From positions 1 through 64,000 of the forward strand of contig QMMN01000003.1 in assembly GCA_003647275.1 (NCBI GenBank): a stretch of DNA of 64,000 bases. The letters are read 5' to 3'. The DNA is from Deltaproteobacteria bacterium. Its GTDB lineage: Bacteria > Desulfobacterota > Desulfobacteria > Desulfobacterales > C00003060. The translations under genes and the position numbers were made by a program. Shown one piece after another: positions 1 through 64,000 of this stretch (the first letter of the stretch is position 1; each line of letters starts with the position of its first letter). The notes beneath the pieces were generated by a model. The model made no database searches. It was given only the letters and a program-made list of their open reading frames with translations, and was not told where the DNA came from.

Positions 1-438
1 AACACCCTTTAGGTTCCAGACCCACTTTCCGTTCTTCTTGTGTCTTTGCCGGAAGTCCTTTGGCTCATATCTGCACACCTGAAAAAGTAATTGACCCTGT
101 GCGTCGGTGTAATCGTAGGTTTGCACAAGCCGCCTTTTGGTTTCTTCGAGTGGAATGTTGAAATCAGAAGCAATCCTTTTTAAGATTTTCGGGAAGTCTC
201 GCCGGGTGTCCATACTATTGAGCCTTGCAAAAAAATGAATGGCGTCACCTTTTTTACCGCATCCATGGCAGAAGTATTGCCCAGTCTCACTGTTGAAATT
301 CAAAGAGGGGTCTTGATCGAGATGAAACGGGCAGATGGTTTTGAATTCGTTACCGCCGATCTTTTCAATCTTTGGGAGATACTTTTTATAAAAGCTTTCG
401 TAATTGCCCTGAAAGTACTGCAAAATGGCGTTTTTCAT
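1..438 (-). CDS. CHC2 zinc-finger primase-like protein, 3' end beyond window
   Basis: The frame is open from an ATG at 438 to the window edge, giving 146 residues. C36, H39, C57 and C60 form a CHC2 zinc site (CPFH, then CHGC), the signature that opens DnaG and phage or plasmid primases. The part after the finger does not continue like DnaG, so the missing remainder is probably a primase or primase-helicase of the element. The start codon overlaps the stop of the upstream gene (ATGA), so the two are likely translationally coupled. Role in element replication is inferred from the family and from the integrase nearby. The host dnaG lies separately at 13464. Confidence 0.75.
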   Translation of the reverse strand, partial: MKNAILQYFQGNYESFYKKYLPKIEKIGGNEFKTICPFHLDQDPSLNFNSETGQYFCHGCGKKGDAIHFFARLNSMDTRRDFPKILKRIASDFNIPLEETKRRLVQTYDYTDAQGQLLFQVCRYEPKDFRQRHKKNGKWVWNLKGV

Positions 439-644
439 CAGGTTGTTTCCAAAATAAATTCTAAACAGTCGATCTTGCGCGATAGCACTGGCGCATACAT
501 TTCGACATCCACTTGGTTGTAGAGTTTGTCCAGATATGCCTCTAAAACGGGCGTTGTATTCGAAAGAATACTCGTTTCATTGGCCCATTGCTTGAAAGAC
601 TGGCCGCGCGAATAAAACGCAGGTATTTCCTCTTGGTTTTTCAT
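438..644 (-). CDS. Small hypothetical protein of the mobile element
   Basis: This is a 68-residue protein with no motif I recognise. It is soluble, mildly acidic and without a membrane segment or signal peptide. It overlaps its neighbours by ATGA junctions at both ends (641-644 upstream, 438-440 downstream). That tight packing is the main support for it being real and co-translated with the primase-like gene. Function unknown; an accessory replication or copy-control role would be a guess. Confidence 0.55.
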   Translation of the reverse strand: MKNQEEIPAFYSRGQSFKQWANETSILSNTTPVLEAYLDKLYNQVDVEMYAPVLSRKIDCLEFILETT

Positions 645-871
645 GCCGCCACCGTGCGCGCCTCAAGCCAGGCCACCAGCTTATCGACCGGATAGGCTAC
701 CTTTCGGCCTACTCGAATTCGACCTGCTGGTCCTTTCCCAGCCGAGTCCAAGTTCGCCAGTGAGCGCGGATTCAGAATGCCACCGGAAAAACGTCCGACT
801 TCGCTCCGTGCCACGTAAGGACACGGCCAGCGTTCAGCCATTGTAGTCAGATTTATCGTGCGATTTTGCAT
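641..871 (-). CDS. AlpA/excisionase-type helix-turn-helix protein
   Basis: A 76-residue protein. The C-terminal half ends in a pattern typical of small MerR-like/excisionase (HTH_17) proteins: GRIRVGRKVAYPVDKLVAWL. Such proteins bind DNA and act as excisionases or regulators of integrative elements. I chose the ATG at 871 because the minus strand carries GGGAGGG five bases upstream of it; an in-frame start at 904 lacks such a site. It is the first gene of a three-gene run with overlapping stops and starts leading to the primase, downstream of a good promoter at 915-944. Confidence 0.65.
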   Translation of the reverse strand: MQNRTINLTTMAERWPCPYVARSEVGRFSGGILNPRSLANLDSAGKGPAGRIRVGRKVAYPVDKLVAWLEARTVAA

Positions 872-914
872 AAAAACCCTCCCAAACGACAAAATTTTTA
901 TCATCTGAGAAGGT

Positions 915-944
915 ATATTATTTTATGGGATATTGCGTGTACAA
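915..944 (-). promoter_or_regulatory. Sigma-70-like promoter of the element's small-gene operon
   Basis: On the minus strand, TTGTAC (939-944) and TAATAT (915-920) are separated by 18 bases. They lie about 45 bases upstream of the ATG at 871. Read by eye only. Confidence 0.45.
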
Positions 945-971
945 TGAGAGATAACTGTGATAATTTACGTC

Positions 972-1529
972 TCACTTAAAAGGGGGGCCAAAAGGGGGAC
1001 CTTCGAGAACGCACCTCTTTGCAGCGTTATAGTAATCTCGCGCCATAAACTTATCGGTAATATATGGTAGTTCATCCACGATATCCTTCATGCTCTTTTT
1101 TTGTCGCTCCCGTAAATCCCAAACTTGCAGATATCGTTCATAAAGTTCTAAGTTGAAATCTTGATCCCGAACACGTTTGAAATAATGTGAGTGAAGTTCC
1201 TTTTCCTTCAGCCACTTTCTTCTCAATGTGAAGAATTCAATTTCTGGGCCATCCCACCCGTCCCATTCCCATGATTCAGTAATTTCACCTTTCTTACCAT
1301 CGCTGATAATTTTCTTGAGCTCACTTATAATGCGTGTCTTTGAAAACCTGAGATCAATTTCGAGAGTAAATTTTTGTGGTAAACCCATCTGGACAACTCG
1401 TACAGGTTCTTGAGGTAATGGGCTTTGCATTATAAGATTTTTATAATTTTTTTTTGTATATTCAAGGTGTCTTAATGCAAATTCTCTATGAAGTTGCGTT
1501 GCCTTGGTCCTGATATTTTCTTTTAGCAT
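972..1529 (-). CDS. Hypothetical protein overlapping the integrase gene
   Basis: A 185-residue protein with no recognised domain. It is rich in Lys and aromatic residues, with a predicted mixed helical character and the tail GPPFGPPFK. Its ATG lies inside the 3' end of the integrase gene (44-base overlap), preceded by GAGG nine bases upstream. It is probably expressed from the integrase transcript. Position next to int suggests an element-specific accessory gene, but nothing in the sequence defines its job. Confidence 0.55.
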   Translation of the reverse strand: MLKENIRTKATQLHREFALRHLEYTKKNYKNLIMQSPLPQEPVRVVQMGLPQKFTLEIDLRFSKTRIISELKKIISDGKKGEITESWEWDGWDGPEIEFFTLRRKWLKEKELHSHYFKRVRDQDFNLELYERYLQVWDLRERQKKSMKDIVDELPYITDKFMARDYYNAAKRCVLEGPPFGPPFK

Positions 1530-2703
1530 TTTCTTTGTCCTCTGGTTGTTTTAAGAAATTTTCAAGTCTCTCAATAGTTTTTTGCCCACTATCCAGCGCA
1601 AGATGAGCATATCTTTCCGTCATTTGAAGTGTTGAATGACCAAGTCGCTCCTTGACCACATAAAGGTCTTCACCTTGTTGAACCAGCCAACTCGCATAAG
1701 TGTGTCTCAGAGTGTGAAAGACGACCTTATCACGCCTATCTGTAATACCATCATTCAAGCCAAGCTCTTTGACAATTCGTTCAAAAGCTCTTGAAACTTC
1801 ACGCCGTTGGTTTCCACCAGGGCCAGGATAAATCAGATCGTTCGCCTTCCCGGGTATTTTGCCCAAAAACATTTTTTTTACTTCCGTGGTCATGTATGCG
1901 ATGCGCGTCTTGGTATTTTTGGAGTCTTTGACGATCATCTGCCCTCGACTTGTATCAATGTCGATCCATGTTAAGCGAAATATCTCACTCGCTCTGAGTC
2001 CCGAATGGAGGCTTAAAAGCGCCATTTCCCAAGTTTCTGGTGACTCCTGTTGCAATTTTTTCAAAAGACTGTCAGCCTCTTCACGCGTCAGAAAACGGAG
2101 GCGCTTGTTGTCTACCTTTGGCATTTTCACTTTCTTGACCGGGTTGTCGCCTGTAAAGAGGTTGTTCCGATAGGCAAAATTGAACACCTGGCGCGTCACG
2201 GCGAGAGCATATTGAACACTGCGGGGGCTCAAGTCGGCCCGCTTCATCCGACTTTTGATTTTCTCAAGGTGAATAGGCGCGATTTCGATCAAGGTGAGTT
2301 TACCCAGGGTAGGGGAAAGCCACTTTTTGAAAAGGCTCCGCTCCCTGTTATATGTTTGAGGGTCTTTGTCGGCTTTAGTTTGCGGAAAATACCGCTCATT
2401 AAAGATTTCGGCAAATGTGAGGCCCTCTGTGGCCCTAATTTCACGCTCGTTCTTTGCAGCCTCGCGCTTCTCGGCAAGTGTGACGGCCCCTTCGCCTCTT
2501 TTTTGGGCTCGCTTGAGTCCCGCTAGCTCAAGGGCCGCTTTTTGTGCGCTCCAACCGTCGGAGGCCCATCCAAGGCCCTCTTCGCGAAGTTTCCCTTCAT
2601 GAAAATATCTAATAGTGAAGTAACGATCAAAAGCGACTCCATGTTTTCGCGTCCGATGCTTCCTGTACCTGACCCCCGGAAATGTTGTTTTGTGCCATTT
2701 CAT
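1486..2703 (-). CDS. int: Tyrosine recombinase (integrase) of an integrative element
   Basis: A 405-residue site-specific recombinase. The N-terminal arm-binding and core-binding regions (about 1-190) precede a catalytic domain. Catalytic residues are visible in order: R237 (HSGLRASE), a Lys near 259-265, H330 and R333 (HTLRHTYAS), H356 (GHS) and nucleophile Y365 (ERYAHLA). I chose the ATG at 2703, with GGAG upstream, because the protein then begins at the usual start of this family; an in-frame extension to 2763 looks spurious. The gene points away from the tRNA fragment at 2960-3017, the layout of elements that insert into tRNA 3' ends. It should drive integration and excision of the element lying to the left. 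Confidence 0.93.
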   Translation of the reverse strand: MKWHKTTFPGVRYRKHRTRKHGVAFDRYFTIRYFHEGKLREEGLGWASDGWSAQKAALELAGLKRAQKRGEGAVTLAEKREAAKNEREIRATEGLTFAEIFNERYFPQTKADKDPQTYNRERSLFKKWLSPTLGKLTLIEIAPIHLEKIKSRMKRADLSPRSVQYALAVTRQVFNFAYRNNLFTGDNPVKKVKMPKVDNKRLRFLTREEADSLLKKLQQESPETWEMALLSLHSGLRASEIFRLTWIDIDTSRGQMIVKDSKNTKTRIAYMTTEVKKMFLGKIPGKANDLIYPGPGGNQRREVSRAFERIVKELGLNDGITDRRDKVVFHTLRHTYASWLVQQGEDLYVVKERLGHSTLQMTERYAHLALDSGQKTIERLENFLKQPEDKENAKRKYQDQGNATS

Positions 2704-2959
2704 GTCAAAAAGCTCCTTATCTTTCTGGCTGTCCCAAAAATCCCTCGGGCTGTCCCAATCCAAAAAGAGGAGTTTTCTCCGACTTTATTGAAGTCCCTCG
2801 GGCATTCTGTCCCAACATAGTCCCAAATTTTTAGCTGAAAGTAGGTTATTTTGAATGACGTTATGTGAAGGAAGGATAACAGATAAGGCTATGAAATGTC
2901 AAGAAGAAAATGGCAAGAAATGACGAAAAGTGAAAGTATAGGAAAATGGCAAAAATGGG

Positions 2960-3017
2960 GCTTAAAATCCCTCGGAGCTTAGTCTCTGTACGAGTTCGAT
3001 TCTCGTCCCAGGCACCA
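2960..3017 (+). repeat. Displaced 3' half of tRNA-Leu(UAA): probable att site
   Basis: The stretch reads as a tRNA-Leu from the anticodon loop (CTTAAAA, anticodon TAA) through a 3' anticodon stem TCCCT, a long variable arm, the T-arm with GTTCGATTC and the acceptor strand ending CCA at 3017. The 5' half of a tRNA is absent; the bases to the left are AT-rich element sequence. This fits an attachment-site duplication made when an element enters a tRNA 3' end. The intact tRNA-Leu(UAA) should lie at the other end of the element, left of the window. Confidence 0.8.
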
Positions 3018-3258
3018 ATAAAATCAACAACCTGCCTATTCCCCCTTTGTTTTTACCCAAACCCACGGCCAGAAAAGTTCCACCCTGCAGCAGAGGATAG
3101 GGTGTTTTCAGCCATCATTTGCCTCTTCAAAGAACTTCTTGATAAAGACCGCGAGTGTGCCCAGTTTCTCCCTTCAGCCGATCGTGGAAAGCTTGATCTC
3201 ACCTTATGGAAATGGCCTTGAACCGCAATATTTACAAGGGGTTCACAAGGGATTTCAC
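3018..3258. other. Intergenic stretch right of the att site
   Basis: No gene is supported here. Short open frames on both strands lack ribosome-binding sites and recognisable protein sequence. It separates the element boundary from the fabF promoter. Confidence 0.5.
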
Positions 3259-3287
3259 TTGACAGGCAAGACCATTTTTCATATACT
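3259..3287 (+). promoter_or_regulatory. Strong sigma-70-type promoter upstream of fabF
   Basis: A perfect TTGACA at 3259-3264 and TATACT at 3282-3287 are separated by 17 bases. Transcription would start near 3294 and leave a 5' leader of about 140 bases before the fabF ATG. Confidence 0.7.
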
Positions 3288-3436
3288 TCGAATCTCCGGG
3301 GGCGGGTTGTGTTCAATGACTGTTGTCGGTGATCACAAAACACATGACACATAAACAAGAGGTTTAAGAAGCGCACCTCTCTCCGTTAAAGGAGACAAAA
3401 ATCTTTAAAATTCTGGCATAGCGAGGCTTCCAGCAG

Positions 3437-4699
3437 ATGAGAAGAGTCGTGATAACAGGTATCGGAGTTGTAACGCCAATCGGATGCGGGAAAGAGCGGT
3501 TTTGGTATTCGCTAGAGCAAGGCGCTTCAGGCGTAGACAGAATCACGAAGTTTGACGTTTCTAGGTATGATTGCAAGATAGCCGCAGAAGTTAAGGATTT
3601 TGATCCCTTAGACTATGGCATGAATAAAAAGGAAGTTAAAAGGCTCGACGTTTTTAGCCAATATGCCTTAGCTGCTGCTTATCAGGCCATTGAAGATGCC
3701 CAACTGTCATTTAAGGACAAGAATCCAAACATTGGCGTCATTGTGGGATCAGGGATTGGGGGATTATCCACCATTGAGGATGAAAGTAAACAATTCTTTT
3801 TGAGGGAGAGTAAAGGCAAAAACAGCGCTTCCTTTGTTAGCGCCTTGTTTGTTCCTATGATCATGCCAAATGCGGCCGCAGGAAATATCAGCATGAAATA
3901 CAAGCTGAACAATTCAAGCATGAGTACGGCAAGCGCATGCGCAACCGGTCTTCATTCAATCATATATGCTGCCAAGGACATCATGTTAGGTGATTCGGAT
4001 GTGATGATCGCCGGCGGTTCAGAGGCTGGTATCACCCCTTTGGGTATTGGTTCCTTCTCGAACATGCATGCTTTATGTAAGGAGTATAATGATGAGCCAC
4101 AAAGGGCGAGTAGACCCTTTGACCGTGAACGTAAGGGCTTTGTTATGGGTGAAGGTGCTGGCATCATCCTCCTTGAAAGCCTTGAGCACGCCCTTAAACG
4201 AGGGGCTCGAATCTATGCCGAGATTGCCGGATACGGGTTGACCTCGGACGCATACCATATTACGGCCCCTGATCCGGATTCTTATGAAATTGCGCGGGCT
4301 ATTCAGCTTGCCCTTGATAGAGCCGGGATCAGCTATAAAGATGTTGATTATATTAATGCCCACGGCACAGCCACACCTGACAACGATTTGTCAGAGACAA
4401 ATGCGATTAAGAAAGTGTTTAAGGATGCTGCCTACAAGGTCAAAATTAGTTCAACCAAGTCAATGACGGGTCATGTAATAGGCGGCGCTGGCGCCATTGA
4501 AACCGCTGCTTGTCTGTTTGCAATCGAAAGGGGTATCGTTCCTCCGACAATCAACTATGAAAATCCTGATCCTGAATGTGATTTATATTATGTTCCAAAT
4601 AAAGCAGAACATTGTGAAGTGAATGTCGCGATCAATAATTCGTTTGGGTTTGGGGGACATAATGCTGTGCTTCTTTTGAAAAAGTATAACAACAAATGA
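3437..4699 (+). CDS. fabF: 3-oxoacyl-[acyl-carrier-protein] synthase II
   Basis: A 420-residue condensing enzyme of type II fatty-acid synthesis. It joins malonyl-ACP to a growing acyl-ACP in the cytoplasm. The active site is complete: nucleophile C168 (SACATG), H309 (NAHGTATPDND), K341 (STKSMTGH) and the histidine of GFGGHN near 408. Length matches FabF. It stands alone here, without acpP or other fab genes, so it may be a second copy or a pathway-specific synthase; that cannot be told from the window. The ATG at 3437 has only a weak upstream site, but homology begins exactly there. Confidence 0.93.
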   Translation: MRRVVITGIGVVTPIGCGKERFWYSLEQGASGVDRITKFDVSRYDCKIAAEVKDFDPLDYGMNKKEVKRLDVFSQYALAAAYQAIEDAQLSFKDKNPNIGVIVGSGIGGLSTIEDESKQFFLRESKGKNSASFVSALFVPMIMPNAAAGNISMKYKLNNSSMSTASACATGLHSIIYAAKDIMLGDSDVMIAGGSEAGITPLGIGSFSNMHALCKEYNDEPQRASRPFDRERKGFVMGEGAGIILLESLEHALKRGARIYAEIAGYGLTSDAYHITAPDPDSYEIARAIQLALDRAGISYKDVDYINAHGTATPDNDLSETNAIKKVFKDAAYKVKISSTKSMTGHVIGGAGAIETAACLFAIERGIVPPTINYENPDPECDLYYVPNKAEHCEVNVAINNSFGFGGHNAVLLLKKYNNK

Positions 4700-4835
4700 G
4701 GTTGAAAACGATAACCAAGCAAAAACTTAGAGATCCCTGATTGCCCTTAGATTGAACCGGTTGCGCAATAAAGGCTAAAGTATTTCATGAGTGTACCGAT
4801 TAAAAAGATAGATATCTAGATATAAGGAGGTCTCT

Positions 4836-5048
4836 ATGGCGGATATTGAAATTGAGGGCCCACCATTCGTCAAAATGGACCCCTCAGAAAAGAAAGTTTC
4901 GGGTCCTGCCAGCAAAAAGGTGGTCCGCAGAGATCGACGGAAGAATAAACAGGATCGACGGAGAAGCGTAAGGGAAGGGATCTTTGTTTCTCTTTCTGTA
5001 GATAATGAACGACGCGTTCTAAGAGATAGAAGAAAAGCCGGTTCCTGA
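4836..5048 (+). CDS. Small Arg-rich hypothetical protein
   Basis: A 70-residue, strongly basic protein in its second half, with two similar clusters (RRDRRKNKQDRR and later RRVLRDRRK). An excellent AAGGAGG precedes the ATG by six bases, which supports real translation. There is no membrane segment or cysteine. The charge pattern suggests nucleic-acid or ribosome contact, but no family is recognised. It ends before the convergent terminator at 5195 and faces the histone-like gene, so it is a single-gene unit. Confidence 0.6.
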   Translation: MADIEIEGPPFVKMDPSEKKVSGPASKKVVRRDRRKNKQDRRRSVREGIFVSLSVDNERRVLRDRRKAGS

Positions 5049-5194
5049 GAATTGAAGTTATCGTTAGATTGAAGTTATTGTTTTTGGACTGTCACTATAA
5101 CTTCCCTGGTCATCCCCATCCTTAATAAATAAAATTGCCAAAATAAAAGCCATCCCTCAAAACCTCTTCCTAAAATCTCTTAGAGTTAAACTTT

Positions 5195-5231
5195 GAAGGC
5201 CACAAGGACTGAATCCCTGTGGCCTTCTTTT
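5195..5231. terminator. Bidirectional terminator between convergent genes
   Basis: The inverted repeat GAAGGCCACA / TGTGGCCTTC has a short loop and is followed on the plus strand by TTTT. The minus side is weaker in T residues. It lies between the small Arg-rich gene and the lysine-rich gene, which run toward each other. Confidence 0.7.
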
Positions 5232-5254
5232 ACATATTAAAAAAAGCCGAAGCA

Positions 5255-5650
5255 TTAGGATTTCGCCGCCACATAAATCCCCCTGCTAGCTCTCTTGATT
5301 TTTCCCTGCTTGGACGCTCTCATGAGGATATTCCTGATTTTCTTGTCTTCAAATCCGGTCTTTTTTATCAGCGTGGGAGCATCAACGCCTTTTTTCGCCC
5401 TCTTGATGATATTGACAACCTGGTCAGTGGCAGTCAACGCAGAGGGTTTCCTGGCTTTGGTTTTCTTTTTTGCAGGGGCTTTCTTTGCAGGAGCCTTTTT
5501 TCTGGTTTTAGCCTTGGTTTTGGTTTTTTGTTTCTTGGTAGCTTGAGCCTTTTCAAGCTTGTCAACCGCTTTCATGACCTTTTCCGTCTTCTTTACGAGT
5601 GCCTTGAGCGCCTTGGTTACAGCCCGCAGATCCTTTTTCAACTGTTTCAT
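5255..5650 (-). CDS. Lysine-rich histone H1-like protein with C-terminal winged-helix-like domain
   Basis: A 131-residue protein in three parts. Residues 1-35 form a charged helix with heptad-like Leu/Val. Residues 36-70 are a Lys/Ala/Pro tract with repeated KKAPAKKAPAKKK, like eukaryotic H1 tails and bacterial HC/AlgP-type proteins. Residues 72-131 look like a small winged helix (VVNIIKRAKKGVDAPTLIKKTG... KIKRASRGIYV). This last part resembles a DNA-binding module that ends many restriction-type and nucleoid proteins. It follows the HU gene by 25 bases on the same strand, so both likely shape the nucleoid together. Function is inferred from composition. Confidence 0.7.
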   Translation of the reverse strand: MKQLKKDLRAVTKALKALVKKTEKVMKAVDKLEKAQATKKQKTKTKAKTRKKAPAKKAPAKKKTKARKPSALTATDQVVNIIKRAKKGVDAPTLIKKTGFEDKKIRNILMRASKQGKIKRASRGIYVAAKS

Positions 5651-5675
5651 TTACGCTTTCCTCCTTTTCTTGGGT

Positions 5676-5954
5676 TTATTCGTAATCCACCCTTTTTTTC
5701 AGTTCCTTGCCGCACCTGAAGAAGGGCAACTTCTTGGGTTTCACGTGGACGGATTCTCCAGTCTTGGGATTTCTGCCGGTATATCCCTTATATGTCTTCA
5801 CAAAAAAAGAGAACAAGCCGCGGATTTCCACCCGGTCGCCACTTGCGAGGGCGTTGGATATTTCATCAAAGAATAGATCAATGACCTTCTTGGCTTTGGT
5901 TCTTGAGAGGTCGGTCTCCTTTTTAAGCGTTTTTATGAGTTCTGCCTTGTTCAT
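5676..5954 (-). CDS. HU/IHF-family DNA-binding protein
   Basis: A 92-residue nucleoid protein starting MNKAELIK. It has the family core (helical dimer base, then the beta-arm region GRNPKTGESVHVKPKKLPFF with the conserved RNPxTG). It bends DNA as a dimer. The ATG at 5954 has GGAGGG six bases upstream, so the five-codon upstream extension is rejected. The arm reads RNPKTGE; whether it is HU or an IHF subunit is not settled. It sits first in a two-gene unit with the histone-like gene. Confidence 0.9.
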   Translation of the reverse strand: MNKAELIKTLKKETDLSRTKAKKVIDLFFDEISNALASGDRVEIRGLFSFFVKTYKGYTGRNPKTGESVHVKPKKLPFFRCGKELKKRVDYE

Positions 5955-6183
5955 GTGGCCCTCCTGCAAATCAACATAATTTTTATAAACTCATTGGAAA
6001 AAAGAAATGCTGCTTTTAAGCATTAAGCGTAACAGCCTACATACGGAAATATGAAAGCAGCATTGAACGGGTGATAATGCTACAATATATTGTGGGGGAT
6101 TTTTTCGGCGGTAAACTGAAGCGTACGGGCGTGATTCTGACAGGCAGATCATTTAGAATTTTAATAGTGGTTTTAAATAGTTA
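5955..6183. other. Intergenic region upstream of the HU gene
   Basis: No open frame with coding character is seen. It must contain the promoter of the HU/histone-like unit, but I could not pick a convincing -35/-10 pair in the AT-rich sequence near 5970-6000. Confidence 0.4.
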
Positions 6184-6217
6184 GAAAAAATAAACCACAT
6201 CCTAAAAATAGATGTGG
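6184..6217 (-). terminator. Rho-independent terminator of the riboswitch-controlled gene
   Basis: CCACATC and GATGTGG (6195-6217) form a seven-pair stem, followed on the minus strand by a T-rich tail (positions 6194 down to 6184). It lies about 130 bases after the stop of the gene at 6348. Confidence 0.65.
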
Positions 6218-6347
6218 ACAGACCCATCCCCTCCATTTTGAACATCTACGTGATGCGCCGGAGGGGGGGCTTCCTCATCCAACACTTGATTGGGAATTGC
6301 TCGCTTACTGTGCCCCCGCAAATGCCGGTCTTGTGAGGAATTTCCGT

Positions 6348-6584
6348 TTAACCCAGGAGGTCAATAATATGCTCTTCACCTGAACCCCGGTTGGGTATAT
6401 CTCGTGAATCAGTTTCCTTCTTCAAATCGGATTCATCTGGCAAATTTTCAAGAGATTCTACGGGATTAACCTTCTTTTCAACAACATCCGGGGTGGTCTC
6501 ATGAAGCCCCTCTATTTGGTCTTGCACGGCGTTCGGATTGTCTTTATTCAAGTTTGTTGCCACATTACCGATCCCTTCAATCAT
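6348..6584 (-). CDS. Orphan 78-residue acidic protein under a GEMM-I riboswitch
   Basis: A small, soluble, acidic protein rich in Asp, Glu, Asn and Pro, probably largely unstructured. It has no cysteine, no signal peptide and no known domain. AAGGAG lies seven bases before the ATG. The gene starts 28 bases after a terminator hairpin that is preceded by a GEMM-I riboswitch aptamer (6666-6766), so its expression should respond to a cyclic dinucleotide by transcription attenuation. It is the only gene before the next terminator at 6195-6217. A role in surface, motility or electron-transfer behaviour is only an inference from the usual targets of such switches. Confidence 0.7.
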   Translation of the reverse strand: MIEGIGNVATNLNKDNPNAVQDQIEGLHETTPDVVEKKVNPVESLENLPDESDLKKETDSRDIPNRGSGEEHIIDLLG

Positions 6585-6611
6585 TGTTTATCTCCTTATC
6601 TTAAGGTTTGT

Positions 6612-6651
6612 GCGAAAAGAAAAAGCCCATTCTCCTCCCGAAAGAATGGGC
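6612..6651 (-). terminator. Expression-platform terminator of the riboswitch
   Basis: On the minus strand GCCCATTCT pairs with AGAATGGGC (6625-6651), followed by TTTTTCTTTT. It lies just after the riboswitch aptamer and just before the ribosome-binding site of the 78-residue gene, the expected place for ligand-controlled termination. Confidence 0.85.
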
Positions 6652-6665
6652 GCAAGTATTTAAAT

Positions 6666-6766
6666 TATCCATCGGTTGGGCAGCCCCGCTACCCGTCTTT
6701 TGCGGACCGGAGGCTTTGCGTCCCACCCTTTCGGGCGGTTTGCCTTTTTCACAAGCCGTCTTATCT
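6666..6766 (-). ncRNA. GEMM-I cyclic-dinucleotide riboswitch aptamer
   Basis: Read on the minus strand, the sequence carries the conserved GEMM-I core. It has GGCAAACC, a stem capped by a GAAA tetraloop (CGCCC-GAAA-GGGTG), GGGACGCAAAGCC, the second stem CTCCGG...ACGGGTAGCGGGG acting as tetraloop receptor, and CCGATGG at the end. These are hallmarks of c-di-GMP-I riboswitches. In Desulfobacterota, a variant class of the same fold (GEMM-Ib) prefers 3',3'-cGAMP; the GG before CAAACC hints at c-di-GMP, but I cannot settle ligand choice by reading. A terminator and the 78-residue gene follow. Confidence 0.93.
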
Positions 6767-6771
6767 TGATC

Positions 6772-6777
6772 ATTATA
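6772..6777 (-). promoter_or_regulatory. -10 element for the riboswitch transcript
   Basis: A perfect TATAAT on the minus strand lies six bases before the aptamer, so the transcript would start almost at its first base. The matching -35 region is weak. Confidence 0.5.
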
Positions 6778-7191
6778 TCGGCATAGTTATAGGAAAACTT
6801 TAACAAAAAAGACCAAGTCGTTATTCCGGTTGAACAGCCGCGGAGTGGACAGTCCTCGAGGCGTTCATATTTAAGAGGCAGTTCCCAAATCACAACAATT
6901 GAGGCTCCCTGCAGAAAGCTGCAGGGAATCTTCAAAATGTAAGGAAAAAGGGCACCCTTTTAGATTCACTCGTTTCCATGGAAAAAATACCTTCGAGCTT
7001 GACTCAAACCGACAGGTGTGACAAATAACCTCTCACCTGTGTCATACAGACCACACAGACGGACAGCATTACCCAAAACAGATCTATTGCGCGAAATAGG
7101 GAAGACCCGCGAAATGTGTTAAAGGAAGGATAAATGCAGATTTTTGCTCATTTACAAGACAGAATCAATCCTTTGAATTGAAAAGGGGGGG
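6778..7191. other. Gene-free region with one hairpin repeat
   Basis: No coding frame is supported. The stretch holds the upstream part of the riboswitch promoter, repeat copy A1 (6901-6977) and the leader of the gene at 7192, whose ATG is preceded by a run of seven G. Confidence 0.5.
6901..6977. repeat. Dispersed hairpin repeat, family A copy 1
   Basis: The nine-base stem TCCCTGCAG / CTGCAGGGA has an AAAG loop. It is followed by ATGTAAGG, a run of A, and TTTTAGATTCACTCG. The same order of blocks recurs at 35214-35287 and in part at 36414-36450. Confidence 0.7.
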
Positions 7192-7716
7192 ATGATGACG
7201 CCAGAACAGATGCGAGATAGAGCCGTGGAAGTCTTCAATAAGCAGAAGATGCTTTGCAGTCAGGCCATCGTCACAGCCGGCCTGGAATTTATCGGTGAAC
7301 AAGAGCCAAATAGCGCAATCCGCGCAGCAGGTGGCTATGCGGCTGGTCTTGGTTTTTGTGGAGACACCTGCAGCTGCCTTGTGGGGGCCATGTCAGTCAT
7401 TGGGAATCTTTTTGGGCGTGCCAATCAGGAAGAGATCGAAGATGGCCGCCTGGGTCCAACGGCCCGTATCATGTACAAACGTTTTAGGGAAATGATTGAG
7501 GGGATGCGGGGCACCATGATATGCAGCGGGGCATCAAAGACGAACTGGCTTGACCCAGAAGATGTGAAGGCTTTCAAGATAGATGGGAGGCGGGAACGTT
7601 GTGCGGAAATTGTCGGTCAAACCGCGGAAATACTGGGTCATCTGATTATCGAAACCATAGGGGAAAAGGATTTGGCCTTGCTGCAAGAAGGGACGCTTCA
7701 AGAAGGGACGCTTTAG
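7192..7716 (+). CDS. C_GCAxxG_C_C family redox-type protein
   Basis: A 174-residue soluble protein with cysteines C22, C56, C60, C62, C111 and C137. The Gly-rich segment around YAAGLGFCGDTCSCLVGAM is characteristic of the C_GCAxxG_C_C family, small putative redox-active proteins common in anaerobes, whose substrate is unknown. The C-terminus ends in a tandem duplication, LQEGTLQEGTL, encoded by two identical 15-base units just before the stop. It has a G-rich site before the ATG. It is followed 30 bases later by the YbaK gene, so co-transcription is likely. Confidence 0.75.
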   Translation: MMTPEQMRDRAVEVFNKQKMLCSQAIVTAGLEFIGEQEPNSAIRAAGGYAAGLGFCGDTCSCLVGAMSVIGNLFGRANQEEIEDGRLGPTARIMYKRFREMIEGMRGTMICSGASKTNWLDPEDVKAFKIDGRRERCAEIVGQTAEILGHLIIETIGEKDLALLQEGTLQEGTL

Positions 7717-7745
7717 GGTGTCCAAAGGAAGTATGATTCGTAACA

Positions 7746-8198
7746 TTGACACGAGCCATCCAGTTTCTTAAGGCACAGAACATCCCGTTTGATGTGGTAG
7801 AATACGAGCACCTCGAAAAGGGTGCTTTGTTTGCTTCTGGAGCCATCGGAATGCCGATTGAACAGACCATCAAGACATTGGTCGTTGAACTGTCCAAAAA
7901 GGGCTATCTTGTGGTGCTTATGCCGGGTAGCAAGTCCATTTCTTTTAAGAAACTTGCCATGGCCCGCAATGCAAAAAGGGCTGCCATGGTCAATGCAGCC
8001 ATGGCGGAGCGTCTAACAGGTTATCTGATAGGGGGCATTAGCCCGTTCGGGATGAAACAACCCTTGAAAGTGGTGATGGACGGAGGCCTGCTGGCCTTTG
8101 ACAAGGTGGCCATTAATGGGGGCAAAAGGGGACTCATGCTCATTATGAGCCCAGCGGATATCTTGAAGGCAACCGATGCGGAGCCGATCGAATTATAA
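7746..8198 (+). CDS. ybaK: YbaK/EbsC-family aminoacyl-tRNA deacylase
   Basis: A 150-residue trans-editing protein. The family hydrolyses mischarged Cys-tRNA(Pro) or related species to keep translation accurate. Matching features are the N-terminal MTRAIQFLKAQNIPFDVVEYEH, the conserved TIKTLVVE strand, the Gly/Ser segment PGSKSISFKKLAMA and the ISPFG motif with GGKRGLMLIMSPADI near the C-terminus. Translation probably starts at TTG 7746; the ATG at 7733 is out of frame. AAGGAAG lies 14 bases upstream, rather far, so the start is less sure than the identity. Confidence 0.85.
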   Translation: MTRAIQFLKAQNIPFDVVEYEHLEKGALFASGAIGMPIEQTIKTLVVELSKKGYLVVLMPGSKSISFKKLAMARNAKRAAMVNAAMAERLTGYLIGGISPFGMKQPLKVVMDGGLLAFDKVAINGGKRGLMLIMSPADILKATDAEPIEL

Positions 8199-8209
8199 TG
8201 GAGATTTCT

Positions 8210-8283
8210 GACCGGCCTGCTCCTCGGACGCGAAGCACTGCCGTCAGGCAGAACCCCCCGCCCGGAAGGGCGGAGAGGCCTTA
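8210..8283. repeat. Dispersed hairpin repeat, family B copy 1
   Basis: The block starts GACCGGCCTGCTCC, passes GCGAAGCACTGCCG and AGGCAGAACCCC, and ends in a hairpin CCGCCCGGAAGGGCGG. The reverse complement of 11828-11900 follows the same order, and parts recur at 17306-17425 and 56719-56775. Confidence 0.75.
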
Positions 8284-8316
8284 CTTTCGTAACAAAGACC
8301 TGTTTACCAAGACAAG

Positions 8317-9093
8317 ATGCCTGAATTAGATCTAAGTCAAGGAACCATATACTACGAAATTCATGGGGAGGGCGAACCACTCGTTGGCCTGCACTATGGG
8401 GCGGGTTCTACCAAGGCCTGGAAAAACCAGATTTCAGCCTTTGCTGAGCATTTTACCTTCGTCATTTACGATCGTCTGGGACATGGTCAATCTGAACATC
8501 ACCTCCCTTACGAAGAAAGATATTTTGAGAATCGAGCGATGGAACTCGGAGAACTGATCACTCATCTTGGCCTTGACTCAGTACATCTGTGCGGGATGTG
8601 TGAAGGCGGGGCTGTCGCTTTTGTATTTGCGTCCTCATGGCCCGAGAAGGTGAAGACGCTGATACTTCAGGGTGTCGGCTATTACGGGACCGATCAAACC
8701 ATTGCCCAGTGTGAACAATACTTTCAGCCGTGGCCGGACCTTGATATATCGATTCGACATCGGCTTATCCACTATCATGGAGAGGATTATGCCATGCTGA
8801 AATGGGAGTCCCTAAGGGCGGCAAAGCACTATGTTTGGAGCCGATTTTACGATTTGAGACCAAGGTTTTCCAGTATTGCAGCTCCCACGATGATCATCGG
8901 GGGTGACCGAGATCCGTTTTTTGGTCTAGAACAACCGATTGCTGCTTACAGAGGAATCAAAAACGCTGAATTGTGTATCATGCCGGGGACCGGGCACTTT
9001 GCCAATGAAGAAGCCCCAGCCATGTTTAATCAAATTGTGTTAGACTTTCTCAAAAAACATATTTGCGCCCCGAATAGGAGAAACCTCATATGA
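8317..9093 (+). CDS. Alpha/beta hydrolase with cysteine nucleophile
   Basis: A 258-residue alpha/beta-hydrolase. The nucleophile elbow, normally GxSxG, reads GMCEG with C95. The acid is D197 or D199 (GGDRDP) and the base is H227 (GTGHFANEE). A Cys-His-Asp triad is known from dienelactone hydrolases and a few esterases, but this protein has the general short-chain alpha/beta-hydrolase layout with an oxyanion-type HYGAG loop. The substrate is unknown. Its stop overlaps the next gene's ATG (ATGA, 9090-9093), so it is probably coupled to the sugar aminotransferase. Confidence 0.85.
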   Translation: MPELDLSQGTIYYEIHGEGEPLVGLHYGAGSTKAWKNQISAFAEHFTFVIYDRLGHGQSEHHLPYEERYFENRAMELGELITHLGLDSVHLCGMCEGGAVAFVFASSWPEKVKTLILQGVGYYGTDQTIAQCEQYFQPWPDLDISIRHRLIHYHGEDYAMLKWESLRAAKHYVWSRFYDLRPRFSSIAAPTMIIGGDRDPFFGLEQPIAAYRGIKNAELCIMPGTGHFANEEAPAMFNQIVLDFLKKHICAPNRRNLI

Positions 9094-10205
9094 AGGTACC
9101 ACTGTTAGATCTAAAGGCCCAATACCAGACCATCAAAGATGAGGTGATAGCAGCAACACAGGCGCTTTATGAGACCCAGCGTTTCATCCTCGGGCCGGAG
9201 GTTGAAAAATTAGAGGAACAGATTGCACGGTATTGCCACACCCGATATGCGGTTGGCGTATCATCTGGAACGGATGCACTCCTCATCTCATTGATGGCGG
9301 CTGGAATCGGCCCTGGAGATGAGGTAATCACCTCACCCTATACATTCTTTGCCACAGTAGGGTCGATAGTACGGGTGGGTGCCACGCCTGTCTTTGTGGA
9401 TATCCAAGAAGATACATACAATATGGACCCGGAAGCGATAAGTGATAAGATAACAAAGCAGACCAAAGCCATTATCCCCGTCCATCTGTATGGCCAATGC
9501 TGCGACATGGAGCCGATTTTGGAACTGGCTCGTTCACATCATATCATGGTCATTGAGGATGCCGCGCAGGCCATAGGCGCAGAATACAGAAACAGAAGGG
9601 CAGGTTCTATGGGCGATATGGGCTGTTTTTCATTCTTTCCATCCAAAAACCTGGGCGCCTTTGGTGATGGCGGCATGGTAACCACATCCTCGGATGTCTT
9701 GTATGAGAGTCTGAAGAGGCTTCGCGTCCATGGTTCAAGCCCCAAATATTATCATAAGGTTGTCGGCGGAAACTTTCGGTTGGATGCCCTTCAGGCAGCC
9801 ATCCTTCGTGTAAAGTTGGCCTACCTGGAGCAATGGACTTCGGCACGCCAGGCCAATGCCCGGCGCTATCGGGCGCTTTTCAGCCACGAAGGATTGAATG
9901 ACTTTATCGGGCTCCCAATAGAAAAAAATGGTCGACACATCTATAATCAATTTGTCATTGCCGTGCAGAGTCGTAGGGATGACCTCAAGAGATTTCTGAG
10001 TGAAGCCGGTATTGGTACTGAAATATACTATCCGGTTCCTTTGCACCTGCAGCCCTGTTTTGAATATCTTAATGCCACAAAGGGTAGTTTTCCAATGGCA
10101 GAAGCGGCTGCAGAGAAGACCTTGGCACTTCCCATTTATGCGGAATTAACTGATGAGCAACAAGCGTATGTTGTACGGAAAATCAAGGCATTTTATTCAT
10201 CGTAG
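9090..10205 (+). CDS. DegT/DnrJ/EryC1/StrS-family PLP aminotransferase
   Basis: A 371-residue pyridoxal-phosphate enzyme that transaminates keto-sugars in the making of amino sugars for polysaccharides or glycans. The internal aldimine lysine is K186 (FFPSKNLGAFGDGG), the cofactor Asp is D157 (IEDAAQ), and the SSGTDAL phosphate loop and GNFRLDALQAA motif are present. Length is normal. It is translationally coupled to the hydrolase before it. No nucleotide-sugar dehydratase or glycan locus is near, so the exact sugar cannot be named. Confidence 0.9.
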   Translation: MKVPLLDLKAQYQTIKDEVIAATQALYETQRFILGPEVEKLEEQIARYCHTRYAVGVSSGTDALLISLMAAGIGPGDEVITSPYTFFATVGSIVRVGATPVFVDIQEDTYNMDPEAISDKITKQTKAIIPVHLYGQCCDMEPILELARSHHIMVIEDAAQAIGAEYRNRRAGSMGDMGCFSFFPSKNLGAFGDGGMVTTSSDVLYESLKRLRVHGSSPKYYHKVVGGNFRLDALQAAILRVKLAYLEQWTSARQANARRYRALFSHEGLNDFIGLPIEKNGRHIYNQFVIAVQSRRDDLKRFLSEAGIGTEIYYPVPLHLQPCFEYLNATKGSFPMAEAAAEKTLALPIYAELTDEQQAYVVRKIKAFYSS

Positions 10206-10226
10206 TGCCACAATCTAAAAATATCC

Positions 10227-10255
10227 TTGCATTTTTTCTTTTATGGCGATATTTT
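10227..10255 (+). promoter_or_regulatory. Promoter of tRNA-Ala
   Basis: TTGCAT (10227-10232) and TATTTT (10250-10255) are separated by 17 bases and lie about 13 bases upstream of the tRNA's first base. Confidence 0.55.
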
Positions 10256-10267
10256 AAATATATCAGT

Positions 10268-10343
10268 GGGGATGTAGCTCAGGAGGGAGAGCGGTACGTT
10301 CGCAACGTACAGGTCAGGGGTTCGACTCCCCTCATCTCCACCA
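10268..10343 (+). tRNA. tRNA-Ala (anticodon CGC)
   Basis: A 76-base cloverleaf with encoded CCA. The anticodon stem GTACG/CGTAC frames the loop TTCGCAA, anticodon CGC. The acceptor pair G3-U70, the identity mark of alanine tRNAs, is present. D-arm and T-arm (GGTTCGACTCC) are regular. Confidence 0.97.
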
Positions 10344-10506
10344 GTTCTTGAGGCGTTATTGTCCAGACAGCTGCCCACTCAACTTTTAGGGCGCCATCAA
10401 ACAGCAAGAAACCAACGACATCTGGATTGTGGCGATTTGGGAACCTGTTGAGACATAACCAGTAACCTGTTTGTCACGAGTCACCCATCACCAAACGAAG
10501 AAGCAG

Positions 10507-11112
10507 ATGACTCCAAAAAAGGTAAATAAGCGCTCCGCCAAGGTGACACGCACCACCAAGGAAACAGACATAAGACTTGGATTGACCATAGAAGGGGAGG
10601 GCAAATTCGCCATTACAACAGGCATCCCGTTCATGGACCACATGCTCACCTTGATGGCTGCCCACGGTTTCTTTGATCTGACCCTGAATGCAAAGGGCGA
10701 TATTGAGATCGACCATCATCACACGGTCGAAGACCTTGGGATGGTCATAGGCGAAGCCTTTAACAAGGCACTAGGGGATCGAAAGGGAATAAAACGGTAT
10801 GGCCGGGGCGTGGTTCCGATGGATGAGGCGTTGGCCTCTGTGGTGATTGACTTTTCGAATAGGCCATTTCTTGTCTATCATGTTAACTTTAAACATGAAA
10901 CCACCGGGCGTTTTGACGCACAACTTATTCAAGAATTTTTCAGGGCGTTTGTCAACCGAAGCGGTGCGACCCTCCACATCAATGTCATGTACGGCGAGAA
11001 TACGCACCATATCATAGAGGCCGTGTTTAAGGCCTTTGGCCAGGCACTTGATGAAGCCAGTATGCTGGACAAAAGGATTGCCGAGGTCCGTTCTACCAAA
11101 GGGATATTATAG
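10507..11112 (+). CDS. hisB: Imidazoleglycerol-phosphate dehydratase
   Basis: A 201-residue monofunctional HisB, the sixth step of histidine synthesis (dehydration of imidazole glycerol phosphate to imidazole acetol phosphate). The metal-binding histidine clusters are clear: FMDHML, IDHHHTVEDLG and the second-half GENTHHIIEAVFKA. I chose the ATG at 10507, with AAGAAG upstream, over the TTG at 10471, since the family starts near there. It heads a unit hisB - lipoprotein - hisA; other his genes are not in the window. Confidence 0.95.
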   Translation: MTPKKVNKRSAKVTRTTKETDIRLGLTIEGEGKFAITTGIPFMDHMLTLMAAHGFFDLTLNAKGDIEIDHHHTVEDLGMVIGEAFNKALGDRKGIKRYGRGVVPMDEALASVVIDFSNRPFLVYHVNFKHETTGRFDAQLIQEFFRAFVNRSGATLHINVMYGENTHHIIEAVFKAFGQALDEASMLDKRIAEVRSTKGIL

Positions 11113-11127
11113 GAAAAGGGATACGAT

Positions 11128-11826
11128 ATGTCTCAATCAGTGCATGGCCTACGGCGTGTCGCCGTATTTATCTTCCTCGTTTTGATCAGCGGGGGGCTGT
11201 GCCTGCTCGCATGTGTCCCCCGTGAACAAGCCCCCACAGCCAAACCACTCGGCGTCTTGAATATCAGAACCCTGCTGGTCGTGCCCTTTAATAGCATCGC
11301 TGAACGATATGAGATTGGCACCACTGTTCGCTGTCCCTTGTGCGGCACTGTCTTTGTCACAGGTCCTGTTGCCTCAGGCGCTGACTGCGAGATGACCAAA
11401 CAATTATTGACCTTCTTAAAGGCCAAAACAGCGTATACGTTGATTCCTCCGGGAATGGGCGAGGGGGTGCGGTCCAAGATCCTTTCTGAGTCCGGTCATC
11501 TATCGGAACGCGATCTTCTGGTGGAAATGGGACGAAGGGTAAAGGCAGATGCGGTTGTCAGTGGAACCATTTATCGTTTTAGACAGCGCATCGGAACAGG
11601 CTTTTCAGCGGACACACCCGCCTCTGTAGCCTTTGGTATTCATCTCGTGCGAGTGGCAGACGGGCGCCTGATATGGACTCAACACTTTGATGAAACGCAG
11701 CAATCCCTTAGTGAAAACCTTTTTAAGTTCTCTGCGTTTGTTCAAAGTGGGGGCGCTTGGCTTACTGCGGAAGAACTGGCCAGGATGGGATTGAATAAGG
11801 TTATGGCCACTTTTCCTGTCCCTTGA
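11128..11826 (+). CDS. Putative lipoprotein with a CPLC motif, inside the his operon
   Basis: A 232-residue protein with a bacterial lipoprotein signal: Arg-containing start, hydrophobic stretch 11-25, then lipobox LLAC with C29. The mature part begins with a TolB/GNA1162-like strand pattern (TLLVVPFNSIAERYEIG). It carries C69 and C72 in RCPLCG plus C87, which could form a metal knuckle or disulphide. Residues 120-190 contain DAVVSGTIYRFRQRIG, typical of outer-membrane-tethered proteins of this kind. It starts 16 bases after hisB and reads with it. No role in histidine synthesis is evident. Confidence 0.75.
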   Translation: MSQSVHGLRRVAVFIFLVLISGGLCLLACVPREQAPTAKPLGVLNIRTLLVVPFNSIAERYEIGTTVRCPLCGTVFVTGPVASGADCEMTKQLLTFLKAKTAYTLIPPGMGEGVRSKILSESGHLSERDLLVEMGRRVKADAVVSGTIYRFRQRIGTGFSADTPASVAFGIHLVRVADGRLIWTQHFDETQQSLSENLFKFSAFVQSGGAWLTAEELARMGLNKVMATFPVP

Positions 11827-11827
11827 G

Positions 11828-11900
11828 TGAAGCCTCCCCGTGCTTCCGCACGGGGTTCTGCCTTGCGGCAGCGCTTTGCGTGGCGGGGAGCAGGCCGGTC
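11828..11900. repeat. Dispersed hairpin repeat, family B copy 2 (inverted)
   Basis: Reverse complement of copy 1 in block order: hairpin CCCCGTGCTTCCGCACGGGG, then TTCTGCCTTGCGGCAGCGCTTTGCG, ending GGAGCAGGCCGGTC. The strong GC hairpin follows the lipoprotein stop, so it may also attenuate transcription into hisA. Confidence 0.75.
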
Positions 11901-12011
11901 ATGAGGCGCTGTTCCTTAATAAAACGTGTCAGATGCGAGTCGAATGCCTCACTGCTTTGTTCAGCCTAAAATAACCAACCTACAATCTTACAAATTCAGG
12001 GAAATTTTTAA

Positions 12012-12737
12012 ATGCTCGTTATTCCAGCAGTGGACATAAAAGGGGGGCGCTGTGTCCGGCTCCTTCAGGGGCGAGAAGATTCTGAGACCGTATTCTCGGA
12101 TGATCCCTCTGGCATGGCAGCAAGATGGGAGGCCGAGGGGGCTGAGTTATTGCATGTTGTCGATCTGGATGGTGCTTTCAGAAAGAGCCCCCAGAATGTA
12201 GACGCCATTAAACGTATCATAGACAGAGTCCATATACCCATCCAATTAGGGGGCGGCATACGGAGCATGGAAACCATTGCCGTCTTTTTTGATTTGGGTG
12301 TGAGCAGGGTGATTCTAGGAACCGAGGCAATTAGAAACCCTGGTCTGGTTGAAGAAGCCTGCCAGGCCTTTCCAGGTAAAATTATCGTAGGCATTGACGC
12401 CCGAAACGGCATGGTTGCTGTAGAGGGATGGACCCGAACAACCGAACAGCGGGCTATTGAGGTAGCCAAAGATTTTGAGGGATACGGACTTGCAGGCATC
12501 ATCTTTACGGACATTCACAAAGACGGCATGCAGACCGGCCCTAATATCGAAGAGACGAAACGATTAGCCGAATCTGTATCCACACCGATTATCGCTTCGG
12601 GAGGAGTTGCTGATATCGATGACATAAAGGCCCTGGCAGAGCTGGAGCCTCTCGGGGTGGTCGGGGTCATAACGGGTAGGGCCTTGTACGCAGGCACCCT
12701 GAATCTGGGTCAAGCCATAAAGGTTGCGAACGGGTAG
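12012..12737 (+). CDS. hisA: ProFAR isomerase
   Basis: A 241-residue (beta/alpha)8 barrel, 1-(5-phosphoribosyl)-5-[(5-phosphoribosylamino)methylideneamino]imidazole-4-carboxamide isomerase of histidine synthesis. Catalytic acids D8 (AVDIKGG) and D129 (GIDARNG) and both phosphate loops (LGGGIR; SGGVAD and GVITGRALY) are present. AGGGA precedes the ATG. It is separated from the lipoprotein gene by repeat B2, so it may be partly uncoupled from hisB. hisF, its usual partner, is not in the window. Confidence 0.95.
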   Translation: MLVIPAVDIKGGRCVRLLQGREDSETVFSDDPSGMAARWEAEGAELLHVVDLDGAFRKSPQNVDAIKRIIDRVHIPIQLGGGIRSMETIAVFFDLGVSRVILGTEAIRNPGLVEEACQAFPGKIIVGIDARNGMVAVEGWTRTTEQRAIEVAKDFEGYGLAGIIFTDIHKDGMQTGPNIEETKRLAESVSTPIIASGGVADIDDIKALAELEPLGVVGVITGRALYAGTLNLGQAIKVANG

Positions 12738-12748
12738 AGATTTTTTTC

Positions 12749-12777
12749 TTGACATTGTTCTAAAAAAGCATTAGTAT
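12749..12777 (+). promoter_or_regulatory. Probable promoter of the yqeY-dnaG-rpoD operon
   Basis: TTGACA (12749-12754) and TAGTAT (12772-12777) have 17 bases between them. The leader to yqeY would be about 210 bases; this AT-rich leader (12738-12995) holds no gene and notably no rpsU. Confidence 0.5.
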
Positions 12778-12995
12778 TAAAAACTTTTAAAGAAATTTAA
12801 GGTCTCGTATATATACTTAAACATTTTCGTGAAGCTAACTATCCGAACGCCTTCTATTCTTTTACTTGATAAAATCTTTATTATTTCATTATTCAAATCA
12901 AGCTTCAAGGCGTTTAACCTTACTTCCTGTTTCTGCCAACGCACTCTTATATACCAATTAAAACAGAGACTTAATTTGCCTTTAACAAAATAGAG

Positions 12996-13442
12996 ATGTC
13001 TTTAAAAAAAACGATCTTACAGCAGCTAACTGCAGCAACAAAGGCCAAAGATACGATCAAAATGAATACCTTGCGCATGTTGCGAGCTGCCATCAAGAAC
13101 CGGGAGGTCGAACTTCGCACTGAGCTTGAGGACCAGGAAATCCTTCGCTTGATTCACACTCAAATCAAGCAACACAAGGAGGCCATCCGTCAATTTAATG
13201 AGGGCGGCCGAAATGATCTTGTGAAGAAAGAAGAGGATGAGCTTGCCATATTGATGTCATTCATGCCTGAGCAGCTCTCAGAAGAAGCGATTGCCAAAAT
13301 CGTTACCCAGGTTATTCAAGAACTCAACGCTAAGGACATGAGGGACATCGGGAGGGTCATGAAAACACTTATGGCGAGGTTGGCCGGTTCGGCCGATGGC
13401 AAGATCGTCAATGAAATCGTTAAAAAGCAACTAACCACTTAA
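12996..13442 (+). CDS. yqeY: GatB/YqeY-family protein
   Basis: A 148-residue protein of the YqeY family, related to the tRNA-binding tail of the GatB amidotransferase subunit. The family pattern is clear: LKKTILQQLTAATKAKD, LRMLRAAIKNREVE, ELAILMSFMPEQLSEEAI and MRDIGRVMKTLMARLAG. Its molecular role is not known; it commonly sits between rpsU and dnaG. Here it opens the dnaG-rpoD operon directly, 22 bases before dnaG. The ATG has no good ribosome-binding site. Confidence 0.9.
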   Translation: MSLKKTILQQLTAATKAKDTIKMNTLRMLRAAIKNREVELRTELEDQEILRLIHTQIKQHKEAIRQFNEGGRNDLVKKEEDELAILMSFMPEQLSEEAIAKIVTQVIQELNAKDMRDIGRVMKTLMARLAGSADGKIVNEIVKKQLTT

Positions 13443-13463
13443 AGTTGTGGAGGATATTGCATC

Positions 13464-15215
13464 TTGGCTGGTTTCGTACCCGATGATAAGGTTGCAGATG
13501 TTCAAAATGCGGCCAATATCGTTGATGTGATTTCGGAACATGTGACCCTGAAAAAGACAGGCAAGAATTTCTTAGGATTATGTCCATTTCATGCGGACAA
13601 GAAGCCATCTTTTACGGTCAGCGAAGAAAAGCAGATCTTTCACTGTTTTGGGTGCGGGCAAGGTGGCAATGTTTTTACCTTTCTCATGCAGTATAATCAT
13701 CTGAGCTTCCCAGAGGCTGTAGCGTTCCTGGCGCAAAGATACGGTATTGAGATACCGACCCGAAATATGTCGCCAACGCAAAAAAAGGCATTGGAAGAAA
13801 AGGAAAGGTTGCTTCAGATTAATCAGAAAGCGGCTGATTATTTCAACGGGATGTTGGCCGGTCCATCTTCAGGTAAACGCGCAAGGGATTATTTGAAAAA
13901 ACGGCAAATGACGCCGCAAGTCATAGATCGCTTTTTGCTGGGGTATGCGCCACAGGCATGGAACGGCCTGACACAATACTTTTCCAAAAAAGGGGTACCT
14001 CTGGATGATCTTGAAAAAGCAGGACTGGTGATTGCCAAAAATGGAAGATATTATGATCGGTTTCGGGATCGGATTATATTTCCCATTGTTAATGTTCATC
14101 AAAAGGTTGTGGGCTTTGGTGGGCGCAGCTTGGATGATAGCTTGCCCAAGTATCTTAACTCACCTGACACACCTGTTTATCACAAGAGTCGAACATTGTA
14201 CGGGCTACATATTGCCAAAGAAGGCTGCCGCCAGAGCGGCTCAGCCTTTATTGTAGAAGGCTATTTTGACCTTCTGGCCTTACACTGTCATGGCATACAA
14301 AATGTGGTGGCGACCCTTGGAACGGCTCTGACACGGCAACACGTACGCATCGTGAAGGGCTATGCGCAGCAAATCATCCTTGTCTTTGATTCGGATGAAG
14401 CTGGCATAAAAGCTGCTGAGCGCAGTCTGTCTCTGTTTCTTGAAGAAAAGGTTGATGCTCGCATCATGGTCCTTCCTGAGGGGAAGGATCCAGATTCCTA
14501 TATCTTCACAGTTGGTGCCGATGCATTTCGCAAGGCAGCTGAAAAGGCCCTTGGTATCATACCATTTCTTATCGCATCTGCTATCAAGAAACACGGCCTT
14601 TCTCTGGAAGGCAAGGTACATATTGTTGAAACTTTGAGGGGGCCACTCAGTTCATTACCCGACAACGTGAGCCGTTCGGTCTATATAAGGGATTTAGCCG
14701 AGCGTTTGGACATCGATGAATCAGCCATCTTGGCACAGGTCCGGGCTTCTGCAACAAGGGACAAAAAAGCGGTCTCTTTACTCAAGCCACGGCATAGCTC
14801 AAAACTCGAAGAGGCCCTTGTTGCAATGATATTGCAATACCCGGAGATCGTGTCCGACTTTAACATGCAAGAAATGATAGAGGGCTTTGAGACCGTCGAA
14901 CTTAAGAAGCTGGGGCACATAATTTTGAAGAATTTTAGTTCAAACAACCCTGTAAGGGGTGCCGACCTGATCGCACAGACGAATGATGTCGAGATGAGGA
15001 ACTTGATATCTTCTCTGTTAATGGAAGATGTCCAGGCGGATCGTGACGGTTGTCACAAGATTATCAGGCAGTATCAAGCCCACCTTAGAAAGCGGCATAT
15101 AAGACAGCTTTCAAAGAAGATTAAAGAAGCCGAAAAGGCCAATGACCACCAGTTGTTAAATCAACTCCTCGCTGAAAAACAAAAATGGGCTCAACAGCGA
15201 TTGGAAGTCCTTTGA
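13464..15215 (+). CDS. dnaG: DNA primase
   Basis: A 583-residue replicative primase that makes RNA primers with DnaB. The N-terminal CHC2 zinc finger is C40-H43-C61-C64. A Toprim core follows, with the acidic EGYFD segment near 260 and the FDSDEAG motif near 310. The C-terminal helical region binds helicase. Translation probably starts at TTG 13464 with GGAGG ten bases upstream. It lies between yqeY and rpoD in the classical macromolecular-synthesis order. Distinct from the element-borne CHC2 protein at 1-438. Confidence 0.97.
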   Translation: MAGFVPDDKVADVQNAANIVDVISEHVTLKKTGKNFLGLCPFHADKKPSFTVSEEKQIFHCFGCGQGGNVFTFLMQYNHLSFPEAVAFLAQRYGIEIPTRNMSPTQKKALEEKERLLQINQKAADYFNGMLAGPSSGKRARDYLKKRQMTPQVIDRFLLGYAPQAWNGLTQYFSKKGVPLDDLEKAGLVIAKNGRYYDRFRDRIIFPIVNVHQKVVGFGGRSLDDSLPKYLNSPDTPVYHKSRTLYGLHIAKEGCRQSGSAFIVEGYFDLLALHCHGIQNVVATLGTALTRQHVRIVKGYAQQIILVFDSDEAGIKAAERSLSLFLEEKVDARIMVLPEGKDPDSYIFTVGADAFRKAAEKALGIIPFLIASAIKKHGLSLEGKVHIVETLRGPLSSLPDNVSRSVYIRDLAERLDIDESAILAQVRASATRDKKAVSLLKPRHSSKLEEALVAMILQYPEIVSDFNMQEMIEGFETVELKKLGHIILKNFSSNNPVRGADLIAQTNDVEMRNLISSLLMEDVQADRDGCHKIIRQYQAHLRKRHIRQLSKKIKEAEKANDHQLLNQLLAEKQKWAQQRLEVL

Positions 15216-15250
15216 TAACAATGAAAAGTTAGGTTTGGAAGGAGTTTCTT

Positions 15251-16996
15251 ATGGCCAAAAGCCCCAAAGTAGAAGATTTAAAACAACTGATCACTAAAGG
15301 AAAAAAGCAGGGCTATCTTACCTATGAGCAGCTCAACGATGCCTTGCCAGAAGGCACGGTTTCCTCTGATCAGATTGATCAAATGATCATGGTCTTTGAC
15401 GAACTTGATATTGAGGTGATCGATGGGAGTAAAGTTAAGGTATATCAGCGGGATGTGCAAAAAAAGGTCATAGAAGAGGAGGCAGCGATAGCTCCGGAAC
15501 CTGAGGGAGATGTATTTGGCAGGGTCACTGATCCTGTTAAAATGTACCTTCGTGAGATGGGCCTGGTATCTCTGCTGAGTCGAGAGGACGAGGTAGAGAT
15601 CGCAAAGGGAATAGAGGCAGCAGAACAGGAGGTATTGAAGAGCCTGGTGCAATCTACGGTTGGTGTGCAGAAGATTATCAGTCTTGGGGATCAACTTCTA
15701 AGGGGTGAGATTCGCCTAAAGGATGTCTTGCGGGACGTGGATGAGACTGATACCTATGTCGAGGAATCAGAGCATGCAGACAAAATTTGCAGAACGATTG
15801 AGGCGATTAAAGAAATTGAGAAGGAGAACACAAAATACCGAGAATCGCTATTCACTACAAAGATGGACCCCGAAGCACGCCGCAGAGTAAGACGCTGTAT
15901 AAATCGTAGGAATCGCAAGATTTTTGAGTACATCAAGGATTGGAGATTAGACGCCAGATATATCGATTCTGTTGTGGATGAGATCAAAGCGCATATCGCT
16001 CAATTTGACAGGCTGGAACAGGAGCTTGCACAATGTGCTTCACAGTTGGGCGTCTCATTGACCGAACTCCGCGAGGGTTGTAAGGGGAAAACAAAGTTTA
16101 TCAAGCGGTTGTCCAAACAGAGCTCCCTGAAAAAAGTCGAACTTTCAGCTATCGTCAAATACGCCAGCCAGATCATAGAGACCATTCATCAACTAGAGCT
16201 CCAACTGAAGATGAACAATCAGGCCCTGAAGCGGGTGTTGGCCCGGTTTGAACAAGGCCAGCACAACACCAGGGTGGCCAAAGGAAAAATGATCAACGCC
16301 AATTTGAGGCTGGTGGTTAGCATTGCAAAGAAGTATACCAATAGGGGGCTTCAGTTCCTGGACCTGATTCAGGAGGGAAACATCGGCCTTATGAAGGCTG
16401 TTGACAAGTTCGAATACCGCAGGGGCTATAAGTTCAGCACATATGCCACCTGGTGGATCAGGCAGGCCATTACAAGGGCCATTGCCGATCAGGCTCGAAC
16501 GATTCGAATTCCGGTCCACATGATCGAGACCATTAACAAGCTGATTCGAACGTCCCGCTATCTGGTGCAGGAGCTGGGCCGGGAACCGACGCCAGAGGAA
16601 ATTGCCCAAAAAATGGAATTTCCCCTGGACAAAGTACGCAAAGTCCTGAAGATTGCTAAGGAGCCTATATCTCTGGAGACACCGATTGGAGAGGAAGAGG
16701 ACAGTCATCTCGGGGACTTCATAGAGGATAAGAAGTTCATGTCGCCTTCTGAGGCTGCTATCAGCCTGAACCTGGCCGAGCAAACCCGAAAGGTGTTGGC
16801 AACCCTGACACCCCGTGAAGAGAAGGTTCTTCGCATGCGCTTTGGGATAGGTGAAAAGGCAGACCATACACTCGAAGAGGTGGGTAAGGATTTCGCGGTA
16901 ACCCGAGAACGCATTAGACAGATCGAGGCAAAAGCCTTAAGAAAGCTGCGCCATCCTACAAGGAGCCGCAAACTGAAGGCCTTCTTGGAAATGTAA
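15251..16996 (+). CDS. rpoD: RNA polymerase primary sigma factor (sigma-70)
   Basis: A 581-residue primary sigma factor. The N-terminal region 1.1 (about 1-80) is followed by region 1.2 ([11 protein letters not shown]), a non-conserved insert, region 2 ([18 protein letters not shown] and [15 protein letters not shown]), region 3 and the region 4.2 helix-turn-helix ([20 protein letters not shown]). AAGGAG precedes the ATG. It follows dnaG by 35 bases and should serve the many TTGACA/TATAAT-like promoters seen in the window. Confidence 0.97.
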
Positions 16997-17066
16997 CAAT
17001 ATGCGCGGCCTGTGCATCTGTCCGTTACCCTCCATTGCCGGGTAAACCCTGTCCGGTTCAATTTCC

Positions 17067-17095
17067 TTGACAAGACGGATTGTGATGGCTACAGA
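17067..17095 (+). promoter_or_regulatory. Promoter of tRNA-Met
   Basis: A perfect TTGACA (17067-17072), a 17-base spacer and TACAGA (17090-17095) lie 20 bases upstream of the tRNA. Confidence 0.6.
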
Positions 17096-17115
17096 TTGAC
17101 TCAACCAGACTTTTC

Positions 17116-17191
17116 GGGCCCATAGCTCAGCTGGAAGAGCCACCGGCTCATAACCGGTAGGTCCCTGGTTCGAACCCAGGTGGGCCCACCA
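17116..17191 (+). tRNA. tRNA-Met (anticodon CAT)
   Basis: A 76-base cloverleaf with encoded CCA. The anticodon loop CTCATAA sits in the stem CCGG/CCGG. The acceptor GGGCCCA is fully paired, including pair 1-72, so it is not an initiator tRNA. A CAT anticodon could also belong to tRNA-Ile2 (lysidine-modified); elongator Met is preferred because this tRNA commonly follows rpoD in related genomes. Confidence 0.9.
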
Positions 17192-17460
17192 TGCAGAATC
17201 CAAAAAAGAGATATGTGGATAGGATTTGGGCAGAGATGCGAAGCTCCCCGTCTTAGTAGGGGGAGCTTCCCAGTAAAGAAAAACCTTTTTGAGTTTGTGC
17301 CCCTTGACCCCCTCTTTCAAGAGGGTGGTTCTGTCTTGCGGCAGCGCTTCGCAGGAGCACGCGCTGGTCAAACACGGGGGTTTTGCCTTACAGCAGTGCC
17401 TTGCGGGACGGGAAGCAGACGTGCCAAAAAGCCCATAAAACAGATGGCCCTGGTTCCAAT
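17192..17460. repeat. Gene-free region of hairpins, includes family B copy 3
   Basis: This stretch holds no gene. It contains a hairpin (AAGCTCCCC / GGGGGAGCTT, 17241-17270), another around CCCCCTCTTTCAAGAGGG (17308-17325), then family B blocks: GGTTCTGTCTTGCGGCAGCGCTTCGC and a second, diverged half TTTTGCCTTACAGCAGTGCCTTGCGGG. The copy appears to be a head-to-tail pair of partial units. Confidence 0.6.
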
Positions 17461-17497
17461 GTGAAAAGGTGTGGTCCCCTGGATCACACCTTTTCAC
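17461..17497. terminator. Long perfect hairpin in front of nif3
   Basis: GTGAAAAGGTGTGG and its complement enclose a short loop: 13 uninterrupted pairs, then a few more. The stem ends 16 bases before the nif3 start and overlaps a spurious upstream GTG extension of that frame. No T-run follows, so it may be an RNA stabiliser or processing site instead of a terminator. Confidence 0.55.
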
Positions 17498-17513
17498 GTT
17501 TCAGAGGAAAGGT

Positions 17514-18632
17514 TTGATCGTCACACTGAGAGACATCATAGAAGTAATGGAACAGATTGCCCCGGCCTCTTTGGCAGAGGACTGGGACAATACTGGCCTT
17601 CAGGTTGGCCATCCGAACTGGCGTATTGACAAGATATGGGTTGCCCTTGACCCGAGTGATGAAGTTGTGGCTGAGGCTTGCGAACAAGGAATTAGCCTCT
17701 TGATCAGCCACCATCCGCTGATATTTTATCCCCTTTCGGCCGTGGATCTGGAAACACCTACGGGAAGCATCATAGAAGCTGCGTTGCAAAAAAAGCTTGC
17801 CATCTTTTGTGCTCATACCAATCTGGATAGTACGGTTGGTGGGGTAAACGATATCCTGGCTGAAAGACTAGGGCTTCAGGGCACAACAGCACTGAAACCA
17901 CTTGATCAAACAAATCTTTATAAGCTGGTTATCTTTGTTCCGGTCGGATACGAGAAGAAAATCATGAATGCCCTATTTGACTCAGGCGCTGGAAAAACGG
18001 AAAAATACACCCATGTATCGTTTCAGGTCAAAGGTGTGGGGACCTTCAAACCAGGCGCCATGGCCAAACCCTTTAAGGGTCGGACCGGTGAAATCAGCTA
18101 TAGCCCTGAATACAGGATAGAGACCTTGGTGCGAAAGGAAGACCTATCACGGGTCATCAGGATCGTGGAAAGCGCACACCCGTATGAGGAGATGGCTTAT
18201 GACGTCTTTGCCACAGGGATGGAAAATTCTAAAGAGGGGTTGGGACGCATTGGGAATCTTATGGAGGATGTAACCCTTGAGGCTTTTGCCCAAGTGATCA
18301 AGAAAAAATTAGGGTTAGATACGGTAAAGGTTGCTGGAGATCCAAGGCAAAAAATCAGGCGGGTGGCTGTTTGTAGTGGCAGTGGCAGGGGCCTGTTCAA
18401 GGATTTCCTTGCCTCTGACGCTCAGGTTTATGTGAGTGGAGATCTTGGTTATCATGACGGACGAAGGGCTGAGGCTTGGGGACGTGCGTTGATCGATATT
18501 GGGCATTTTGCTTCCGAGCATCTAGTCATCGAAAGTCTTGCAGTAAGCTTGAAAAACGCCCTGCTAAAAAGGGATTATGCCGTTGACGTAAAGGCATATG
18601 TACAGGAAAGGGATTGCTTTTATTACCTTTGA
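17514..18632 (+). CDS. Nif3-like dinuclear metal center hydrolase (DUF34)
   Basis: A 372-residue Nif3/YbgI protein. Metal ligands are visible: the HHPLIF motif, HTNLD (about residue 100) and the C-terminal GHFASEH. A middle insert of about 110 residues (roughly 125-240, with PVGYEKKI and HPYEEMAYDV) is the PII/CutA-like domain of the long bacterial form. The family is a metal-dependent hydrolase, often linked to GTP cyclohydrolase-like chemistry; the substrate is uncertain. Start taken at TTG 17514 with AGAGGA upstream. It precedes the zinc-ribbon gene and rnpB, a common gene order. Confidence 0.9.
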   Translation: MIVTLRDIIEVMEQIAPASLAEDWDNTGLQVGHPNWRIDKIWVALDPSDEVVAEACEQGISLLISHHPLIFYPLSAVDLETPTGSIIEAALQKKLAIFCAHTNLDSTVGGVNDILAERLGLQGTTALKPLDQTNLYKLVIFVPVGYEKKIMNALFDSGAGKTEKYTHVSFQVKGVGTFKPGAMAKPFKGRTGEISYSPEYRIETLVRKEDLSRVIRIVESAHPYEEMAYDVFATGMENSKEGLGRIGNLMEDVTLEAFAQVIKKKLGLDTVKVAGDPRQKIRRVAVCSGSGRGLFKDFLASDAQVYVSGDLGYHDGRRAEAWGRALIDIGHFASEHLVIESLAVSLKNALLKRDYAVDVKAYVQERDCFYYL

Positions 18633-18706
18633 TCCCAGCATAATAGTCCTATAAACTAAAGCAAGGGTTTAACTTTAAACTCTGCGTTAAATTCGTTGGG
18701 GAGAGG

Positions 18707-19429
18707 ATGGTGAAAGAACAGATCGAATTGCTGGTAAAACTTCAAGAAAAAGATCGGGCGCTGGATCGGTTAAGGCAGCAAAAACAGAAAGCCCCTGAAC
18801 GACTCCAAGACCTTGAAAAAGAACTGGAGGCGTTTGAAAAAGTTGTGGAGGCTGATAAGAAGCGTATCCAAGACTTAAAGAAGGCCCAACGACAGTATGA
18901 GGCCGATATAGAAAATGGCATAGCCCATATTAGGAAAAGTCGAGGACGGCTCATGAACATCAAGAGCAACAAGGAGTACCGTGCCTTGTTAAAGGAAATT
19001 GAGGACACCGAAAGAGAAAGTGCAGAAAAAGAAGACAAGGTTTTGGATTTCTTGGAGGAACAGGAGCAGATAAACAGGGAACTTGGGGCCAAGGAAAAAG
19101 GCCTCTTGAGCATGCGGGATCGCTTAGAAAGTGAAAAAATAGCCATAGCAAAAGAAGTTGCCCGTGTTCAGAAGGAGCTGTCTGATATAGAAGAATCGAG
19201 GAAGAAACTGGCGCAAATCATAGACCCACAACTCCTTAAAAAATATGAGCAGATCAAGGCGTTGAGAGGGGGAATAGCGGTTGCGCTGGTAATCAACGCA
19301 ACCTGTTCTGAATGCCATCTGGGGATCCCCCCCCAGATGTACAATGAACTTCAAAGGCAAGATACCCTGGAATTTTGCCCGCATTGCGAACGAATTATTT
19401 ACTGGAAAGAAGCTGAAGCTGCAGCCTGA
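18707..19429 (+). CDS. Coiled-coil protein with C4 zinc ribbon (CT398 type)
   Basis: A 240-residue protein. Residues 1-175 form a long heptad-rich coiled-coil hairpin (many E, K, L, R), and residues 195-235 a zinc ribbon with CSECH and CPHCER. This matches the CT398/HP0958 family, in which members bind RNA polymerase sigma-54 or flagellar mRNA in other bacteria. GGGGAGAGG precedes the ATG. It sits between nif3 and rnpB as in relatives. Since rpoN is also in the window (62936), a link to sigma-54 is a plausible inference, unproven here. Confidence 0.85.
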   Translation: MVKEQIELLVKLQEKDRALDRLRQQKQKAPERLQDLEKELEAFEKVVEADKKRIQDLKKAQRQYEADIENGIAHIRKSRGRLMNIKSNKEYRALLKEIEDTERESAEKEDKVLDFLEEQEQINRELGAKEKGLLSMRDRLESEKIAIAKEVARVQKELSDIEESRKKLAQIIDPQLLKKYEQIKALRGGIAVALVINATCSECHLGIPPQMYNELQRQDTLEFCPHCERIIYWKEAEAAA

Positions 19430-19576
19430 TCTGAACAAATCTGTTGCGTGTTCCGAATGAAAGGCGTAATATACGTTTATCAATTCCTGACTTAATAGAT
19501 AAACTTGGATTTGTTTTTCTTTGCCTTGCTAATCGCGCTGTTTGCTGGCGGCTGAACGCTTAGTTTTTGTCTATGT

Positions 19577-19978
19577 CAGAGCAGGCCAAACGATCGCGCG
19601 TATCTTCGATATTCTTCGCAGATACGGGAGGAAAGTCCGAGCTCCACAGGGCAGGGTGCTCCGTAACGCGGAGTCGCGGTGACGCGAAGGAAAGTGCCAC
19701 AGAAAAGATACCGCCCTGTGAGATAGGTGTTGCCACCATCTCACAGGGTAAGGGTGAAAAGGTGCGGTAAGAGCGCACCAGTTCCCCGGGTGACTGGGGA
19801 AGCTAGGTAAACCCCACCCGGAGCAAGACCAAATAGGGAAGCATTTGAGGGCGGCCCGTCCGAGCTTCCGGGTTGGTCGCAAGAGGTCTTGGGCAACCAA
19901 TACCCTTAGATGAATGATCGTTGTTCCGTAGAGGGTGACCGATACGGAAAACAGAACTCGGCTTATGGCCTGCTCTGG
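19577..19978 (+). ncRNA. rnpB: RNase P RNA, bacterial class A
   Basis: About 400 bases with the class A landmarks: GGAGGAAAGTCCGAGCTCC near the 5' end, ACAGAAA, a GGTAAACCCC loop, the GAGGGCGGCCCG region, TAGATGAATGATCG and CAGAACTCGGCTTATGGCC at the 3' end. The outer stem is formed by CAGAGCAGGCC and GGCCTGCTCTG. It is the catalytic subunit that trims tRNA 5' leaders; RnpA protein is not in the window. Short open frames across it are spurious. Confidence 0.97.
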
Positions 19979-20029
19979 CATAAAAAAATCGCCTGATACA
20001 ACGTTTCCAAAATAGTCTTACAATATGAT

Positions 20030-20108
20030 GCCACTTGCACCCCCTACCCAAACCCTTCCCACCGGTCTATACATAATCTATACATAAGGGGAAGGGCAGG
20101 GGGGTAGC
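20030..20108. repeat. Hairpin with tandem 11-base repeat after rnpB
   Basis: C-rich (CCCCCTACCC, CCCTTCCC) and G-rich (GGGGAAGGG, AGGGGGGTAG) arms face each other around two exact copies of TCTATACATAA (20066-20087). It could fold into a long stem and may end the rnpB transcript, although a T-run is lacking. Confidence 0.5.
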
Positions 20109-20138
20109 CCGCAGTCAGTGAAGGATATGTTTTAGCTC

Positions 20139-21455
20139 ATGCAAGAACCTGGCACAGTTCAGCAAAAGCTCGGTTTTGCCGAAAAGGTTCAAATATTTTC
20201 CGAGGAGTTCCTGAAGTGTTGCATCTATATCTGCGAAACCGAATCCGCCCGTGAAACCTTCACCAAGCGACTGTATGCTAAAATGGTCTCAAGCTCCAAG
20301 CTCTTGGAAGATTTCTTGGATAATGTGGGTGCGAAAAACAATTCCAACTGGTATTATTATCGCGAGTTGGTCTCCAGCGTAAGAAACCTTTCTCTAGCCA
20401 GTTACTCCCAAAAACACATCTCCAATCGTCTCCCTTTCTACGATCTGCCGAACACCAAGGGGTTTGAGGAGGGCGGATACACTACGCACAGGTTCCTGAT
20501 AACCTCATTGAGAAGAATCTCTCAGAATGCTTTAGCAGAGGCCAGGCGCTTGCACATTCAGGTGCCTGACGACCGTTTTGTGTGGGACGATTTTCCAGGG
20601 ACAGCCACCGAGACCCCTCTTGAGTTTGACATCGACGATGAAAACTTAGAGGAGGAGAAAAAAAATATTGTCAAGATCACCACTGAGTTCTTGAGGGTAG
20701 CCAAGGAATTTGAAACATTGGGTTTTTATGAGCCGTACACCTTGGATCAGATTAAGGCCATTGTTCCTTCCAGCTTTAATGAACAAGAGGCGCGGCGATT
20801 TGAAATGGTCGTCCACAGCCTGCAATCATCCTTTGACACGTATGTAAATAGAAGTGGACTCCGGTTCCGAAATATCAAACTCAAGCGGCTTCGCGGGTAC
20901 ATCTCGGTCGTACTTCACCTCTTAGAGCTTACACGTTGCCTCTTACACTATTATGAACGGCACCTCTACGAGGTCGGCTACAAGAATATTTACAAAAGAG
21001 TCTGTGATGAATTGGCCAAGGCGGTTTGGCCTGAACATATTCTTGATCGCATTATGAATTATGGTCTTTATTATATTTGGTATTTTCTCGTGCAGGGTCA
21101 GGACCTCGCCCATGAGCTTTTGAATGAAAACATGGAGCAGGGTTCCATTGTTGTGGGCATCCCACAAAACCTTGGTTTTCATAGTCGGCCCAGCATGTTG
21201 GTGGCCAAGATTGTTCAGCATTATGGCGGCCAGGTGGAACTGTGCGTGGACTCTGATCGATTTGATGCGAGCAGTGTCTTGGATATCCAGTGGGCCGGAG
21301 GAAAGGTCCAGAAGGAAAACATCAAACAGGTTGTCTTTCAGGGAGATGTGCGCGCCTTAAGAGACATCCAGATTCTGGCCAATGTAAACTACGGTGAGGA
21401 TTCAATGGGCAAGGGGATTCCGCTGCCCAAAGAACTCTCCTATCTGAAACAATAG
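20139..21455 (+). CDS. HPr-domain protein with a large novel N-terminal region
   Basis: A 438-residue protein. Residues about 335-425 form an HPr (PTS phosphocarrier) domain with the phospho-histidine H348 in LGFHSRPSM, aligned to the GLHARPA motif of HPr, and R350-P351 conserved. At the position of regulatory Ser46 there is a Trp (W386). Residues 1-330 are helical, with no known domain and no membrane span. It is probably a regulatory phosphocarrier target or branch of the nitrogen-type PTS whose EIIA proteins lie at 60352 and 61861. EI is not in the window. It is followed by ispD. Confidence 0.8.
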   Translation: MQEPGTVQQKLGFAEKVQIFSEEFLKCCIYICETESARETFTKRLYAKMVSSSKLLEDFLDNVGAKNNSNWYYYRELVSSVRNLSLASYSQKHISNRLPFYDLPNTKGFEEGGYTTHRFLITSLRRISQNALAEARRLHIQVPDDRFVWDDFPGTATETPLEFDIDDENLEEEKKNIVKITTEFLRVAKEFETLGFYEPYTLDQIKAIVPSSFNEQEARRFEMVVHSLQSSFDTYVNRSGLRFRNIKLKRLRGYISVVLHLLELTRCLLHYYERHLYEVGYKNIYKRVCDELAKAVWPEHILDRIMNYGLYYIWYFLVQGQDLAHELLNENMEQGSIVVGIPQNLGFHSRPSMLVAKIVQHYGGQVELCVDSDRFDASSVLDIQWAGGKVQKENIKQVVFQGDVRALRDIQILANVNYGEDSMGKGIPLPKELSYLKQ

Positions 21456-21487
21456 GCAATATCAGATTAGATTGATTAGATTGAATC

Positions 21488-22189
21488 GTGACAGACCGAT
21501 CAAAAAGGGTTGCCGCAGTTGTTGTGGCAGCAGGGCAGGGCACCCGGATGGGGACCGAATTCAAAAAGCAATACATGATGCTGCGAAACCGGCCGGTGCT
21601 GGCCCATACCCTTCTTGCCTTTGAAAAATGTGAGGCCATTGAAGAGATATTTCTGGTGATCCCCAGTGGTGATCATCCTTTTTGTAAAAAGGAGATCATC
21701 GAGCCGCTGAAATTTAACAAACCGATTCACCTGGTTTCAGGAGGTGCCACAAGACAGGCGTCCGTTTACAACGGTCTGAAGGCCATTGATGGCAGCTTTG
21801 ACTTGGTAGCTATCCACGATGGTGTCCGGCCGTTGATCAAGATCGACCGGATTGCTGAGTGTGTCAAGGTGGCTGAGAAATATGGGGGCTGCATCCTGGC
21901 CGTACCTGCAAGCGACACCATAAAAACCGTTGATGAGCATAATCGTGTGGTTGTAACCATGAAGCGTGAGATGATCAGGATGGCCCAAACGCCCCAAACA
22001 TTCTATTATAATCTTATCCTGGGCGCCCACCTCGCTGCACAAAAACAAGCCTATACAGGAACCGATGATGCTGAATTGGTAGAACTGTGCGGTGAAGTGG
22101 TCAAGGTGATTCCGGGTGATCCTTACAATATTAAGATTACCACCTTTGAAGATCTCAAGTTGGCCGAAGCCTTATTAGCCTACTTGTAG
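21488..22189 (+). CDS. ispD: 2-C-methyl-D-erythritol 4-phosphate cytidylyltransferase
   Basis: A 233-residue enzyme of the MEP isoprenoid pathway that transfers CMP to methylerythritol phosphate. The nucleotide-binding motif AAGQGTRMG with a following Lys (EFKKQ), IHDGVRPL, PASDTIK and GTDDAELVE are all present. It starts at GTG 21488 with no clear ribosome-binding site, 32 bases after the HPr-fusion gene. ispF, the usual neighbour, is not here; dxs and ispA, from the same pathway, are 1-4 kb away on the other strand. Confidence 0.95.
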   Translation: MTDRSKRVAAVVVAAGQGTRMGTEFKKQYMMLRNRPVLAHTLLAFEKCEAIEEIFLVIPSGDHPFCKKEIIEPLKFNKPIHLVSGGATRQASVYNGLKAIDGSFDLVAIHDGVRPLIKIDRIAECVKVAEKYGGCILAVPASDTIKTVDEHNRVVVTMKREMIRMAQTPQTFYYNLILGAHLAAQKQAYTGTDDAELVELCGEVVKVIPGDPYNIKITTFEDLKLAEALLAYL

Positions 22190-22205
22190 TTTTAGGACCG
22201 CTTCG

Positions 22206-22281
22206 CTTGAGGATCGTCCGCCGACGGACTCAAGGCAAAAAGTTTTTCGCTTCAAGCCTCAAATCCCGAATGCTTTCGGGA
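22206..22281. terminator. Hairpins between convergent ispD and pyrD
   Basis: Two inverted repeats fill the 95-base gap: CTTGAGGATCGTCCG with CGGACTCAAGG, and TCCCGAATGCTTTCGGGA. AAAAAGTTTTT lies between them. They probably end transcription from both sides; the sequence also resembles the hairpin-rich repeats elsewhere in the window. Confidence 0.5.
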
Positions 22282-22284
22282 CGC

Positions 22285-23211
22285 TCATCCAACTTCTAGT
22301 CTTAGGCTTCCGATGATGTGGCTGATATCCGTGATGTTATTCTCCACAAGATAGCTTCTAAGGCCTTCTACAATCTCCAGGGTTGCCCGCGGGTTAACAA
22401 AATTGGCTGTACCAACCTGTACGGCACGCGCCCCCACAATCAAAAACTCCAGGGCGTCCGTGGCATCCATGATTCCGCCTATACCAATGACTGGCACATG
22501 CACCGCCTGGGCTGCCTCCCACACCATCCGTAGGGCAATGGGTTTGATGGCAGGCCCGGAAAGCCCTCCCGTGATGTTGGCGAGCACGGGCCGGCGCGTC
22601 GCCACATCCACGGCCATTCCAGTGATCGTATTGATCAGGGAGACCGCATCGGCCCCTGCTTCCTCCACGCTCCGTGCGATGGCCTTAATATCGGTCACAT
22701 TTGGAGAAAGCTTGGCGATCAATGGGAGCCTTGTCTTTTCCCTCACCGCTTTCACCACCTCAAAGGCCATATTTGGATCGGTTCCAAAAGTGATCCCACC
22801 AGCCTTAACATTGGGGCAGGAGATATTTATCTCGATACCGGCTATGCCTTCCAGATCCTGGATCCGTTCAGCCAGTTCAGCATATGCTCTGATCTCTTGG
22901 CCATAAATATTCAGGACAATGGGGGTCTCCAGAGTTTGGAGAAACGGAAGTTTTTCCTGCACAAAGGCTTCCAGACCCACGTTTTCAAGGCCAATCGCAT
23001 TCAGCATTCCTCCACATGTTTCTATGGTCCGAGGGGGGGGATTGCCGCCAGAGGGTTCGAGAGAAAGCCCCTTGACAATAATGCCGCCCAGCCCGTTTAG
23101 ATCAAACAGCGAGGCAAACTCCTGTGCATACCCGAAGGTGCCAGAGGCAGTCATCACCGGGTTTTTCATGAAGATACCACCCACCTCTACAGCAAGGTTT
23201 GGTTCATCCAT
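22285..23211 (-). CDS. pyrD: Dihydroorotate dehydrogenase, class 1B catalytic subunit
   Basis: A 308-residue FMN enzyme of pyrimidine synthesis that oxidises dihydroorotate to orotate. The class 1 catalytic Cys lies in NISCPNVKAGG, with FMN/substrate motifs SGTFGYA, NAIGLEN, AKLSPN and GIGGIMDATDALEF. Class 1B enzymes work with the iron-sulphur flavoprotein PyrK; no pyrK is seen next to it. I prefer the ATG at 23211, with AGGTGA upstream, over a GTG four codons earlier. Confidence 0.95.
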   Translation of the reverse strand: MDEPNLAVEVGGIFMKNPVMTASGTFGYAQEFASLFDLNGLGGIIVKGLSLEPSGGNPPPRTIETCGGMLNAIGLENVGLEAFVQEKLPFLQTLETPIVLNIYGQEIRAYAELAERIQDLEGIAGIEINISCPNVKAGGITFGTDPNMAFEVVKAVREKTRLPLIAKLSPNVTDIKAIARSVEEAGADAVSLINTITGMAVDVATRRPVLANITGGLSGPAIKPIALRMVWEAAQAVHVPVIGIGGIMDATDALEFLIVGARAVQVGTANFVNPRATLEIVEGLRSYLVENNITDISHIIGSLRLEVG

Positions 23212-23249
23212 ATCAGCGGTCACCTATAGCATTCACGATAGTATTTTTA

Positions 23250-25133
23250 TCAACGACTCAGCGATCCAACCATATCCTTGACGGCTTTAACGATTGCAGG
23301 TGCATCAACACCATATTTTGAACGCAAAATTTCCTGTGAGCCATGTTCTACAAAGGCATCAGGGATCCCGAGCCGTACCACTCGGCGGGCTGTGACGCCC
23401 GCGTCAGCCAGGCACTCGAGCACTGCACTGCCAAAGCCACCGTGCAATACGTTCTCTTCAACCGTCAGGATATATGGAATTTCCTTGGCAAACCGCGTGA
23501 TCAACTCAGCATCAAGGGGTTTTACAAAACGGCTGTTGATCACTGTAGCTGAAATGTTCTGTTCTTTAAGCTGCTTTTGGGCTTCAAGCGCTGCAATGAC
23601 TGTCACCCCAATGGCTACGATCAGGACATCGGCCCCTGTGGTGAGGACCTCTCCCTTGCCAATAGGAAGGGTATGAATCTCGTTATCCAGGGAAACCCCG
23701 GTGCCACAACCTCTTGGATACCTAAAGGCAATTGGGCCAGGATGCTCAAGGGCGGTCATCAGCATGTGTCGCAGTTCGTTTTCATCCTTTGGTGCCATGA
23801 CCACCATATTCGGCAGGTTGCGCAGATAGGAAAAATCAAACAGACCGTGATGCGTGGGGCCGTCTTCACCCACAATTCCCCCCCGGTCCATAGCAAAGAC
23901 CACAGGGTGCTTCTCAAGACATACATCGTGAAGGATCTGGTCATAGGCTCGCTGCAAAAAGGTGGAATAGATGGCAACCACCGGACGAAACCCCTCAGTC
24001 GCCATGCCACCTGCAAAGGTCACCGCATGTTGTTCGGCGATGCCCACATCAAAAAAACGTTCAGGAAATGCCTCGGAAAAGGCCTTGAGTCCGGTTCCCT
24101 CGGGCATAGCTGCCGTGACGGCCACGATCCGGTCATTTTCTCGCGCAAGCTCAACCAGGGTATTTCCAAACACCTCCGTATAGGTCGGAGGCTTTTCCCG
24201 AGAGGAAATACCGTTACCGGTTGTGATCTCAAAAGATCCAACACCATGAAAGTAGGTGGGGTTACGCTCTGCTGGCGGATAGCCTTTCCCTTTTTTCGTC
24301 GTGACGTGAAGCAAGATAGGTTTGTGCATTTTCTTGACGTTCTGTAGCGTGTCGATCAAGTGATCCAGTCTATGACCCTTTATGGGCCCAAAATAATAGA
24401 ACTTGAATGCCTCAAAAAGCATCCCCGGTGTGATGAATGCCTTGAATGATTCTTCTGTTCGCTTGGCAAGGTTGTATACGTCGTCCCCAAACTTGGGGAG
24501 GGACTTCAAGAAGTCCTTGAGTTCTTCTCTGAGGTCCATAAAATATTTGGCAGACAGCTTCCGACTCAAAAACGAGGAAAGGACACCCACATTTCGGGCA
24601 ATGGACATTTCATTATCATTTAGGACCACGATGAGGTCTTTTTGCAGGTCACCCGCCTGATTCAACCCTTCATAGGCCAAACCGCCGGTCATGGAACCAT
24701 CCCCGATCACCGCGACAATTTTGGCAGGATCCTTTTTCAGGCACTTGCCGGATGCAATCCCAAGGCCTGCAGAGATGGAAGTACTCGCATGTCCTGTAGA
24801 AAAAGCATCGTAGGGGCTTTCGCTCATACGAGTAAAACCGCTCAGGCCACCGTACTGTCGCAAGGTATGAAATCGATCTCTTCGGCCTGTAAGCAATTTG
24901 TGGGCATAGGCCTGGTGGCCGACATCCCATATAATTTTGTCCTTGGACGCATCAAAGACATAGTGCAAGGCGATCGTCAACTCGACAACGCCAAGGCTGG
25001 GGGCCAGGTGTCCACCTGTCCTGGAGACAGTTTCGATGATCACTTTGCGGATCTCTCTGGCCAATTCTGGAAGTTCTGAGCGCTGTAAGCGCTTAAGGTC
25101 TTCTGGAGAATTAATTTGATTTAAGTATTTCAT
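23250..25133 (-). CDS. dxs: 1-deoxy-D-xylulose-5-phosphate synthase
   Basis: A 627-residue thiamine-diphosphate enzyme, the entry step of the MEP isoprenoid pathway (pyruvate plus glyceraldehyde 3-phosphate). Motifs: [12 protein letters not shown], the cofactor segment GDGSMTGG with a later Asn (LNDNEMSI), AEQHAVT and [15 protein letters not shown]. The ATG at 25133 fits the family start; 45 upstream in-frame residues are rejected. It is last in the minus-strand run xseA-xseB-ispA-dxs, 73 bases after ispA. Confidence 0.97.
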
Positions 25134-25206
25134 TACAAGTAACCATCCCAAACAATCTAACAAGATCTCTTGCAAGCATTCACTGCTAATGTATAACCAG
25201 TGGTGC

Positions 25207-26106
25207 TTATCTTTTCCTTTCAATAATATAGCATGCCAGGGCTGTAAGGGGCTCTCCTTTTTTCCCAAGGATCTTAAGCTCTTCCAATGCCTTGCCTATC
25301 AACTGGCGTGCATGCGCTTTTGCCTGATCAAGCCCTATCAGGGAAGGATAGGTGGCTTTTTGATGGGCGCGATCGCTCCCGGGAGATTTTCCAAGTTCTT
25401 CGAGTTTTCCTTCAATATCAAGGATGTCGTCAGTTACCTGAAAGGCAAGGCCTATATGCCGACCATAAGCGGCCAGAGCATCTATCTGTTGATGGGTGCC
25501 CCCCCCAAGCATGGCACCGGCCCGTACAGAAACCTCAAGAAGGGCACCCGTCTTGTGACGATGAACCGCCTCAAGTTGCTTCAGGTCAAGGGCCTTTCCC
25601 TCTGCGGCGAGATCCATCATCTGGCCTTCTATCATGCCTGAATGCCCGGCGGCTCTCGCGATGAGGTAGATAACTTCCAGCCATAGCAGGGAATCACGCT
25701 CACTCCGCTGTCCAGCCGCCGCCAGGATCTCAAAGGCAACTGTCAGTAAGGCGTCTCCTGCTAATATAGCCGTGGCCTCGTTAAACGCCTTATGACATGT
25801 CGGTTTACCGCGACGAAGGTCGTCATCGTCCATGGCTGGAAGGTCATCATGGATCAAAGAATAGGAATGGATGAGTTCAAGGGCACATGCGACAGGCATC
25901 ACATCGGTCTCACAGCCCCCCACAGCCTCGCAAGCTGCAATACACAGAATAGGTCGGAGACGTTTTCCGCCCGCCAGAAGGGAGTAGCGCATCGCATGGA
26001 TCAGTGGGGTAGGGGGGGTGCCGGCATCCTCCCAGAGTTTCTCCAGAGCAGCATTAACCTTTTGCTGCTTGTCTTTCAGGTACTTCTTTAATTCAAACGT
26101 CTTCAC
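25207..26106 (-). CDS. ispA: Farnesyl/geranylgeranyl diphosphate synthase
   Basis: A 299-residue trans-prenyltransferase that condenses IPP with allylic diphosphates. Both aspartate-rich motifs are present: [14 protein letters not shown] (first) and DDILD (second), plus GGKRLRP near the start. It probably begins at GTG 26106, inside the last codons of xseB (14-base overlap), with GGAAG upstream; the 54-residue extension further up is an artefact of reading through xseB in another frame. Product length (C15 or C20) is not certain from sequence. Confidence 0.93.
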
Positions 26107-26332
26107 TGTCTTCCGGCAAAAAGGGCTCTTCACGAACTCTGCCCTCATCGTCTTTGAGAAGTATGGAGACCTTCTTTTCAGTCTCATCCAACTTGTTTGA
26201 ACAGAACTTTGATAGCTTGACACCCTCTTGGAACTTCTTGAAGGCCTCATCCAGACTGAGCTCGCCACTTTCTAAGTCTTGCACGATGGCTTCCAGTCGC
26301 TTCATCGCATTCTCAAATGTTTGCTTGGCCAT
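26093..26332 (-). CDS. xseB: Exodeoxyribonuclease VII small subunit
   Basis: A 79-residue helical protein with the family core FENAMKRLEAIVQDLESGELSLDEAFKKFQEG. Several XseB copies bind each XseA in the enzyme that cuts single-stranded DNA to oligonucleotides. It overlaps xseA by 20 bases and ispA by 14, so all three are translated as a coupled set. Confidence 0.95.
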   Translation of the reverse strand: MAKQTFENAMKRLEAIVQDLESGELSLDEAFKKFQEGVKLSKFCSNKLDETEKKVSILLKDDEGRVREEPFLPEDSEDV

Positions 26333-27680
26333 TCTCTCGCTTCCTCTCTATGCGGCAGACCATTGCACCTCTTGAGACGGTCACTTCTACTTGCTGTCCC
26401 ACACTCACCTGCTGAACATGTTTAACAAGGGCATAATCCGGCAAAGTGCGCGTCACACTGTAGCCTCGTTCCAGGATTGCCAATGGGCTTAAAGCATTCA
26501 ATTTGGCCACAGTAGTGCGAAGAGTGCTTGATTTTGATTTCAAATAAAATCGCATTGCAGAAAAGAGTGTTTGGCAATGGTGTTTAAGTAATACATTAAG
26601 GTCGCCAATCATGACTTGAGGGCTGCACCGGTCAAGTCGCTCCTGCATCACAGATAGACGATCTCTTTTCCCATCTAATTGCCTTGAGAATCCTTGCAGG
26701 ATTCTCCCAAAGGCATCGTCAAGGCGCAATCGATGGTCGGCAATCTGCCGGCTTGGATGGACAAGACGCCTTGAAAGCTGGGTGGTCCGTTCCCTCAAAA
26801 GCCGAAGCCTTTGAAGCATGATGCGCTTCAAGGCATCCCTGATTTTCTCTATGCGCCTCAACAGTTCCTCTTTGACCGGCACAATCAGCTCGGCTGCGGC
26901 CGATGGCGTCGCCGCCCGCACATCGGCCGTTAAATCGGCAATGGTAAAATCTGTTTCATGTCCAACGGCCGAAACCACAGGGATATGAGAGGAAAAAATG
27001 GCGCGTGCCACAACCTCTGAGTTAAAGGCCTGGAGGTCTTCCAGAGAACCGCCTCCTCGGGCCACCACGATCACATCAACATCATCCCGCTCATTCAACA
27101 ATTGCAAGGCCGCGGCGATCTCCTCGGCAGCGCCTTCTCCCTGAACCTTTGCCGGCGCGATTTCTATCGCGACATTTGGAAACCTGCGATCGAGCACATG
27201 CATGATGTCCCGGATGACCGCCCCAGTGGGTGAAGTCACAACAGCGATCTTGTGCGGTAGGAATGGGATAGAACGTTTGTGTTTTTCATCGAACAGCCCC
27301 TCGGCCGCCAGTTTTGCTTTGAGCTGTTCAAAGGCTAACTGGAGGATTCCAATGCCCTCAGGCTCCAAATATTCTATAATAATTTGATAAACCCCTTTAG
27401 GTTCGTACACGTTGAGGCGACCCAAGGCGATCACAGAGCATCCGTCCTCTGGTTTAAATTTAAGATTGCGGTTTTGTGCCCGAAACATGACAGCGCTAAT
27501 TTGTGCTTCGGAATCCCTGAGGGTGAAATAGTAATGGCCGGAAGCTGGGGTGCTAAAATTTGAGATCTCGCCTATAATCCATACAAATGGATAGCTCTCT
27601 TCAAGAAGGGACTTAATCCTTTGAGTAAGCTCGCTGACGGTGTAGATGCGCCGTTCCAGAGAGAAAGAATCTGTATCCAT
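26313..27680 (-). CDS. xseA: Exodeoxyribonuclease VII large subunit
   Basis: A 455-residue catalytic subunit. The N-terminal OB-fold (YTVSELTQRIKSLLE; WIIGEISNF) is followed by the catalytic region with VVTSPTGAVIRDI, DVIVVARGGGSLEDLQAFN and SAVGHETDFTIADLTADVRAATPSAAAE, then a long coiled coil. It acts in repair and mutation avoidance. It is first in the xseA-xseB-ispA-dxs unit. A promoter-like pair ends only seven bases upstream of the ATG, so its message may lack a leader. Confidence 0.96.
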   Translation of the reverse strand: MDTDSFSLERRIYTVSELTQRIKSLLEESYPFVWIIGEISNFSTPASGHYYFTLRDSEAQISAVMFRAQNRNLKFKPEDGCSVIALGRLNVYEPKGVYQIIIEYLEPEGIGILQLAFEQLKAKLAAEGLFDEKHKRSIPFLPHKIAVVTSPTGAVIRDIMHVLDRRFPNVAIEIAPAKVQGEGAAEEIAAALQLLNERDDVDVIVVARGGGSLEDLQAFNSEVVARAIFSSHIPVVSAVGHETDFTIADLTADVRAATPSAAAELIVPVKEELLRRIEKIRDALKRIMLQRLRLLRERTTQLSRRLVHPSRQIADHRLRLDDAFGRILQGFSRQLDGKRDRLSVMQERLDRCSPQVMIGDLNVLLKHHCQTLFSAMRFYLKSKSSTLRTTVAKLNALSPLAILERGYSVTRTLPDYALVKHVQQVSVGQQVEVTVSRGAMVCRIERKRENGQANI

Positions 27681-27686
27681 AAAGAA

Positions 27687-27715
27687 TTTATACCATCTTT
27701 TGCAATGGCCCTCAA
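27687..27715 (-). promoter_or_regulatory. Promoter of the xseA-ispA-dxs operon
   Basis: On the minus strand TTGAGG (27710-27715) and TATAAA (27687-27692) are 17 bases apart. The predicted start of transcription falls on or next to the xseA ATG at 27680. Confidence 0.45.
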
Positions 27716-27981
27716 TCTCTTTTATAACGTCTGATAATATATATTATGTAAACTTAACGAAGATTGGGTTTGTAGCTTTGCCCGCCACCTCTCCTTTTGG
27801 TCGGCCACCTTGAAAGCAAACGCTCAGCAGCGCCTTTCCCTGAAAAAAGGTACACATCGGCCGCAGCCTGGGTGAGATAATATTGTTAGAAAAAGAAGCT
27901 AGAAAAAACAACGGGAGATGTTTTATCGGAGTAACGAAATATCTGAAAAAGCCTAAGAATTTTCATCTTCAACAGAATCAT
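27716..27981. other. Intergenic region with a doubtful broken reading frame
   Basis: No gene is firmly supported. On the minus strand one frame runs from an ATG at 27979 to a stop at 27754, but it is broken by an in-frame TAA. The part after the break has protein-like composition (TQAAADVYLFSGKGAAERLL) but matches nothing I know. Confidence 0.3.
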
Positions 27982-28260
27982 TCACCTTGGGTAGTGCGGG
28001 CGCGATCTTTCAAGAAGTTCTCTTATGGCGGGCACCACATAGATACCCTCCAGATCCATCTGGCCCAGGCATTGGGCCAACAATCCAATCTTTTCAGTCA
28101 GGTCCCTGGATGTGTCCATGATATAAAAATAACGCCCCTTGATCCGACACAGGCCGCTTTTGGCCATGCATTGGGAACCGGACAGGTCTTCATATCGTAT
28201 TGAAATTCCTAACTTTTCTGCCAAGTCTTCCAGATATTGATAGATCTTTTCAGGTTCCAT
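27982..28260 (-). CDS. Conserved-looking hypothetical protein
   Basis: A 92-residue soluble protein starting MEPEKIYQYLEDLAEKLGI. Two cysteines sit in SGSQCMAKSGLCRIKG, followed by a beta-rich YFYIMDTSRDL and a helical C-terminus. I have seen no named domain in it. The ATG at 28260 is preferred to an upstream TTG because the protein-like pattern begins there. It is 47 bases downstream of the dGTPase-like gene and follows the ATP-grasp gene on the same strand, so it probably belongs to that operon. Confidence 0.6.
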   Translation of the reverse strand: MEPEKIYQYLEDLAEKLGISIRYEDLSGSQCMAKSGLCRIKGRYFYIMDTSRDLTEKIGLLAQCLGQMDLEGIYVVPAIRELLERSRPHYPR

Positions 28261-28307
28261 GGGCCGGGCATGGGTTAAAAGCTGTTTGGGCAACAGCCCG
28301 CGTTAGC

Positions 28308-29483
28308 CTAAAACCGCCCAGTGATCCTCCGGGGCCTAAGTTCCTCCGGACATTGTTTCAAGAAGTACTGGTCGGTCATACCGGCTATGAAGTCACGCAC
28401 GATCTCTTCGGGCTTGCTATTTAAGAGATAGTCCTCAGACATATCATCAAGATATTCCCTGAAAATGATGGCGTCCTCGTTGCCTTGCTGGAGGTCACGC
28501 AAATAACGTTCAAACAGCAGCTCAAAGAGTGCCTTGATCTTATGAGAATCCGGTTTTATTTTTGGGTTGAGATATATGTGATTTAGGTTGAACTCTTTCA
28601 GCATCTTGAGGGCCTCTGATATCGCCTGGCTAAACGCGATAGCTGGTCTTTGAAAGCTGCTCTTGATGAGATCGGTCACCAGCGTATAGACGATCGTGCC
28701 GTTGGTATCTCCTAATCGTTCGACACACATCCTGGGAAGTTGACGCCGTTCGATGAGGTTTAAGCGGATGGCATCTTCAATATCCCGTCCAATATAGCTG
28801 ATGGTATCGGCCATGCGCACCACACATCCCTCCAGGGTCATGGGTGTCAACGGCAGCGAGGGATCGGCCCCTTTTCTGGCCATCTCCTCATCAAACCGGG
28901 CAAACGTCTTATCCCGGTCCGGAGAGAGTTCATGACTGTGGATCTCGCCATCATGACACATGATCCCGTCCAAGACCTGAAGTGTTAGATTCCACCCCCT
29001 ACCCTTCCTCTCAATCTTTTCCAAAAACCTGACGCTTTGAAGATTGTGTTGAAAGGGGCCAATACCATGCGCCTCACACAGCCTAGACAAATATCCTTCG
29101 CCATCGTGACCAAACGGGCAATGGCCAATATCGTGGCCCAGGGCAATGGCCTCAATGAGGTCTTCATTTAGCCCGAGAAAGCGGCCAATCGTGCGGGAAA
29201 TCTTGGAAACCAATTGCACATGAAGCACCCTATGGGTAATGTGGTCATTATCAACCAGGTAAAAGACCTGGGTCTTGTCAATATACCGCGTATAGGCCAA
29301 TGAATGGAGGATGCGATCAGAGTCCACTGCATAGTTTTGCCGATGCCCAGTCTCAATACGTTCCTCTGGGAAACGGCGGATCGCATCCTTGCTATGAGCA
29401 GCCAGTGGCGACAGGAAACGCATTTCCTGTTCGTTCAGTGATTCCTTTATTTGCTGCAAATCGATTGAGTCAGAGCTGTCCAT
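28308..29483 (-). CDS. HD-domain deoxynucleotide triphosphohydrolase (dGTPase-like)
   Basis: A 391-residue protein of the dGTPase/SAMHD1-like HD family, which removes triphosphate from dNTPs. HD signature residues are seen in RILHSLAYTRYIDKTQ, then HRVLHVQLVSKISRTIGR and the metal core ALGHDIGHCPFGHDGE, with a later VRMADTISYIGRDIEDAI. It begins at ATG 29483, inside the end of the ATP-grasp gene, so the two are coupled. It may control dNTP pools or phage DNA synthesis; substrate range is unknown. Confidence 0.88.
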   Translation of the reverse strand: MDSSDSIDLQQIKESLNEQEMRFLSPLAAHSKDAIRRFPEERIETGHRQNYAVDSDRILHSLAYTRYIDKTQVFYLVDNDHITHRVLHVQLVSKISRTIGRFLGLNEDLIEAIALGHDIGHCPFGHDGEGYLSRLCEAHGIGPFQHNLQSVRFLEKIERKGRGWNLTLQVLDGIMCHDGEIHSHELSPDRDKTFARFDEEMARKGADPSLPLTPMTLEGCVVRMADTISYIGRDIEDAIRLNLIERRQLPRMCVERLGDTNGTIVYTLVTDLIKSSFQRPAIAFSQAISEALKMLKEFNLNHIYLNPKIKPDSHKIKALFELLFERYLRDLQQGNEDAIIFREYLDDMSEDYLLNSKPEEIVRDFIAGMTDQYFLKQCPEELRPRRITGRF

Positions 29484-30258
29484 TTTCAATCATTTCATCA
29501 ATGAGCCTGTAAAAATCGATCCCTGCCTGCCTGAACCCCTCTTTTCCATATTTCATGTTTGCCTCCAGGACCCAATATCGACCACGGCAAAAACAGATGT
29601 CCAGCCCCACATCATCCAGCTGGCAAAGACGGGCCGTGGTTAGAGCAAGGGCCAGGCCCTCGTCTGGGATGTTGTCAAAACTGATGGCAGCACCCTGTGA
29701 CAGATTTGTACGAAACTCACCAGGGCGAGCAATGCGCCAGTAAGCATGGATAATCCGGCCACAAATCACCACAACGCGAAGATCCCGGTCGATTTCAAGA
29801 TATTCCTGTATGTAGGCAGCGCGAGTCAATCGGTTGTAGGCAGCAAGCTCAGCCTTATTCTGGATCAGGTATATCCCCCTCCCAAGGGCTGAACCCCGCG
29901 GGATTTTGGCCACAAAGGGGAATTGAAAGTGTTTCAATATCTTTGACTTTTGATGGTTTCCATAGAAAACTCGGGTCCTGGGATGAGGAATCTCAAGAAG
30001 GTTAAAAAGGGCCGTCTGCTTGATTTTGTCCTGGGTATATTTATACGTATGATAGCTGGGGAAGGTCCGCTTGCCCATGGTATCAAATATATCAGCGTAA
30101 AAGGCTGTGGGATAATAAATCACATCGGATTGGCGAATCAGCGCTATTTGCCAATCCTCGTAGTCGGAAAGATTTGTGCGAACGCCGAGGGTCATCACAT
30201 TCTTGCAGTGTCGCAACCTGCTCCCCAGGGCGATCTTTTGGTCACGCATCATCGTCAT
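29470..30258 (-). CDS. RimK-like ATP-grasp protein
   Basis: A 262-residue ATP-grasp enzyme. The ATP-binding loop FPFVAKIPRGSALGRGIYLI, the central YIQEYLEIDRDLRVVVI and the metal-binding end VLEANMKYGKEGF follow the RimK/RimK-like order. Such enzymes join an amino acid or peptide to a carboxylate. The N-terminal part (about 60 residues) is variable and sets specificity that I cannot read. It overlaps the dGTPase-like gene by 14 bases. Confidence 0.85.
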   Translation of the reverse strand: MTMMRDQKIALGSRLRHCKNVMTLGVRTNLSDYEDWQIALIRQSDVIYYPTAFYADIFDTMGKRTFPSYHTYKYTQDKIKQTALFNLLEIPHPRTRVFYGNHQKSKILKHFQFPFVAKIPRGSALGRGIYLIQNKAELAAYNRLTRAAYIQEYLEIDRDLRVVVICGRIIHAYWRIARPGEFRTNLSQGAAISFDNIPDEGLALALTTARLCQLDDVGLDICFCRGRYWVLEANMKYGKEGFRQAGIDFYRLIDEMIENGQL

Positions 30259-30401
30259 TGAAAAATTTTTTATTTTACAACCTCAACCATTGTTTTTAAA
30301 AGATTTTCTATCCCCATATGTAACCGAAGGTTTTTCCTATAAAGAGAATGCATCCGTTGTTCTGGTTTCATTCATTATCCGGTCCAGTTATTGTCACCGT
30401 G

Positions 30402-31082
<681 letters not shown>

Positions 31083-31126
31083 AAGCCATTATTTCTTATC
31101 GATGATTCACTATGTAAGAAAAATTG

Positions 31127-32032
31127 CTATGCATTTTCATGGTTCACGTTTTCCGGACGGTTGGTCATTTGAATGACTTTATCAACAATCTCTTCAAATG
31201 CCTTATGAAACGCCGAATCTCCTTTGCAGCTCATGACCGGCTTGCCCTCATCGCACGCCTTGACCATATTCTGATAAAAGGGAATGCTCCCCAAAAAGGG
31301 TACGGACATGAACGCTGCCGTGGGCTTGCCCCCTTCTTTCTTAAATAGGTCCACAGGCTCTCCACAGTGGGGGCAGGTAAATGTTCCCATGTTCTCTATG
31401 ATCCCCAATATCTCCATGTCAACATGTCTGCAAAAATTGATCGACTTTCGCACATCAGCCAGAGAAATTTCCTGGGGCGTTGTCACGACAATTGCTTTGG
31501 CGTCCGGTATGGTCTGGGCAACCGTGAGCGGTTCATCTCCTGTTCCTGGCGGGGCATCGATAACCAGATAATCGAGTTCATCCCATTTTATATCTGAAAT
31601 GAACTGTCGAATGGCACCACTCTTGGCTGGGCCACGCCAGATGATAGCCTGGTTTTCATCCTGCATCAGGGACGCCATGGAAACAACTTTCAGGTTCTCA
31701 GAAAAGCGCTTGGGTTCCGCAAACTTCCGATCCACCACATCCAACAGACCGGAAAGGCCCATGATACCCGCAATACTTGGTCCGTGTAGATCAACATCCA
31801 TCAGACCGACTTTTAGGTCTCTTTGAGACAAAGCCACAGCAAGGTTGGCTGCGATGCTGCTCTTGCCCACGCCCCCCTTCCCGCTCATGATCATCAGCTT
31901 GTGCTTGATCTTTTCCAGGGAATTTTGGATCATAAGATCCTGGATATTATGAGCCATACCAGATGCATTCTTGGAGCTACAACCCTTCTTTGAATCACAT
32001 GTTTGTCCTGATGATACATGCTTTTCAGACAT
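31127..32032 (-). CDS. mrp: Mrp/NBP35 family P-loop ATPase, iron-sulphur carrier
   Basis: A 301-residue protein with a deviant Walker A GKGGVGKSS, DVDLHGPS (switch I), DAPPGTGDEPL (switch II) and a C-terminal metal pair CPHCGE. This is the ApbC/Nbp35 scaffold that assembles and transfers Fe-S clusters. Two extra cysteines lie in the short N-terminal tail (SGQTCDSKKGCSS), like the N-terminal cluster site of the Nbp35 type. GGAAGGG lies before the ATG. Confidence 0.92.
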   Translation of the reverse strand: MSEKHVSSGQTCDSKKGCSSKNASGMAHNIQDLMIQNSLEKIKHKLMIMSGKGGVGKSSIAANLAVALSQRDLKVGLMDVDLHGPSIAGIMGLSGLLDVVDRKFAEPKRFSENLKVVSMASLMQDENQAIIWRGPAKSGAIRQFISDIKWDELDYLVIDAPPGTGDEPLTVAQTIPDAKAIVVTTPQEISLADVRKSINFCRHVDMEILGIIENMGTFTCPHCGEPVDLFKKEGGKPTAAFMSVPFLGSIPFYQNMVKACDEGKPVMSCKGDSAFHKAFEEIVDKVIQMTNRPENVNHENA

Positions 32033-32084
32033 ATCAATCCCTTCCTTTCTACAACTGGTTTCGAAACCGCTTCTAACCTTTATC

Positions 32085-32540
32085 TTACACCCCCAAGGCC
32101 CGCCTTATCTCCTGGCGACTCCGCATGTGGTGACTTCCGGGCCAATAGATCTTCTTGCAAGTCTTACATCTGGAAAATCTATGGTGAGCAATCCATACAT
32201 GCTCTGGTACCTCTCCAACCACATCCTCTGGCTTGGCTGGCATAAGCGTTCCGTTGCAAATCGTACACCGAGAAAAGAATTTGTCCGGATTGGGTCGGAG
32301 ACCAAGGATGCCGATTAGTTCCCGGAGTTGTGCCCTGGGATTATTGGCCTCTATAAATACCAATCGATCTGGTGGCACCTTTCCTACAAGCCGTGTATTG
32401 CGTGTGAGAAGAATGCGACCCTGATCTGCCAGTGCAAGGAATCTATCATCGGATAAGGTGTTGCAGTAAACGCTGTCATATCCAAGGATACGAAGCCACT
32501 TGGCCAGTCTTCCAAGCATCCGATCAGCAGCAAACATCAT
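32085..32540 (-). CDS. Mut7-C RNase-like (PIN-fold) protein with zinc ribbon
   Basis: About 151 residues. The N-terminus FAADRMLGRLAKWLRILGYDS is the start of the Mut7-C domain, a PIN-like nuclease fold. LLTRNTRLV and LIGIL follow, then a zinc ribbon with CTIC and CKTC. The ATG at 32540 is taken because the family begins there; a TTG six codons upstream is the alternative. It follows the lipoprotein gene closely and may share its transcript. It is a putative RNA-processing enzyme; the target is unknown. Confidence 0.85.
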   Translation of the reverse strand: MMFAADRMLGRLAKWLRILGYDSVYCNTLSDDRFLALADQGRILLTRNTRLVGKVPPDRLVFIEANNPRAQLRELIGILGLRPNPDKFFSRCTICNGTLMPAKPEDVVGEVPEHVWIAHHRFSRCKTCKKIYWPGSHHMRSRQEIRRALGV

Positions 32541-32554
32541 GACCGAGAGAATCC

Positions 32555-33346
32555 TCAAGAATCGAGGTCTATCATCTGGGCTTCAGGAACCTCCAACGTA
32601 TAGGCACCATCTGGGATCGAAACCTGGGTCCAGAACTTTTCCACCATAAGCACCCAAAGCACCCCTTGTGGCTCTGAGGCTACGATTCTCTGCGGGACAC
32701 AGATGGATTCTACCTGTTGAAACTCACTGAACGCGATCCTGTATTGTAGGTTGCCCCAACCATCAAATACCTCAACTTGCTCAATGACCTTTGCATCGTC
32801 CCTCAACCATATCTTCTCAATCAGGCGGCCCCATTTTTTGTAAAGGCTTAAAAGCCATCTGCCCTCCCCTTTTAAGGCTTGAATTTTTGCACGATGAAAC
32901 GGAAGGATCGGGGCCTGACCCGACAAGAGATCAAAGAGATCCTGGGCACTCACAGGCACCGATATAAAACGTGAAAGGTTATCTACAGAGGCGTTTCCCT
33001 TGAAACAGCGGTTATCTTGACGGGAATGGACAAAAAAGCTCGCTCCGTTGATGACAAACGTCATGGTCGGTTGCCCCCATGGCCCCAGGGTCTCTATTCG
33101 CAGCTTTTGCGGTTGAGACCCTATCCACACCATGCGGGAAGACCCCGCCTTGCTGCCGCGAACGATTTTGAACCTGCCGACGCCTTTAAAGGTCTTGAGG
33201 TTATTTTTACGCTGCTCCAGAGACTCTAAAATGCGGCTGACATCCGGTCCGTGTGGCGTCGAAAGGGTTTTGGGGCTTCTGGCACATCCATCAAGGCATA
33301 ATGGCAAAAGCACGATGGTAAGAATAAGGAAGGTGTAACTACGCAT
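32555..33346 (-). CDS. LolB-like outer-membrane lipoprotein
   Basis: A 263-residue protein. From ATG 33346 it has a clear lipoprotein signal: MRSYTFLILTIVLLPLCLDG followed by Cys (lipobox LDGC). The mature part shows a single beta-rich domain with FKGVGRFKIVRG, WIGSQPQKLRIETLG and repeated strands. This resembles the LolB/LolA-like sandwich of Desulfobacterota, probably in outer-membrane lipoprotein handling. The start codon overlaps the end of the TPR gene, so the two are coupled. Confidence 0.75.
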   Translation of the reverse strand: MRSYTFLILTIVLLPLCLDGCARSPKTLSTPHGPDVSRILESLEQRKNNLKTFKGVGRFKIVRGSKAGSSRMVWIGSQPQKLRIETLGPWGQPTMTFVINGASFFVHSRQDNRCFKGNASVDNLSRFISVPVSAQDLFDLLSGQAPILPFHRAKIQALKGEGRWLLSLYKKWGRLIEKIWLRDDAKVIEQVEVFDGWGNLQYRIAFSEFQQVESICVPQRIVASEPQGVLWVLMVEKFWTQVSIPDGAYTLEVPEAQMIDLDS

Positions 33347-35060
33347 CCTGGTCCAATTGTTTCTCAACGCGGTGTATCTTATGTTCAAGCGCCTCCGTAT
33401 CTTTTCCTTTTTTTCCCAGGGCCTTCTTGTAATATTGCAAGCCTTTCTTTGGATCGGACACTTTTATATAAACATCGCCCAGGTGTTCCAGAATCGTAGC
33501 ATCATCGGGAACCAATTTAGCCGCTTTTTCAAGGCACTTGATGGCCTCTTCGTAAAGCCCTTTTTTATAATAGACCCATCCTAAGCTATCAATAATATAG
33601 CCATCGTTTGGCTTGCGTTTCAGGGCACGCTTGATCAAGCTCTCAGCCTCATCAAGATTTGTACCGAGTTCCGCATAGGTATAGCCCAGATAGTTTAAGG
33701 CCTCGGCATGGGCCGGGTCTATACGAATCACGGTCTTCATTTCCTCTATGCAGGCCTTTTTGTCACCAGCTTTGTCATAAACAACACCGAGCCGAAAATG
33801 AAGTCTCTTGCTGTCAGGTTCAAAATGTAACCCGTTTTTGAGGGTAACCACTGCTTTGTCATAGGATTCCATTTCTTCATACAAAGCACCCAGAAATAAA
33901 TAAAGCTCCGGGACGTTCGGTTCCCTTTCAATGGCCTCTTCCATCACACGAACTGCCTTTTGGGCCTCACCTTTTTCGTTGTACAGAAACCCGAGATGAA
34001 CAGCCGCGCTCCGATGGTAGGATGACGTCTTAGGAACCTTTTCAAAGGATGCGATCGCCTTGGCTGTCTTCTTGAGTCCTTCAAATGCGATTCCCAGAAA
34101 GTAATGGATCTCTGGATTGTCTGGATCATCTTTCAAAAGTAGCTGCAGCGTGTCCGAGCCCTCCTCGTACCTTTTCTCGTCCAGGTATATCAGGGCAATA
34201 TGTTTGATAACTTGCGGGTTGGATCTGTTCCGACGCCTTACCTCTTTAAATACATTCTCGGCTTCTTCGGATCGACCTATCTTCAGATAAAAACGCCCCA
34301 GTCCAACCGCCGCCCTCAGGTTCTTTGGATTGTTCGCCAGGATCTTGTTGTAAGTTTCGATAACTTTTTCGTGTTTGCCGGTCGCTTCGTAAACACTAAT
34401 AAGCTCAAAAAAGGTCTGCTCATAGTCTGGATTCAGTTTAATGGCCTTCAACAATATGGCCACTGCCTGATTATAACGTTTCATGGCGGCATAAACGGTT
34501 CCCAAATAAAAATGGCCAGCAAAAGACGCAGAATTGATCTGGATCAAGTCCTGATAAAGCTTCATGGCCCTGTCCAGTTGCCTGACCTTGACATACTCCG
34601 ACCCTAACAGGAAGTAGATATTCTCAGACTTTGGATCCAGTGTCAGGGCCTTTTCATAGGCCTCAATCGCCTCAGCGTGCTGATCCATGGCTGCATAAAT
34701 GCCTCCCAACGTGACTAATGAAGGCACATGTTCGGGATGCTTTTCGATAATATCCTGTATAACCGCCATAGCTGCCTGATAGTCGTTCTGACGTAGATAG
34801 AGCTGGACCAGTTCATTCTTTAAGAACATGGAATCTGTATCTCTTACCACCGCGCCTTTCAGTAACTCGACAGCCTTGTTAAGCTCCCCCCGTCTGCTCA
34901 TCAGGCGTGATTCGGTGTAATAATAGTAAGCGCCGGTATCCTCTGGCTTTACTTCCGGAGGTGATACCTGAGCAGGTATTGTCTTTTTAGGTACCGCACA
35001 CGCAGCCAGGTACAATACCATGCCAAAACATATGAGTATCTTAAACAGTTTGATGAACAC
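33339..35060 (-). CDS. TPR-repeat lipoprotein
   Basis: A 573-residue protein made almost wholly of tetratricopeptide repeats (about 14 units, e.g. YFLLGSEYVKVRQLDRAMKL), giving a helical superhelix for protein contacts. The start at GTG 35060 gives a textbook lipoprotein signal (MFIKLFKILICFGMVLYLAA before Cys); a longer frame to 35156 does not. It lies upstream of, and overlaps, the LolB-like gene. Such TPR lipoproteins often help outer-membrane or polysaccharide secretion complexes; the partner here is unknown. Confidence 0.88.
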   Translation of the reverse strand: MFIKLFKILICFGMVLYLAACAVPKKTIPAQVSPPEVKPEDTGAYYYYTESRLMSRRGELNKAVELLKGAVVRDTDSMFLKNELVQLYLRQNDYQAAMAVIQDIIEKHPEHVPSLVTLGGIYAAMDQHAEAIEAYEKALTLDPKSENIYFLLGSEYVKVRQLDRAMKLYQDLIQINSASFAGHFYLGTVYAAMKRYNQAVAILLKAIKLNPDYEQTFFELISVYEATGKHEKVIETYNKILANNPKNLRAAVGLGRFYLKIGRSEEAENVFKEVRRRNRSNPQVIKHIALIYLDEKRYEEGSDTLQLLLKDDPDNPEIHYFLGIAFEGLKKTAKAIASFEKVPKTSSYHRSAAVHLGFLYNEKGEAQKAVRVMEEAIEREPNVPELYLFLGALYEEMESYDKAVVTLKNGLHFEPDSKRLHFRLGVVYDKAGDKKACIEEMKTVIRIDPAHAEALNYLGYTYAELGTNLDEAESLIKRALKRKPNDGYIIDSLGWVYYKKGLYEEAIKCLEKAAKLVPDDATILEHLGDVYIKVSDPKKGLQYYKKALGKKGKDTEALEHKIHRVEKQLDQDA

Positions 35061-35372
35061 GTTCCCTATCCCCTTTGAGGATAGGAAAAGCAGAAATATC
35101 TTTTTCCGGGTTGAACAGAATTTCATTATTGTCTCCGCAAAATGCAGGCGTGCCACGATTCATACATGCGAATGTCCCAAAGGCGATACAGACCGCCATG
35201 GGGGGATCCTTTTTGAAGTTCCCTGCAGCAAGCTGCAAGAAGGTTTTGAAATGTAAGGGGAAAAATCACTTTTTAGATTCGTTCGCATTCCCTGCAGCTA
35301 AACAGTCCGGGTGGTCTACGGACTGGCAGGGCACACGTCTTAACAGCACAACCTCGGTGGCTAGTTAGAGAC
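35061..35372. other. Gene-free region with family A repeat copy 2
   Basis: It contains repeat A2 (35214-35287) and the 5' region of the TPR operon. Short open frames lack ribosome-binding sites. Confidence 0.5.
35214..35287. repeat. Dispersed hairpin repeat, family A copy 2
   Basis: GAAGTTCCCTGCAGCAAGCTGCA, then GAAATGTAAGG, a run of A and TTTTTAGATTCGTTCG, the same block order as copy 1 at 6901. The hairpin arm is imperfect here. A second partial CCCTGCAGC follows at 35290. Confidence 0.7.
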
Positions 35373-36368
35373 TTAACTGCCGTCTGCGCTCAGATCCCCG
35401 AGGAATGATTGAAAATCGGGTATCTCGCGTTGGAAGTATGCCCTCATCTTCTTGATCATGTTATTTTCAATCTGCCGCACACGCTCTCTTGAAATACCAT
35501 AGCGCTCGCCAATCTCTTGAAGGGTGGCAGGTGTATCAGAAAAAATGCGGTTTTCAAGGATATAGACCTCCCGCTCATTTAAGTCCTTTTTCAAAGAAGC
35601 AAGTTTTTCGTGGATAATAGCCCCCATCTCTTTCTCGGCCATCTGCGTCTCGGCAGACGCGGCAGGCGCGGCTATAAATTCAATCCGCTCATTGTCTGAA
35701 CCTTCCTTAATCGGCGCATCGAGTGAGACTTCCCATCCATCCAAGCGTCGATCCATATCCGTGACCTCTTGCTCAGAGACCCCAAGCCTTTCAGAAAGGA
35801 GTTTTGGTTTAGGATCAAAGCCTCTGGCCAACAGTCGCTGTTTTTCTTTCTTCAACCTGAAGAAGAGTTTTCGTTGGGCCTGGGTTGTTCCAATCTTGAC
35901 CAATCGCCAGTTGTCCATAATGAACTTTAGGATATAGGCCTTGATCCAAAAAGAAGCGTAGTAGGACAACTTAACGCCCTTATAAGGGTCAAATTTCTGA
36001 ACAGCCTGCATAAGGCCAATATTGCCTTCCTGGATCAGATCGAGCAAATTTTGCATCCAGACGCGCTGAAACTCTATAGCAATCTTCACCACCAGCCTCA
36101 GGTTGGAAGTAACCAGCTTATAGGCTGCCTCCCGATCTCCATGTTCCCTGACCCGGATGGCAAGTTCCTTCTCCTCTTCTTTGGAAAGGAGTTCGTACTG
36201 GCTAATCTCCGCGAGATATCGCTGCAGGGGATCAAATTTGACCAGAGCGGCATCCGATGGAAGCCTGAGGCCTTCAACGGACTGATAGCCTCCCTTGGAA
36301 CCCTTTTGTTCAGACGACAGTTCGCCTGGCAGACGCTTTTTCTTTTCCTTTTTCTTCATCAATGGCAC
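35373..36368 (-). CDS. rpoH: Alternative sigma factor of the RpoH (sigma-32) type
   Basis: A 331-residue sigma factor lacking region 1.1. Region 2 ([21 protein letters not shown] and GVKLSYYASFWIKAYIL), the RpoH-box-like QRKLFFRLKKEK and the region 4.2 HTH (TLQEIGERYGISRERVRQIE) identify it as the heat-shock class. The N-terminal 30 residues are Lys-rich and unusual in length. Copies of repeat A lie on both sides of the gene. No CIRCE or other operator is recognised upstream. Confidence 0.9.
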   Translation of the reverse strand: MPLMKKKEKKKRLPGELSSEQKGSKGGYQSVEGLRLPSDAALVKFDPLQRYLAEISQYELLSKEEEKELAIRVREHGDREAAYKLVTSNLRLVVKIAIEFQRVWMQNLLDLIQEGNIGLMQAVQKFDPYKGVKLSYYASFWIKAYILKFIMDNWRLVKIGTTQAQRKLFFRLKKEKQRLLARGFDPKPKLLSERLGVSEQEVTDMDRRLDGWEVSLDAPIKEGSDNERIEFIAAPAASAETQMAEKEMGAIIHEKLASLKKDLNEREVYILENRIFSDTPATLQEIGERYGISRERVRQIENNMIKKMRAYFQREIPDFQSFLGDLSADGS

Positions 36369-36413
36369 TGAATTTCAGTTCAACTAAACAGGATTTGTAA
36401 CTGTTTAGCGATT

Positions 36414-36450
36414 TGAAGCTCCCTGCAGCAAGCTGTGGGGAATGCGTTCG
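36414..36450. repeat. Dispersed hairpin repeat, family A copy 3 (partial)
   Basis: GAAGCTCCCTGCAGCAAGCTG followed by GGGGAATGCGTTCG; the TTTTTAGATTCG block is missing. It lies in the gap upstream of rpoH, which otherwise contains AT-rich sequence without a gene. Confidence 0.6.
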
Positions 36451-36606
36451 CTGTGCATCTTCAAGTAATTGCAAAATATCATTGCAAAATGTAATAAAAT
36501 GAAAATTTCAAAATTTGTATTGAAGTTTAGCCATCTTTTCAGATAGCTAAACCGTTACTAGGATACTTATTTTTGTGCAACAAGATATCAGACACCCACG
36601 CTATTA

Positions 36607-38322
36607 TCAAGATATAAAGAGCGGCACATGTTGAAATCGCTTTACATCCACAAGCCCTCTGTCAGTGACTCTCAACTCCGGAATAACGGGCAGTGCCAGA
36701 AACGATAGGGCCATAAACGGCTCGTCCAACTTGCATCCCAGATCCCTCGCCACCCTTCTCATCTCTTCCCAGCCCCTGGCAACCTCGTGAAGAGGCCTGT
36801 CGGACAGGAGCCCGCCAATAGGAAGCGGAAGCTGTGCCAGAACCTTTCCGTCTCTTACTGCGGCCAGCCCCCCTCTCATGGTTTCCACGGCCTTCACGGC
36901 TACATGAATGTCATGGTCAATACACCCCACACACACGATATTGTGGGAATCATGAGCCATAGAAGTGGCCAAAGCCCCCTGTTTGAGACCAAATCCCTGT
37001 ACGAATCCCAATCCAATATTCCCGGTAGCCCGGTGACGCTCTACAACGGCAATCTTTATGATGTCTTGCTCAAGGTCTGATACGACAACGCCATCCTTGA
37101 CCAGCGCAGCAGCAGTCGTGCTCTTTGTGAGAATCTGACCGCAAATGAGGCCTATGACCCTTACACGGTTTCCGTGTTGTGGTATAACAAATGCGTCTGG
37201 CCCATAAGGCTTGATGTGCATGGAACTAAGGTTATCTGGACTATTCACATGAGGGCTTTTATAGTTAAACTGTCCCTGCTCAACAACCTTCTTACCTCTT
37301 TTAAAGACCATCTCGACTTTCACGGGCCTTAAAGAAGAAAGGATGAGGATATCTGCACGGTACCCGGGTGCAATCGCTCCGAGATCCTTTAAGCCAAAAT
37401 ATTGAGCTGTATTTCGGGTAACCATCAGGATGGCCGAAATAGGATCAAGTCCTTGTTCGATCGCCATGTCGAGCAGGTGGTTTAAGTGACCCCTTTGTAA
37501 AAGATCATGGGGATGAAGATCGTCGGTTACCAGCATACATTGCCGGACTGTGGAAGCAGACACAACGGGAAGAAGGGTTCTCAGGTTCTTGGCCTGGGTT
37601 CCTTCACGGATCATGATGTGCATGCCCAGTCTCAACTTCTCCTTGGCTTCCTCAAAGAGACTACATTCATGGTCTGAGCAAATCCCCGTTGTCATATAAG
37701 CATTGAGATCTTTGCCTGAAAGTAACGGAGCATGGCCATCTATTATGGAATCGCTAAAGGCAGCAATCTTTTCCAGCACTGGCCCTACCCCGGATACCAC
37801 ACCGGGGTAGTTCATCATCTCGGCTAACCCCAGAACCCGGGGTTCGTCTTTAAAGTCAACAAGGTCTTCAGAAGACAGTTTTGCGCCTGAGGTTTCCAGG
37901 TCGGTCGCGGGGACACAGGATGGAAGCATGACATAAATGTCCACGGGCAGACCTTCGCTGCTGTCAAGGATATATCGTATGCCCTTTTCCCCCATTACAT
38001 TGGCGATCTCGTGGGGATCGGCAACAATAGTGGTGGTACCCATCGGAAGCATGGCCTTTGAAAGTTCCTGGGGTGAGAGCATGCTACTTTCAATATGAAC
38101 ATGCCCGTCGATGAAGCCTGGACAGACGTAGCGCCCCCTCACGTCAATCACCTGAGGGCCATCATAGTGGCCTAATCCGACTATGACGCCGTCATAGATG
38201 GCCACATCCGTTTCAAGGATCTCACAGGAGAACAGATTGATGACACGACCACCCTTTAACACCAGGTCCGGGGCAATTTCGCCACGTGCTGCTTGGATAC
38301 GTTTTTTCAATCTGGAAATCAT
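36607..38322 (-). CDS. ade: Adenine deaminase
   Basis: A 571-residue amidohydrolase-superfamily enzyme that converts adenine to hypoxanthine in purine salvage. Visible metal motifs are GFIDGHVHIESSML and VADPHEIANV, with TDDLHPHDLL and the C-terminal domain HDSHNIVCVGCIDHDI typical of AdeC. The ATG at 38322 with GAGG upstream is preferred to a TTG at 38382. It is a single-gene unit next to tRNA-Arg. Confidence 0.93.
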   Translation of the reverse strand: MISRLKKRIQAARGEIAPDLVLKGGRVINLFSCEILETDVAIYDGVIVGLGHYDGPQVIDVRGRYVCPGFIDGHVHIESSMLSPQELSKAMLPMGTTTIVADPHEIANVMGEKGIRYILDSSEGLPVDIYVMLPSCVPATDLETSGAKLSSEDLVDFKDEPRVLGLAEMMNYPGVVSGVGPVLEKIAAFSDSIIDGHAPLLSGKDLNAYMTTGICSDHECSLFEEAKEKLRLGMHIMIREGTQAKNLRTLLPVVSASTVRQCMLVTDDLHPHDLLQRGHLNHLLDMAIEQGLDPISAILMVTRNTAQYFGLKDLGAIAPGYRADILILSSLRPVKVEMVFKRGKKVVEQGQFNYKSPHVNSPDNLSSMHIKPYGPDAFVIPQHGNRVRVIGLICGQILTKSTTAAALVKDGVVVSDLEQDIIKIAVVERHRATGNIGLGFVQGFGLKQGALATSMAHDSHNIVCVGCIDHDIHVAVKAVETMRGGLAAVRDGKVLAQLPLPIGGLLSDRPLHEVARGWEEMRRVARDLGCKLDEPFMALSFLALPVIPELRVTDRGLVDVKRFQHVPLFIS

Positions 38323-38419
38323 AAGATGTATTGCCTCAATATCCCAATCAGGGCAACTCTCCCTGCCTTTTGATATGGACAAGTTTCCGGATCTGTGTTA
38401 TTTTTTCTTAATCAAACAG

Positions 38420-38496
<77 letters not shown>

Positions 38497-38542
38497 TATA
38501 ATTTCAACGGGTTACGAATGTCGTGATTTGGGCAACAGCCTA

Positions 38543-40609
38543 TCAATACGCCACACATCTAAATCCGAGTATGTTGGAGGGTGACTCGGCATCCCATTTA
38601 AACCGGCTGAATAACCGTATGTCATTTCCTGATATCCAGCTCCCCCCCTTGATAATATAGTATTTGGCCCTGTTTTCGACGTGAGGAGGCGGCTCACAAG
38701 TCGTTAAGGTCCATTCTACCACATTTCCTATTGTGTCAACGATACCAAATTCATTTTCAAATTCTATATACTTATCCACAGGCGTTGTGTCCGCTATGGC
38801 GCTTTCCTCAATGTTACAAGAATCTCTTTTCCAGTCGTTTCCCCACGGCAATACGTAACCATCAGCAGTCCGTGCGGCGGCCTCCCATTCATCTTCAGTA
38901 GGCAGCCTTTTGCCCGTCCAAGCTGCAAAAGCAATGGCATCTTCCAGGCTAACCTGAACCACGGGGTGATTTCTTTTATTGTGTAGCGTACTCCCTGGCC
39001 CTGTCGGTTGATACCAGCATGCGCCTTGTACTGTTTTGCAACTGATGGCGGCATTACAGGTAGATGTAACCAAACCGGTTTCTTCATCGACCGTCTCCTG
39101 GAAACGCCCATGGTAAACTGTGCTGTATCCCAGCCTTTCTGCAGTCGTGCGATATCCGGTTTTCTCAACAAAAATTTCAAAAAGTGTGTTTGTCACAGGG
39201 AATTTACCCATATAAAAAGGCATCAGGTGCACCTTATGCTCGAGTTGTTCATCATTTTTGGGCATCTTGCTGCCTACAAGATAGTCTCCTTCGGGAATCA
39301 GAATATATTGATTGTAATATCGGTCCCTGGCACTAAGATAGGCATTAAATTGTTCGGCCAAAAGCTTGGCCTGCTGTATTTTCTCCTTCTCTTCATAATT
39401 GCTATCCAGACTTTGTCGTTCTAAATCTCCAACAGTCAAGCCTGACGCCTCAAAACCTTCTGCGAGCTCGACCTCTTCAAGACCCTCTACAACTTCAGCT
39501 TCCTCGAGGCCCTCCTCTACATCAGCCTTCTCAACGTCCTCTGCAATCTCTGCCTCTTCAAGATCCTCCTCTACTTCCTCAGCTTCTTCGAGGTCTTCTT
39601 CGACCGCAACCTCTTCTACCTCAGCCTCCTCGAGCTCTTCCGCAATCTCTGCTTCCTCAAGGTCCTCTTCGACCTCAGCTTCTTCAACGTCATCTTCAAC
39701 CTCTTCAAGGTCCTCCTCTACTTCCTCAGCTTCTTCGGGGTCTTCTTCGACCGCGACCTCTTCGAGATCCTCTTCGACTTCCGCTTCTTCAAGGTTTTGT
39801 TCGATCTTTTCGGTGTCTCCAGCTTTTTCAGGCCCGACACCCTGTTCACCCCCGGATTCACCCCCCTTAGTATCAGGCCCATAGCCTTCGGGGCCAGCTT
39901 CAATAACATGGTCCCCCTCATGCTTTTCCCGTGCCTCTTCGCTATCTGCTTCTGTACCAGTCTCTAAAAGCTGGACGCCCTCTTCATGCTTCTCAACCAC
40001 CCTTGTTCCAGATGCCCCTGTGACCTCATTACTCAGAGTACCCTCTTCCACTTCTATGCCAAGATTCCGAGATAAACCGCGGATTATGTTTCTTAACTGC
40101 TCTAACTTGCTCAGGCCATCCGGGCTGTCAGCATCGGCCAAAGTCTCCGGACTTGATAATACTTCACTGACGACATTTAAAACTTCCGCTATTTGTCCCA
40201 GGGAGACAGATCTATCTCCTTTCTCGCCGCTTGCGAAATGACTTGTAAACGTCGCTAAGAACTTCTCTTTGGCCTCATCGGACATCATAAAAATATTGTT
40301 GGGCCCGATGGATATGCCTTCAGTATTTTTACCGTCCTCATAAAGTCTTTTTAAATCGTTATTAATAGACGATCTAATACTGCTCAAATTTTTCCGTTTA
40401 CTTTTAATTGCCTTAGGATCATCGCCTGTATTCCAAAGCGCTTTGACAAGTTCATCCGTGTCGATCTCCTGTATGGATTCAACTGAGCTTTCGTTTTCGT
40501 AGTAGCCCCTGATAATATGAATGAGTCTGTATTTTAATGCCTTCTCACTTCGGTAATTCAGGTTTGATATTGCCTCGTCTATACCCTGAAGGGATATTGC
40601 AGCGGCCAT
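38543..40609 (-). CDS. FGE-sulfatase-fold protein with N-terminal winged-helix-like region and Glu-rich linker
   Basis: A 688-residue protein in three parts. Residues 1-125 are helical and look like a winged helix (ALKYRLIHIIRGYY, KNLSSIRSSINNDLKRLY, then a wing EGISIGPNNIFMMS). Residues about 200-395 are disordered, and 270-395 nearly all Glu, Ala, Val, Asp. Residues 436-688 are an FGE-sulfatase/C-type-lectin-like domain (PEGDYLVGS, GKFPVTNTLFEIF, GKRLPTEDEWEAAAR, GNVVEWT, GGSW, LGFRC). The two cysteines that bind copper in true formylglycine-generating enzymes are missing, so it is probably a binding module. It is divergent from parA. Confidence 0.85.
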   Translation of the reverse strand: MAAAISLQGIDEAISNLNYRSEKALKYRLIHIIRGYYENESSVESIQEIDTDELVKALWNTGDDPKAIKSKRKNLSSIRSSINNDLKRLYEDGKNTEGISIGPNNIFMMSDEAKEKFLATFTSHFASGEKGDRSVSLGQIAEVLNVVSEVLSSPETLADADSPDGLSKLEQLRNIIRGLSRNLGIEVEEGTLSNEVTGASGTRVVEKHEEGVQLLETGTEADSEEAREKHEGDHVIEAGPEGYGPDTKGGESGGEQGVGPEKAGDTEKIEQNLEEAEVEEDLEEVAVEEDPEEAEEVEEDLEEVEDDVEEAEVEEDLEEAEIAEELEEAEVEEVAVEEDLEEAEEVEEDLEEAEIAEDVEKADVEEGLEEAEVVEGLEEVELAEGFEASGLTVGDLERQSLDSNYEEKEKIQQAKLLAEQFNAYLSARDRYYNQYILIPEGDYLVGSKMPKNDEQLEHKVHLMPFYMGKFPVTNTLFEIFVEKTGYRTTAERLGYSTVYHGRFQETVDEETGLVTSTCNAAISCKTVQGACWYQPTGPGSTLHNKRNHPVVQVSLEDAIAFAAWTGKRLPTEDEWEAAARTADGYVLPWGNDWKRDSCNIEESAIADTTPVDKYIEFENEFGIVDTIGNVVEWTLTTCEPPPHVENRAKYYIIKGGSWISGNDIRLFSRFKWDAESPSNILGFRCVAY
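39425..39802 (-). repeat. In-gene tandem repeat coding a Glu-rich linker
   Basis: A degenerate array of GAA/GAG-rich units coding EEAEVEEDL-like blocks. Two near-identical stretches of about 50 bases (from 39564 and from 39711) are offset by 147 bases, exactly 49 codons, which points to in-frame duplication. Confidence 0.75.
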
Positions 40610-40805
40610 AGGACCCCCCTATAGGAGCAAAACAGAAATTTGAACTAATTGTTTCAAAAATACAACACTTTCATTGAACACTCAAGGAGATTTCGCTAAA
40701 GCACCACACACACCGGGCCGATAACTAAAAGACAGCATAAAGGTAGTAGCCATACAAACGGTTTGTGCCTTTTCAAACTTCCCATTTTATGTTACATACT
40801 TTTTC
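40610..40805. promoter_or_regulatory. Divergent control region between the FGE-fold gene and parA
   Basis: This 196-base gap must hold both promoters. A run of G precedes the FGE-fold ATG by four bases on the minus strand. For parA, a TACATACT element ends five bases before the ATG and no ribosome-binding site is seen. No operator palindrome is evident. Confidence 0.45.
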
Positions 40806-41600
40806 ATGAGTACTATTATCTGCATAACCAGCCAGAAAGGCGGCGTTGGAAAAACCACAACCGCCATTAATCTTTCTGCCGCCCTGGCCGTGGCCGAAAA
40901 AAGAACTTTGCTGGTCGACAGTGATCCTCAGGGGAATGCCACCACGGGAATGGGGATCAACAAGGTGAAACTCACGAAAACGCTCTATCATGGGATGATA
41001 GGCAATGCCAGGCCAGAGGAACTCGTTATGGATAGCCACCTTGAGTTTTTGAAAATAATACCCGCACGGACTGAACTTTTCCGTGCTGAGTTGGAGCTGA
41101 CGTCCAGACCTGGTAAAGAAAAGGTATTGCGCAACTTGCTCAGCAGTCTCAAGGAAATGTATGACTACATCATTATCGACTCGCCCCCCTCGCTGAGTCT
41201 CATTACGGTGAACGCTATGACCGCGGCCGACTCGTTATTGATTCCTCTCCAATGTGAATTTTACGCACTGGAAGACCTCGGCCAGCTTTTGCATACTGTC
41301 CAGTTCATCAAGAAAAAATTCAATCCCGGCCTCAAGGTGGCAGGGATACTTTTGACCATGGTTAACTTACAAGAAAACATCTGCCGAAAAATCGCTGACG
41401 ATGCCCGACATCACTTCAAAAACCTGATGTTTAAGACAATGATCCCGAGAAATGTTCAATTGCGGGAGTCTCCCAGTCTTGGAAAACCTCTCCTACACCA
41501 AGATATTATGTCGGTTGGAGCCCGCAGTTATTTTGACTTGGCACAAGAGATCATGACCCGGGATTCAGGTTCATTGGTTCAGGGGCCAGAATTTAGATAA
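40806..41600 (+). CDS. ParA/Soj-family ATPase without a ParB partner
   Basis: A 264-residue deviant-Walker ATPase: KGGVGKTT at 11-18, DSDPQGNATTG, DSPPSLSLITVNAM and the C-terminal TMIPRNVQLRESPSLGKP. These proteins cycle on DNA or membranes to place plasmids, chromosomes or protein clusters. No ParB-like gene or parS-type repeat is nearby; instead it is followed by two acidic-linker proteins. The ATG has no evident ribosome-binding site, so translation may be leaderless. It is probably a cargo-positioning ATPase, an inference from family and context. Confidence 0.92.
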   Translation: MSTIICITSQKGGVGKTTTAINLSAALAVAEKRTLLVDSDPQGNATTGMGINKVKLTKTLYHGMIGNARPEELVMDSHLEFLKIIPARTELFRAELELTSRPGKEKVLRNLLSSLKEMYDYIIIDSPPSLSLITVNAMTAADSLLIPLQCEFYALEDLGQLLHTVQFIKKKFNPGLKVAGILLTMVNLQENICRKIADDARHHFKNLMFKTMIPRNVQLRESPSLGKPLLHQDIMSVGARSYFDLAQEIMTRDSGSLVQGPEFR

Positions 41601-41617
41601 TAAAAGGGGTGAGGACA

Positions 41618-42226
41618 ATGAAAATTGCAGATTCTGAAGCGATCAAAAGTGGGGAACGCGAGTTAATTGATGCAATAACGGCCGATCTTGATTGGAGCTC
41701 AATTGAAGAAATTTTCAGAAAGCAGCACAACCTAGGCATTGAGGATGATGTTGAATTCAAGAACGGTGATATTGTTGTTTTAGATGATCAGATAGCATAT
41801 CGGTTAGAATTTGAAGCCAAGGTCACTCTTTCTATTTTATTTGATAGAGAAGGAAATTATATATCACTTGAAAGTACGGGGGATCTCGACAAGACATCAG
41901 AAGAAAATGAAGAAAAATTGCAGAAAAAAACAGAAGACTTGGCAGATGATTCAAACGAACAATCAGATTATAATGCCGCACAGCGCGCGGACAGGGAACA
42001 AGATCCACAAACAAGTCATGAACCAGAAGCACAATTAGCCCATGATGATGTTACAAAACCAGAAGGGGGCCCTGAAGCGGCATTGACAGAACCGGAGCAT
42101 GGTGATATATTAAAAAACTCTGAAATGGCGCTATCCATGCCGTCTGATGCGACTCCGCAGGAAAAGATCTCGCAAATGGCAAGTCAAGTTGCTGAGATGA
42201 TATCGGAAGTAGATGAGAAAAAGTAA
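41618..42226 (+). CDS. Acidic hypothetical protein in the parA cluster
   Basis: A 202-residue protein. Residues 1-85 form a compact domain (LDWSSIEEIFRKQHNLGIEDDVEFKNGDI, then several strands ending ILFDREGNYISLE). Residues 90-180 are disordered and acidic, and the C-terminal 25 residues are helical (QEKISQMASQVAEMISEVDEKK). No known family. It begins at ATG 41618 with GAGG five bases upstream and follows parA by 17 bases, so it is likely its direct partner in the position normally held by ParB or a ParA adaptor. Confidence 0.7.
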   Translation: MKIADSEAIKSGERELIDAITADLDWSSIEEIFRKQHNLGIEDDVEFKNGDIVVLDDQIAYRLEFEAKVTLSILFDREGNYISLESTGDLDKTSEENEEKLQKKTEDLADDSNEQSDYNAAQRADREQDPQTSHEPEAQLAHDDVTKPEGGPEAALTEPEHGDILKNSEMALSMPSDATPQEKISQMASQVAEMISEVDEKK

Positions 42227-42368
42227 ATCTGAAGCCTGTGCCCCTTGAAGGGCCAGGATTTCGGGGAGCGAGCTGGACATACCCATATCAGAAGGCATCC
42301 GCACTGATGTCGGACGACAGAGTTATGCCTGACTGCTTTGTTTCGTGTGAGCAAAACGAAAACATCTA

Positions 42369-43967
42369 ATGCAAAAAGAGGCCGAACAAAACAAACTTGT
42401 GGACCAAAAGGTTAGGAGGGCGATTGACCAGGTATTAATTAAGCACATAGAACGGCTGCTGGGAACCAGTTATGGGATCGGCGCATTGCCTATGAATACG
42501 GCAACCATATCATGCCTTGTTCTTCTGGTAGAACGTGAAAACGAAATCGAAACTTTTCCATCCACCCCGCCTGAACGTTATACGCATGAAACACTCCTTG
42601 AAGGTTTGGTTGAACTTGGTCTTGAACCAGACGGAGACCTGCAAACCGCACTTCAAGATATGATCCAAAAGGGGTACATCGAAGTGACCCCTGATGGTAC
42701 GTTTTTGGCCAAAAAGCCTGCCACGACCATGATTCAATTGTTTGACCGCATTTTTCCAGGAATGCCCGGAATGAATTTTGTTGCTTACCTTGTTCAAACG
42801 ATGGATGAGGTAGTATCCGGGCGTAAAGACCTGGTATCTGGAATCAGTCAATTGGACCAAACATTACAGATGCATGGGGTTCCGCTGTCAAAACAAACAA
42901 CAAGGCGGCAGGGAGTCGGGCAAAAGCCTTCAGAAAAGGTAACAACACGTGGGAAGGGTAAGGGGCCGTCTATACAGGCAAAGACACCATCAGAATTCTT
43001 CCGAAGGCTACAAGCGGGAAAGATGTTCCAGCGAAGCCCTCAGCCTGCCGGTCAACCTAGGATCCTGACGGCAGCCGGAGAAGCAAGACAGTTTGAAATC
43101 AAAGAGCTTTTCAGTCTAAAGGAAGATAAATCCACGGCGGCCGCTGCTGCGTCTACGGAAACGCTCCAGCTTCATGAGCCAGAAATATCCAAAGAAGAAC
43201 CCCTTAAAACAGACCAGGAAAAAAGTCCATTAGAACCACCACCTAGTGCCGAGTCCGAACGCCCTTACGAAGACGTTGAAACATTGTTAAAAAAGGCGCC
43301 GGATACCCTGTCGCAACCTGATTCTGAGCAACAGGATTTGGCCGCGGAAACGGCCGATGCCCACGCGGTACTGGAAGATGTCCCTCCTGAGCAGGAAATG
43401 CCATTGATCTCAGAACCGGTTGTGCAAGAGGCAGGCCTTTTGACAGATACAGAGGAGGCGTTTGAGACAAAACCAGATCAGACTGAAGAAGCTGCTTCAG
43501 CCGTTGAGACGGAACATGAAACGGACATTGTTTCGGAAGAGCATGAGACGATTGGAGCCGATGATACGGTAGAAAGGCGGATTGCGGCTTTCGAAGAAGA
43601 CCTGGCGATGTTATGTCCGGTATGTAAGACCGGTAAAATCGTAGAAAAACGGACTGCCAAGGGTAAACTTTTCTACCAGTGTCCCAACAAGGACTGCATT
43701 TTTGTAAGTTGGGGCAAGCCGTATCACATTGTTTGCCCACAATGCAAAAATCCATTCTTGGTAGAAACCACTGACAGGAATGGAAAAACAATCCTAAAAT
43801 GTCCGAGGGCAACCTGCCGACATCAGCAGAACCTTCCATGGGAATCAACCGATACCCCTGTGGAAGACATGGCTTCAGCCTCCAGACCGGTTACAAAATC
43901 ACGCGTGATCGCCCGAAGGCCCCGAAGGAAAGTCGTAAGAAGGCGGGTTGTTCGCAGAAAACGATAG
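42369..43967 (+). CDS. Protein with two topoisomerase-type zinc ribbons and basic tail
   Basis: A 532-residue protein. Residues 1-165 contain helices and a wing-like ALQDMIQKGYIEVTPDGTFLAKK, like a winged helix. Residues about 170-415 are low-complexity and acidic. Residues 418-490 hold two C4 zinc ribbons (CPVC...CPNKDC; CPQC...CPRATC) of the kind at the end of topoisomerase I. The tail is strongly basic (RRPRRKVVRRRVVRRKR). DNA or RNA binding is likely. It has no topoisomerase catalytic domain. It follows the acidic gene after a 142-base gap, same strand. Confidence 0.75.
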   Translation: MQKEAEQNKLVDQKVRRAIDQVLIKHIERLLGTSYGIGALPMNTATISCLVLLVERENEIETFPSTPPERYTHETLLEGLVELGLEPDGDLQTALQDMIQKGYIEVTPDGTFLAKKPATTMIQLFDRIFPGMPGMNFVAYLVQTMDEVVSGRKDLVSGISQLDQTLQMHGVPLSKQTTRRQGVGQKPSEKVTTRGKGKGPSIQAKTPSEFFRRLQAGKMFQRSPQPAGQPRILTAAGEARQFEIKELFSLKEDKSTAAAAASTETLQLHEPEISKEEPLKTDQEKSPLEPPPSAESERPYEDVETLLKKAPDTLSQPDSEQQDLAAETADAHAVLEDVPPEQEMPLISEPVVQEAGLLTDTEEAFETKPDQTEEAASAVETEHETDIVSEEHETIGADDTVERRIAAFEEDLAMLCPVCKTGKIVEKRTAKGKLFYQCPNKDCIFVSWGKPYHIVCPQCKNPFLVETTDRNGKTILKCPRATCRHQQNLPWESTDTPVEDMASASRPVTKSRVIARRPRRKVVRRRVVRRKR

Positions 43968-44102
43968 GGCCCGCGTTCAGGAAGGGGCCATCATCATTCC
44001 TGTGTTTTTCTCCCCGACAATAGGCTTCAATCGCACTCACCATTGTTCTAGCTGCTTGATCCCTTGTTCCAATCTTTCATGGTTTGCTGTTTTTTCTGCC
44101 AA

Positions 44103-44552
44103 TTAAAACTTTGACACGCTCTCGGAAAAAGCTGGATCTCGCAACAGTTTTTTAGCAAACTTTAGGTATTTCGTCACGATTGCCCTAACTGCAAGCTGCA
44201 ATGCGTATGGTTTAATCGGTTTTTCCAACAAGTAGTTAATGTCTGACGCGATGCACATATTCACCACATCATCATTGGCATTTCCGGTGATTATGATTGC
44301 GTCTTCCTGAGCCATGGGAAACTTTTCCGCAATGGCATCAAGAAAATAAAATGCACTTTTTTCGCCAAGAAATACATCGACAACGAAAATCGCAACGCCG
44401 ATATCGCGACTTAGGCAATACAATTTCGCCTCATCAGCGTCTGTAAAGGCAAGTACATCTCCCCATGTATAGAATCGACTGATGATTTCTGATACCACTT
44501 CACATACATTTGCGTCGTCATCAACGATGATAACGTCCAATCCATCAGACAT
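44103..44552 (-). CDS. Stand-alone response-regulator receiver domain
   Basis: A 149-residue CheY-like receiver. The acidic pocket is D11-D13, the phospho-acceptor D59 (VVDVFLG), the switch T89 (ITGNAND) and K111 (LEKPIKP). A C-terminal helix of about 25 residues follows, with no output domain. It converges on the zinc-ribbon gene. No histidine kinase is in the window, so its input and output are unknown; it may serve the ParA cluster or be independent. Confidence 0.88.
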   Translation of the reverse strand: MSDGLDVIIVDDDANVCEVVSEIISRFYTWGDVLAFTDADEAKLYCLSRDIGVAIFVVDVFLGEKSAFYFLDAIAEKFPMAQEDAIIITGNANDDVVNMCIASDINYLLEKPIKPYALQLAVRAIVTKYLKFAKKLLRDPAFSESVSKF

Positions 44553-44877
44553 GCCATCTCCTCCTCTTGCTTATACTCATGAATGTCGATTCCTTTAAAT
44601 GCACCTGTTATCTTGCTGGCCTCACCATCAATACTGAAGCCACTCTATATTCAGGTTGACCTCCTTCATAAAGCAAAAAATCCGCGGCGGAGAGGAATGA
44701 TGATTCGTGGCAATGGCTCCTGTGGCAATGCACACACCGGTCAACCCAACAGATTTTTGTTTATAATGATTCAGAGAGGTTGTCAATTTTTCATGCCGCA
44801 CGCCAGAAGACACTCACCACACACCTGTTTAGCACCAAATTCTGAGGCATTGATCCCCTACTACTACGAATCACAAA
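44553..44877. other. Gene-free stretch between the receiver gene and the ABC exporter
   Basis: About 325 bases without a supported gene. Open frames on both strands have no protein-like composition or ribosome-binding site. It must contain the receiver gene's promoter and the end of the ABC operon. Confidence 0.45.
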
Positions 44878-46842
44878 TCAAGAAACTGCCTGCCACTGGT
44901 ACAATTGATAATACAGCCCTTGTTTGGCCATCAGTTCGTCGTGAGAACCTACTTCCCTGATGCACCCCTTGTGAAGAACAATGATACGATCAGCATGCCG
45001 AATGGTAGACAACCGGTGGGCAACCACAATGGCCGTGCGGTTTTGCATTAACCTCAAGGTTGCCTCCTGGATGAGTCGTTCCGTTTCGGTATCGATACTG
45101 GAAGTTGCTTCATCAAGGATCAGAATTTCAGGATCGCGGGCAAGTGCCCGAGCAAAGGCAACCAACTGCCGCTCACCGCTTGACAGGGTACGACCGCCCT
45201 CGCTCATCACGGTGTCGAGCCCATGCGGAAGCCCTTGAATCAACCGATCAAGATTACACGCTGCAACAATTTGCTGGAGGCGCTCATGGGAAAGCTGGGG
45301 GTTACCTTCCATGATGTTATTTCGCAGGGTGTCTGCAAACAGAAACACGTCCTGAGTAATCAAGGCCATGCGAGCGCGCAATAAGGCTTTAGGAATTTTG
45401 CGTATATCAACCCCGCCGATGTTGATGCTTCCTTTGGTCGGGTCATAAAACCGCTCAAGAAGATGGATAAGACTCGATTTGCCCGCTCCGGTTGGTCCCA
45501 CAATAGCCACTGTCTCGCCAGTCCGGACCGTAAACGAGATATCCCTGAGGACCCATTCTCTGTCCACATAGGAAAACCACACACGATCAAAGGAGATACC
45601 CCTGTTTTTTCGCCATACCGAAACCGGGGCCTTCGGCTCCGGAATCCGCTCCTGGTTATCAAGAAGGAGAAAAATCCGCTCAGATGAAGCCATGGCCGAC
45701 TGCATGATATTGTACTTTTCCGCAATATCGCGGATCGGCCGGAAAAACATCCTCATATAGGAAATAAACGCCACCAGCTCCCCCAGGCTGAGGCTCTTGG
45801 AAAGCACGTGTAGGCCGCCGTACCAGATGACCAGGGCTGTGGTGACCGAACTCAACAACTCAATGACTGGCATGAATACAGCAAATATGTTGATCTGGCG
45901 CATGCCCGCCAGGTAATTTTCGTGGTTGAGTTTGCGAAAGCGTTTGTAATTTTTTGCCTCCTGCAAGAATAACTGGATGATACGAATGCCATCAATGCTC
46001 TCCTGAAGCCTTGTGTTGATCTCAGCGATCTTAACCCGAAGTTCCCGAAAGGCATCCCTTGCCAGGCGACTGAAGTGCGCTGTGGCCAGGAAGATGAATG
46101 GAAGCATCAAGAAACAGATCAGAGCAAGTTGCCAGTTCATCACCAGAAGCACCACTGTAATGCCAAGCACGAGAAAGACATCCTTGAAAAGCACTGTGAC
46201 AATAGAGGTGAAAAATTCGTGGAGATTCTGAGCGTCACTGGTTACGCGAGTGACCAGGCGCCCAACCGGATTTCTGGTAAAGAATGCCACGGAAAGGCCT
46301 TGAATGTGTGTAAAAAGTTTTAATCTCAGATCGTGCATAATCGATTGTGCCGCGGACTCCATCATGATCACGTGGATAAAGCTGAAAGCAAAATGGCAAA
46401 TGACCACGGCGATAAAAATCAAGGCAATGCGGGCCACACCGGCATAATCTTGTGAACGGAGATCTGCGAGGTCAGCCTTGTCAAGTTTAGAAAGATCCTC
46501 GTAGAGTATCCTTGCGTAAGGCCGCTCAATCTCAAAGAACGATGGATATTGGCTGACCACCCTTTCAACATTTGGCTCCCGCAGGTCGGCTACATAGAAC
46601 CGCTGTTGCTGCAAGACCTCGCGCTTGCCATCCCTGATGTCCTGCACAATGTAGCGGTCAATGGCAACCTTGGTCAGATAGGGGAGCGCCAAGTCCAGAA
46701 CCGTAAGGGCTGTCAATAGCCCGATGGAAAGCAAGAATAAGAATTTATACGGGAGGACGTAAGGAAAAAGCCTTCTGAGTAATCTCACATTGTAGGGCTT
46801 GCCCAGTTGATCCTCCTCAAAATATCCGTAGTCAATTCGCAT
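44878..46842 (-). CDS. ABC exporter half-transporter (catalytic-site subunit)
   Basis: A 654-residue fusion of six membrane spans and an ATPase domain. Walker A GPTGAGKSS, the signature LSSGERQLVAFARAL, Walker B ILILDEATSSID with the catalytic Glu, and H-loop VAHRLST are intact. Between the first two spans (about residues 60-140) is a hydrophilic insert seen in one half of LmrCD/TM287-288-like heterodimers. It is encoded 17 bases after the partner gene on the same strand. It probably exports lipids, drugs or peptides. Confidence 0.92.
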   Translation of the reverse strand: MRIDYGYFEEDQLGKPYNVRLLRRLFPYVLPYKFLFLLSIGLLTALTVLDLALPYLTKVAIDRYIVQDIRDGKREVLQQQRFYVADLREPNVERVVSQYPSFFEIERPYARILYEDLSKLDKADLADLRSQDYAGVARIALIFIAVVICHFAFSFIHVIMMESAAQSIMHDLRLKLFTHIQGLSVAFFTRNPVGRLVTRVTSDAQNLHEFFTSIVTVLFKDVFLVLGITVVLLVMNWQLALICFLMLPFIFLATAHFSRLARDAFRELRVKIAEINTRLQESIDGIRIIQLFLQEAKNYKRFRKLNHENYLAGMRQINIFAVFMPVIELLSSVTTALVIWYGGLHVLSKSLSLGELVAFISYMRMFFRPIRDIAEKYNIMQSAMASSERIFLLLDNQERIPEPKAPVSVWRKNRGISFDRVWFSYVDREWVLRDISFTVRTGETVAIVGPTGAGKSSLIHLLERFYDPTKGSINIGGVDIRKIPKALLRARMALITQDVFLFADTLRNNIMEGNPQLSHERLQQIVAACNLDRLIQGLPHGLDTVMSEGGRTLSSGERQLVAFARALARDPEILILDEATSSIDTETERLIQEATLRLMQNRTAIVVAHRLSTIRHADRIIVLHKGCIREVGSHDELMAKQGLYYQLYQWQAVS

Positions 46843-46859
46843 GGCACTCGTTATTTGAG

Positions 46860-48629
46860 TTATCGCTTCACAACCCCGGCACGATTCGTGTCATTTAATC
46901 CTTTTTCAATCTCTTGCCAGCGGTACATCCTGCTGTAAAATCCCTCTCGGGTCATGAGCGTTTCATGGGTACCGACATCTGTCATATGTCCTCTTTCCAA
47001 CACGATAATCAAATCAGCGTGCTGCACATGGCTAAGCCTGTGAGAGACCATCACCACGGTCCGTTTAGAGGTAAGGTCTCGTATGGTGGCCAGGATGGCC
47101 GCAGCAGTCTCTGTATCCACCTGACTCAAGGCATCATCCAAGATCAGGATCGGTGCTGAGATAAGAAGAGCCCGTGCCAGAGCAAGACGCTGTTTTTGGC
47201 CGCCGGAGAGCGTCACCCCCTTCTCTCCAATAAGCGTATCGAATTGATCGGGAAACTCCATGATGGTCTCATATAACTGGGCTGCGCGAGCAGCCCGTAT
47301 GATCTCTTCATCAGAGGCATCTTCGCGGGCGAAACAAAGGTTCTCTCGGATGCTGCCAGAAAACACGAAGGCATCCTGCGTAACGACTGCCATGTGCGCT
47401 CGCAGGGTTTTGAGGGGTATCTCACGGATGTCCACCCCATCAATCAAAAGGCGTCCCCCTGTCGCCTCAAGCAATCTGGGAATCAGGTGGCAGAGCGTGG
47501 TTTTACCGCTTCCTGTGGGCCCGACCACACCGAGGGTCTGGCCTGCGGTTATGGAAAATGAGATCTTTGAAAGGGCAAAGGGCTGCCCCAGGCGGTAGTT
47601 AAAATCCACTTTATCAAATACAATATCCCCCTTAAGGGTCTTCAAAGCACTTGGCCTTTCAGAGCTGACAATTTGAGGCCTGGCTTCTAGAATGGCGTTT
47701 ATCCTATCCAGGGAAGCGGCTCCCCGCTGGATCAGGTTGATGACCCACCCCATCGCCATCATGGGCCAGGTGAGAAGGCCCAAATAGCTTATAAAGGCCA
47801 CAAAATCACCCGGCGTGATGGTAAAATTAATGGTCTGTTTCCCACCCAAATAGAGGACCAGTGCAACGCTTATATTGGAAAAGAACATCATCCCTGGAAA
47901 AAACGCCCCGGTAATTCGAACCAGCTGAAGATTCTTGCCTATGTAATCTTGTGAGATGTCTGAAACTCTTTTGGCTTCAGCTCCCTCTCGATTGTAGGCC
48001 TTGACCACCCGGATGCCGGCAAAACGCTCTCGGACCACCTCGGTCAGGTTGGAAAAGGAGGCCTGGACCTCCTTATACAGGCGGTGCATGCGCCTGCTTA
48101 AGACACGCGCCAGCACAACAATAATCGGCATGGGCAAAAGCGCAAATACGGTTAAGGTGATGTTGATATAGAGCATGAAACCAATGGCAGAAAGGCCCAG
48201 AACGATTGCATCGGTGAGTGCGACCATCCCCATTCCAACGGCCATCCGCACATTCTGAATGTCATTGGTCGCCCGTGCCATCAGGTCACCGGTCTTGGTC
48301 TCATCAAAATAAGATGGGGATAGGGTCTGAATGTGGGAAAAGAGGCGGTTTCGTATCCCCTCCTCTACCCTTCGCGAGGTTCCGATGAGACAGCGCCGCC
48401 AAATAAAGCGGAATACCCCGATCAACAGGGCAATGCCCACAATGTAAAGGGCATACCGAAGCAGGTTTGTGGCTGTGATGCAGCAAATCGCAAGGTCATC
48501 AACAGCCCATTTGATGATCCGTGGGATAATGAGTTGAAGGATGTCAACGACAAACAGGGAAACAAGGCCCAGAAGGATAACAGCCCTTTTTTCTTCAAAG
48601 TAGGATTTAAGAATGCGGTATGATTTCAT
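46860..48629 (-). CDS. ABC exporter half-transporter (degenerate-site subunit)
   Basis: A half-transporter of about 589 residues from ATG 48629. Six membrane spans are followed by an ATPase with Walker A GPTGSGKTT, signature LSGGQKQRLALARAL and Walker B ILILDDALSQVD, where Asp replaces the catalytic Glu. Such a replacement marks the non-hydrolysing site of heterodimeric exporters and fits the intact partner downstream. The 53 residues upstream in frame lack a ribosome-binding site and are rejected, though the chosen ATG also has only a weak one. Confidence 0.9.
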   Translation of the reverse strand: MKSYRILKSYFEEKRAVILLGLVSLFVVDILQLIIPRIIKWAVDDLAICCITATNLLRYALYIVGIALLIGVFRFIWRRCLIGTSRRVEEGIRNRLFSHIQTLSPSYFDETKTGDLMARATNDIQNVRMAVGMGMVALTDAIVLGLSAIGFMLYINITLTVFALLPMPIIVVLARVLSRRMHRLYKEVQASFSNLTEVVRERFAGIRVVKAYNREGAEAKRVSDISQDYIGKNLQLVRITGAFFPGMMFFSNISVALVLYLGGKQTINFTITPGDFVAFISYLGLLTWPMMAMGWVINLIQRGAASLDRINAILEARPQIVSSERPSALKTLKGDIVFDKVDFNYRLGQPFALSKISFSITAGQTLGVVGPTGSGKTTLCHLIPRLLEATGGRLLIDGVDIREIPLKTLRAHMAVVTQDAFVFSGSIRENLCFAREDASDEEIIRAARAAQLYETIMEFPDQFDTLIGEKGVTLSGGQKQRLALARALLISAPILILDDALSQVDTETAAAILATIRDLTSKRTVVMVSHRLSHVQHADLIIVLERGHMTDVGTHETLMTREGFYSRMYRWQEIEKGLNDTNRAGVVKR

Positions 48630-48853
48630 CGGATTGGCAGTTTGGCCTGTTCCTTCTTCATCGTTACTGTCATTGATTAAGACAATCAGCAACAAGTGGC
48701 GCAGCGAGTAAACCCGCAACCAGAAGCGAATGATCGGCTCAACGGGCCTGACGGGTCTATTGCTAACAAAGACAATAAAAAGAGTCAAAGGTGATTTCTA
48801 CGAGAAGCGGGTTTGGTTGACTTTTAGCAGCTCCGTTGTTATAGGCTTTTGCC

Positions 48854-50839
48854 ATGGAGCCAGGATGTATCGTTGAATATATTGATCGCAAGCAGATTGT
48901 TTGCGCCGTCGTCTTGAGTGAAAAGAATCAAAAGCTTCGGATGCTCACCGAGAACAATCGCGAGGTAAGCCAAACCGAAAAACGGCTGGCACATATCAGC
49001 CGTGAGCGCCTTGATCCCAGCATCGGTAGAGACGCCCTGGTCAATCACCTGCAGGCGACAGTGGCAAGGAGAAAGCAATTGCAGAAGCAAATAGACATCG
49101 AAGCACTCTGGGAGGTGCTTCATACCGAAGCCACATGGATCGACCTGCAGACCATGGCAGAATTCTCCTTTGATGGCGAGATCTCCGGCGACCATACGTC
49201 GGCTGTCATGCGCGCACTTTTTGAAGATCGACTTTATTTCAAGTTTGACACCCATCGATTTTTCCCAAACACCCCTGAACGGGTCGCCCAGATTGCAGCC
49301 CAGGCAGCCATAGAAGCCAAAAAGGCCCATACTATTGAGGAAGGGAGCCGGTGGGTTCAGCAGGTTTTGGAGACCCGGCATCCATCATGCCCACCCGACA
49401 AAAAAGAGATCATTGAAATATTGAAATCTTTCTACCTTTTCGGAAAGGACAGCCCTCACTATGACATTGGTAAAGAAATCGTCTCACGTTCTGGTCTGGA
49501 CCCAAAGGACGGTCCTTTTCACCTCCTGGTCAAGCTGGGCATTTGGGACCGCGATGAAAATCTGAATCTCCATAGATTCGGGATATCTGAGACCTTCCCG
49601 CCTGAGGTTATGGAGGCCGTAACGCACTTTGGTGGCGAGGGAATCAAGGTAAAGCCGGATGGAAAACGACGAGATCTCACTGGTCTGTCAACGATCACGA
49701 TTGACGGCCAGGGCACCCTCGATTTTGACGATGCCATCAGTATTGAACCAGAGGCTGATGGATTCCGGCTTTGGGTTCACATAACCGATGTATCACACTT
49801 CCTGGAAAAAGGGAGTATCGTAGACGAAGAAGCCATGACGCGAGGCAGTTCCATCTATATGCCCGATAAGCGCATACCCATGCTCCCCCAACCTCTGGCA
49901 GAAGACTTTTGCAGCCTCAAGGAGGGCCAAGATCGCCTGGCCATAAGTATAATGGCCCGTCTTGATCGCTGGGCAAGGGTGCAGGCGTACGAAATCTTTC
50001 CGAGTGTCATCCGAGTCAACCGACAGTTGACTTATTATGATACCAACCTGATCGTGCAGCAAGATCCACAACTCTCGGCAATTTATGATGTGGCCCAAAA
50101 ATTTCGAAAGTTCCGCCTGGACGCAAACGCCATCCAACTCACACTCCCAGAGATGAATGTCTGGATAGACACACAGGGAGAAATCTCCGTAACCCAGATA
50201 AATCGGGAAAGCCCCAGTCGCCTGATGGTCGCTGAGTGCATGATTTTGGCCAATTGGCTTGCAGCCCGATTCTTCCGTGACTATGGATGCGCCACAATTT
50301 TCAGGTCACAACTGGAACCCCGTGGACGTCTCATTGACGAAAACGGCGGGACACTTTATCAAAACTGGATGCAGCGGAGGCTCTTGAGCCGGGTCATCTT
50401 GGGACTTGATCCCGAACCCCACGCAGGTCTTGGACTGGACGTCTATGTTACCCTGACATCACCTTTACGGAAATATCTTGATCTGGTCACACAGCGCCAG
50501 CTGAGGAGTCTTCTGGGACTGGAGGCTATGTATTCCGATGAGGACCTTAAATTCATTATTCAGGCTGTTGAGCAGCCCATGAGTTACATTACTGTGCTTC
50601 AGAAAGAACGCCTGCGCTATTGGATTCTAAGGTACCTTGAACGTTATATAGGAGACAAAGAAGAGGCACTGGTCCTTGAAAAACGACGTCACAGGTATGT
50701 GATACTCCTGACCAAGTATATGATCGAATGCTCGCTCCCATTAAACTGCGGAGCAGACCTCAAACCGCAAGACACAATATTGGTCAAGATAGAACGTGTC
50801 AGCGCCAGATCTGACACTATTGGGGTGTCACTGGCATAG
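48854..50839 (+). CDS. RNB-domain ribonuclease (RNase II/R family)
   Basis: A 661-residue exoribonuclease. The N-terminal region (1-270) lacks a canonical double cold-shock domain but shows a winged-helix-like part. The RNB core begins TITIDGQGTLDFDDAISIE, with the aspartates that bind the metal, and continues through HITDVSHFLEKGS, EAMTRGSSIYMPDKRIPMLP and TSPLRKYLDLVTQRQL. A short OB-like tail ends the protein. It degrades RNA 3' to 5'. It is divergent from the ABC exporter genes. Confidence 0.9.
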   Translation: MEPGCIVEYIDRKQIVCAVVLSEKNQKLRMLTENNREVSQTEKRLAHISRERLDPSIGRDALVNHLQATVARRKQLQKQIDIEALWEVLHTEATWIDLQTMAEFSFDGEISGDHTSAVMRALFEDRLYFKFDTHRFFPNTPERVAQIAAQAAIEAKKAHTIEEGSRWVQQVLETRHPSCPPDKKEIIEILKSFYLFGKDSPHYDIGKEIVSRSGLDPKDGPFHLLVKLGIWDRDENLNLHRFGISETFPPEVMEAVTHFGGEGIKVKPDGKRRDLTGLSTITIDGQGTLDFDDAISIEPEADGFRLWVHITDVSHFLEKGSIVDEEAMTRGSSIYMPDKRIPMLPQPLAEDFCSLKEGQDRLAISIMARLDRWARVQAYEIFPSVIRVNRQLTYYDTNLIVQQDPQLSAIYDVAQKFRKFRLDANAIQLTLPEMNVWIDTQGEISVTQINRESPSRLMVAECMILANWLAARFFRDYGCATIFRSQLEPRGRLIDENGGTLYQNWMQRRLLSRVILGLDPEPHAGLGLDVYVTLTSPLRKYLDLVTQRQLRSLLGLEAMYSDEDLKFIIQAVEQPMSYITVLQKERLRYWILRYLERYIGDKEEALVLEKRRHRYVILLTKYMIECSLPLNCGADLKPQDTILVKIERVSARSDTIGVSLA

Positions 50840-50925
50840 CCAAGTTTCCATCCCTAAATGGCTCTTTTCTCAATGAGCAGCGTTCTCCGCGGCCTTGCTC
50901 ATCGAAAAAACCATCATTGTTCTCC

Positions 50926-51141
50926 CTACTTCTCCCTCGGCTCAAAATGCATGGTTTCATCATTCAGCAGTCCGATATACTCATCATCCTTGCCAAACAA
51001 AAACCACACCTGGCCTACACTGAGGGCGCTTTCCCACGCGACCTCTTCATCTATTTCAACAAAAACATCATCTGGATGTATGTCCGTGGTCTTGATGCCA
51101 ACCTCTTTAAAAAAGCTCAAAAACTTCTCTTTATCCGACAT
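50926..51141 (-). CDS. Small acidic hypothetical protein
   Basis: A 71-residue protein with FLSFFKEVGI, DDVFVEIDEEVAWESALSVGQVWFLFGKDDEYIGLL. It is acidic, single-domain, without cysteine or membrane span. AAGGAGGG before the ATG strongly supports translation. It faces the RNB gene, and no family is recognised. Confidence 0.65.
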   Translation of the reverse strand: MSDKEKFLSFFKEVGIKTTDIHPDDVFVEIDEEVAWESALSVGQVWFLFGKDDEYIGLLNDETMHFEPREK

Positions 51142-51259
51142 TGCTCCCTCCTTGCTTCACGTTTGACCAAAAATGAACCCGTGTCTCATATATAAATTGA
51201 TTGCCAATTTTCAAGCCACATTTGAAGCTCCCTCTGTACATTTATATTTTTCTGGACAC

Positions 51260-52213
51260 CTATTGGGACGCCTCCGCCAAATAAGCCTGCACCACCTGAA
51301 CGGTGCGTTCTCGTTGTAAAAGCCGGACTTGATCGAAAAGGGCACGGCAGTCCTCAAGGCTTAAGCGGTCTACAATCCGATTTACCCCAACCTCGTCCTC
51401 GCTGTGGGGTGCGTCAGAGTCTCCTGGAAGCAACTCATCTTTCTGAAGCAGCTTGATGTAGATCAGACTGCGAGCTGCCAGCAAGTTCGCCAGATCCTGC
51501 GGCACCCCTCCATGCAAGGCATAATAAAGGGTGAGAATATCGCCGGGCCCCATATTCCTTCGCCTGCCTTGAAGCCGACGAACCACGGGTGCAAGTAAGT
51601 ACACAACACGAATTCTTTGGATACGCCCTAGAGCCTTCCTCAGATAGTGATATAGGGGATAATGGATGTAACCGGCCTCTACGTAGATATCCTTCCCGTC
51701 TGAGGCCAGAGGTTTGATGGCCCGCGCGCGCATACGTTCACGCAGCATCAACCGGTCGGCATCGGCCCAGGCAAAGGTCTTTACTGCCTCTACCACATCA
51801 TCAAACGGTGCCTTCAGGGAATGGGCATAGTAATCGATCAGGGCTCCTGTGGCACGCTTTTCTGCCTCGTATACATCCTCCAGGCGTGGGTCTTTTATGA
51901 TATCTTCTGGCGTCTTGCCATCGGCAAGGCGTTCGTGAATTTGAACGAGGGCTTCAAGATAGGGCTCTACCTGAACAATCTGTCGGCCTTTGCTGTGCAG
52001 CTCCTGGAGCAGGGTGCACATTAAACGCTCAAACTCGGGAAACTCCGAATCGGAGACCATCAAATATTCCTCAATAGGAATCCGGCCATTAAGCATCTCC
52101 AAAAAGTTTGGCGCGGGCGGTTCTTCAAGTACAATGATCTGATGTTGTTCCATTTGCCGCCGCGCAAAAGGGAGGACTTCAACGCGGTGGGATGAAAAAC
52201 CGATGGTGATCAT
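51260..52213 (-). CDS. Hypothetical protein, possibly TraB/TIKI-like
   Basis: A 317-residue soluble protein. It opens ITIGFSSHRVEVLPFARRQM and continues HQIIVLEEPPAPNFLEML, a GxxH then a hydrophobic strand and a paired Glu. That pattern recalls the GTxH...E signature of the TraB/TIKI family; the match is loose. The rest is helical with basic RGRIQRIRVVYLL. It lacks a signal peptide. It has no close operon partner; the 52324 gene lies 110 bases upstream on the same strand. Confidence 0.6.
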   Translation of the reverse strand: MITIGFSSHRVEVLPFARRQMEQHQIIVLEEPPAPNFLEMLNGRIPIEEYLMVSDSEFPEFERLMCTLLQELHSKGRQIVQVEPYLEALVQIHERLADGKTPEDIIKDPRLEDVYEAEKRATGALIDYYAHSLKAPFDDVVEAVKTFAWADADRLMLRERMRARAIKPLASDGKDIYVEAGYIHYPLYHYLRKALGRIQRIRVVYLLAPVVRRLQGRRRNMGPGDILTLYYALHGGVPQDLANLLAARSLIYIKLLQKDELLPGDSDAPHSEDEVGVNRIVDRLSLEDCRALFDQVRLLQRERTVQVVQAYLAEASQ

Positions 52214-52323
52214 ACAATTCCCTATAACACCTCTTCATCTGTATTCCCAAATTTTCAAACAAAGAAGCGGTTGGGACGCAAAGTGGCGGCTACTGAACGC
52301 CAAATCGCAGCCTGTATGAAAAA

Positions 52324-52485
52324 TTAAGTCTGACCCGCCTTCTCGTTGTGGCCGTTCTCAGCCTCCTTTGTTTCATTCGTGGATTCTTTCAGAAGTGTGT
52401 CTGTTTTGGAAAAGACCTCCTTTAGTTTAGCATCAATGGCACGAAGCTCCTTGTCAATTGCCTCTATGGATTCATCTTTTTCCAT
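52324..52485 (-). CDS. Short coiled-coil hypothetical protein
   Basis: A 53-residue, highly charged protein with heptads (ESIEAIDKELRAIDAKLKEVF) predicting a coiled coil, then a Glu/Asn-rich tail. The ATG at 52485 with AAGGAG six bases upstream is preferred to one eight codons earlier. It is probably co-transcribed with the gene at 51260. Confidence 0.55.
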   Translation of the reverse strand: MEKDESIEAIDKELRAIDAKLKEVFSKTDTLLKESTNETKEAENGHNEKAGQT

Positions 52486-52562
52486 GCTGTCTCCTTGATA
52501 GGGTATCATCGATATCTTTCCATGATTTCAATTGTGAGTAAAGTGATAAGTTCTAAAGGTTA

Positions 52563-53429
52563 TTAGACATGGGCCTCAAAGTGAGGCACAAAGCCGTAAG
52601 CCTCGTAGATCCCTTGGGCACGGGCTGACTTTATAAAATCAAGAAATTTTCCGGCATTCTCTGGATGCGGCGCATCTTTCAGTCTGCAAATATAATAGTT
52701 TATCCTGTCCCTTTGATCAAGGCTCTCTCCAGGTTCAACCACATCTACCGGAAGATTGCCCTGCCGCGCATGTATCATCTCCGTGGCCCAGACCGGCCCC
52801 ACATCAACGGTCCCCTTGAGGATCCTCAGCGGGGTTTCCCTGTGGTGTACGACTGTTAGGATGGTTGTCCCTTCGGCCCGTTTTTCCTCCATGATACGAT
52901 GCACGAGGTCCTCCCCACCGGCCTGTCGATACATGTCGATAATATAATATGCAATGTCTTCATATTCCGGATTCGGCTGTGAAATGCGTACTGTTTCCCG
53001 GCCCAGATCAGAAACAGACACAATCTGTGCAGGGTTGCCTTCCGGCACCATCAAGACAATCCGGTTATGAAGATAGAGGAAATAGGCCTCTTTTGTAATG
53101 AGTCCTTCCCTTTCAAGGCGCGCCATGGCCTTCTCGGTGACAGATGCGTAAACATCGGGAACCACCCCTATGACCCGATCCCGAAAAATAGCGCCGCCCG
53201 CCAGGATCTGCTTGAGCTCCAGGCCGGGCGGAAGTGTTTCATAGAAGATCCTTTTTACTTCAGGGTATTCTTTTTGAAACACGCGAATCAGTTCGTCCAT
53301 GACCATGAACTGATTGCCTGCCACAAACAGCACCAGATCTGCCGAATCTACATAATCCAGGTTATGAAGGTCATCTTCTCTGTCTGAAGGGATCACCGGA
53401 AAATTCACGCTACCTTTTTCTCCGACCAT
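52563..53429 (-). CDS. Periplasmic-binding-protein-like, but without signal peptide
   Basis: A 288-residue protein of the type II periplasmic-binding fold, in the molybdate/tungstate-like group (LVLFVAGNQFMVMDELIRVF, KQILAGGAIF, VDVGPVWATEMI, FLDFIKSARAQGIYEAYGFV). No signal peptide or lipobox is present, and it begins with a hydrophilic 30-residue stretch, so it is probably cytoplasmic. No permease or ATPase genes are adjacent. It could be a ligand sensor or a gene that has lost its export signal. Confidence 0.7.
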   Translation of the reverse strand: MVGEKGSVNFPVIPSDREDDLHNLDYVDSADLVLFVAGNQFMVMDELIRVFQKEYPEVKRIFYETLPPGLELKQILAGGAIFRDRVIGVVPDVYASVTEKAMARLEREGLITKEAYFLYLHNRIVLMVPEGNPAQIVSVSDLGRETVRISQPNPEYEDIAYYIIDMYRQAGGEDLVHRIMEEKRAEGTTILTVVHHRETPLRILKGTVDVGPVWATEMIHARQGNLPVDVVEPGESLDQRDRINYYICRLKDAPHPENAGKFLDFIKSARAQGIYEAYGFVPHFEAHV

Positions 53430-53430
53430 T

Positions 53431-53737
53431 TCATTTTCCTCCCAATTGATTGACTATTGTTGATTGATTTTTCTTCTGTGCTGTCTTTCTTGTTGTGATG
53501 AAAATTGATGATAATTCATGTGCTTCATTCAAAAGAGGTAAAACCCTTTTTCTTTCAATTAGTTTTTCATCCATAATGAATTCCAACCAAAACTCAGATT
53601 CATCTGCTTCTTCTATCACGATACTTGTTTTTGATATAAAAGCCGCCTTTGTTTGAGCCAAAAGAGCCGATATGTGCGAATTCTTTTGTTCTCTTCTTCA
53701 GTTTTTCAGCATCCAATTCCTGCCCCCCAGGAACCAT
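53431..53737 (-). pseudogene. Four-helix-bundle (S23-like) protein, broken
   Basis: The minus strand from ATG 53737 reads MVPGGQELDAEKLKKRTKEF, the usual start of this family. About 40 residues in the middle are then missing, and the C-terminal half (KAAFISKTSIVIEEADESEF, later LNEAHELSSIFI) is found in another frame. Normal members have about 120 residues and four helices. An internal deletion with frameshift explains both. The family is often found as rRNA-intervening or stand-alone small proteins of unclear role. Confidence 0.75.
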
Positions 53738-53765
53738 TAAAATCTACAATCATCAATCGCCAATC

Positions 53766-54752
53766 TCACACATGCAGCTCCACCACATCGCCATCCTTCA
53801 GTACGTAGTCCCTCTGAATCATCTGACCATCATAGACCTCATTGCCCCACACCTTGGCAAATTTGAGCTTCTCTGAGAACTCTTTGTGGATCTTGGCGGC
53901 AAGATCTTCCACTGTTGCCCCCTTTTTGAGCACAAACGGGGCCTTGTGGTCCGGGGCCTTACCCCTGGCCTTGGTATAGACCCGAATAATCTCAAGGCGC
54001 TCAAACAGGACTTGTTTCAGTAAGTCAAAGTTGCGTCCCGTGGTTGCCGAGACTGCCACCATAGGCCAATCGTCTTCCATCAGGTCTCTGAAGATCTGAA
54101 CGTTTTCCTCAGTCAAGGCATCGTCGTTTTTGTTTGCGACCACCAGCACAGGCTTGAAAGTCCAACCCGATTCTCCTTCATACAAATCAGCCGAGCGCAA
54201 AGGCGCAATGCGCTTCTGTTTGAGCAAAGCGACTGTATCTTCCAGTTGTTGAACAGGGTCTGCAGTCACATCCACAACCAACAGGATCATGTCAGCTCTG
54301 CGAACCATGTCAGGAAGCCAGGGCTCCATGTACTCTCGGGTCATGGGCGGCGTGTCAATAAGTTGGATCTGAATGTTTTCATAAGGCATCATACCAGGTG
54401 TTGGTTTCCAGGTCGTGTTGGGAAAGTCAGCTACTTCAGGAGCGGCATTGGTAAGAGCTGCGACCAATGCGGATTTGCCCACGTTTGGGGGGCCGACAAG
54501 CACGATCTGCCCGGCCCCTTCCCGGTCGATCCTGTGGGCTTCATCTCGCCTGCTGGTTGCCTTTTTTGATTGCTGTTTGGACTTCAGCCTTGAGACGCGA
54601 CGCCTGAGATCAGCCCTGAGCTTATCCGTGCCCTTGTGCTTGGGAACGATGGCAAGCATCTCTTCCAGAACCCTGAGTTTTTCCGATGGGGTCTTGGCCT
54701 CGCGATATCGTTTTTCAACCTCAAAATACTCTGGTGGCAGGTTAGTAGGCAC
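53766..54752 (-). CDS. TGS-domain GTPase (DRG/OBG-like)
   Basis: A 328-residue GTPase. An N-terminal helical region (1-80) is followed by G1 GPPNVGKS, G3 DTPP, G4 NKND and a SAT loop, then a C-terminal TGS domain (about 265-328, ending DYVLKDGDVVELHV). This is the DRG-like group that acts near the ribosome or tRNA. It starts at GTG 54752 with AGGA upstream. It is a single gene on its strand. Confidence 0.92.
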   Translation of the reverse strand: MPTNLPPEYFEVEKRYREAKTPSEKLRVLEEMLAIVPKHKGTDKLRADLRRRVSRLKSKQQSKKATSRRDEAHRIDREGAGQIVLVGPPNVGKSALVAALTNAAPEVADFPNTTWKPTPGMMPYENIQIQLIDTPPMTREYMEPWLPDMVRRADMILLVVDVTADPVQQLEDTVALLKQKRIAPLRSADLYEGESGWTFKPVLVVANKNDDALTEENVQIFRDLMEDDWPMVAVSATTGRNFDLLKQVLFERLEIIRVYTKARGKAPDHKAPFVLKKGATVEDLAAKIHKEFSEKLKFAKVWGNEVYDGQMIQRDYVLKDGDVVELHV

Positions 54753-54985
54753 AGTTTCCTGAATGTACTTGTCAGTAAGGAACAGAAAAAAAATAATTTA
54801 CCCAACTTTTCTTTGACGGTAGTTCATCCCTATCCTTTTTATTATCATCTAGATATCCCTTTTGTAAATGGCTCCTTTGAGTCGATTATAAAAAGCGAAA
54901 TATAACGATCCTTACGGTATTCCTGATGATCAGGAGGATCATTACCCTCTTTTTATCATGAATCCTTCAAGTCGCTCAAGGCGAG

Positions 54986-56539
54986 TTATTGTCGATTAAA
55001 TATCGTGTAAATCTTATATTTGTAAAACAGCTTATACCCGTTGGTTAAAAACATCCGTTCGAGAGTCTGATGTAACATGTCGTCTTTGTTCCCGACAACA
55101 AGGATAAAATCGTAATAACTTAGGATGGTAGGTGACAAGTCTTTTACAGAGAAATTATAGATACCACTAGAAGGGGGCCTTTTTACGTAGTCCACCGAGA
55201 AGATGGGCTGTGTGGCGTGAAAAGGATTGATACCCCCTTTTTCCAAATGATAGTATTCAAAGAATCTGTGGTAGGCAGGGAAAAACGTGTATGGAGGAAG
55301 GACAAGTGGCAAGAGCTTCTGTAATGGAGGGATCTTGTCGAGGACGACCTTATGCTCGGACAGGACTTGATTTTCGCGGGAAAAATATCCAAAGATAACC
55401 ACGTTGTAATACAGTGAAAAAACAACCAGAAACACGGCGAAGATGCCTTTAATCGTCCTCGAAGGTATAAGCAGGAGGGGCAATCCGAAAAACAGCGCAA
55501 CGATCAGTGTCCTTTGGTCCGGGCCGAAAAGTATGAACCAGTTCGGCAGTAAAAGAACCAATAATAACAACAGGAAGAAATTAAACAAGATGCCTCTTGT
55601 TGTGACTTCACGCTTGCCCTTAACCAGGAAAGAGAGGAAAAGGAGGCTATAACACACCAGGAAGAGAAGCATCCCGAATTGTAAGTAGGGAGGGAAACCG
55701 ATCTTTTCGCCAAAAAAGAAAACCTCGCGGAGTGAATGAAGTTTATCGCTTATCTTGAAATTCCATATAATAGGATTATCGAAATATTCGCCTCTGTGGA
55801 AATTCCACCATATGTACATGATGACGCCCAATGAAGAGGGCAAGACTGCCAGAGCGGATTTTCGAAGACTGCGGGACTCAATGAGCGAGGTAAAAAAGAT
55901 TGACAGCATCAACAGTGCGAAACCTAATATATGGGAAAAATATAAGGCCGACCAAAGGCAGCTCAAAAGGGTATATTCTCGGGCCCCAAGGTGGTCTTTG
56001 TGGGTCCACCAATACCCATAAATAATAAAGAACAGCGGGATGCTGAGACAAAAGTTTTCATTACCCCAGATAAGAAGAAGATAGTTGTAAGAAAAGAGAC
56101 ACCCTGACAGGGCCAGATAACAATTTCCTGGTCGTACAGCGTAAAGATAGTAGAGGAGCGATAAGGGGAAAAATACGAAAAGCAGGGAATAGAATATCTT
56201 GGATGCAACCCCCAACGGAATAAACTGAGCTAAAAATACGACAATGTAATCGGATAAGCTATTGGGTACGGGCAAACGCTGAATCACGAAATGCTGGTTA
56301 TAGTCAAATTGAGGGTTGTTATAATTGGCCAGAATGTTCTGTCGTAGTAGATGCGCTGGATGGTCGAACGAAGGGAAATAGGTAAAGGACCATAGAGGAA
56401 TAAGATTGCCCAAGATGAGGATGCCTATTGCCAAAAAGAGATAGATGCTCGGCCTCGAAGGCCTGCTTCGCCTTGAGGAGGAACCTTGGAAATAGGCGAT
56501 CGATTTTTGCCACGACAGCCTAACGTGCTTACCATTCAT
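54986..56539 (-). CDS. Multi-span membrane protein, possible GT-C glycosyltransferase
   Basis: A 517-residue integral membrane protein with about ten hydrophobic segments between residues 30 and 400. A soluble C-terminal part of about 110 residues follows. The first loop after span one contains FPSFDHPAHLLRQN, a D-H pair near the membrane like the acidic loop of GT-C glycosyltransferases. No close family is recognised, and no glycan genes are adjacent. Function uncertain. Confidence 0.7.
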   Translation of the reverse strand: MNGKHVRLSWQKSIAYFQGSSSRRSRPSRPSIYLFLAIGILILGNLIPLWSFTYFPSFDHPAHLLRQNILANYNNPQFDYNQHFVIQRLPVPNSLSDYIVVFLAQFIPLGVASKIFYSLLFVFFPLSLLYYLYAVRPGNCYLALSGCLFSYNYLLLIWGNENFCLSIPLFFIIYGYWWTHKDHLGAREYTLLSCLWSALYFSHILGFALLMLSIFFTSLIESRSLRKSALAVLPSSLGVIMYIWWNFHRGEYFDNPIIWNFKISDKLHSLREVFFFGEKIGFPPYLQFGMLLFLVCYSLLFLSFLVKGKREVTTRGILFNFFLLLLLVLLLPNWFILFGPDQRTLIVALFFGLPLLLIPSRTIKGIFAVFLVVFSLYYNVVIFGYFSRENQVLSEHKVVLDKIPPLQKLLPLVLPPYTFFPAYHRFFEYYHLEKGGINPFHATQPIFSVDYVKRPPSSGIYNFSVKDLSPTILSYYDFILVVGNKDDMLHQTLERMFLTNGYKLFYKYKIYTIFNRQ

Positions 56540-56674
56540 TCTTATTCCAAATTCAAACCTGTCTGACCCAAATCTTTCAGAAAAACGACCAACCCACTAA
56601 ATCGTACGATAAACACAGGGACGTAAACAATGTCAATAAGCTCGTGGGATATTCCGAAGTTAAATTTATAATAG

Positions 56675-57018
56675 AAGCTATTTCAAAACCCTTTTCCTTG
56701 GTCTGTTCAGCCATTTTTGACCGGCCTGCTCCCCGCTATCCCCGACCATTAGGGCGGGGTCAAGGGGAGCTATTTAAAAATGTTTATCTTCTTTACCGGG
56801 AGGTCCCGCCCCTTTAGTGCGGGCGGGGACCTTAAAGTTCTAAGCTCGCTTTGCTAAAATTGTAGCACGGAGTGCCTCTGTCCAAGGCGTTAGCCGCAAC
56901 CCATGCGCTAACTCGGGCTCATGCCCTCAAACAGTTACAATTTTTTGACGCTTCGCTTCGCTAAGAACTTTTTGCAAAAATGGCCAAAATGAGTCGTCAA
57001 AGGATTTTGAAATAGCTT
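56675..57018. mobile_element. MITE-like element with imperfect 45-base inverted ends
   Basis: A 344-base unit bounded by AAGCTATTTCAAAACCCTTT on the left and its complement AAAGGATTTTGAAATAGCTT on the right. A second matched block, CCATTTTTG with CAAAAATGG, lies further inside. The interior carries GC-rich hairpins and a family B block (GACCGGCCTGCTCC at 56719) but no gene. It looks like a non-autonomous transposon or a large REP-type element. A target-site duplication is not clear. Confidence 0.7.
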
Positions 57019-57085
57019 GTAGGCTGGTCTTGTATGATGTATAGGGGGGCCTTTGCGAAAGCCGGGATTTACGGGGGTTTTAATG

Positions 57086-57114
57086 AAAAAGGGTCAACCG
57101 AATATGGCTAACCC
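57086..57114 (-). terminator. Possible terminator of the gene at 57309
   Basis: On the minus strand GGGTTAGCC and GGTTGACCC form a stem, followed by TTTTTCATT. It lies about 195 bases after the stop. Confidence 0.4.
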
Positions 57115-57308
57115 TTTGAAATCATTGCACTTGCGTAGATTGGATTTGAACAATCCGACAAATTCAGCACGCTTCCATTTTATAACTTATCAATTTTATT
57201 AAATTTTATAATGCCCAGCCACATCCCTTTTTCTTCAATGTATATACGAACTGTGGATGCAAGATTGCGCATACAAATTACCTCTGAAAATCAAGTCTGT
57301 TTTCTTCC

Positions 57309-57587
57309 CTAATGCATGGTTCCATAAGCCTGTTTGAAAAAAGCGAGAAAGGTTCGGACAAGCTCAAGCTCAAATGCCAAGCTGCCCACCTTCCCAATGT
57401 TTACAGGTATCCATATGTGCTCCCGATCGTATTGGTTCAAGGCATCTTCCAGCATTTCGATATACTCTTGCATTTCGGCGATGGCTTTGTGAGGATGAAG
57501 CGTCTCGAGATACTCTGAGGGCGTTAATGTCAGTGGCTGATCTTCAGATTCATGTATTTCTATTGTGAAGAACTTGTTGTGATTCAT
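57309..57587 (-). CDS. Hypothetical protein
   Basis: A 92-residue acidic, helical protein (PHKAIAEMQEYIEMLEDALNQYDREHIWIPV, later ELELVRTFLAFFKQAYG), without signal or membrane segment. The ATG at 57587 with AGGGG seven bases upstream is preferred to starts at 57614 and 57632. No family is recognised and no operon partner is close; the preceding gene on this strand is tRNA-Leu. Confidence 0.6.
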   Translation of the reverse strand: MNHNKFFTIEIHESEDQPLTLTPSEYLETLHPHKAIAEMQEYIEMLEDALNQYDREHIWIPVNIGKVGSLAFELELVRTFLAFFKQAYGTMH

Positions 57588-57830
57588 TGGTGCACCCCTG
57601 ACGTTATCCGACATATGGCTGAAAATAAGCATAATAATGGAAAGGTCAAGAGCGACAGCCTGCCCTTTGTAAATCCAGGGGCTTGGGTTAGCAGGCCAGG
57701 AACATCATCTCCAATTTCTCACTATTGCTAACCTCAGATCGACAACTCTTCACAAAAAACATCTTCGAGAAACAAGGATATGCCAACCGGAAGAGATGGG
57801 TGGGAATTTTACCCCAAATTTACCCCAAAC
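57588..57830. other. Intergenic region downstream of tRNA-Leu(GAG)
   Basis: No gene. Near 57811-57829 the sequence TTTTACCCCAAA is followed by TTTACCCCAAA, a pair of direct repeats close to the tRNA end. Such repeats also occur beside integration sites, but no integrase is present. Confidence 0.4.
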
Positions 57831-57866
57831 AAAAAACAGGGAGTTAGTGTCCCTAACTAACTCCCC
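57831..57866 (-). terminator. Terminator of the secG-tRNA-Leu transcript
   Basis: GGGAGTTAG and CTAACTCCC form the stem (57839-57866). On the minus strand it is followed by TGTTTTTTGTTT. Confidence 0.8.
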
Positions 57867-57896
57867 AATATTATTATGATAAAGCTATGATGTAAA

Positions 57897-57983
57897 TGGT
57901 GCCGAAGGCGGGATTTGAACCCGCACGGGCGTAACCCACTGCCCCCTCAAGACAGCGTGTCTACCAGCTTCCACCACTTCGGC
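57897..57983 (-). tRNA. tRNA-Leu (anticodon GAG)
   Basis: An 87-base class II tRNA on the minus strand. The acceptor GCCGAAG is paired, the anticodon loop TTGAGGG is in stem CTGTC/GGCAG, a long variable arm (GGGTTACGCCC) and encoded CCA are present. It follows secG by about 10 bases on the same strand, and the pair is likely co-transcribed. Confidence 0.96.
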
Positions 57984-57992
57984 ATCGTGTGT

Positions 57993-58391
57993 TCACTCTC
58001 CTCCAGACGCCTGAGCGGATTCATTTTCCGTGGGTTGTGGAGGAGTTCCTTTTTCTACATCAGTCCCCTTAGCTATAGGTTGAACCGGGGTCCCCGTTGG
58101 CATCTGTTCTGTTTGCCCTGCTGGGGGAATGCTGATCTGGGTCATGACCGATTTGGTGGCCCGATGGCTCGATAGATAGGCCAGCCCCAAGGATGTGAGC
58201 ATAAAGATGATGGCGGCAATCGCTGTGAGTCTGCTCAGGAAGGTGGATGCGCCACCGCTCCCGAAGAGCGTCTGGCTCCCTCCCCCACCAAAGGCCGCGC
58301 CCATATCCGCCCCTTTGCCGGTCTGCAAAAGGACAATCAATATCAATGCGATAGCTACGATTATGTGGATTATAATGATGAAACTTGACAT
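57993..58391 (-). CDS. secG: Preprotein translocase subunit SecG
   Basis: A 132-residue membrane protein. Two hydrophobic segments (about 2-22 and 52-72) flank the conserved cytoplasmic loop LLQTGKGADMGAAFGGGGSQTLFG. A hydrophilic Pro/Gln/Thr-rich tail of about 50 residues follows. The ATG at 58391 is used; an upstream TTG is rejected. It follows tpiA by 25 bases in the gap-tpiA-secG unit. Confidence 0.95.
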   Translation of the reverse strand: MSSFIIIIHIIVAIALILIVLLQTGKGADMGAAFGGGGSQTLFGSGGASTFLSRLTAIAAIIFMLTSLGLAYLSSHRATKSVMTQISIPPAGQTEQMPTGTPVQPIAKGTDVEKGTPPQPTENESAQASGGE

Positions 58392-58415
58392 AACAAAACG
58401 CTTCTCCAAATCTTT

Positions 58416-59171
58416 CTAAAAACGAACAATGGCGGCAAAGGAATCAGCATCCAGGCTGGCCCCGCCTACCAATGCTCCATCAATGTCGGCCATGGCCATG
58501 AGATCGCTGATATTTTCAGGCTTTACGCTGCCACCATACAATATCCGGATCGTGTTTGCAACCGAATTTCCAAAGGCTGTTTCCACCCGCTTCCGGATAA
58601 ATTCGTGTACCTCCTGGGCCTGATCCGTGGTTGCCGTCTTACCGGTGCCAATGGCCCAGACAGGCTCATAGGCAAGGGTCAGCTTCTGAGCCTCATCCGA
58701 AGTGAGGCCTTGCAGCCCTTCTTCCAATTGCTTTTGAACCACGGAAAAGGTCTGGTTCGATTCACGCTCAGCCTCAGATTCTCCGATACACATCACAGGA
58801 ATCAGGCCTTCAAGGAGGGCCGCCCGGATCTTCTTGTTCACCGTGGCATTGGTCTCGCCAAAATATTGACGCCTCTCGGAATGGCCAATGATGACGTAGG
58901 TGCATCCTGCGGCCTTTAACATAGGGGCCGAGATTTCTCCGGTGTAGGCCCCTTCGACCTCCCAGAACAGGTCTTGTCCCCCCAGGTGTATAACCGATCC
59001 CTTGAGAATCTCTGCCACCACCCCCAGGGCCGTAAAGGCAGGAGCCACCATGATATCCACATCCGTGACGTCCGAAACCAGGGATTTCAATCGGGTTGCC
59101 AACTCAGCGGCCTGTGGACCGGTCTTATACATCTTCCAGTTTCCAGCGATCAAGGCTTTTCGATTTGTCAT
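58416..59171 (-). CDS. tpiA: Triosephosphate isomerase
   Basis: A 251-residue (beta/alpha)8 enzyme of glycolysis and gluconeogenesis. Catalytic Lys in GNWKMYK (K13), His in IIGHSERR, Glu in AYEPVWAIGTG, and the phosphate loop YGGSVKPEN are all present. The ATG at 59171 has GGGAG upstream; the longer frame is rejected. It follows gap by about 100 bases and leads into secG. Confidence 0.97.
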   Translation of the reverse strand: MTNRKALIAGNWKMYKTGPQAAELATRLKSLVSDVTDVDIMVAPAFTALGVVAEILKGSVIHLGGQDLFWEVEGAYTGEISAPMLKAAGCTYVIIGHSERRQYFGETNATVNKKIRAALLEGLIPVMCIGESEAERESNQTFSVVQKQLEEGLQGLTSDEAQKLTLAYEPVWAIGTGKTATTDQAQEVHEFIRKRVETAFGNSVANTIRILYGGSVKPENISDLMAMADIDGALVGGASLDADSFAAIVRF

Positions 59172-59267
59172 TGTTTTGGTCTCCCTCATAGAAAAAGGGC
59201 ATAGGGTAAAGCGCATAGGGCGTGGCGTATCTTGCCCTTTGTGCTCTACTCCTTGTCCCTTGCGCTG

Positions 59268-60272
59268 TTAAAGCTGTTTGCCGATCAGAGCTGCCAAATC
59301 CACCATGCGTGTGGCGTACCCACGCTCGTTGTCGTACCAAGCAAGGACCTTTACCAGATTGTCAAGAACAAATGTTGTGGGCGCATCCACAATGGAAGAG
59401 TAGGTAGAGCCGTTAAAATCGGTCGAGACCAGCGGCAAATCACTATATCCTAAGATTCCCTTCATGGGGCCTTCGGCCGCGGCCTTTAAGGCACCATTTA
59501 CGTCAGCCACTGTCAGCCCATCTTTCTCAACCGTTGCCACCAGATCCACAAGGGATACGTTGGGGGTGGGTACCCGGATGGCCAACCCGTTCAATTTCCC
59601 TTTTAGCTCAGGGATAACCAGGGCAACCGCCTTTGCAGCCCCTGTGGTGGTAGGTATCATGGAAAGCGCTGCTGCTCTGGCACGCCTGAGGTCCTTGTGG
59701 GGAAAATCAAGGAGGCGCTGGTCTCCGGTGTATGAATGGATCGTGGTCATAAGTCCGTTTATCATGCCGAAGTGTTCAAAAAGCACTCTTGCCACAGGCG
59801 CCAGGCAATTTGTGGTGCACGAGGCATTCGATATGATTTGGTGCGCCTTGGGGTCATAAAGAGATTCATTCACCCCGATAACGATGGTGACGTCCGGATC
59901 AGTGGCCGGCGCTGAAATAATGACCTTGCGAGCCCCTGCCCTCAGGTGTTTGGTAGCATTTTCCCGGTCCCGAAAAAACCCTGTACACTCCATAACGATA
60001 TCCACGTTAAGGTCTTTCCACGGCAATGCAGCCGGGTCCTTAATCGCTGTGTAGGCTATAGACCGACCATTTATCTCTATGGTATTCTTGGTTGCTGTAA
60101 TGTTGGCATCAAGCCGACTGTGAACTGAATCGTACTCGAGTAAATGTGCCATGGTCGATGCGTCCGTGAGGTCGTTGATGGCAACAACATCAACAGCATC
60201 GTTTTCAAGGGCAGCCCTGAAGGCGAGCCTGCCTATGCGTCCAAACCCGTTAATACCTACCCGAATACTCAT
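59268..60272 (-). CDS. gap: Glyceraldehyde-3-phosphate dehydrogenase
   Basis: A 334-residue NAD-dependent enzyme. The Rossmann start [16 protein letters not shown], catalytic Cys in [13 protein letters not shown], the active His in [10 protein letters not shown] and the C-terminal [15 protein letters not shown] are all there. Length matches the family. It heads the gap-tpiA-secG run and is 80 bases downstream of the EIIA-Man gene. Confidence 0.97.
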
Positions 60273-60351
60273 AACCCCTCCTTACAAAAAATCCCTATGC
60301 CACATCAATATTCTGCTTTAACACAAGAAGACAAATAACAATCTTTCATTC

Positions 60352-60765
60352 TCAGGTTCTTTTGTTTCCCTTCAACACGCCGCTGGCTAATGAAATACTC
60401 TTTCTCCCATAAGCCTGCACACTTTCTGCAACCTCGTTTAAGTTTTTGTCCTGTCGTATTTTTGCAGCTCGGATCACCACGGGAAGATTAACCCCAGTAA
60501 GGACCTCGATCCGGCCTTCCTCAAGGAACGAAAGGCTGAGGTTCGATGGCGTACCGCCAAACATATCCGTCAGGATCAGTATGCCATCGCCTTGGTCAAC
60601 CGCCTTGATACCGGCGCTTATCTTTTTTCTCAGGTGTTCAGCGCTTTGCTTCAGATCCACGGAAACAGCCGTGGCTGCCCCCAAAGGCCCCTCCAGAATC
60701 GACTCGGCTACTTCTAACAGGGCCTCTCCAAGACCACCATGGGTTACAATAACAAGGCCTATCAT
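60352..60765 (-). CDS. PTS mannose-type EIIA domain protein
   Basis: A 137-residue EIIA-Man-like protein. The phospho-histidine is H9 (IVTHGGLGEALL), with the family loop LTDMFGGTPSNLSL. No EIIB/C/D genes are near, so sugar transport is unlikely. In Desulfobacterota this gene closes the rpoN-hpf-ptsN-rapZ cluster and is thought regulatory. It lies 145 bases after rapZ; the gap between holds no gene. Confidence 0.9.
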   Translation of the reverse strand: MIGLVIVTHGGLGEALLEVAESILEGPLGAATAVSVDLKQSAEHLRKKISAGIKAVDQGDGILILTDMFGGTPSNLSLSFLEEGRIEVLTGVNLPVVIRAAKIRQDKNLNEVAESVQAYGRKSISLASGVLKGNKRT

Positions 60766-60910
60766 AAACCTGACTCCTCACCTGTCATAAGGTAAGCTGC
60801 ATTCCAGCCGTTTACATCTTCACGTAAACGTTCAGCGATGTAGCGGTCGGCTCTGAGTATTCCGATGCTATTTGCTGACCTCTGAACACTTACGATTCCT
60901 CGCCCCACTT

Positions 60911-61780
60911 CTAAGCCAACTCAATGTCTCGATGCGCCAAGTTGACACGATCAATCTTGTTTTTCAAATGTTGGAAGATCTCATTGGCGATCACAATGGA
61001 TCTGTGCCTTCCGCCCGTACATCCAACCGAAATCGTCAAATAGGATTTCCCCTCCTTTTCATATAAAGGGATGATATAGTCAAGTAAATCCAAATATTTT
61101 TTTAGAAAAATTTGGGTTTCATCACATTTTTTTACAAATGCCTGTACCTCAGGGAATGTGCCATCAAGCCCCTTTAATTCAGGAACAAAATAGGGATTGG
61201 GTAAAAAACGAACATCGATGACCAGATCTGCATCATGGGGAATGCCGTACTTGAAACCAAAAGATAGGATATGTACCTCCAGGTGTCCAGTATGGACCAC
61301 CTTAAGCACGTGACCCAAGATAACAGCCTTGAGTTCATGAACATTGTAGTGCGAAGTGTCAATAACCTTATCTGCGATTCGTTTGAGCCCTTTAAGCTGC
61401 TCCCTTTCGGTACGTATCGCCTCAAAAAGGCGCTTTCCCTTGGCCAAGGGGTGTTGCATCCTGGTCTGGCTATACCGTCTCAGGAGGACTTCTTCCGAGG
61501 CTTCCAGAAAAAGGATTTCAAACCGATACCCTTGCTTACCAAGCGATTCCAGAACATCAGAATATGTTAAGAGAAAGCTCTTTTCTCTGATATCCATGAT
61601 CAGAGCGAGCTTGGAAATATCCGAAGCACGCCCCATTCGAAGCTCCAAGAATTTTGGCAACAGAACGACCGGCAGGTTGTCCACACAGAAAAAACCAACA
61701 TCTTCCAGTGCCTTGAGAGCCGTACTTTTCCCAGAACCGGAAAGTCCGCTAATGATGATAATCTTTCCCTGTTTCAACAA
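60911..61780 (-). CDS. rapZ: RapZ-family RNase adapter, nucleotide-binding
   Basis: A 289-residue protein. Walker A GLSGSGKST at 12-20, DNLP (about 34-37), the C-terminal part with DVRFLPNPY and SVGCTGGRHRSIVIANEI. In enterobacteria RapZ controls sRNA decay and amino-sugar synthesis; here its role is inferred from family and from its place between two PTS EIIA genes and sigma-54. Confidence 0.95.
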   Translation of the reverse strand: MLKQGKIIIISGLSGSGKSTALKALEDVGFFCVDNLPVVLLPKFLELRMGRASDISKLALIMDIREKSFLLTYSDVLESLGKQGYRFEILFLEASEEVLLRRYSQTRMQHPLAKGKRLFEAIRTEREQLKGLKRIADKVIDTSHYNVHELKAVILGHVLKVVHTGHLEVHILSFGFKYGIPHDADLVIDVRFLPNPYFVPELKGLDGTFPEVQAFVKKCDETQIFLKKYLDLLDYIIPLYEKEGKSYLTISVGCTGGRHRSIVIANEIFQHLKNKIDRVNLAHRDIELA

Positions 61781-61860
61781 TATCCGCGTAGCCCCCTATG
61801 TTAGTTGGAAGGCCTGAGAGATTTAACTGAAAGACGGGTTCCAACCGATACAGCCCGGGT

Positions 61861-62319
61861 TCAAAATTCATGGTCTTCATTTTCGATAACCATGTAAATC
61901 TCCCGTCGATCGGCAGCGGTCATGAGCCGCCCTCTAAAGGCTTCGTCCTTCAGTAATCGAGATATCCTGGCAAGCATCTGGAGGTGAGCACCTGAGGAGT
62001 TTTCAGGTGCCATTAATAGAAAGAACAGGTGGGCGGGTCTGCCGTCGATGGCTTCAAAGTCGACGCCCTTGTGGCTTCGCCCGAAGCCCATCAACAACGA
62101 GGCCAAAGGCTTTAACTTGCCATGGGGGATGGCGATGCCATCCCCAATGGCCGTGCTTCCAAGGCGCTCACGTTCCAAGAGTACGCGAACCATTTCCTCC
62201 TGGTTGATCCCGGCGGCCTTTGCCACAGGGGATGCGAGTTCTTCCAACACCCCCTTTTTGTCGGTGGCAGTCAGTTCGGAAATAATGGCATCTTCTTTCA
62301 GGGTGTCCAAGATTTTCAT
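61861..62319 (-). CDS. ptsN: Nitrogen-type PTS EIIA (PtsN)
   Basis: A 152-residue EIIA-Ntr protein with the phospho-histidine H66 (GIAIPHGKLKP) and the end region AHLQMLARISRLL. It regulates potassium, phosphate or nitrogen responses in other bacteria, not sugar uptake. It is 80 bases upstream of rapZ and 80 bases after hpf, same strand. A fit phosphodonor could be the HPr-fusion protein at 20139. Confidence 0.94.
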   Translation of the reverse strand: MKILDTLKEDAIISELTATDKKGVLEELASPVAKAAGINQEEMVRVLLERERLGSTAIGDGIAIPHGKLKPLASLLMGFGRSHKGVDFEAIDGRPAHLFFLLMAPENSSGAHLQMLARISRLLKDEAFRGRLMTAADRREIYMVIENEDHEF

Positions 62320-62402
62320 GTTAGACCTGGTCGAGTGGCCGCATCAAAAAACAATCATTTGCTGTGTCAATGACGCAACCTTTTGAGTTAAATTAAAATG
62401 AT

Positions 62403-62951
62403 TTATGACCTGGGTTGAATCAATCCGTAATTGCCGTCTTTCAAGCGGTACAAGACATTGACCTCTTCGGTCTGAGCATTGGTAAAGACCAAAAAGCTGT
62501 CATTGATCAAGTTCATTTGCAAAACTGCTTCATCCACATCCATGGGTTTATACTCGATATTCTTGATTCTAGCGATTCGAGGCCCTGCCCCTTCATCCAC
62601 ATCCCCTGGTGCCGTCATATCTGCATCTTCATATCGAGATGTTTTAGATTTTGAAGCTACTGACCGACGTTTCTTGAATTTTTCCTTATTTTTCTTGATT
62701 TGTTTCTCCAGCTTGTCTAAGGCCATATCTATGGCCGAATACATATCAGCGGTTTCCTCATGACCATTCACAACGAATCCGTCCGCACTGATGTTTATAT
62801 CAGCAATATGACGAAATTTCTCAACAGTCAGTACCACGCTTGCCCTGGCGGGATTCTCTAAGTACTTATCAAATCGATCCAGCTTTTCACACGCATATGC
62901 CTTCAAAGTTTCTGAGGAATCAAGGTTTATAAAAGTCACCGACGTTTGCAT
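62403..62951 (-). CDS. hpf: Long-form ribosome hibernation promoting factor
   Basis: A 182-residue HPF. The N-terminal S30AE domain (1-100, with SAIDMALDKLEKQIKKNKEKFKKRR) is followed by a linker and a C-terminal dimerisation domain (about 125-180, IEYKPMDVDEAVLQMNLINDSFLVF). The long form joins 70S ribosomes into 100S dimers in stationary phase. It overlaps rpoN by 16 bases. Confidence 0.94.
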   Translation of the reverse strand: MQTSVTFINLDSSETLKAYACEKLDRFDKYLENPARASVVLTVEKFRHIADINISADGFVVNGHEETADMYSAIDMALDKLEKQIKKNKEKFKKRRSVASKSKTSRYEDADMTAPGDVDEGAGPRIARIKNIEYKPMDVDEAVLQMNLINDSFLVFTNAQTEEVNVLYRLKDGNYGLIQPRS

Positions 62952-64000
62952 ACTGATTGACCTCCCCGTATCTGTTTTCGTTTGTTGGATGGTAACACAC
63001 CCAGCATTTCCCGGTACTTGGCGACTGTCCTGCGGGCTATATTAATGTTTGAAGCTTTCAAAATCTCAACCATCTTCTTGTCACTATACGGTTTCGCAGG
63101 ATCTTCAGACTCAATAATCTGCCGAATTTTTTCCTTAACGCTTGCCGAGGCAATCGCCTCTCCATCAAACCGGCTGATAGAACTATTAAAAAAAAACTTC
63201 AATTCAAAAATCCCCTGCGGGGTATGGACATATTTGTTCGTCGTAACACGACTCACCGTGGACTCGTGCATCCCGATGTCCTCAGCGACATCCCGCAATA
63301 CCATGGGCTTCAAATGAACGATCCCTTTTTCCAAAAAATCCCGTTGAAATGTGATAATGCTTTCAACCACCTTGTAAATAGTCCTCTGGCGTTGGTGAAT
63401 GCTACGAATCAGCCATACCGCAGACCGGAGTTTATTCTGTATGTAATCCTTTGTTTGATCAGGAACCCCCCCTCCTTTTTTTAAGGCCTCTCGATAAAAA
63501 GAATTCACCCGAAGTTTAGGCATGCCGTCCTCGTTTAGCATAACGACAAACTCATCGCCTACCTTGTATACAAAGACATCAGGACTAATGTACTGGGGGT
63601 CTTCATCGTTGAACTGCCGGCCCGGTTTCGGCTCCATCCTGATGATGATCTCTACAGCAGCAAGGACATCATCAACAGGAACCCCCAAGGCCCGGGAAAT
63701 CATCTTGTAGTTCTTGTTTTCCAGATGCTTAAGATGATTTTGGATAATCGGAACCACGATGGAATCTTCCAACCCCAACTGCCTGGCCTGAATTAACAGA
63801 CACTCTTTTAGATCTCGAGCACACACGCCTAAGGGATCAAACGACTGCATCTTGCTCAGCACTTTTTCTACCTCTGTGGCATCTTCTCCGGTCAGGGTTG
63901 CAATCTCATCCACAGTGGCCTGAAGGTAGCCATCCTTGTTAAGGTTGCCAATAATCGCACTGCCAATCTTTTCTTCTTTCTTGTTTGGAAGGGAAAGCAA
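62936..64000 (-). CDS. rpoN: RNA polymerase sigma-54 factor, 5' part beyond window
   Basis: The visible 354 residues are the C-terminal three quarters. They include the core-binding region (LLIQARQLGLEDS; DEDPQYISPDVFVYKVG), the helix-turn-helix (LRDVAEDIGMHESTVSRVTTNKYV) and the RpoN box ARRTVAKYREMLGV. The N-terminal activator-responsive Gln-rich region should lie past position 64000. Its stop overlaps the hpf start. Confidence 0.96.
   Translation of the reverse strand: MLSLPNKKEEKIGSAIIGNLNKDGYLQATVDEIATLTGEDATEVEKVLSKMQSFDPLGVCARDLKECLLIQARQLGLEDSIVVPIIQNHLKHLENKNYKMISRALGVPVDDVLAAVEIIIRMEPKPGRQFNDEDPQYISPDVFVYKVGDEFVVMLNEDGMPKLRVNSFYREALKKGGGVPDQTKDYIQNKLRSAVWLIRSIHQRQRTIYKVVESIITFQRDFLEKGIVHLKPMVLRDVAEDIGMHESTVSRVTTNKYVHTPQGIFELKFFFNSSISRFDGEAIASASVKEKIRQIIESEDPAKPYSDKKMVEILKASNINIARRTVAKYREMLGVLPSNKRKQIRGGQSVCKRR

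Follow-up and report, generated by a model that had tools for sequence, protein, structure and literature searches.

A candidate one-gene flagellar-regulon cassette with a sigma-28-type start and a predicted c-di-GMP OFF riboswitch in series

A locus on the minus strand of a Deltaproteobacteria contig, from an uncultured bacterium of the sulfate-reducer type, is probably a one-gene cassette of the flagellar regulon, in which a FliA-dependent start and a c-di-GMP OFF switch stand in series (we put the probability of this reading at about 0.62). It lies in a window of 64,000 nucleotides, the whole stretch of DNA analysed (contig QMMN01000003.1, positions 1 to 64,000), and unlabelled coordinates refer to that window. 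As background, c-di-GMP generally governs the change between swimming and settling, and sigma-28 serves as the general late-flagellar checkpoint.

According to the proposed mechanism, RNA polymerase with sigma-28 (FliA) would start the transcript, so that the RNA would be made only after the flagellar checkpoint releases FliA. A c-di-GMP-I aptamer would then form soon after the start. As long as no ligand is bound, hairpin P2 of the aptamer would be invaded by the 5' arm of the terminator downstream, probably from the GAAA loop of P2, and the resulting 16-nt antiterminator helix would let transcription proceed to the gene (ON). Binding of c-di-GMP would hold P2 and its docked tetraloop in the aptamer and leave the terminator arm to pair with its own 3' arm and stop transcription (OFF). 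Such a FliA start combined with a ligand-dependent OFF would place the 78-aa product in motile, low-c-di-GMP cells. The protein thus appears to be made only with an active flagellar sigma factor and, most likely, when c-di-GMP is low.

Results

Layout of the one-gene unit

The sigma-28 (FliA)-type promoter occupies 6802-6775 (-), with a -35 TAAA at 6802-6799 and, after 16 nucleotides, a -10 GCCGATAT at 6782-6775. With an inferred transcription start at about 6768, the c-di-GMP-I (GEMM-I) aptamer (6753-6675, -) begins ~15 nt into the RNA. It includes hairpin P2 (CGCCCGAAAGGGUGGG, 6737-6722, -), the proposed first strand of the antiterminator, and is followed by the intrinsic terminator of the expression platform at 6651-6615 (-), a stem at 6651-6625 and then a T tail (-16.3 kcal/mol, z -2.75). 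The 5' arm and loop of this terminator (CCCAUUCUUUCGGGAG, 6650-6635, -) make up the proposed second strand. A ribosome site, AGGAG (6596-6592, -), lies upstream of a 78-codon ORF with an ATG start (6584-6348, -), the product of which is acidic (pI 4.28). About 130 nt past the stop codon, a second intrinsic terminator at 6217-6187 (-; stem 6217-6195, T-rich tail, -10.5 kcal/mol, z -4.20) closes the one-gene unit. Both terminators were recovered by a scan as well as by folding. The earlier note, made from the sequence alone, had described a single gene for a 78-residue acidic protein between an aptamer-associated terminator and another terminator, and all three elements were found here. Elsewhere in the window, close to the contig start, a 425-aa ORF at 1486-2763 (-) resembles a tyrosine-type integrase and may mark the border of an integrated element.

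Expression platform and switch direction

P2 and the terminator arm with its loop are complementary over 16 nt in the window, with 15 of 16 standard pairs, and the duplex reached -24.9 kcal/mol (z -4.5 against dinucleotide shuffles). An antiterminator through the 3' strand of P1 (GAUGG/CCAUU) offered about 5 bp by eye and was set aside in favour of the 16-nt P2 pairing. Almost all sigma-28-class leaders of the genus had their best-pairing stretch on the terminator 5' arm, whatever the downstream gene, whereas the sigma-54-class leaders of the genus lacked such a stretch. Standard pairs made up 78% of positions in register across the genus leaders and 39-61% when the strands were slid against each other. 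When arms were permuted among the genus loci, 276 Watson-Crick pairs were observed against 265 ± 3.5 (p 0.004), and with G-U pairs included, 324 against 320.5 ± 2.3 (p 0.10), the 30-odd platform cases being non-independent because the genus leaders share ancestry. In a swap test with one locus per distinct P2 (25 types, with other Desulfobacterota and Nitrospirales included), own pairs averaged about -17.5 kcal/mol and swapped ones about -15.2 ± 0.5; in each of ten replicates, not one of 2000 permutations did as well. Changes on both sides of the helix can be read directly at locus L207 (P2 ..AGACAGGG, arm UUUUGUCUUUU) and at locus L138 (P2 CAUUCGUAAGGAUGGG, arm CCCAUUCUUCGAA). Among the cross-phylum matches listed, P2 complementarity was clear in several Desulfobacterota and two Nitrospirales and absent in most others, and it is therefore no universal feature of GEMM-I.

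Fold energies were computed with tertiary contacts and kinetics left aside. Once the arm and loop are exposed but before the 3' arm follows, the antiterminator fold reached -52.4 kcal/mol and the fold that keeps P2 -39.3 kcal/mol. For the full-length leader, the antiterminator fold (-55.2 kcal/mol) and the terminator fold (-50.2 kcal/mol) differed little, and some sister leaders had the terminator as the more stable full-length fold, so the direction of the switch depends on co-transcriptional kinetics. The terminator begins ~24 nt beyond the aptamer without overlap, and the two can coexist. In the Cd1 riboswitch, docking of the P2 tetraloop is needed for ligand binding (PMC9262584). Since P2 and the docked tetraloop belong to the ligand-bound aptamer, the ligand should block the antiterminator, and from this fold and the co-variation of P2 we predict that the window leader is an OFF switch.

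The same parts might instead form an ON switch, in which the ligand favours read-through as in pilM of Geobacter and the protein serves a sessile or surface-attached state. Geobacter has ON switches of this fold (PMC9262584), multihaem cytochromes follow sister switches, and the sister leaders with a more stable full-length terminator would fit such a direction. However, the pilM terminator uses strands of the aptamer, whereas the window terminator lies clear of it, and here it is the P2 antiterminator, backed by co-variation, that excludes the aptamer. We consider an ON switch unlikely.

Aptamer class and predicted ligand

The GEMM-I aptamer that the earlier note had claimed, with a covariance search as the check, scored above the cut-off in two Rfam families. 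With cmscan, RF03167 (c-di-GMP-I-GGC) matched over its full 80 positions at 6753-6675 (-) with 66.9 bits (E 1.2e-13; gathering score 59 bits). A covariance-model search with RF01051 (c-di-GMP-I; cut-off 35 bits) gave 71.3 bits at 6754-6676 (-), and since the aptamer passes this model too, with a bit score that is slightly higher, the GGC subtype call is not exclusive.

The selectivity nucleotide, placed by alignment to the published pilM and Vc2 numbering (PMC9262584, PMC6274999), is G at 6744 (G20 in Vc2 numbering; A14 in pilM). From this G, the ligand of the window aptamer is predicted to be c-di-GMP; the A that marks GEMM-Ib (cGAMP) aptamers at this position is replaced by G here. The GGC triplet was found in 45 of the 56 genus aptamers with a readable triplet, and AGC in three: G008 (C84:14892-14971), G021 (C218:5170-5248) and G004 (C117:25489-25579). 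The A-type aptamers of G008 and G021 are leaders of orthologues of the 78-aa gene, while G019, close to G008, keeps G. These natural G-to-A changes are a possible shift from c-di-GMP to cGAMP.

The earlier note had left the choice between c-di-GMP and 3',3'-cGAMP open, which is fair for the fold in general; the window nucleotide is of the c-di-GMP type, though two orthologous switches carry A. That 3',3'-cGAMP is the natural ligand of the window leader is quite improbable in our judgement. The same fold does serve cGAMP in Geobacter (PMC8835794), and the A of the G008 and G021 leaders would suit it. The position influences selectivity without being a hard filter, with A there permitting cGAMP (PMC9262584, PMC6274999), and the window shares its G with most of the readable genus aptamers.

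A sigma-28-type promoter

The window promoter fits 11 of 12 sigma-28 consensus positions, and all 12 orthologues fit at least 10 of 12. What the orthologues conserve is TAAA-N16-GCCGATA, whereas TATAAT, which overlaps GCCGATATAAT, is not conserved. The arrangement TAAA-N15/16-GCCGATAA thus stands upstream of the gene, is kept in orthologues, and occurs in a genome that encodes FliA (277.7 bits, above the curated cut-off). The FlgM gene of this genome, whose product is likewise above its curated cut-off, lies on contig C4, separate from the 78-aa gene. In the genus sample (22 genomes, GEMM-I in 21), 25 of 70 aptamer upstreams scored at least 11/12, compared with 3 of 3550 shuffles. In the own genome, a FliA-like promoter precedes each of the five GEMM-I aptamers, in one case with TCAA as -35. 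A strict pattern found 10 sites in this genome, four of them at GEMM aptamers, and the reversed control pattern found four sites. The flagellin genes of two relatives are preceded by the same sigma-28-type motif, and the mapped motile-phase promoters of Bdellovibrio read TTAAG-N16-CCGATA (PMC3627812).

Beyond the genus, one genome per species was scanned for CCGATA followed by an aptamer core, with the -35 absent from the pattern. Among the matches listed, such sites occurred in many phyla, and a perfect TAAA stood at 15-17 nt in 32 of 81 sites, where about one is expected by chance. Among these matches, sigma-28-like boxes at fixed spacing before GEMM-I were seen in Rubrobacter, Thiobacillus, Pseudalkalibacillus, Armatimonadetes and others (L136-L215), and in Nitrospira TCAA serves as the -35 of such a box.

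A promoter -10 box had been noted at this locus before. The element exists and is of sigma-28 type; the earlier -10 was probably the unconserved TATAAT that overlaps it. A housekeeping sigma-70 promoter with TATAAT as -10, the flagellar link being coincidental, would be very unlikely: apart from the overlap of TATAAT with the -10 region, a sigma-70 site scan found no site on the minus strand of the locus, the orthologues keep GCCGATA with TAAA at 16 nt and not TATAAT, and the perfect TAAA recurs at the independently scanned sites among the matches listed. A generic sigma-70 promoter was therefore dropped.

The main flagellar cluster of the own genome shows few sigma-28-like sites, a point against the flagellar reading. 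A strict promoter matrix, over-fitted to the spacer, gave almost no matches over this cluster, and a looser scan gave one plausible sigma-28 site (C2:116063).

A second group of genus aptamers stands behind sigma-54-type sites (TGGCAC-N5-TTGC). A second GEMM-I class (L016, L017, L019-L025 and others; genus g1) stands before genes for large secreted fibronectin-like proteins, and sigma-54-type sites lie upstream of several of its aptamers. These leaders yielded no terminator, and the GCACCUC that follows the aptamer could base-pair with the ribosome site GGAGGUGC, which suggests translational control.

The 78-aa protein family

The product contains neither Cys nor an aromatic residue. Its family has a conserved core, D-V-x-x-x-K-V-N-P, and the C-terminus IIDLLG. 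Twelve homologues were found, all within the genus; outside it, searches of a 96-genome order sample and a 389-genome class sample yielded no significant homologue. In Pfam and NCBIfam, the protein had no match at cut-off. The protein is predicted to be disordered: AlphaFold2 with four sequences returned no secondary structure (pLDDT 59, pTM 0.11). In all 16 closest same-length orthologue pairs pN was below pS, with dN/dS of ~0.3-0.7, and by these sequence comparisons the family is genus-restricted and under purifying selection. Although it had been called an orphan, the protein is not isolated: it exists in 12 copies, all within the genus, and in two cases a mini rod-protein gene follows on the same strand.

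The earlier note had proposed looking for homologues near other GEMM switches, and 11 of the 12 copies do stand behind an aptamer; the remaining one, in G005, keeps promoter and gene with the aptamer reduced to a remnant. Neighbours are lineage-specific (HU; a TsaD-like protein; a zinc-ribbon protein; phosphatase-like and LigD-like proteins, all by eye save HU), and since they vary between lineages, the unit of promoter, switch, gene and terminator appears to move as a cassette. Two genomes carry a decayed second locus, L071 (G013:C492) and L270 (G018:C70), in which the sigma-28 promoter is joined to the 3' part of the gene, the aptamer and gene start having been deleted. That the RNA itself is the product, a FliA-driven c-di-GMP sponge ending at the first terminator like the proposed merRNA and with the gene incidental, has a precedent in that abundant c-di-GMP-riboswitch RNA of motile cells (PMC3627812) and would suit the strong, immediate terminator, but it is hardly probable given that purifying selection acts on the gene, which retains a good ribosome site, accompanies the cassette into several genomic contexts and persists where the aptamer is gone.

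Two identities for the protein were tried and rejected: a FlgM anti-sigma-28 factor (no PF04316 match) and a rod or hook axial protein (no Flg_bb_rod or Flg_bbr_C match).

Flagellar neighbourhood and sister switches

In G001 and G009, the gene that follows the 78-aa gene on its strand codes for a 116-aa product carrying the domains Flg_bb_rod and Flg_bbr_C. In G001 this rod-protein gene follows ~74 nt behind, and the genes for PilZ and FlgM proteins are divergent from the pair. By eye, the 78-aa protein and the 116-aa mini rod protein are similar at their ends (MI.. / ..ESIIDILG), a likeness too short to count.

The earlier idea of a signal devoted to one protein did not hold, as the own genome has five GEMM-I switches and the genus has many, including ones at hook, rod-like and FliD-like genes. 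Sister switches of the sigma-28 type precede FlgE-like hook proteins, another mini rod protein and FliD_N proteins, and further targets encode collagen-like and coiled-coil secreted proteins and multihaem cytochromes. A second orphan family behind such switches comprises proteins of ~115 aa that start with MNITDT, carry a QAGQFRRP motif and end in WA; its members are L011 (G000:C55), G007:C56, G004:C51 and G009:C173. The own-genome member had no Pfam or NCBIfam match. At L084, tandem GEMM-I aptamers (G007:C209:1951-2025 and 2116-2192) stand before a gene for a protein with a PEP-CTERM-like terminus.

Given the flagellar genes beside it in two genomes and among the targets of the sister switches, the 78-aa protein most likely serves as a small, disordered accessory in the assembly of the flagellum or an axial structure, an assignment made by neighbours and not by homology, as no homology to flagellar proteins was detectable in Pfam or NCBIfam. 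FliA, FlgM and FlgL-like genes are present in the own genome (G000; C2:111364-111753 and elsewhere). No true flagellin was found in this genome (96% complete, 172 contigs), its single Flagellin_N match being FlgL-like, and this too speaks against a flagellar role. Most of the compared genomes are draft assemblies of uncultured bacteria. The missing flagellin may be hidden between contigs; alternatively, the structure could be something other than a standard flagellum.

Discussion

A recurrent module

The reading of the locus shifts from an orphan under a GEMM switch to what is probably a sigma-28-driven, c-di-GMP-repressed member of a flagellar small-protein regulon. One short RNA appears to read both sigma-28 and c-di-GMP, and the pairing of the two recurs across phyla. 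We tentatively suggest, at somewhat less than even odds, that sigma-28-started, P2-invading c-di-GMP-OFF riboswitches are a recurrent two-key module (checkpoint AND low c-di-GMP), a portable cassette on flagellar, small-protein and cytochrome genes in Desulfobacterota. In this reading similar platforms extend to Nitrospirales, and the sigma-28 half of the pairing is also seen in Actinomycetota, Bacillota, Armatimonadetes and Thiobacillus-type Proteobacteria. The cassette yields candidate late-flagellar accessory genes, including two new small-protein families. It also proposes a concrete OFF mechanism, in which the terminator arm would attack the aptamer's own tetraloop hairpin. The natural G-to-A changes in orthologous leaders offer a way into how ligand specificity evolves.

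Comparison with known systems

The P2-invading platform is a different anatomy inside the known c-di-GMP-I riboswitch class. Cd1 of Clostridioides difficile is a c-di-GMP-I OFF switch of a flagellar operon (PMC9262584). The window leader shares with it the aptamer class, a terminator compatible with the aptamer, the OFF direction (predicted in the window) and flagellar targets, and the computed folds likewise set this terminator against a competing antiterminator. They differ in the antiterminator: in Cd1 it takes up the aptamer-stabilising strand A near the aptamer 3' end (T + A + H), whereas in the window the 5' hairpin P2 would be invaded and the aptamer 3' strand gives only a short, weak match by eye. 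Unlike Cd1, the window leader also has a sigma-28-type promoter and a single small target gene.

Among the former Deltaproteobacteria, Geobacter is related to the organism studied here. Its pilM riboswitch is of the ON type, with strands of the aptamer taken up into the terminator, so that aptamer and terminator exclude each other (PMC9262584). The window leader resembles pilM and other GEMM-Ib riboswitches in its fold and in the presence of several switches per genome (PMC9262584, PMC8835794). pilM has A at the selectivity position, and the window leader differs from it in G20, in a terminator free of overlap with the aptamer and in the predicted OFF direction.

The promoter can be compared with the FliA regulon of Bdellovibrio, whose mapped promoters match the window motif, and a c-di-GMP-riboswitch RNA, merRNA, is expressed in the motile phase of that organism (PMC3627812). 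merRNA is without a downstream gene and is not listed as FliA-driven (PMC3627812), whereas the window switch precedes a conserved gene.

Follow-up and report, generated by a model that had tools for sequence, protein, structure and literature searches.

An FGE-fold protein paired with a topoisomerase I remnant, and a separable ParA module, in Desulfobacterota

Gene content of the locus

Between positions 38543 and 44552 of the window (the whole 64,000-nucleotide stretch of DNA that was analysed) lie all five genes that the initial annotation had reported, encoding an FGE-fold protein (FGEp), a ParA ATPase, a small acidic protein, a double zinc-ribbon protein (Z) and a lone receiver. The features of the locus are as follows:

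38543..40609 (-): FGEp, 688 aa; N-terminal domain, acidic linker and apparent pseudo-FGE domain (Pfam FGE-sulfatase, E 1.9e-53)
40055..40609 (-): N-terminal domain of FGEp, residues 1-185, a conserved family marker (AlphaFold2 mean pLDDT 87.7)
39380..40054 (-): acidic low-complexity linker of FGEp, residues 186-410 (net charge -86 over 225 residues)
38546..39379 (-): apparent pseudo-FGE domain, residues 411-688 (SUMF2 1y4j match; catalytic Cys column)
40610..40805 (no strand): divergent FGEp/ParA intergenic region, putative site of both promoters (from position only)
40806..41600 (+): ParA ATPase, 264 aa, in a ParB-less neighbourhood (Pfam AAA_31, E 4.5e-62; KGGVGKT Walker A motif)
41618..42226 (+): small acidic protein, 202 aa; N-domain, acidic linker and C-terminal helix (family conserved in alignments)
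42369..43967 (+): Z, double zinc-ribbon protein, 532 aa, a short-form pseudo-topoisomerase I (TopA profile-profile match)
42393..42860 (+): N-module of Z, assigned to TopA domain IV (hhalign segments)
43092..43112 (+): short linear motif of the Z linker, FEIKELF in the window's Z (conserved pattern)
43614..43817 (+): two C4 zinc ribbons resembling the last two of TopA (8 Cys, TopA match)
43890..43964 (+): basic C-terminal tail of Z, net charge +13 (K/R count)
44103..44552 (-): lone receiver (Pfam E 2.1e-8)

The same gene order recurs in dozens of loci from other genera and families, which places the block far beyond chance; the lack of co-occurrence outside this strain, named in the initial annotation as the outcome that would speak against a shared system, was not encountered. 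The FGE fold is borne out by an FGE-sulfatase domain at residues 434-686 of FGEp (182.2 bits; Pfam cut-off 23.3). The common plan proposed for three of the proteins, a small N-domain followed by an acidic linker and a short end module, is recognizable in the window, where net charges of -33 and -17 were measured for residues 251-404 of Z and 91-180 of the acidic protein in addition to that of the FGEp linker. The end module of FGEp is not short, being a full FGE domain of 278 aa. The N-domain of the acidic protein is predicted, with modest confidence, to comprise two helices plus strands, and that of Z is domain IV of a topoisomerase I.

As annotated, no ParB adjoins the ParA gene. ParB_N matches in this genome fall on contigs C10, C138 and C96, with none on the window's contig (C3), and two ParA-ParB pairs are encoded at other places. 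The start of the acidic protein was set at ATG 41618 rather than GTG 41609 because an MK[ILV] start is common to its relatives. Neither Pfam nor NCBIfam gives a match above cut-off for this protein, and its sequence finds no match in the PDB; a role as ParB was rejected in view of the missing ParB match in Pfam and NCBIfam. Its predicted structure is of low confidence (pLDDT 63.9, pTM 0.26) and Foldseek found nothing for it at E<=0.001; thus no fold is claimed. ParA partners are very diverse, often unidentified, and reported with a positively charged N-terminal peptide (PMC10241942). No such peptide is obvious in the acidic protein.

The receiver, initially counted as a member, is a bystander: among 233 loci its homologues (E<=1e-12) occur only here and in one other genome (L025/L045), where the homologue lies 5 kb from Z and other genes separate the two. 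Also rejected as general members were an RR-TPR protein, a GAF histidine kinase and a thioesterase convergent to Z, found in 8, 8 and 10 of 95 loci. Menaquinone-type genes adjoin in 34, 21 and 21 of the 95 loci and a XerD-like recombinase in 22, probably through inherited gene order. Neighbour clusters were named from one Pfam-scanned example apiece, and beyond the Pfam families the XerD and menaquinone labels are those that we take to apply.

Domains and ancestry of FGEp and Z

Among solved structures, the FGE domain of FGEp is closest to SUMF2 (1y4j, E 3.4e-37). The catalytic columns of the domain were located from the positions that we take the catalytic Cys residues of human FGE to occupy. 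At the first of them, Cys occurs in none of the 64 rows with a letter (three further rows, L050, L057 and L074, are gapped at this column, where L105 is not in frame), and in the columns surrounding the two positions Cys appears in five of 67 rows. The domain is apparently a dead enzyme, a pseudo-FGE.

The AlphaFold2 model of the N-terminal domain of FGEp has a putatively winged-helix-like part (residues 6-108) followed by a helical part (residues 109-185), and no Foldseek match at E<=0.001. VIA-align relates residues 6-108 to many OmpR/PhoB-type winged helices with scores Z of 5.5-7.3, a weak match, since scores below 8 may reflect merely a common arrangement; the top row, with a score Z of 8.0, concerns residues 109-185 and is an unrelated match between helices. 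No signal peptide is obvious by eye in FGEp.

The main point absent from the initial annotation is that the zinc-ribbon protein is a decayed topoisomerase. In profile-profile comparison (hhalign), residues 65-164 of Z align to residues 468-566 of TopA (E 8e-18), and residues 9-141 to residues 144-312 (E 9e-6), the latter alignment being credible only to about residue 68 of Z. The best PDB profile matches of Z are bacterial topoisomerases I (E 3.3e-5). With the TopA domain borders that we assume, the two TopA pieces of domain IV now adjoin in short Z, and TOPRIM and the gate are gone. The GRVQS motif of TopA domain IV is replaced by another motif in Z, which suggests that the domain's own ssDNA contacts may have changed. 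The ribbons of Z match those of the same genome's TopA at 38% (E 1e-9), the profile alignment giving 36% with an E of only 0.0023, and all eight of their zinc Cys are present in every one of the 14 sequences aligned. A tail with at least seven K/R within the last 15 residues is found in 76 of 78 short Z, and the linker pattern [IVLF][KRQ][EDSTQA][ILVFMYH]F in 41 of 78, compared with a mean of 0.85 and a maximum of 5 for shuffled linkers.

In other lineages Z is long, a full-length topoisomerase I homologue. In both long Z tested, Topoisom_bac scores above its Pfam cut-off (76.5 and 102.8 bits against 35.1) and so does Zn_ribbon_Top1; Toprim is under its cut-off in one of them and unlisted in the other. 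The column of the catalytic Tyr holds Ser in 12, Ala in 10, Thr in two, Asp in one and Phe in one of 26 long rows (25 distinct loci, L113 and L200 being a single locus), and Tyr in none. The eight TopA reference rows (from eight of nine fetched pieces; L222 gave none) were chosen by their catalytic motif and thus serve as a guide to this column, not as an independent control. The third acid of the TOPRIM DxDxE motif is missing in all 25 long rows with letters there, and short Z has no TOPRIM. Because seven of the 26 rows have a Tyr no more than three columns away from the lost position, catalytic inactivity of long Z is strongly suggested rather than proven.

In a quick tree without bootstrap, which contains 24 short rows and omits long rows L113, L200, L205, L216 and L173, each of the three groups, TopA, long Z and short Z, falls on one side of a branch (SH-aLRT 100, 60 and 99). 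Judged from sequence, Z descends from a TopA-like type IA topoisomerase: long Z has kept the whole fold while losing the catalytic Tyr and one TOPRIM acid, and short Z, the window's type, has been left with domain IV and the zinc ribbons after loss of the TOPRIM and gate domains.

The FGEp-Z pair and the ParA-acidic protein module

Of 111 loci (genomes G004 and G404 contribute two pieces each), 89 have FGEp and Z on a single piece, always within 1,942 bp of each other; 83 of these pairs are divergent, five co-directional and one tail-to-tail. Across a sample of 395 genomes of the phylum, the FGEp N-domain was detected in 17 (own genome included) and true Z in 18 (22 matches at E<=1e-20 minus four ordinary TopA ORFs of 775-794 aa), with all 17 common to both (hypergeometric 6.5e-29, kinship ignored; 17 genomes from nine families). 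In genome G095 Z was detected and FGEp was not, but the contig stops 444 bases upstream of Z, and in G289 the two genes are on separate contigs. In the class to which G203 belongs, 31 of 144 genomes also have relatives of the FGEp N-domain. Distribution is patchy inside a genus, FGEp being found in eight of 21 same-genus genomes searched. The system is carried by named strains (Desulfobacter vibrioformis DSM 8776, Desulfobacter latus AcRS2, Desulfospira joergensenii DSM 10085 and Desulfobotulus alkaliphilus ASO4-4) and is therefore testable. These data show that FGEp and Z form an old two-gene core unit, made, as far as their residues tell, of two apparently dead enzymes.

Neither ParA nor the acidic protein lies between FGEp and Z in 39 of the 89 complete loci, which argues against the initial placing of ParA at the heart of the system. 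Of the 50 short-form loci with an acidic protein in this place, 37 have ParA there as well; in 13 loci the acidic protein is present between FGEp and Z and ParA is absent. Eight loci (L157-L159, L162-L166) have the ParA-acidic protein pair away from FGEp-Z. The acidic protein thus occurs with ParA alone or with FGEp-Z alone, the pattern that a linker would show. ParA and the acidic protein constitute a second, separable module that is inserted between FGEp and Z in many short-form lineages.

The cluster ParAs are 26 to 67% identical to that of the window, which shares 67% with the ParA of cluster L047, 61.9% with that of L053 and 61.6% with the ParB-adjoining ParA of its own genome (sequences compared). 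They do not form one clade, showing six changes on a tree of 27 cluster ParAs that passed the filter (pattern and distance), minus two duplicates, plus the window's ParA, with the stand-alone pair L157 wrongly labelled as cluster. Given this polyphyly and range of identities, the ParA slot may have been refilled. Of the single machine first proposed, the joining of FGEp with Z is strongly supported and the addition of ParA and the acidic protein well supported; the receiver drops out.

Possible function and comparison with known systems

From this anatomy and conservation we infer a nucleoid-bound assembly, in which Z would read single-stranded or under-wound DNA, FGEp would act as scaffold, and ParA with the acidic protein would spread or position the whole; this is the reading that we tentatively favour. 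Z would be the DNA-touching part. The ribbons of E. coli TopA are reported to use stacking to bind ssDNA, and RNA polymerase is contacted through the enzyme's C-terminal domains (PMC4678816). On the model of these domains, the TopA-type ribbons and basic tail of Z would hold DNA that is single-stranded or under-wound, or else RNA polymerase, without cutting, and the acidic linkers of Z and FGEp could compete with DNA for the basic parts, thereby tuning the interaction. FGEp would gather Z into larger assemblies, possibly through its winged-helix-like domain or through a pseudo-FGE cleft that binds the linker motif of Z. The acidic protein, in a ParB/McdB-like role, would connect the assembly to ParA, whose ATP-dependent nucleoid binding would spread or position it. 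Points that speak against this reading are the altered motif in domain IV, the want of an obvious positively charged N-terminal peptide in the acidic protein, the polyphyly of the cluster ParAs, the Tyr near the lost position in some long Z and the patchy distribution. Both suggestions of the initial annotation, ParA-driven positioning and condensate formation, are plausible hypotheses. A broader view, which we regard as doubtful, is that a retired topoisomerase family has become a reader of DNA topology, with a pseudo-FGE scaffold and charge-tuned assemblies on under-wound or transcribed DNA, to which some lineages have added a ParA/acidic-protein motor.

Possible, if somewhat doubtful, is a topology-responsive regulator, in which Z and TopA are rivals for under-wound DNA or RNA polymerase and a winged-helix FGEp sets transcription or supercoiling, ParA being incidental. 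This agrees with the TopA-like ribbons, the OmpR/PhoB-like N-domain of FGEp and the 39 complete loci in which the core stands by itself, but the winged-helix match is weak (score Z below 8) and ParA, in 37 of 50 short-form acidic-protein loci, is too frequent for an accident. It is unlikely that the locus is a segregation or entanglement system, with a dead TopA marking precatenane or single-stranded regions that ParA separates: no ParB adjoins, the genome has two orthodox ParA-ParB pairs and the locus is dispensable inside a genus. ParA itself and the topoisomerase ancestry of Z would fit such a system, as would the XerD-like recombinase, whose vicinity may, however, be inherited gene order.

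FGE-fold enzymes of other chemistry exist (compare EgtB and PvdO), and FGEp might be one of them, targeted by Z to DNA or RNA polymerase. This is improbable, because its NCBIfam matches to EgtB and SenA are far under the curated cut-offs (70.8 bits where 360 are required, and 68.9 where 420 are), the first catalytic Cys column is lost and SUMF2 is presumably inactive. A defence or mobile-element module, suggested by the FGE-fold domains known in some conflict systems, is disfavoured and highly improbable: PADLOC at E<=0.01 matched none of FGEp, the acidic protein, short Z and a single long Z (ParA had two weak matches, 1.6e-4 and 0.0035), no viral relatives of the FGEp N-domain were confirmed, a plasmid search gave no match for the FGEp N-domain or Z, and housekeeping neighbours recur. 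That the genes are mere neighbours preserved by descent, as vertical inheritance inside families might suggest, is scarcely credible, since FGEp-Z stays adjacent where surrounding genes differ between lineages and where orientation has changed (L140-L144, L154), and both genes were apparently lost jointly in G008.

Among the matches listed in the open-licence literature, neither inactive topoisomerase I paralogues in Desulfobacterota nor an FGE-ParA-topoisomerase locus is described, and a word search of a 2024 review of type IA topoisomerases found no 'inactive', 'paralog' or 'Desulfo' (PMC10969213). The FGEp-Z(-ParA) cluster of these sulfate-reducing bacteria, in which a topoisomerase relative meets a look-alike of FGE, the enzyme that activates sulfatases, suggests an undescribed machine acting on the bacterial chromosome. 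Such a partnership of apparently dead enzymes, with a full-length, inactive-looking topoisomerase leading to a short remnant, would show a topoisomerase turned structural or sensory. It would also offer a concrete candidate for a bacterial topology reader and a new kind of ParA cargo, defined, if the reading is true, by DNA topology and not by sequence or organelle.

With ParABS the locus shares a ParA ATPase, but the window's ParA has no ParB beside it. McdA-McdB carboxysome positioning also joins a ParA to an adjoining partner gene; the acidic protein matched no family searched (Pfam, NCBIfam, PDB). PomXYZ of Myxococcus xanthus likewise combines a ParA with two partner proteins on the nucleoid, but in Pfam and PDB searches Z and FGEp point towards topoisomerase and FGE families. 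SUMF2, an FGE paralogue without the catalytic Cys, belongs to the animal secretory pathway; it resembles FGEp in the FGE domain, whereas FGEp has an N-domain, a long acidic linker and no obvious signal peptide. Z is homologous to TopA in domain IV and the zinc ribbons, and long Z also in the TOPRIM and gate regions, but the catalytic Tyr column and one TOPRIM acid are lost from long Z and both domains from short Z; a separate TopA with the usual motifs is retained in the window's genome (L174). YrdD has stand-alone TopA-like ribbons with no catalytic core that are reported to bind ssDNA, but it is described as four ribbons (PMC4678816), whereas Z joins its ribbons to domain IV, an acidic linker and a basic tail and has FGEp as partner.

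The conserved gene block

All five genes described in the initial annotation are present in the window's genome, a 3.0 Mb draft in 172 contigs:

38543-40609, minus strand: FGEp, FGE-fold protein
40806-41600, plus strand: ParA
41618-42226, plus strand: acidic protein
42369-43967, plus strand: Z, double zinc-ribbon protein (short form)
44103-44552, minus strand: single receiver

FGEp is divergent from the ParA-acidic protein-Z row, from which it is separated by 196 bases. A tRNA-Arg gene (38420-38496) lies 46 bases past the FGEp 3' end.

The FGEp-Z block is conserved, and its extent proved greater than first stated. FGEp and Z lie on the same sequence piece in 89 of 111 loci examined, always within 1,942 bp, and are divergent in 83, co-directional in five (L140-L144) and tail-to-tail in one (L154). 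The loci were chosen for carrying Z or FGEp, and the layout counts are conditional on that choice: ParA plus the acidic protein lie between the two genes in 37 of the 89, the acidic protein without ParA in 13, and neither in 15 short-form loci and in 24 of 24 loci encoding a long form of Z. In locus L030 (5056-7877), a receiver-TPR protein and a GAF histidine kinase are convergent to Z, with similar genes in L033, L034, L038 and L041; a 4HBT thioesterase joins them in most, though not all, such loci.

Profiles were made for the FGEp N-domain, the acidic protein and Z. A search of 60 relatives with Z gave strong matches well outside the genus, the many weak matches being bacterial topoisomerase I (TopA). 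Around the strong matches (20 pieces) FGEp adjoins Z, and in many of these pieces the two genes flank ParA and the acidic protein. The FGEp N-domain and the acidic protein were each found in 17 of these relatives, in partly different sets of genomes. The initial annotation had suggested that the genes form one machine, with co-occurrence as the check; among 395 sampled genomes of the phylum, the window's own included, the FGEp N-domain occurs in 17, and all 17 contain Z. Z itself was found at 1e-20 in 22 genomes, or 18 after removal of four ordinary TopA ORFs. The probability of this overlap by chance is 6.5e-29 assuming independent genomes; the genomes are related, but the 17 cover nine families. 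The acidic protein was found in nine of the 395, seven of them within the Z set.

A pattern scan with the Z profile over 84,980 species (one genome each), which is insensitive to long Z and recovered only two long forms, yielded 70 loci. Their record titles read Desulfobacterales, Deltaproteobacteria, Proteobacteria or genus names, including Desulfobacter, Desulfobacula, Desulfotignum, Desulfospira, Desulfobotulus and Desulfamplus; one carries the title Actinomycetota and may be a mislabelled bin. In the class of genome G203, which shares only its phylum label with the window's genome, FGEp occurs in 31 of 144 genomes, and long Z adjoins it in all 23 of these that were inspected (L152, L153, L155 and 20 further ones).

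Within the window's genus, FGEp was found in eight of the 21 genomes searched, several of them incomplete drafts; thus, the system is probably dispensable. Genome G008 holds a decayed locus (L037:4284-4885) where only the tails of Z and FGEp are left, abutting in divergent order. This looks like a single deletion that took most of both genes, with an assembly error as the alternative.

Z and FGEp as relatives of enzymes

Judged by its sequence, Z is a retired, dead-looking topoisomerase. The top matches of its profile are bacterial topoisomerase I structures, and the match unites two stretches that flank the gate in TopA. In profile-against-profile comparison, Z 65-164 aligns with TopA 468-566 (E 8e-18), and an N-terminal stretch with TopA ~144-200 (E 9e-6, a value that belongs to a longer alignment with a far part that is not credible). 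Identity between the Z ribbons and the final two ribbons of TopA is 36% in the profile comparison, with an E of only 0.0023, and 38% (E 1e-9) in a direct search.

Long Z comprises TOPRIM, gate, domain IV and ribbon regions; copies in G203's class that do not run into a contig end measure ~730-950 aa. Both long forms tested passed the Pfam cut-off for bacterial topoisomerase, with Toprim under its own cut-off. A TOPRIM-bearing Z with broken frames also occurs in genome G289 (L173), outside that class sample. Relative to eight TopA picked for having the usual motifs, the catalytic Tyr column holds Tyr in none of 26 long rows, which represent 25 distinct loci; the TOPRIM triad lacks its third acid in all 25 long rows with letters. 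Seven of the 26 have a Tyr within three columns, and catalysis through a shifted Tyr is unlikely. In a quick tree, single branches set off the TopA, the long-Z and the short-Z sequences, with a support of only 60 for long Z. The catalytic columns and the tree point to a loss of catalysis common to the long forms; in the short form the catalytic domains are entirely missing.

The GRVQS motif is gone from Z domain IV; thus, binding is more likely via the ribbons and tail. An aromatic pair right before the third Cys of the first ribbon is kept in 14 aligned rows, in which the second ribbon has no such pair. A short linker motif, conserved in 41 of 78 sequences (0.85 expected on shuffling, a contrast inflated by relatedness), is a good docking candidate. 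In genome G034, another Z-like domain IV (L043:6978-8609) is joined to an HDOD signalling domain (Pfam E 1.7e-20), without zinc ribbons and with no FGEp beside the gene.

FGEp carries a pseudo-FGE domain. Its closest solved relative is the FGE paralogue SUMF2 (E 3.4e-37), and Cys is absent from the first catalytic Cys column, whose 67 rows hold 39 Ser, 13 Ala, 10 Thr, 1 Gln, 1 His and 3 gaps. The N-domain fold is predicted confidently (alignment A4, 53 rows; pLDDT 87.7), and in the model residues 6-108 seem weakly similar to response-regulator winged helices. In some relatives (L032:3884-6628 and L034:11013-13403), the FGEp linkers are many near-identical acidic repeats, and linker length therefore varies strongly.

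ParA and the acidic protein

In eight loci (L157-L159 and L162-L166) ParA is paired with the acidic protein apart from FGEp-Z, and the acidic protein lies beside FGEp-Z without ParA in, for example, Desulfamplus (L104). It can thus join either side, like a linker. The cluster ParAs are diverse (26-67% identity to the window's ParA) and do not form one clade in the tree, so the ParA position may have been filled anew on more than one occasion. The window's genome also encodes two ordinary ParA-ParB pairs (G000:C10 and G000:C138), the latter on a 3.4 kb contig that is possibly contamination (3.5% estimated). Distant relatives of the acidic protein occur without ParA in L160 (8217-9002), L161 (8231-9079) and L168 (8390-8986); the first adjoins a receiver-NMT1 fusion protein (Pfam), and genes resembling it by eye are near the other two.

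Proposed mechanism and known systems

The TopA C-terminal ribbons are described as binding ssDNA by stacking and the TopA C-terminal domains as contacting RNA polymerase (PMC4678816); ParA partners are described as varied and often unknown (PMC10241942). The window proteins have strongly acidic linkers with basic ends, a pattern compatible with charge-tuned binding or condensates. From these contacts, the linker motif, the charge pattern and the diversity of ParA partners, we infer each functional step: FGEp and Z would form an assembly bound to the nucleoid, which ParA, where it exists, would position.

No anti-phage defence model matched FGEp, the acidic protein, Z or one long Z at E<=0.01, a plasmid search with the FGEp N-domain and Z gave no match, one pattern search with 11 candidates confirmed no viral relative of the FGEp N-domain, and the literature searched held no description of the system. 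The block put forward as perhaps a ParA-driven system is real; its core is the dead-looking topoisomerase and the pseudo-FGE protein, with ParA an added layer. This core fits no known kind among those testable, and the ParA layer taken alone would be a known type with variation.
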